The notes under the pieces: model-generated | What the model was told of the DNA's origin: nothing | The model's database searches: none | Seen by the model: only the letters and a program-made list of their open reading frames with translations | Shown here: positions 1 through 12,736 of the stretch, in pieces | Layout of the letters: each line of letters opens with the position of its first letter | Numbering within the stretch: the first letter of the stretch is position 1 | Made by a program: the position numbers and the translations under genes | Assembly: GCA_016932965.1 (NCBI GenBank) | Contig: JAFGBW010000072.1 | Location: 1 to 12,736 of the forward strand | Source: Candidatus Auribacterota bacterium | Lineage (GTDB): Bacteria; Auribacterota; JAFGBW01 | DNA length: 12,736 nt | Direction: 5' to 3'

Positions 1-1
1 G

Positions 2-1336
2 TCTGACATGGCAGGAAACCTGAAATGGGCACGTCTGATTGCCGGCGGAGACTGGCTGGGACTCCATCCATGGCATCCTTATCACGGCTGGATGCAGCCC
101 ATCGCACCTATATCTCAATGGATTGAATGGTGGGGGGGGGAGTTGGTGTTTCAACAGGCGCCGCTTTATCCCTATTGGCTGGCTGGAATGCTGACGTTTA
201 TCCGCGGGCATTTCGACTGGATCAGGATTGTTCAGCACGGAATCGGAATCGGATCAGGCATCATCTTGTACCTTGCCGCGAAAAAGCTCATGGGCTCCTC
301 CGGGGCTTTTTTTGCGGGACTTTTGGGTATGCTCTATTTTCCCTTTGTCTGTTATGAGTATTTTTTTCTGAGGGATTTTCTGGCCGTCCATTTTTTATGC
401 TGGATCATTTTATGGGTGGTTGTATCAAGACAAAATTCCGGTTTTATCCCTGCTTTTCTGGCCGGATTGTTTCTGGGGTTCGGTATCCTGACCCGGGAGA
501 ATTTTCTGATCCTGGCGCCTTTTTTGTTTCTTTTTCTCCAGCCTTCTTCCCGGGGTTTCAGCTTAAAGAAAACGGCATCCTCTCTGGCAGGCATGCTCCT
601 GGCGCTTGCCCCGTTGTTTATCAGAAACGGATTATGCGGGCTCCCTGTTCTTTCTCTTTCCAATCGCCTGATCGAAAGCCTGATCGAAGGCAATGCTTTT
701 GATTCAACCCCCTGTTACATGTGTCTGCCCGATTCCATGGGCCATTATCTGAAAGAAGGCCGCGGTGATTTTTTCCGCACTCTCTGGCTCATCATCTCCG
801 GGTATCCTGACCGGTTCGGTTTTGTCATCAGGCAGATACAGAAGATACTCTGCCTTTTTGATTTCCTGGAACCTTATAACAACCTGAATCTGTATTATTT
901 TTTGAAAACGTTTTCCTGGCTGAATGTCCTGCCCAATTATCCGCATCTTTTTCTTTTAGCAGTGCCGGGTTTTCTGTACGTAATCAGGGGGGGAAAGCAT
1001 CTGTTTCTCGCGAAACTGTTTTTACTTCTAACCTTGTCCCTCATCCTGGCGCCTGTCCTTGCCCGGTACCGCCTGGTCCTTATCCCTTTTTATTGCCTGT
1101 GGGGAGGACTGACGGTTTCTTTGGTCCTGAAAAAAATCCATCCGGCTATAGGGCGTATTCTGATCGCTTTGTTTTTATTGCTGCCCTGGACAGGATATCT
1201 CATCAATAAGACCATTCCGGACCGGTTCAAGGAAAGGGATACGGAGTCCACTGTGTTCGCCATCATTCAAAAGTCTTTGGAAAGCACGACGGAGAAAAAG
1301 GGGGGAGGAAGTTTAAAATTGAGAATTGAGAATTAA
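2..1336 (+). CDS. ArnT/PMT-like membrane glycosyltransferase (GT39-type), 5' truncated
   Basis: The frame is open to the left edge, so the N-terminus is missing. Counting from the Met at base 8, residues 13-18 (GGDWLG) and 48-60 (FQQAPLYPYWLAG) match the first periplasmic loop of dolichyl-phosphate-mannose/ArnT-type glycosyltransferases. In that family this loop is normally preceded by about 70-80 residues holding TM1 and the catalytic acidic motif. The rest is strongly hydrophobic, with roughly eight more membrane segments and a short basic tail. The family moves a sugar from a polyprenyl-phosphate donor to an acceptor on the outer face of the inner membrane; the acceptor here cannot be told. 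A run of nine G at 132-140 is bridged without a frameshift. The final residues (K-L-R-I-E-N) and the TAA stop are encoded by the terminal inverted repeat of the adjacent repeat element, so the native C-terminus was probably replaced. Confidence 0.8.
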   Translation, partial: SDMAGNLKWARLIAGGDWLGLHPWHPYHGWMQPIAPISQWIEWWGGELVFQQAPLYPYWLAGMLTFIRGHFDWIRIVQHGIGIGSGIILYLAAKKLMGSSGAFFAGLLGMLYFPFVCYEYFFLRDFLAVHFLCWIILWVVVSRQNSGFIPAFLAGLFLGFGILTRENFLILAPFLFLFLQPSSRGFSLKKTASSLAGMLLALAPLFIRNGLCGLPVLSLSNRLIESLIEGNAFDSTPCYMCLPDSMGHYLKEGRGDFFRTLWLIISGYPDRFGFVIRQIQKILCLFDFLEPYNNLNLYYFLKTFSWLNVLPNYPHLFLLAVPGFLYVIRGGKHLFLAKLFLLLTLSLILAPVLARYRLVLIPFYCLWGGLTVSLVLKKIHPAIGRILIALFLLLPWTGYLINKTIPDRFKERDTESTVFAIIQKSLESTTEKKGGGSLKLRIEN

Positions 1337-1683
1337 GAATTTAAAGAAAAGTCTTCGGCGTTTTAAACGGGAAGGATGAAATTTTCGACTGCCTTGCAGC
1401 CCTTCTGTCTCGTTGTGCAGCGAAAAAGGCAACCGATAGGGAGTCCTATTAGGGATGGAGGCCAAAGACCGGAATAATTCTCGCTTCTCGATTCACAATT
1501 CTATAACATTGCGCAAATTGGACACGATAGAGAAAAAGATAAACCGGAAAGTAGTGAAGTTTTAACATATTTTTTAACCACAGAGGACACGGAGAGAATC
1601 TTGCCTCGCTTCGCCCGGTGTCAATTTTTGATTCACCAGCAACCGCCAACCATTCTCAATTCTTAATTCTAAATTCTCAATTT
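1316..1683. repeat. MITE-like element with 26-bp terminal inverted repeats
   Basis: Bases 1316-1341 and 1658-1683 are inverted repeats matching at 25 of 26 positions, built from GAGAATT/AATTCTC units. The 368-bp interior has no credible gene, only a short 66-aa frame on the minus strand (1449-1649). It holds two adjacent hairpins: TGCCTT (1390-1395) pairs with AAGGCA (1426-1431), and GATAGG pairs with CCTATT around 1435-1449. It also holds one arm of the CCACAGAGGACACGGAG repeat family (1578-1597). Size, terminal repeats and lack of coding capacity fit a non-autonomous miniature element. I could not identify a target-site duplication with confidence. This element accounts for most of the 401-bp gap between the glycosyltransferase and the XRE gene. 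Confidence 0.6.
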
Positions 1684-1708
1684 GATATTTTTTCTCCCCC
1701 CTCCGTGG
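1578..1708. repeat. Inverted pair of CCAC-GAGG-type repeat arms
   Basis: Bases 1578-1597 (CCACAGAGGACACGGAGAGA) and 1693-1708 (complement of a CCACGGAGG...GGAGA string) face each other. The right TIR of the 1316-1683 element lies between them. Similar arms occur at 3849-3866, 7611-7631 and 7742-7762, so this is a dispersed family. The right arm sits just 3' of the XRE gene stop and may form part of its transcript end. Confidence 0.5.
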
Positions 1709-1737
1709 TGGAAAAAGTTCTGATTTTACACGGCGGA

Positions 1738-2100
1738 TCAGGACTCGGGAAACATCACTTTCAGCAATTGCACGGCTTTTTTGAGAGAGGCCACGTCATC
1801 TTTGGATAATTTTTCCATTTGCACTCGTAAATCCAGGCCGTTCTTGATGGGATAGAATGTGGGTTGAAAGGAAAGCTGATGCTGAAGAATATACTGCTGA
1901 TCCAGAGCGGGTTCGAATAAATCCTGGGGTTTCAGCTTCAGAAGCGTCAGGAGCTTTTCGAAATTTTTACGCGAAGGATATTTTTTTTCGCTTTCCCATA
2001 GAGAAACAGTGGCCTTTGAGACATTCAACCGGTTCGCCAATTCCTTTTGGCTGAGCGCTAACCGGGAACGGATCATGGCAATGTTCTTTCCGATATTCAA
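1738..2100 (-). CDS. XRE/Cro-CI family HTH transcriptional regulator, TTG start
   Basis: A 120-residue protein with an N-terminal helix-turn-helix at about residues 7-62. Helix 2 is Q18-K-E-L-A-N-R-L, and the recognition helix is S28-K-A-T-V-S-L-W-E, followed by the typical K-Y-P-S segment. The roughly 55-residue C-terminal tail is unrecognised and ends in an amphipathic helix. The start codon is TTG, supported by AAGAGGA six bases upstream; the first ATG, at codon 9, would cut into helix 1. The gene follows the pilus ATPase on the same strand after 66 bp and is probably cotranscribed. A 24-bp palindrome at 2121-2144, just upstream, is a candidate operator for autoregulation. Regulation of the pilZ-pilT unit by this protein is only an inference. 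The fold assignment is secure, the targets unknown. Confidence 0.85.
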   Translation of the reverse strand: MNIGKNIAMIRSRLALSQKELANRLNVSKATVSLWESEKKYPSRKNFEKLLTLLKLKPQDLFEPALDQQYILQHQLSFQPTFYPIKNGLDLRVQMEKLSKDDVASLKKAVQLLKVMFPES

Positions 2101-2120
2101 GACGTTCCTCTTGTAGAAAT

Positions 2121-2144
2121 GACTTCCTTTTGAAAGGAATAGTC
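2121..2144. promoter_or_regulatory. Palindrome upstream of the XRE gene, candidate operator
   Basis: GACTTCCTTT and AAAGGAATAGTC form an inverted repeat around a TG centre: seven contiguous pairs (TTCCTTT/AAAGGAA), then GAC/GTC after a two-base bulge. It lies 21-44 bases upstream of the XRE start, in the spacer behind the pilus ATPase stop. On the minus strand no T-tract follows, so an operator is more likely than a terminator. Binding is inferred from position only. Confidence 0.35.
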
Positions 2145-2166
2145 TTCCCTCTGTGCCGCAACCTTA

Positions 2167-3264
2167 TTAGGATAAAATCTTTTTTCCGTCATCCAGGAAT
2201 ATCCCCTGAAGATTCATGCGCAGCGCTTCGGGATTGGTCGCATGCGCCAGTCCCACTTCCTCGGAAATCAGGCCGGATTGAATGAGTTTCAATATGGATT
2301 GGTTGAAGGAACTCATATTGGCGTCCTGACCGGAAGAAATAGCCTGGGCTAATTTTTTCAGGTTATTTTCATGGATGATTTTTTTGACAACCGGAGAGCC
2401 GGTCATGATTTCAACCGCCGGAATCAGACCCATGCCTTCTTTGATGGGGAGCAGTCTCTGGCATACAACCGCCACGATGTTATTTGCCATCTGCAGCCTG
2501 GCCTGGTCGCGGGACTCCGCGTCCCTGAAGAAATCAAGGATCCGGTCGACCGAGTTCGAAGCGGAGCTCGCGTGAAGGGTGGTCAAGACCAGGTGGCCTG
2601 TTTCCGCCGCCTGCAGCGCCGCTGTAAAGCTGTCCGCGTCTCTCATTTCGCCGATCACAATCACGTCCGGGTCCTGACGCAGAATGTGTTTCAACGCGTC
2701 ATGAAAAGACAAGGTGTCGATCCTGACTTCCCTTTGATTGATGATGCTCAGGCGGTCCTGGTGAAGATATTCAATCGGGTCCTCAACCGAGATAATGTGT
2801 TTTTTGGAATGCCGGTTAATGTAATCCACCATCGCAGCGAGTGTTGTGGACTTGCCTGAATTGGTGGCGCCGGTGATCATGACTATCCCTCTTTCCTGGG
2901 AGCTGAAATTACCCAGAATCTCAGGCAGATTCAACTGGTGAAAATGAGGGATGGATGTCTTGACAAAACGCATCACGATGCCGATGGAGCCCCTTTGAAT
3001 GAAAATATTGGTACGGAATCGTCCCATGCCCGGTACTGTATAAGCGAAATCCAGTTCCAGTTGTTCCTCGAAACGTTTGCTCTGAATCGGGTTCATCAGC
3101 TCATAAGCCAGCTCTCTTGAACGCTCAGGGTTGATGATTTCATTGCCTAAAGGCACGAGCTCATGGTTTACCCGTAATATGGGAGGGGACCCCACTTTTA
3201 AATGCAGGTCCGATGCCCCCGTCTCTACCATGGATTTCAGATATTCTTTGATTGGCGTTGTCAT
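2167..3264 (-). CDS. pilT: Type IV pilus retraction ATPase, PilT/PilU family
   Basis: At 365 residues this has the family length. The N-terminal PAS-like domain spans about 1-100 and the RecA-like ATPase about 110-365. Visible motifs are Walker A (G132-A-T-N-S-G-K-S-T), the Asp box (S159-V-E-D-P-I-E), Walker B (V203-I-G-E-M-R-D) and the His box (A219-A-E-T-G-H-L-V-L-T-T-L-H). The family forms a hexamer at the cytoplasmic base of the pilus machine and powers pilus depolymerisation and twitching. The C-terminal stretch M317-S-S-F-N-Q-S-I-L-K-L-I followed by ...PEALRM resembles the PilU-type end (MxTFDQ...LRL) more than the PilT AIRNLIRE region, so PilU or another paralogue is possible. The ATG start has no clear Shine-Dalgarno but lies 12 bp after the PilZ gene stop, suggesting coupling. 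No other pil genes are in the window. Confidence 0.93.
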   Translation of the reverse strand: MTTPIKEYLKSMVETGASDLHLKVGSPPILRVNHELVPLGNEIINPERSRELAYELMNPIQSKRFEEQLELDFAYTVPGMGRFRTNIFIQRGSIGIVMRFVKTSIPHFHQLNLPEILGNFSSQERGIVMITGATNSGKSTTLAAMVDYINRHSKKHIISVEDPIEYLHQDRLSIINQREVRIDTLSFHDALKHILRQDPDVIVIGEMRDADSFTAALQAAETGHLVLTTLHASSASNSVDRILDFFRDAESRDQARLQMANNIVAVVCQRLLPIKEGMGLIPAVEIMTGSPVVKKIIHENNLKKLAQAISSGQDANMSSFNQSILKLIQSGLISEEVGLAHATNPEALRMNLQGIFLDDGKKILS

Positions 3265-3276
3265 AGGGTGATCACT

Positions 3277-3642
3277 TTATTTGGTTTGCCGGTTCTGAAA
3301 TTTTTCCAGAAAAAGGGCAAGATGGTTTTTATCCTGGTCGCTCAGGTCAATGAAAGTGAGAGCGATGTTGTAATAATCTTCCAAGTCCCCTTTTTCGCTT
3401 CGTACAATGATTCCGTTGCAGGTTAATTCCGTGACTTTGTCGGGTTCTTTGAGATCAAGTGACAGCGCTACTTCCCTGAACAAGGGAATATTTCTCGGCG
3501 ATCTGAATCTCAAACCGGATAAACTCAGGTCAATAGCCGGGACCTCGATTTGTCCTCCCCCTTGTGACAGGGAGATTTTAAAGTTGCCCTGGATCCTGGC
3601 AAAAAGCCTTTTTTCATTAAACGTTTCTGTTTCTTCCGGCAT
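3277..3642 (-). CDS. PilZ domain protein, predicted c-di-GMP receptor
   Basis: A 121-residue single-domain protein. Both parts of the c-di-GMP signature are present: R12-L-F-A-R16 (RxxxR) and D38-L-S-L-S-G43 (DxSxxG), followed by a beta-rich barrel and a C-terminal helix (F84 onward). Ligand binding is therefore likely and loss of function unlikely. The ATG at 3642 is preceded by AGGT six bases upstream. It is the first gene of a probable operon with the pilus ATPase (12-bp gap) and the XRE regulator. Two sigma70-like promoters lie within about 120 bp upstream. PilZ proteins often modulate type IV pilus ATPases, so the pairing suggests c-di-GMP control of retraction, which is an inference. 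Confidence 0.88.
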   Translation of the reverse strand: MPEETETFNEKRLFARIQGNFKISLSQGGGQIEVPAIDLSLSGLRFRSPRNIPLFREVALSLDLKEPDKVTELTCNGIIVRSEKGDLEDYYNIALTFIDLSDQDKNHLALFLEKFQNRQTK

Positions 3643-3681
3643 GTTTACCTGTTTTTATTTGATTCCATGTGAAAACAGAGA

Positions 3682-3711
3682 ATTTTACCAAAAAAAACCT
3701 TGGGTGCTCAA
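3682..3711 (-). promoter_or_regulatory. Candidate sigma70 promoter P2 for the pilZ-pilT unit
   Basis: Read on the minus strand, TTGAGC (3711-3706) and TAAAAT (3687-3682) are separated by 18 bases. The -10 lies about 40 bases upstream of the PilZ start codon. Confidence 0.35.
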
Positions 3712-3727
3712 ACAATTTTAATCATAA

Positions 3728-3756
3728 TTTATGTAAATATCATCCCTATGTGTCAA
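3728..3756 (-). promoter_or_regulatory. Candidate sigma70 promoter P1 for the pilZ-pilT unit
   Basis: On the minus strand a perfect -35 TTGACA (3756-3751) is followed after 17 bases by CATAAA (3733-3728), a 4/6 match to the -10 consensus. It lies upstream of the weaker P2 site, and both point toward the PilZ gene. Confidence 0.45.
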
Positions 3757-3780
3757 ACACCCATTTAAATCATTCATTCC

Positions 3781-3866
3781 GTAAACCGCCGGTACAGCCT
3801 TTGGATCGGTAAAGTTTGATCATTCCGGGGTTATAAAAGAAATCATTTCACCACGGAGGGGCGGAG
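3781..3866. repeat. Dispersed repeat, copy 1 (with CCACGGAGG arm)
   Basis: This stretch aligns over about 80 bases with 7542-7627 at roughly three quarters identity. Shared landmarks in the same order are GTAAACC, CAAAGTTTGA or TAAAGTTTGA, TTATAAAA and TTTCACCACGGAGG. Both copies have the same orientation and both lie 5' of a minus-strand gene (the PilZ gene here, tlyA there). Confidence 0.6.
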
Positions 3867-3897
3867 TGGTTTCGCTGGCGCTCGTAAAAAATAACTG

Positions 3898-4090
3898 CTC
3901 CCGCAGAGGCGCAGAGGAATGGAAAGATAAATTTTTTCAACAGGATTAACAGAACCTGTCCTGGACCCGAGAGGGGAGTCCGAAGCGCAAGTACGAAGTA
4001 CGCAGCAATCCGGTCTGAAAAATTCCCGTCATCTTATGACTCGACCACATGGATCCCGGTTTTCTCTGCTTCTCCGCGCCTCTGCGGGAG
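3898..4090. repeat. Inverted-repeat-bounded element in the pilZ/REC gap
   Basis: CTCCCGCAGAGGCGCAGAG at 3898-3916 is the inverted complement, at 18 of 19 positions, of 4072-4090. The roughly 155-bp interior contains CAGGATTAACAG-type text and a GTACGAAGTAC palindrome but no credible gene. This element and the 3781-3866 repeat fill most of the 634-bp gap 3643-4276. The remainder (4091-4206) is AT-rich near 4145-4165, with nothing else I can name. Confidence 0.5.
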
Positions 4091-4206
4091 TCATATTGAT
4101 TGTCAATTCCACTTCTCTTCCGTGCTCTTCGTAGTGAAGGCAATCTATTTATTAATAATAAAACAGGACCCGGGGGCCTATTTCCTTGAGCAACCCTTCT
4201 TTTTCA

Positions 4207-4233
4207 TTGAAAAGCGGCATCATTCGGTATAAC
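4207..4233 (+). promoter_or_regulatory. Weak candidate promoter for the lone REC gene
   Basis: TTGAAA (4207-4212) and TATAAC (4228-4233) are separated by only 15 bases, short for sigma70. The -10-like box lies about 43 bases upstream of the start codon. No better candidate was seen in this gap. Confidence 0.25.
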
Positions 4234-4276
4234 TTTAAAAATAAAACGCGGAAATGACAGAGGTTGATATTTCTAT

Positions 4277-4672
4277 ATGATCAGCAGAAGCGATATTAAA
4301 ATAATGGTTCTTGATGACGAGCCTGCCTTGCTGAAATTGATCCAATCTTACCTGGAGGACGAGGGATTCCAGGTCTATCTCTTTTCCGATGCTTCTGATT
4401 GTCTGGAGAAAGTCAAAAAAATCTGCCCTCACCTCATTATCCTGGATCTGGTGATGCCCGCTTTAAGCGGTCTGGCTTTTTTAAAGAAGCTGAGGGAGGA
4501 AGATAAAGAACTGCCGGTGATCATTCTCTCCGCTTTCACGGGAGATTTAACCCAGGATGAAATGGAGGCCATCCGTCATTACCGGGTGAGGGATATCATC
4601 TCCAAAAGCCTGGACATAAAGGATTCCAGTTTTCGAATTCAAAAGGTGCTCCGGGATCATTATGATTTCTGA
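4277..4672 (+). CDS. Stand-alone CheY-like receiver (response regulator) protein
   Basis: A 131-residue protein made of one receiver domain. The acidic pair is D13-D14, the phosphoacceptor D57 (L-I-I-L-D-L-V-M-P), the switch S85 (I-I-L-S-A) and the conserved lysine K110, followed by Ser instead of the usual Pro. All residues needed for phosphorylation are present. There is no output domain, so it should act by protein-protein contact or as a phosphorelay intermediate in the cytoplasm. ATG 4277 is the first start after an in-frame TGA; a possible Shine-Dalgarno (AGAGG) is rather far, 13 bases away. The polysaccharide permease gene starts 12 bp after its stop, so the two are probably cotranscribed. 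The minimal histidine kinase at 5571 is a plausible partner by proximity only. Confidence 0.9.
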   Translation: MISRSDIKIMVLDDEPALLKLIQSYLEDEGFQVYLFSDASDCLEKVKKICPHLIILDLVMPALSGLAFLKKLREEDKELPVIILSAFTGDLTQDEMEAIRHYRVRDIISKSLDIKDSSFRIQKVLRDHYDF

Positions 4673-4684
4673 TAAGGTCACTCC

Positions 4685-5452
4685 ATGTATTCACTGCTGA
4701 AATCCTTATACTTTTACCGGGAACTCTTATGGAATCTCGTGATCAGAAATTTAAAAATCCGGTATAAGAATTCAGCGCTGGGTTTTTTGTGGACGCTTTT
4801 GAATCCTCTTTTCCTCATTTTTATTTACTATTTTTTTATCCGTCTGATGCGTTTTCAGATGAATCTGGCCGAGCTTCTTTCCGGTGTCATCCCCTGGCAT
4901 TTTCTCTCCATGACGTTGGGCGACTCCGTTGAAACCATCTCCGGAAATTCAACCCTTGTCACCAAAATCCGGTTTCCCAGAATCATCCTGCCCCTGTCGA
5001 CTGTGTTGGCCAACCTCGTCAACTATCTCCTTTCTCTGGCGGTTCTCATCCTTTGTCTGCCCCTTCTTCAGGGCGGCATATCTGTTTACCTGTTTTGGCT
5101 GTTACCGCTCTTACCGCTGCAATTCATTTTTGTCCTGGGACTTTCTTTGATCGTATCAACCTGCAATGTGTATTTCAAAGATACAGGACATCTGTTGAGC
5201 GTGGCCATGATGGCATGGTTTTTTTTGACTCCCATTATTTATCCCCTGACCCAGATTCCCGTTGCTTTCAGGGATTTGGCTTTCTTAAATCCCATGACCA
5301 GCCTGGTTTGCCTGTACCGGCTCGCGTTTCTTCAGGTCCCCCTGCATTTCAATGTATGGATCCTTTCGAGCGGGATCATTCTTTTTTTAGTGTTTTTTCT
5401 GGGGTACAGACTGTTTTCCCATTTTGAACCCATTTTTGCCGATGAGCTGTGA
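4685..5452 (+). CDS. ABC-2 type polysaccharide/O-antigen export permease (Wzm/KpsM-like)
   Basis: A 255-residue inner-membrane protein of typical family length with about six membrane segments. Hallmarks are R21-N-L-K-I-R-Y near the N-terminus, then G33-F-L-W-T-L-L-N-P entering TM1. Further on are P70-W-H-F-L-S, K94-I-R-F-P-R-I-I-L-P, V162-Y-F-K-D and L201-N-P-M, and the tail ends F245...FADEL. This family forms the channel of ABC exporters for O-antigen, capsule or teichoic acid chains, together with a Wzt/KpsT/TagH ATPase. That ATPase gene normally follows directly, but here the next gene is a histidine kinase, so the partner must lie elsewhere. AAGG seven bases upstream supports the ATG. 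The substrate cannot be told from the sequence. Confidence 0.92.
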   Translation: MYSLLKSLYFYRELLWNLVIRNLKIRYKNSALGFLWTLLNPLFLIFIYYFFIRLMRFQMNLAELLSGVIPWHFLSMTLGDSVETISGNSTLVTKIRFPRIILPLSTVLANLVNYLLSLAVLILCLPLLQGGISVYLFWLLPLLPLQFIFVLGLSLIVSTCNVYFKDTGHLLSVAMMAWFFLTPIIYPLTQIPVAFRDLAFLNPMTSLVCLYRLAFLQVPLHFNVWILSSGIILFLVFFLGYRLFSHFEPIFADEL

Positions 5453-5570
5453 ATGGTTGCATCCGAGAAAGAGAAAGTTGTATTTTAGATGGAGAAGATT
5501 AGATTTTTATTGTATTCCATTTGTCAGGAAATAAGTTAGAATTCATCAGTCAAGGAGTCCCAAATCCGGT

Positions 5571-6287
5571 ATGGAAAAGCCCAAAGACATTCGTCATCGT
5601 CAGGCCCAATTCCTTGGCCGGATCACCCATGATATCAAAAACACCCTGACGGCCGTTTTTTCCGCAGCCGAAACCATCAAAGTCTCCACCCATCTCTCCA
5701 ATGACGACAAAATACTCCTTTTGAACGCCATTCAGGATTCCTGTCATAAGACGGAATGGGACATCCAGAGATTAAGAAGATGGAAAATTTATCTGGAGCC
5801 TGTTTCAGAGCTTGAACTGACCAGGATGGATTTGAGACCCGTCATGACTGAATTGCTTCAGTCTTTCAGCAGACTGGCTGAAAGTGAAGATAAAAAACTG
5901 GAATACGTCGAAAAGACCAATAATAAACCGGCTTATATTGCCTGTGACCCAAGATATCTGAGTATCGCCATCGGGAGTCTGCTCGAAAATGCCATCCAGT
6001 TTTCCGCCAGAAATCAATTGATTCGTATGGCACTCATGAAAAGCCATACTGAGTATGTGATCGAAATTCAGGACCAGGGAAAAGGAATCCAGGAAAACGA
6101 TTTACCCCATGTTTTGGACGCTTATTTTTCCAAAGATTCCCGTGAAGGATATCTGCACCAGGAGTCCATCGGATTAGGACTCACCGTGGCCAAGCACATT
6201 GTGGACCTCCACGGCGGCATTCTGGATATCCGCTCCAAATTCAACCGCGGCACCGTCGTCTTCCTCCATTTCCCCTCAGTTACCTAG
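5571..6287 (+). CDS. Minimal soluble sensor histidine kinase (HisKA + HATPase_c)
   Basis: A 238-residue protein that starts almost directly with its DHp domain. The H-box is H20-D-I-K-N (phosphoacceptor H20), the N-box L138-E-N140-A-I-Q-F-S, the G1 box D168-Q-G-K-G172 and the G2 box G201-L-G-L. There is no transmembrane segment, PAS, GAF or HAMP domain, so it probably senses through a partner or acts as a relay kinase in the cytoplasm. Frames upstream close at a TAA at 5532 with no earlier start. AAGGAG is present but 13 bases from the ATG, longer than usual. It lies 118 bp after the permease gene; I saw no convincing promoter in that spacer. The stop overlaps a strong hairpin (6264-6298). 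The REC proteins of this window are candidate partners. Confidence 0.9.
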   Translation: MEKPKDIRHRQAQFLGRITHDIKNTLTAVFSAAETIKVSTHLSNDDKILLLNAIQDSCHKTEWDIQRLRRWKIYLEPVSELELTRMDLRPVMTELLQSFSRLAESEDKKLEYVEKTNNKPAYIACDPRYLSIAIGSLLENAIQFSARNQLIRMALMKSHTEYVIEIQDQGKGIQENDLPHVLDAYFSKDSREGYLHQESIGLGLTVAKHIVDLHGGILDIRSKFNRGTVVFLHFPSVT

Positions 6288-6298
6288 GGGAAATGGAG
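6264..6298 (+). terminator. Intrinsic terminator-like hairpin overlapping the kinase stop codon
   Basis: A perfect 12-bp stem (CTCCATTTCCCC, 6264-6275, with 6287-6298) has an 11-base loop that contains the last codons. It is followed by a short TTTATT tract. The left arm is coding sequence. Confidence 0.55.
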
Positions 6299-6308
6299 TT
6301 TATTATGA

Positions 6309-6367
6309 AAAAGGGAAAAATGCGGGAAGACCTTTTTTTATAAAAAAGGTCTTCCCGCACCCTTTTG
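6309..6367. terminator. Long hairpin in the convergent gap
   Basis: Bases 6321-6340 pair with 6341-6359 (19 of 20 positions; the stem runs TGCGGGAAGACC then T-rich, ending at a TATA-like turn). After a five-base bulge the stem continues with AAAAGGG/CCCTTTT. The U-rich upper stem could allow termination in either direction. The long, nearly unbroken stem could also be an element end or a structured RNA. Confidence 0.45.
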
Positions 6368-6457
6368 CTGCGGCCATCCTGGCCTTGCCCTTACGGGTTT
6401 CCTTTGGTCACCAAGCTCCGACATCCTTGTCTTCGCTTACAAAAAATTTTTATTGGC

Positions 6458-6490
6458 GCCCTCACGGGAACATTCTGTTCCCATGAGGGC
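6458..6490. terminator. Hairpin with 15-bp arms, probable terminator
   Basis: GCCCTCACGGGAACA (6458-6472) pairs with TGTTCCCATGAGGGC (6476-6490) at 14 of 15 positions, the exception being G-U compatible, with a three-base loop. On the minus strand it is followed within nine bases by a T-rich tract (complement of AAAAAATTTTTA at 6441-6452), which suits termination of leftward transcripts. Confidence 0.5.
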
Positions 6491-6576
6491 GGAACAATTT
6501 TATATTATGTTTATCTCGTTAAATCCCATCTTTTAAGGGCGATAATTAACCAGAATTAAAAAAAAGGGGGGATCTC

Positions 6577-6615
6577 ATGAAATCAGATCAGGAAGCTGAA
6601 TTTTTTTCTAACTGA
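6577..6615 (+). other. Possible 12-codon mini-ORF with strong ribosome binding site
   Basis: ATG at 6577 follows an A-run and GGGGGG (6566-6571) at five bases' spacing. It encodes M-K-S-D-Q-E-A-E-F-F-S-N before TGA at 6613-6615. The G-rich site is unusual in this AT-rich gap. The frame is too short to judge by composition, and chance is quite possible. Confidence 0.2.
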
Positions 6616-6661
6616 ATATATAATTTATAAAAAGTTAATCGTCTGTTTATAAAATGATTTC

Positions 6662-6700
6662 CGCGCTTCATTTGACTTGTTTCAAGTCAAATGAAGCGCG
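6662..6700. terminator. Perfect 18-bp inverted repeat downstream of tlyA
   Basis: CGCGCTTCATTTGACTTG (6662-6679) is exactly complementary to 6683-6700, with a TTT loop. It begins 44 bases past the tlyA stop on the minus strand and is the last hairpin of the 456-bp convergent gap (6288-6743). No proper U-tract follows on either strand, so it could be a Rho-independent terminator lacking its tail, an mRNA 3'-stabilising stem, or a protein-binding palindrome. Between the hairpins (6368-6450 and 6491-6660) I see no gene beyond the mini-ORF. Confidence 0.5.
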
Positions 6701-6743
6701 CCGGTGATTTTCTTTGGAAAAGAAAAGTTTTCCCGCATTTATT

Positions 6744-7481
6744 TTACCCTTTTCCAAACAGAACGAAATACTCCTGATTACCTGAGGGGCCTTTGAGGCG
6801 GCAGGGGGCAAAATGGTACAGGGTGAGGCCGAGTGTTTGTCCGAAGGCGATGATGTTATCCACGCATTCTTTCTGGATAAGTTCTGAACGGACGACTCCG
6901 CCTTTTAAGACATGTTTACGGCCGGCTTCGAACTGGGGTTTCACCAGGCACAAGAGATGCCCGTCTTTCCGGATGAGGGGGAAAACAGGCGGGAGGATCA
7001 GTTTTAAGGATATGAAAGAGACATCGATCACAGCCAGGTCAAAGTCATTTCCAACGGTTTCCCTGGTCAGATAACGGGCGTTTATTTTTTCATGGACCGT
7101 GATCCTGGGGTCCGTCCGGAGTTTCCAGTGCAGGATACCCTGTCCCACATCCACGCAGACGACGCGTTTTACGCCCGTTTGCAGAAGACAGTCCGTGAAT
7201 CCGCCGGTCGAGGAACCGATATCGAGGCAGAGGGCGTTTTTGACGTTGAGCGGAAAATCCAGAAAAAAGCCCTCCAGTTTCAGCCCGCCGCGGCTCACGT
7301 ATTTTTCAGGATTCTTCAGTTTCAAAGGCGTGTCGCTGTTCACCAGCATGCCCGGCTTTGAAAGGACCTGGCTTCCGCATGAAATCTGTCCGGCCAGAAT
7401 AAGACGCCTGGCCTGTTCTCTGGAATCCGCCAGCTGTGATTCAACGACTTTCTGATCAAGACGGATTTTCTTTTTGTTCAT
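6744..7481 (-). CDS. tlyA: TlyA family rRNA 2'-O-methyltransferase / hemolysin A (S4 + FtsJ-like)
   Basis: A 245-residue protein with the standard two-domain layout: an N-terminal S4 RNA-binding domain (about 5-60, R7-L-D-Q...A29-G-Q) and a Rossmann-type FtsJ-like methyltransferase (about 60-245). The SAM-binding loop is D87-I-G-S-S-T-G-G-F-T-D. The K-D-K-E catalytic set is visible as K68 (S-R-G-G-L-K-L), D153 (V-I-D-V-S-F), K181 (V-K-P-Q-F-E) and E237 (N-Q-E-Y-F). In the family's best-studied members the enzyme methylates 2'-OH groups of rRNA. The ATG is placed by the canonical N-terminus; no clear Shine-Dalgarno is visible. The gene stands alone: xseB is 466 bp upstream across a repeat, whereas ispA and dxs often separate the two elsewhere. 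Confidence 0.93.
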   Translation of the reverse strand: MNKKKIRLDQKVVESQLADSREQARRLILAGQISCGSQVLSKPGMLVNSDTPLKLKNPEKYVSRGGLKLEGFFLDFPLNVKNALCLDIGSSTGGFTDCLLQTGVKRVVCVDVGQGILHWKLRTDPRITVHEKINARYLTRETVGNDFDLAVIDVSFISLKLILPPVFPLIRKDGHLLCLVKPQFEAGRKHVLKGGVVRSELIQKECVDNIIAFGQTLGLTLYHFAPCRLKGPSGNQEYFVLFGKG

Positions 7482-7541
7482 GGAATGAAGGTTCTTGATA
7501 AGGATAAATAATGTTTTGTCTTCGCCATTTTAATTAATCCG

Positions 7542-7627
7542 GTAAACCACCGCCACAGGATTTGGAATAGCAAAGTTTGACAATTCAGGAAATTTATAAA
7601 AAAAACCTTTCACCACGGAGGACACGG
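7542..7627. repeat. Dispersed repeat, copy 2 (with CCACGGAGG arm)
   Basis: This copy aligns with 3781-3866 in the same orientation and ends in the left arm of the foldback element at 7611-7762. It lies about 60 bp upstream of the tlyA start, so the tlyA promoter may lie in or beyond the repeat. I saw no convincing promoter in it. Confidence 0.6.
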
Positions 7628-7762
7628 AGAAAATTCAGGAAAAAATTTTAAGTTATGCATTTTAGTTATCAATTGAGATGATAAAATGACGTTATAACTC
7701 AAAAATTTAGAACTGAATGCACATAAGTCTTACCCACCGTGTTCTCCGCGTCCTCCGTGGTG
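7611..7762. repeat. Foldback (MITE-like) repeat with CACCACGGAGG termini
   Basis: The ends 7611-7631 and 7742-7762 are inverted repeats matching at 20 of 21 positions (CACCACGGAGGAC-CGGAGAA). The interior 7643-7709 is itself an imperfect palindrome: AAATTTTAAGTTAT...ATAACTCAAAAATTT, with ATTTTAGTTATC facing GATGATAAAAT. The whole 152-bp unit can thus fold into one long, interrupted stem. It codes for nothing. The rest of the 466-bp tlyA-xseB gap (7763-7947) has a weak hairpin (GGGCCT 7888-7893 with AGGCCC 7911-7916) and nothing else I recognise. Confidence 0.65.
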
Positions 7763-7947
7763 AAAAATAAAAATGTAAATATTTCACAGTTTATTTATTA
7801 AAATGAATCGTTTTGAGGGGTTTCATATTTTAAAGATAACGGCTCTGCCGGCAGTATATTTACTTTCGGTTCTCAAGTCATGATTACGGGCCTGTGTTAC
7901 GAGATTTGAAAGGCCCTGGTTCAGGTATCCATTTATTCATACAGGAC

Positions 7948-8328
7948 TTAGAACAGGTCCAGGTCAGGATCATTCGGGTCAGTCTCTTTTTCCTGTACGG
8001 ATTCCGGGTGGGCAATCCGTTTTTTTAAGTTTTTTGTCTGAGGAGATTTTTTCATGCCGGTCTTTTCGACAAAGGCATTCACCGTTTCGGATCCGTCCTG
8101 TTTTTCGTGTTCATCAAACTCAGCTTCCTTCAGATTGTTCTGGAAATCCTTTTCCATGATTTTGATGGATTTTTCAGCCGCAAGCAGTTTTTTTGTGCAC
8201 GCCTGGATGAGTTTCATTCCGTTCTCGTAATTTTTCAGGGAATCATCGAGGCTCAATGTCCCTTTTTCCATTGCTGCAACGATGGACTCGATTTCCTCCA
8301 TCATTTGTTCGAATGTGTTTTCCGTCAT
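7948..8328 (-). CDS. xseB: Exodeoxyribonuclease VII small subunit with C-terminal extension
   Basis: Residues 1-65 are a clear XseB: F6-E-Q-M-M-E-E-I-E-S-I-V, then L25-S-L-D-D-S-L-K-N-Y-E-N-G and the C-terminal helix A50-A-E-K-S-I. XseB binds XseA to form ExoVII, which degrades single-stranded DNA from both ends. Typical XseB proteins have about 70-85 residues; this one has 126. The extra part is charged and low in complexity, ending in an acidic D-P-N-D-P-D-L-D-L-F tail of unknown role. Its ATG overlaps the TGA of the preceding gene (ATGA), and GGGAG sits seven bases upstream, so it is the last gene of the 11853-7948 operon. xseA is not in the window. Confidence 0.9.
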   Translation of the reverse strand: MTENTFEQMMEEIESIVAAMEKGTLSLDDSLKNYENGMKLIQACTKKLLAAEKSIKIMEKDFQNNLKEAEFDEHEKQDGSETVNAFVEKTGMKKSPQTKNLKKRIAHPESVQEKETDPNDPDLDLF

Positions 8329-8906
8329 TGGATGTCTCCCTTATTTTTTAACCATTTCAGGCATTCCTGAATCTGATCGGATGAAAATGAAATCAGTCCT
8401 TTTCCGTCTTTATCCACAAAAAGAGCCAGGGGTTTTTTCAGCGCGGGATTGATTTTCAGGGAAATGGAAAAGGAGCCGTCCCAATCCGGAATAAGCTGAA
8501 GTCCGGGCGGCTCATCCTCCATCGCAGGGAAAAGTTTCTTCAATTGTTCCTTTCTCAAGAGGTTTTCGTTTTCGAATTCTTTTAAAAGCTCCCTTTTGAG
8601 CTTTTTCCTCATCATCGGATTGATGCCGGTTTTTTGAAGGACCAAAAGGATCTGGATTTTGGGGTTATCGTAAATCTGATCGTAAATTTCCTTTTTGAAT
8701 TTTTCAAAACGGGACGCGTGTTTTTTGGAAAAGAAAAGAAGCAGCCGGAGCCGTACGGGGGTGGAAGGGGGCTCAATTTGTTTTCCATACAGGTCCTGGA
8801 CATGGAAGATGACATGAGTTGGTTGCGTGGAAGACGACACGGTTTGGTTTGAAAAGCCCGTGTTTAAAGATAACAGGATACAGACAACAGCGGCGAACGG
8901 TCTCAT
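8325..8906 (-). CDS. Secreted thioredoxin-like fold protein lacking the CxxC motif (tentative)
   Basis: A 193-residue protein with an N-terminal hydrophobic stretch (about 4-16) that looks like a signal peptide, so a periplasmic location is likely. Residues 51-62 (V-R-L-R-L-L-L-F-F-S-K-K) resemble the first core strand of thioredoxin-like proteins, where an active-site W-C-x-x-C should follow; here the sequence is K-K-H-A-S. The later D-W-D-G-S-F-S...P163-L-A-L-F-V-D-K-D-G-K-G resembles the cis-Pro strand and the P-x-x-x-x-I-D-x-D-G signature of peroxiredoxin/TlpA-like proteins. The fold is inferred from these two stretches only. If right, it is redox-inactive and probably a binding protein. 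It starts 3 bp after the glycosyltransferase-like gene and overlaps xseB by four bases. Confidence 0.5.
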   Translation of the reverse strand: MRPFAAVVCILLSLNTGFSNQTVSSSTQPTHVIFHVQDLYGKQIEPPSTPVRLRLLLFFSKKHASRFEKFKKEIYDQIYDNPKIQILLVLQKTGINPMMRKKLKRELLKEFENENLLRKEQLKKLFPAMEDEPPGLQLIPDWDGSFSISLKINPALKKPLALFVDKDGKGLISFSSDQIQECLKWLKNKGDIQ

Positions 8907-8909
8907 ATA

Positions 8910-10280
8910 TCAGCCGGGAAACAGATGATGTTTCAGGTGATAGAAGCGTAATGCGTCCTCATGCAGTTTTTTCTCATGCTGGTCATGAATGTGCCAGTAC
9001 TGGCCTGATTCGCCGCCGGCCCAGCGGCAGCCTCTGGATTCATCCTGTAATGCTTTATGCTTGGTCACCTGGATGAGCTGCCGGATCTCAGCCGCCCAAT
9101 TCCGGGCCTTGGCGTAAAAAAGACAGTTTAAGATTTTTTCCTTCTCCAATTGATGACGGGATGATTTCATCTGCAGATAAGATTGGAGTATTGAATGTAG
9201 AAGCGCGGGCCAGGGTTCCGTCGGGGTTTCCTCATTTTTCTGATGGTGGCCCTTTGAGAAAAGCGATAATAAACTCTCCCTGATTCTGGCTTGAAAATGG
9301 GAATGATATTTGAGGAGCGAGACGGCCTCCCTTTCTTTTTCGCACTGGCAATGATGGTAGGTTCGCAGCGTCTCATCCAGGTCGGATGGACTATAGATAT
9401 GAAAAGGAATGGAAGAAGGAATGGGATTGTGGCCCGGAATCAGGGATGTTCCCTTGCGGATGAAATTTTTGTAAGCGGAAAGGAGTTGCAGGCCGGTCCG
9501 GATCAATTCCGGAATTTCTTTTCCGGAAAAGAAACCGATGCCGTCATGGTCTCCGAGGAAAAATTCATGAATGCGCAGCCCTGAAGAAAAAACAGAAAAG
9601 GTCAAAAAGAGATGGCAGGAACTCATGAAAGCAAAATCTTTCCATTTCAGTTTCAGCCAGTAATTGAGACAGCCGGCGGAAAACGCGAAATCCGGGGAAG
9701 CGGGATTCCGCAGCTGTCTGCCGAAAAGATAGCTCAGAGGCATCATCCAGAAGTTGGTCATGAATCCCTTGTAAAAAGGGATGGTGTAGGCGGCGATGTT
9801 TAAATCGGTTTTGTTTAAAATGCCGCTTTCCAGAAGAAGATTGAGTTTGAAAGCGGAAGGAAAGGAGAAATCCGTCTCAGACGGGTTGATCACCATGGAA
9901 TAAAGAAAAGGAATGGGTTTCATGATTTTAAAAATGATCTGTAAAAGGGAGCCGTACAAAGGGGCGGGTTTGGAAAAACAGATTTCAACAAAAAACATAT
10001 CGTGCTGGTCCCGGATGTCGCTTTGGCTTAAAAAATAGTCCCATAGGGCGGCCATTGGCGAGACCTTTGAAGCGGGGGGTGTGTCGCTTGCGCAGAAAAT
10101 CAGAAAAGAACGGCCGGAATTGTAGCGGGATTTCAGCTCAAAAATGGAACGGAATATCTGTCCTGCTTTCGGCTGTGTGCAGTCAGCAGGAATAACCAAG
10201 ATGATGTCCACCGGTTTCTGTAAAAAAGAAAGAGACGGGATTTTATTGGAAAGATTGATTCTGTAATAATTGGGTATCAA
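8910..10280 (-). CDS. Divergent GT-A glycosyltransferase-like protein (glucosyl/mannosylglycerate synthase-like), probably without DxD
   Basis: A 456-residue soluble protein. Several stretches follow the layout of GT2/GT81-type enzymes: V24-D-I-I-L-V-I-P (nucleotide-sugar strand), G110-S-L-L-Q-I-I-F, F169-Y-K-G-F-M-T-N-F (compare KYDGTITNN), L186-F-G-R-Q-L-R-N-P, D197-F-A-F-S (compare DFGFS), and a C-terminal L-F-Y-A-K (compare LYFARV). Where the family has its metal/NDP-sugar DxD (VVDAD), this protein reads S128-M-V-I-N-P-S. The GIDIW motif is also lost (S220-S-C-H-L-F). Catalysis by the standard mechanism is therefore doubtful. The start is TTG (10280) without a clear Shine-Dalgarno; GTG at codon 24 is the alternative. 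It follows the PAS/DHp gene by 17 bp and precedes the thioredoxin-like gene by 3 bp. Confidence 0.6.
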   Translation of the reverse strand: MIPNYYRINLSNKIPSLSFLQKPVDIILVIPADCTQPKAGQIFRSIFELKSRYNSGRSFLIFCASDTPPASKVSPMAALWDYFLSQSDIRDQHDMFFVEICFSKPAPLYGSLLQIIFKIMKPIPFLYSMVINPSETDFSFPSAFKLNLLLESGILNKTDLNIAAYTIPFYKGFMTNFWMMPLSYLFGRQLRNPASPDFAFSAGCLNYWLKLKWKDFAFMSSCHLFLTFSVFSSGLRIHEFFLGDHDGIGFFSGKEIPELIRTGLQLLSAYKNFIRKGTSLIPGHNPIPSSIPFHIYSPSDLDETLRTYHHCQCEKEREAVSLLKYHSHFQARIRESLLSLFSKGHHQKNEETPTEPWPALLHSILQSYLQMKSSRHQLEKEKILNCLFYAKARNWAAEIRQLIQVTKHKALQDESRGCRWAGGESGQYWHIHDQHEKKLHEDALRFYHLKHHLFPG

Positions 10281-10297
10281 GGCTAGAGAACCGTTTT

Positions 10298-11086
10298 TTA
10301 AGTTTCAGATAGTTCGATGTATTTCATTTTTTTGATGTCTTTGACTTCTGCGATATGGCTGATGACGCGCATGATGTTTTCAACGGATTCCTCGATCAGT
10401 TTCAGCCGTTTGACCACGGCCGAATTCAGCTTTTTTTCGGAATCGTTGATTTTTTGAATATCATCCAGAATCCTTGTGAGCGGTTTATTGATCTTGTCCT
10501 GGAAAACCTCCACCATCTCAATGATCGTTTTTTGCCGTTCCACCTTGATGTTTTCTTCCTGATAATGAAGAAGGTCTTCGTATTGTTTCTTGACATTTTC
10601 GTAAGAACTGACAATTTTCCGGTTGATCTCCACCATTTTTTTCGCCTGTTCGGTCAATTCTTTATTTTGATTTTTGAGGTTTTTAATGAGTGAAACATGT
10701 TCGTTGGAAGTGTAGATGGTCGCCGCATACAGTTCAGCCTTATGAGCTGCCGGGGAAAGCCGGCAGACCGTCACACGATAGAGTTGGACTTCTTTTGAAT
10801 GATTCATCAAAGGAATATCAAAGGCGCAATGTTCCTTTTTCTGGTGAAGGATCAATTTGCTTTTCCATTCTTTTTGTTCAGAACCAGGGGTGAGGGAATA
10901 GAAACTTTTCTTCTTGATTTCCGAAGGCGATAACTTGAAGAATTCCGACGCTTTCGGATTGGCGGCGATGATTCTCAGGGAAGCGTTCAATACCAGTATG
11001 GGAAAATCATTCAAGTGGCAGTATGAAGAAAAATATTTCTCATGTTTCAATATGTTCTCCAGGTAAGGGTTCGTTTTTGATGTCAT
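10298..11086 (-). CDS. PAS/coiled-coil/DHp-like signalling protein lacking phosphoacceptor His and ATPase domain
   Basis: A 262-residue cytoplasmic protein. Residues about 20-128 form a PAS domain (F28-P-I-L-V-L-N...A41-A-N-P-K-A-S-E-F-F), about 130-185 a coiled coil, and about 183-258 a helical hairpin like the kinase DHp domain. On the usual M-V-x-x-x-N-H-E-I-N-N-P-L text it reads M191-V-E-V-F-Q-D-K-I-N-K-P-L, which puts Asp197 where the phosphorylated His should be. No HATPase domain follows, and the gene ends at residue 262. It cannot act as an ordinary histidine kinase; a dimeric sensor-scaffold that binds receiver domains is plausible. The start lies 2 bp after the stop of the tandem REC gene, with GGAGA about 11 bases upstream, so the two are tightly coupled and may be partners. 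Confidence 0.75.
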   Translation of the reverse strand: MTSKTNPYLENILKHEKYFSSYCHLNDFPILVLNASLRIIAANPKASEFFKLSPSEIKKKSFYSLTPGSEQKEWKSKLILHQKKEHCAFDIPLMNHSKEVQLYRVTVCRLSPAAHKAELYAATIYTSNEHVSLIKNLKNQNKELTEQAKKMVEINRKIVSSYENVKKQYEDLLHYQEENIKVERQKTIIEMVEVFQDKINKPLTRILDDIQKINDSEKKLNSAVVKRLKLIEESVENIMRVISHIAEVKDIKKMKYIELSET

Positions 11087-11088
11087 GT

Positions 11089-11853
11089 TCAGCTGTCTCC
11101 ATCTGTTAAACGATTAATAGCCTGTACGAGGCTTTTTTGCGTGAAAGGTTTGGTGAGGTAACCGCTCACTCCGGCAGCAAAAGCCTCCTGAATCCTTTCC
11201 GAACTGTTTTCTTTTGTCACCATGATAATGGGAATTTGTCTGAATTTATTTTTTTGTTTGGCCTTTTTAACGAAATCCATGCCGTTCATCAACGGCATAT
11301 TGAAATCAACCAAAACTAAATCCGGCATTTCCTTTTCAAGAAGTGCCAGCGCCGATTCCCCGTCCGTGGCTTCCAGTACGGACACGGATGAATCGATCTG
11401 CTTTAAAAAATTGGCTAAAATATGGCGAATGGTGACCGCATCGTCGACCACTAAAACTTTGTTCAGCCTGTTCGCCGTTTTTATGTTATGGTTCTTTTTA
11501 ATCAGGTTTTCTATTTTATGGATCAGGTCGTCAAATTCAAAGGGTTTGATCAGGTAATCTTCAGCTCCGACTTTCGCCGCGCTATAGCGGTCTCTCATCG
11601 TATTTTTTTCGCTCACCATCAGGATCGGCCGGTCACAGGTGAGCGGGTCCTCTTTTAAACGCGAGCAGACCTCAAATCCGTCTATGTCCGGCAGCATGAT
11701 GTCCAATATGATGATATCCGGATCTTCCTCTCGGGAGAGCCGCATCCCTTCATGGGCCGTTTTGCCCGAACAAACATGGTACCCTTTTGATTCAAGACGA
11801 GTTTTGATGATAAAAACAAATTGCTCGTCATCATCTATTAACACTATATTCAT
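11089..11853 (-). CDS. Tandem receiver (REC-REC) response regulator
   Basis: A 254-residue protein of two receiver domains joined by a short linker (about 120-131). REC1 has D7-D8-D9, phosphoacceptor D51, S81 and K103 (K-P-F). REC2 has D137-D138, phosphoacceptor D183, T213 and K235 (K-P-F), and its start (V-L-V-V-D-D-A-V-T-I-R) is CheY-like. Both domains look able to be phosphorylated. There is no output domain, so signalling should go through protein contact or phosphotransfer. It is the first gene of the five-gene operon ending with xseB and is preceded by a good sigma70-type promoter. The ATG has no strong Shine-Dalgarno. The PAS/DHp-like protein encoded next is the obvious candidate partner. 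Confidence 0.92.
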   Translation of the reverse strand: MNIVLIDDDEQFVFIIKTRLESKGYHVCSGKTAHEGMRLSREEDPDIIILDIMLPDIDGFEVCSRLKEDPLTCDRPILMVSEKNTMRDRYSAAKVGAEDYLIKPFEFDDLIHKIENLIKKNHNIKTANRLNKVLVVDDAVTIRHILANFLKQIDSSVSVLEATDGESALALLEKEMPDLVLVDFNMPLMNGMDFVKKAKQKNKFRQIPIIMVTKENSSERIQEAFAAGVSGYLTKPFTQKSLVQAINRLTDGDS

Positions 11854-11907
11854 TCGTTCAGGAAATATTGTTTATTCGATTTCCCTTTTGGGGGATAAAA
11901 AGTCCGT

Positions 11908-11935
11908 ATTATAACGTTTTTTATAGAAAGCACAA
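11908..11935 (-). promoter_or_regulatory. Sigma70-type promoter for the REC-REC operon
   Basis: On the minus strand TTGTGC (11935-11930) is followed after 16 bases by a perfect TATAAT (11913-11908). The -10 lies about 54 bases upstream of the REC-REC start, in the 95-bp gap behind the TPR gene. No terminator hairpin separates the TPR gene from it, so some read-through is likely. Confidence 0.6.
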
Positions 11936-11948
11936 GAAAGAATCTGGC

Positions 11949-12719
11949 TTATCCTTCCAGTTTTTTGATGGCCTTTTCGTAATATTCATTCCCTTCGGGG
12001 CCAAGGTCGATGATTTTTTTCCACAGGATTTTTGCCTTGGCCGGATTTTCCTTTTCTACAATCAGGGAGGCCGGATAACAGGTTTGGAGAATTTTCAGGC
12101 GTTTCTGTTTTGATTCGGATAAGGCGATCTTGATTTTCACGGAATCCGGGTCTGATGCATAGGCTTTTTTGAAATACTCATAGGCGGCGGCGTATTTCCA
12201 TTGAGCCATGGCTTCAATCCCGCTGACGTAATTGAGTTCAGCGCGCAAATTTTTTCCTGTGGTGAGATCTTTCATCTTTTTATAGGCAAATTGGTTGTAA
12301 TAATTGTCAGGGTTCGGTACCTTCTCAAGGATTTTTTTCAATGCTTCTATCACAGCCTGGGGATCTTTCCGGGTTTCCGCCTCGTTCATGGCCTTGATAA
12401 GCTGTTCCATTTCCTCGATCAGGCTCTTTAAATCCAGGGCTTTTTTATACACGGGAATCATCTTCAGTATGGAATAAAGCATTTCTTTTGTTTTATCCAG
12501 ATCCCCGGCCTTGAAATGATCATTCGCCATGGAATACGAGACCTCCACGGCAGGGATCTGGTCTATCTTTTCAAGCAGATCCTTTATTTCTTCATATTTT
12601 TCAAAGTCCGCCTCGATCATCTGCAGCGTTCCCCTGGCTTTGTTGAATTCATTCGCTTCGTAATAACGCAGGCCTTTTTGATAAAGTTCATTCACTTCAG
12701 TATATTTTTTTGCCTTCAT
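11949..12719 (-). CDS. TPR-like helical repeat protein, possibly 5' truncated
   Basis: At least 256 residues, almost wholly alpha-helical and rich in Lys and Glu. TPR-like units begin at about residues 9 (N-E-L-Y-Q-K-G-L-R-Y-Y-E-A-N-E-F-N-K-A), 62 (Y-S-M-A-N-D-H-F-K-A-G-D-L-D-K) and 172 (A-Q-W-K-Y-A-A-A-Y-E-Y-F-K-K-A-Y). A further helical pair spans about 218-256. There is no signal peptide or membrane segment from this start. AAGGG eight bases before the ATG supports it, but the frame stays open to the window edge, so a longer protein cannot be excluded. TPR proteins act as scaffolds; no partner is evident. The REC-REC operon starts 95 bp downstream on the same strand. Confidence 0.7.
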   Translation of the reverse strand: MKAKKYTEVNELYQKGLRYYEANEFNKARGTLQMIEADFEKYEEIKDLLEKIDQIPAVEVSYSMANDHFKAGDLDKTKEMLYSILKMIPVYKKALDLKSLIEEMEQLIKAMNEAETRKDPQAVIEALKKILEKVPNPDNYYNQFAYKKMKDLTTGKNLRAELNYVSGIEAMAQWKYAAAYEYFKKAYASDPDSVKIKIALSESKQKRLKILQTCYPASLIVEKENPAKAKILWKKIIDLGPEGNEYYEKAIKKLEG

Positions 12720-12736
12720 GATTTTGCCCTTCAGCA

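Follow-up and report, generated by a model that had tools for sequence, protein, structure and literature searches.

The analyzed window, i.e., the whole stretch of 12,736 nucleotides, contains a run of minus-strand genes headed by a gene for a TPR protein (11949–12719; family search). It is followed by a gene for a 254-aa protein with two receiver (REC) domains (REC-REC, 11089–11853), identified by family search and by the same gene order in a relative from the same taxonomic order, and by a gene for a 262-aa protein with a PAS domain and a coiled coil, or helical hairpin (10298–11086), which has an orthologue in that relative. The fourth gene, the target of this analysis, is the intact gene noted at 8910–10280 in a preliminary description of the window. 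It is a 456-aa ORF on the minus strand with a TTG start at 10280 and the stop at 8910, assigned as a GT78/MGS-like pseudo-glycosyltransferase (MGS, mannosylglycerate synthase) on the basis of the ORF list, homologue alignment, profile, and structural model. Downstream lie a gene for a 193-aa protein whose N-terminus is hydrophobic and signal-like (8325–8906) and xseB, encoding the exonuclease VII small subunit (7948–8328); these two genes overlap, the first nucleotides of xseB coinciding with the last of its neighbour. Between the PAS stop codon and the start of the target there are 17 nt, and between the stop of the target and the 193-aa gene, 3 nt; given this spacing, the target is probably cotranscribed with its operon neighbours. 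No promoter or terminator signals above chance are seen in the operon.

Two of the neighbouring products show features of their own. By eye, the C-terminal helical hairpin of the PAS protein (10298–11086) resembles a histidine-kinase dimerisation domain, with KINKPL in place of the expected HEINNPL; the hairpin lacks the His and the protein lacks an ATPase domain, and the same is observed in the orthologue from the order relative. The 193-aa exported protein (8325–8906) belongs to no family, and a search of 43 genomes of the phylum detected no relative; at a guess, made by eye, it could be thioredoxin-like, lacking the CxxC motif.

Single-protein searches of Pfam, NCBIfam, and PDB sequences yield no match for the target protein. 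In tblastn searches against whole genomes, its matches are ORFs about 400 aa long, with E-values down to 5e-8 (the best one, in one genome), and these ORFs form a family with weak scores to the Pfam MGS_GT and NCBIfam GpgS models. Scanning bacterial and archaeal genome contigs reveals 80 further homologue loci in many phyla. We aligned 71 homologue proteins with the target protein; the profile constructed from these 71 proteins without the target matches the GpgS family and scores 47 bits with residues 150–411 of the target. As judged by this score and the best tblastn E-value, the similarity to the MGS-like family is far beyond chance. The Pfam MGS_GT model alone finds no match in the target's genome, and the curated NCBIfam GpgS model does not match the target protein, its only matches, elsewhere in the genome, being below the cut-off. 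The closest sequence relatives are the members of this unnamed MGS-like family (L011–L090), present in numerous MAGs of bacteria and archaea; they can be aligned along the entire length and have 15–19% identity to the target. Three stretches singled out as family-specific in the preliminary description, FYKGFMTN (residues 169–176), LFGRQLRNP (185–193), and DFAFS (197–201), indeed align with the YDGTITN, LxGxxxRQP, and DFAFS blocks of the 71 homologues. The target branch of the tree has a length of 10 changes per site and is too long to be placed. The homology of the target to GT78 MGS-like glycosyltransferases is remote and extends over its full length.

The AlphaFold2 model of the target, built on the homologue alignment, from which MGS itself is absent, has pLDDT 82 and pTM 0.86. 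The target sequence folded alone gives a poor model (pLDDT 40), hence the fold is a homology-supported prediction resting on the homologue alignment. The best Foldseek matches among solved structures are all MGS of Rhodothermus marinus (GT78; PDB 2bo4, 2y4j-m), with E-value 6e-10. VIA-align superposes model residues 26–453 on this enzyme with Z 28.1 (358 residues, 3.5 Å, about 10% identity), and the match takes in the C-terminal helical domain as well as the GT-A domain, so that the whole architecture is common to the two proteins. GpgS and other GT-A enzymes come next, with Z about 16 over about 225 residues; the likeness to the mycobacterial GpgS (GT81) is mainly in the GT-A domain, and this match is much shorter than that with MGS. 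The structural comparison agrees with the GT-A fold proposed earlier. Assignment to the glucosyl/mannosylglycerate synthase type holds as descent from the MGS/GpgS class, but the closest solved structure over the full length is that of the GT78 enzyme MGS rather than a GT81 one.

In GpgS and MGS, a network on the donor sugar is made up of the first Asp of the DxD motif, a Lys, and a Glu or Asp; the metal is held by the second Asp of DxD together with a His, the acceptor carboxylate by a Thr, and the ribose by a Glu (PMC2581804). We checked the assignment of these sites in five alignments (the tool's own and one from each of four MAFFT modes), which all agree on E135-T136-D137, H223, H245, and T175. 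The position of DxD is occupied by E-T-D (residues 135–137, 9870–9878), preceded by the model strand 125–130; hence, the first Asp is replaced by Glu, and the metal-binding second Asp is kept. The preliminary description, which considered DxD gone, took N-P-S (N132-P133-S134) as the equivalent of the motif, a reading that resulted from extending the preceding strand without gaps; an insertion of two or three residues separates the strand from E-T-D, and with such local insertions the exact geometry is uncertain.

The remaining two members of the donor-sugar network are replaced. At the position of the invariant GKG the target has LYG (residues 108–110, 9951–9959), the network Lys corresponding to Tyr109 in four of the five alignments and to Q92 in one. 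At the position of GID it has SCH (residues 221–223, 9612–9620), with His223 at the site of the network Asp or Glu (Asp192 in MGS, Glu232 in GpgS); the GIDIW block, correctly reported as lost, reads S221-C222-H223-L224-F225, both G and D being absent. The Asp-Lys-Asp/Glu network is thus replaced by E135, Y109, and H223: Lys76, Asp100, and Asp192 of MGS correspond to Tyr, Glu, and His, and the network Asp134-Lys114-Glu232 of GpgS is not conserved. The position of the nucleotide loop DxxSxDxT is ASDTPPAS (residues 64–71, 10068–10091), with the four invariant residues changed to A64, T67, P69, and S71; the ribose-Glu region PSxNE reads PADCT; and the donor-sugar loop RQPIGG is represented by RNPASP (residues 191–196, 9693–9710), where R and P are kept while Q, I, and both G are lost. 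Relative to MGS, both the nucleotide loop and the PLGGE loop are lost. On the other hand, the target has equivalents of the acceptor-binding Thr (T175, 9756–9758; Thr187 in GpgS, Thr139 in MGS), the metal Asp, and the invariant metal-binding His (H245, 9546–9548; His217 in MGS, His258 in GpgS), although the Lys preceding this His is deleted.

Overall, 81 columns are at least 85% conserved among the homologues, and the target keeps 26 of them. Among the near-invariant polar columns (at least 97%), it keeps 6 of 20, whereas each of the 71 homologues, the most divergent included, keeps at least 18, and the catalytic columns are nearly intact in 71/71 members. This is a stronger loss of catalytic motifs than was evident from the preliminary description. 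The donor site looks unfit to bind a nucleotide sugar as GpgS and MGS do, and canonical catalysis has very likely been lost. Since E-T-D, not N-P-S, occupies the DxD position, the Asp and His that bind the metal may still be present.

The preliminary description had suggested looking for orthologues with the same substitutions. No protein sharing the motif loss was found among 98 relatives, in 44 genomes of the phylum, or in viral contigs; the scan of genome contigs gave 80 active-type homologues and none with the loss, by a one-stretch pattern that could miss degenerate relatives. Elsewhere in the phylum (44 genomes), full-length family members are restricted to one other family (f4), three of them being aligned and having intact motifs of the active type; the remaining genomes yield only short GT2-type matches. 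A PAS-gene orthologue (30% identity) was found in a single order relative; it adjoins the REC-REC gene there, and no glycosyltransferase gene follows the pair. Hence, the target is not an obligate part of this module, and its gene was either inserted in the genome of the window or lost in the relative.

We suggest that the target is probably a pseudo-glycosyltransferase that originated from an active retaining GT78 enzyme and is now a non-catalytic member of a signalling operon. The ancestor would have been MGS-like, and its GT-A fold and C-terminal helical domain would have been kept, while sugar transfer would have been lost with the replacement of the donor-sugar network, nucleotide loop, ribose-binding Glu, and PIGG loop. 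The protein might then serve as a binding or adaptor subunit of the upstream REC-REC and PAS module, either by holding a small carboxylate ligand or a metal in the residual pocket (D137, H245, T175) or by offering its helical domain as an assembly surface. The role of a signalling adaptor acting with the REC-REC and PAS proteins is proposed tentatively; the preliminary description had likewise suggested that the protein may have a new role, such as ligand sensing or scaffolding. A more specific form, in which a GT78-type enzyme was turned into a non-catalytic ligand-binding or adaptor protein for the receiver/PAS module and its former acceptor and metal site came to act as a sensor pocket, is a rather doubtful one.

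A different partner is also conceivable, as the target could be a non-catalytic subunit that regulates some active glycosyltransferase in its own cell. In eukaryotes, inactive GT-A-like paralogues commonly end up this way, e.g., GMPPA with GMPPB (the complex 7d72 is among the structure matches); GMPPA and COSMC are catalytically dead and have regulatory or chaperone roles. However, these families are unrelated to the target and work with an active paralogue, whereas in the target's own genome (92.6% complete) no other full-length or active GT78/MGS-like member was found, only partial GT2 matches. This leaves as partner a generic GT2 enzyme encoded elsewhere in the genome, as there is none in the operon. 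We consider such a subunit improbable; the absence of an active family partner from the genome favours a stand-alone non-catalytic role.

Glu can stand in for Asp in some GT-A enzymes; with D137, H245, and T175 kept, some activity, or binding of a metal or nucleotide, is therefore possible. The target might even be an active, rewired glycosyltransferase with the site rebuilt on E135, D137, H245, and H223, using another donor or no metal. Retention of the three residues and the conservative change at E135 are consistent with such an enzyme, and there is a precedent in metal-independent GT-A enzymes (PMC3961637). However, substitutions affect the nucleotide loop, the Lys of GKG, the Asp/Glu of the network, the ribose-binding Glu, and the two Gly of PIGG alike, and 14 of the 20 near-invariant polar columns are lost, at least 18 being kept even by the most divergent aligned homologues; hence, we regard a rewired enzyme as unlikely.

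The occurrence in one genome only, the loss of many conserved residues, and the very long tree branch could also be expected of a decaying pseudogene that has not yet acquired its first stop codon. No orthologue having been found, constraint was judged from the state of one sequence. The codon-usage score of the target is similar to that of the neighbour genes, 0.26 in frame and about −0.4 out of frame. We also simulated drift of five homologue genes without selection until the same share of conserved columns was lost (1000 runs), assuming the family consensus as the ancestor; the motifs being common to MGS and GpgS, this is a reasonable assumption. The drifted genes acquired 13–15 stops on average and never fewer than four in 1000 runs, compared with zero in the target, and conserved hydrophobic columns are still hydrophobic in 31 of 37 cases in the target vs. 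about 62% under drift. Neutral decay is thus rejected by the lack of stops, the intact frame, and normal codon usage; together with the conserved hydrophobic core and the confident predicted fold, this makes a decaying pseudogene very unlikely. The earlier reading of the locus as a tight operon free of decay, in turn, agrees both with these results and with the gaps of 17 and 3 nt. The target is best seen as a pseudo-glycosyltransferase kept by selection, and it occurs in a single one of the genomes searched. Paired frameshifts that garble the motifs of an otherwise normal enzyme through a sequencing or assembly artefact, for which one might invoke the fragmented assembly (300 contigs), have a negligible probability as the cause of the motif loss and are rejected, since the other two frames of the strand contain neither family motifs nor profile signal and are interrupted by stops across the motif regions.

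The literature on bacterial GT-A-type pseudoenzymes yielded nothing direct, and well-supported pseudoenzymes of bacterial sugar transferases seem to be rare. VldE and ValL have the GT-B fold. They are also named pseudo-glycosyltransferases, but are still catalytic (C–N coupling) and unrelated to the loss in the target (PMC3441724; PMC12041759). With the donor site lost, the fold kept, and a signalling operon as the context, the pseudo-glycosyltransferase studied here would be a test case for the conversion of a small-molecule enzyme into a regulatory part. It is also a warning, as annotation based on the fold or a weak profile match alone would call this gene a glycosyltransferase.

Several further observations concern the window and the homologues. 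An ABC-2 type permease gene (4685–5452) is located between genes for a response regulator (4277–4672) and a histidine kinase (5571–6287), with no adjoining ATPase gene. One of the homologue loci (L009, 163–2367) has GpgS-like and MGS-like GT-A modules that appear fused in a single 734-aa ORF, seen in one genome; the homologues L019, L039, and L077 are also found in similarly long frames. Finally, a 24-nt motif (TTTCACCACGGAGGACACGGAGAA) is present at 7608–7631, 7742–7765, and 1573–1596, with an inverted pair in the tlyA–xseB gap. It has 55 copies genome-wide (at most three mismatches; zero in the control), including several inverted pairs about 110–150 nt apart, and is a dispersed repeat element.
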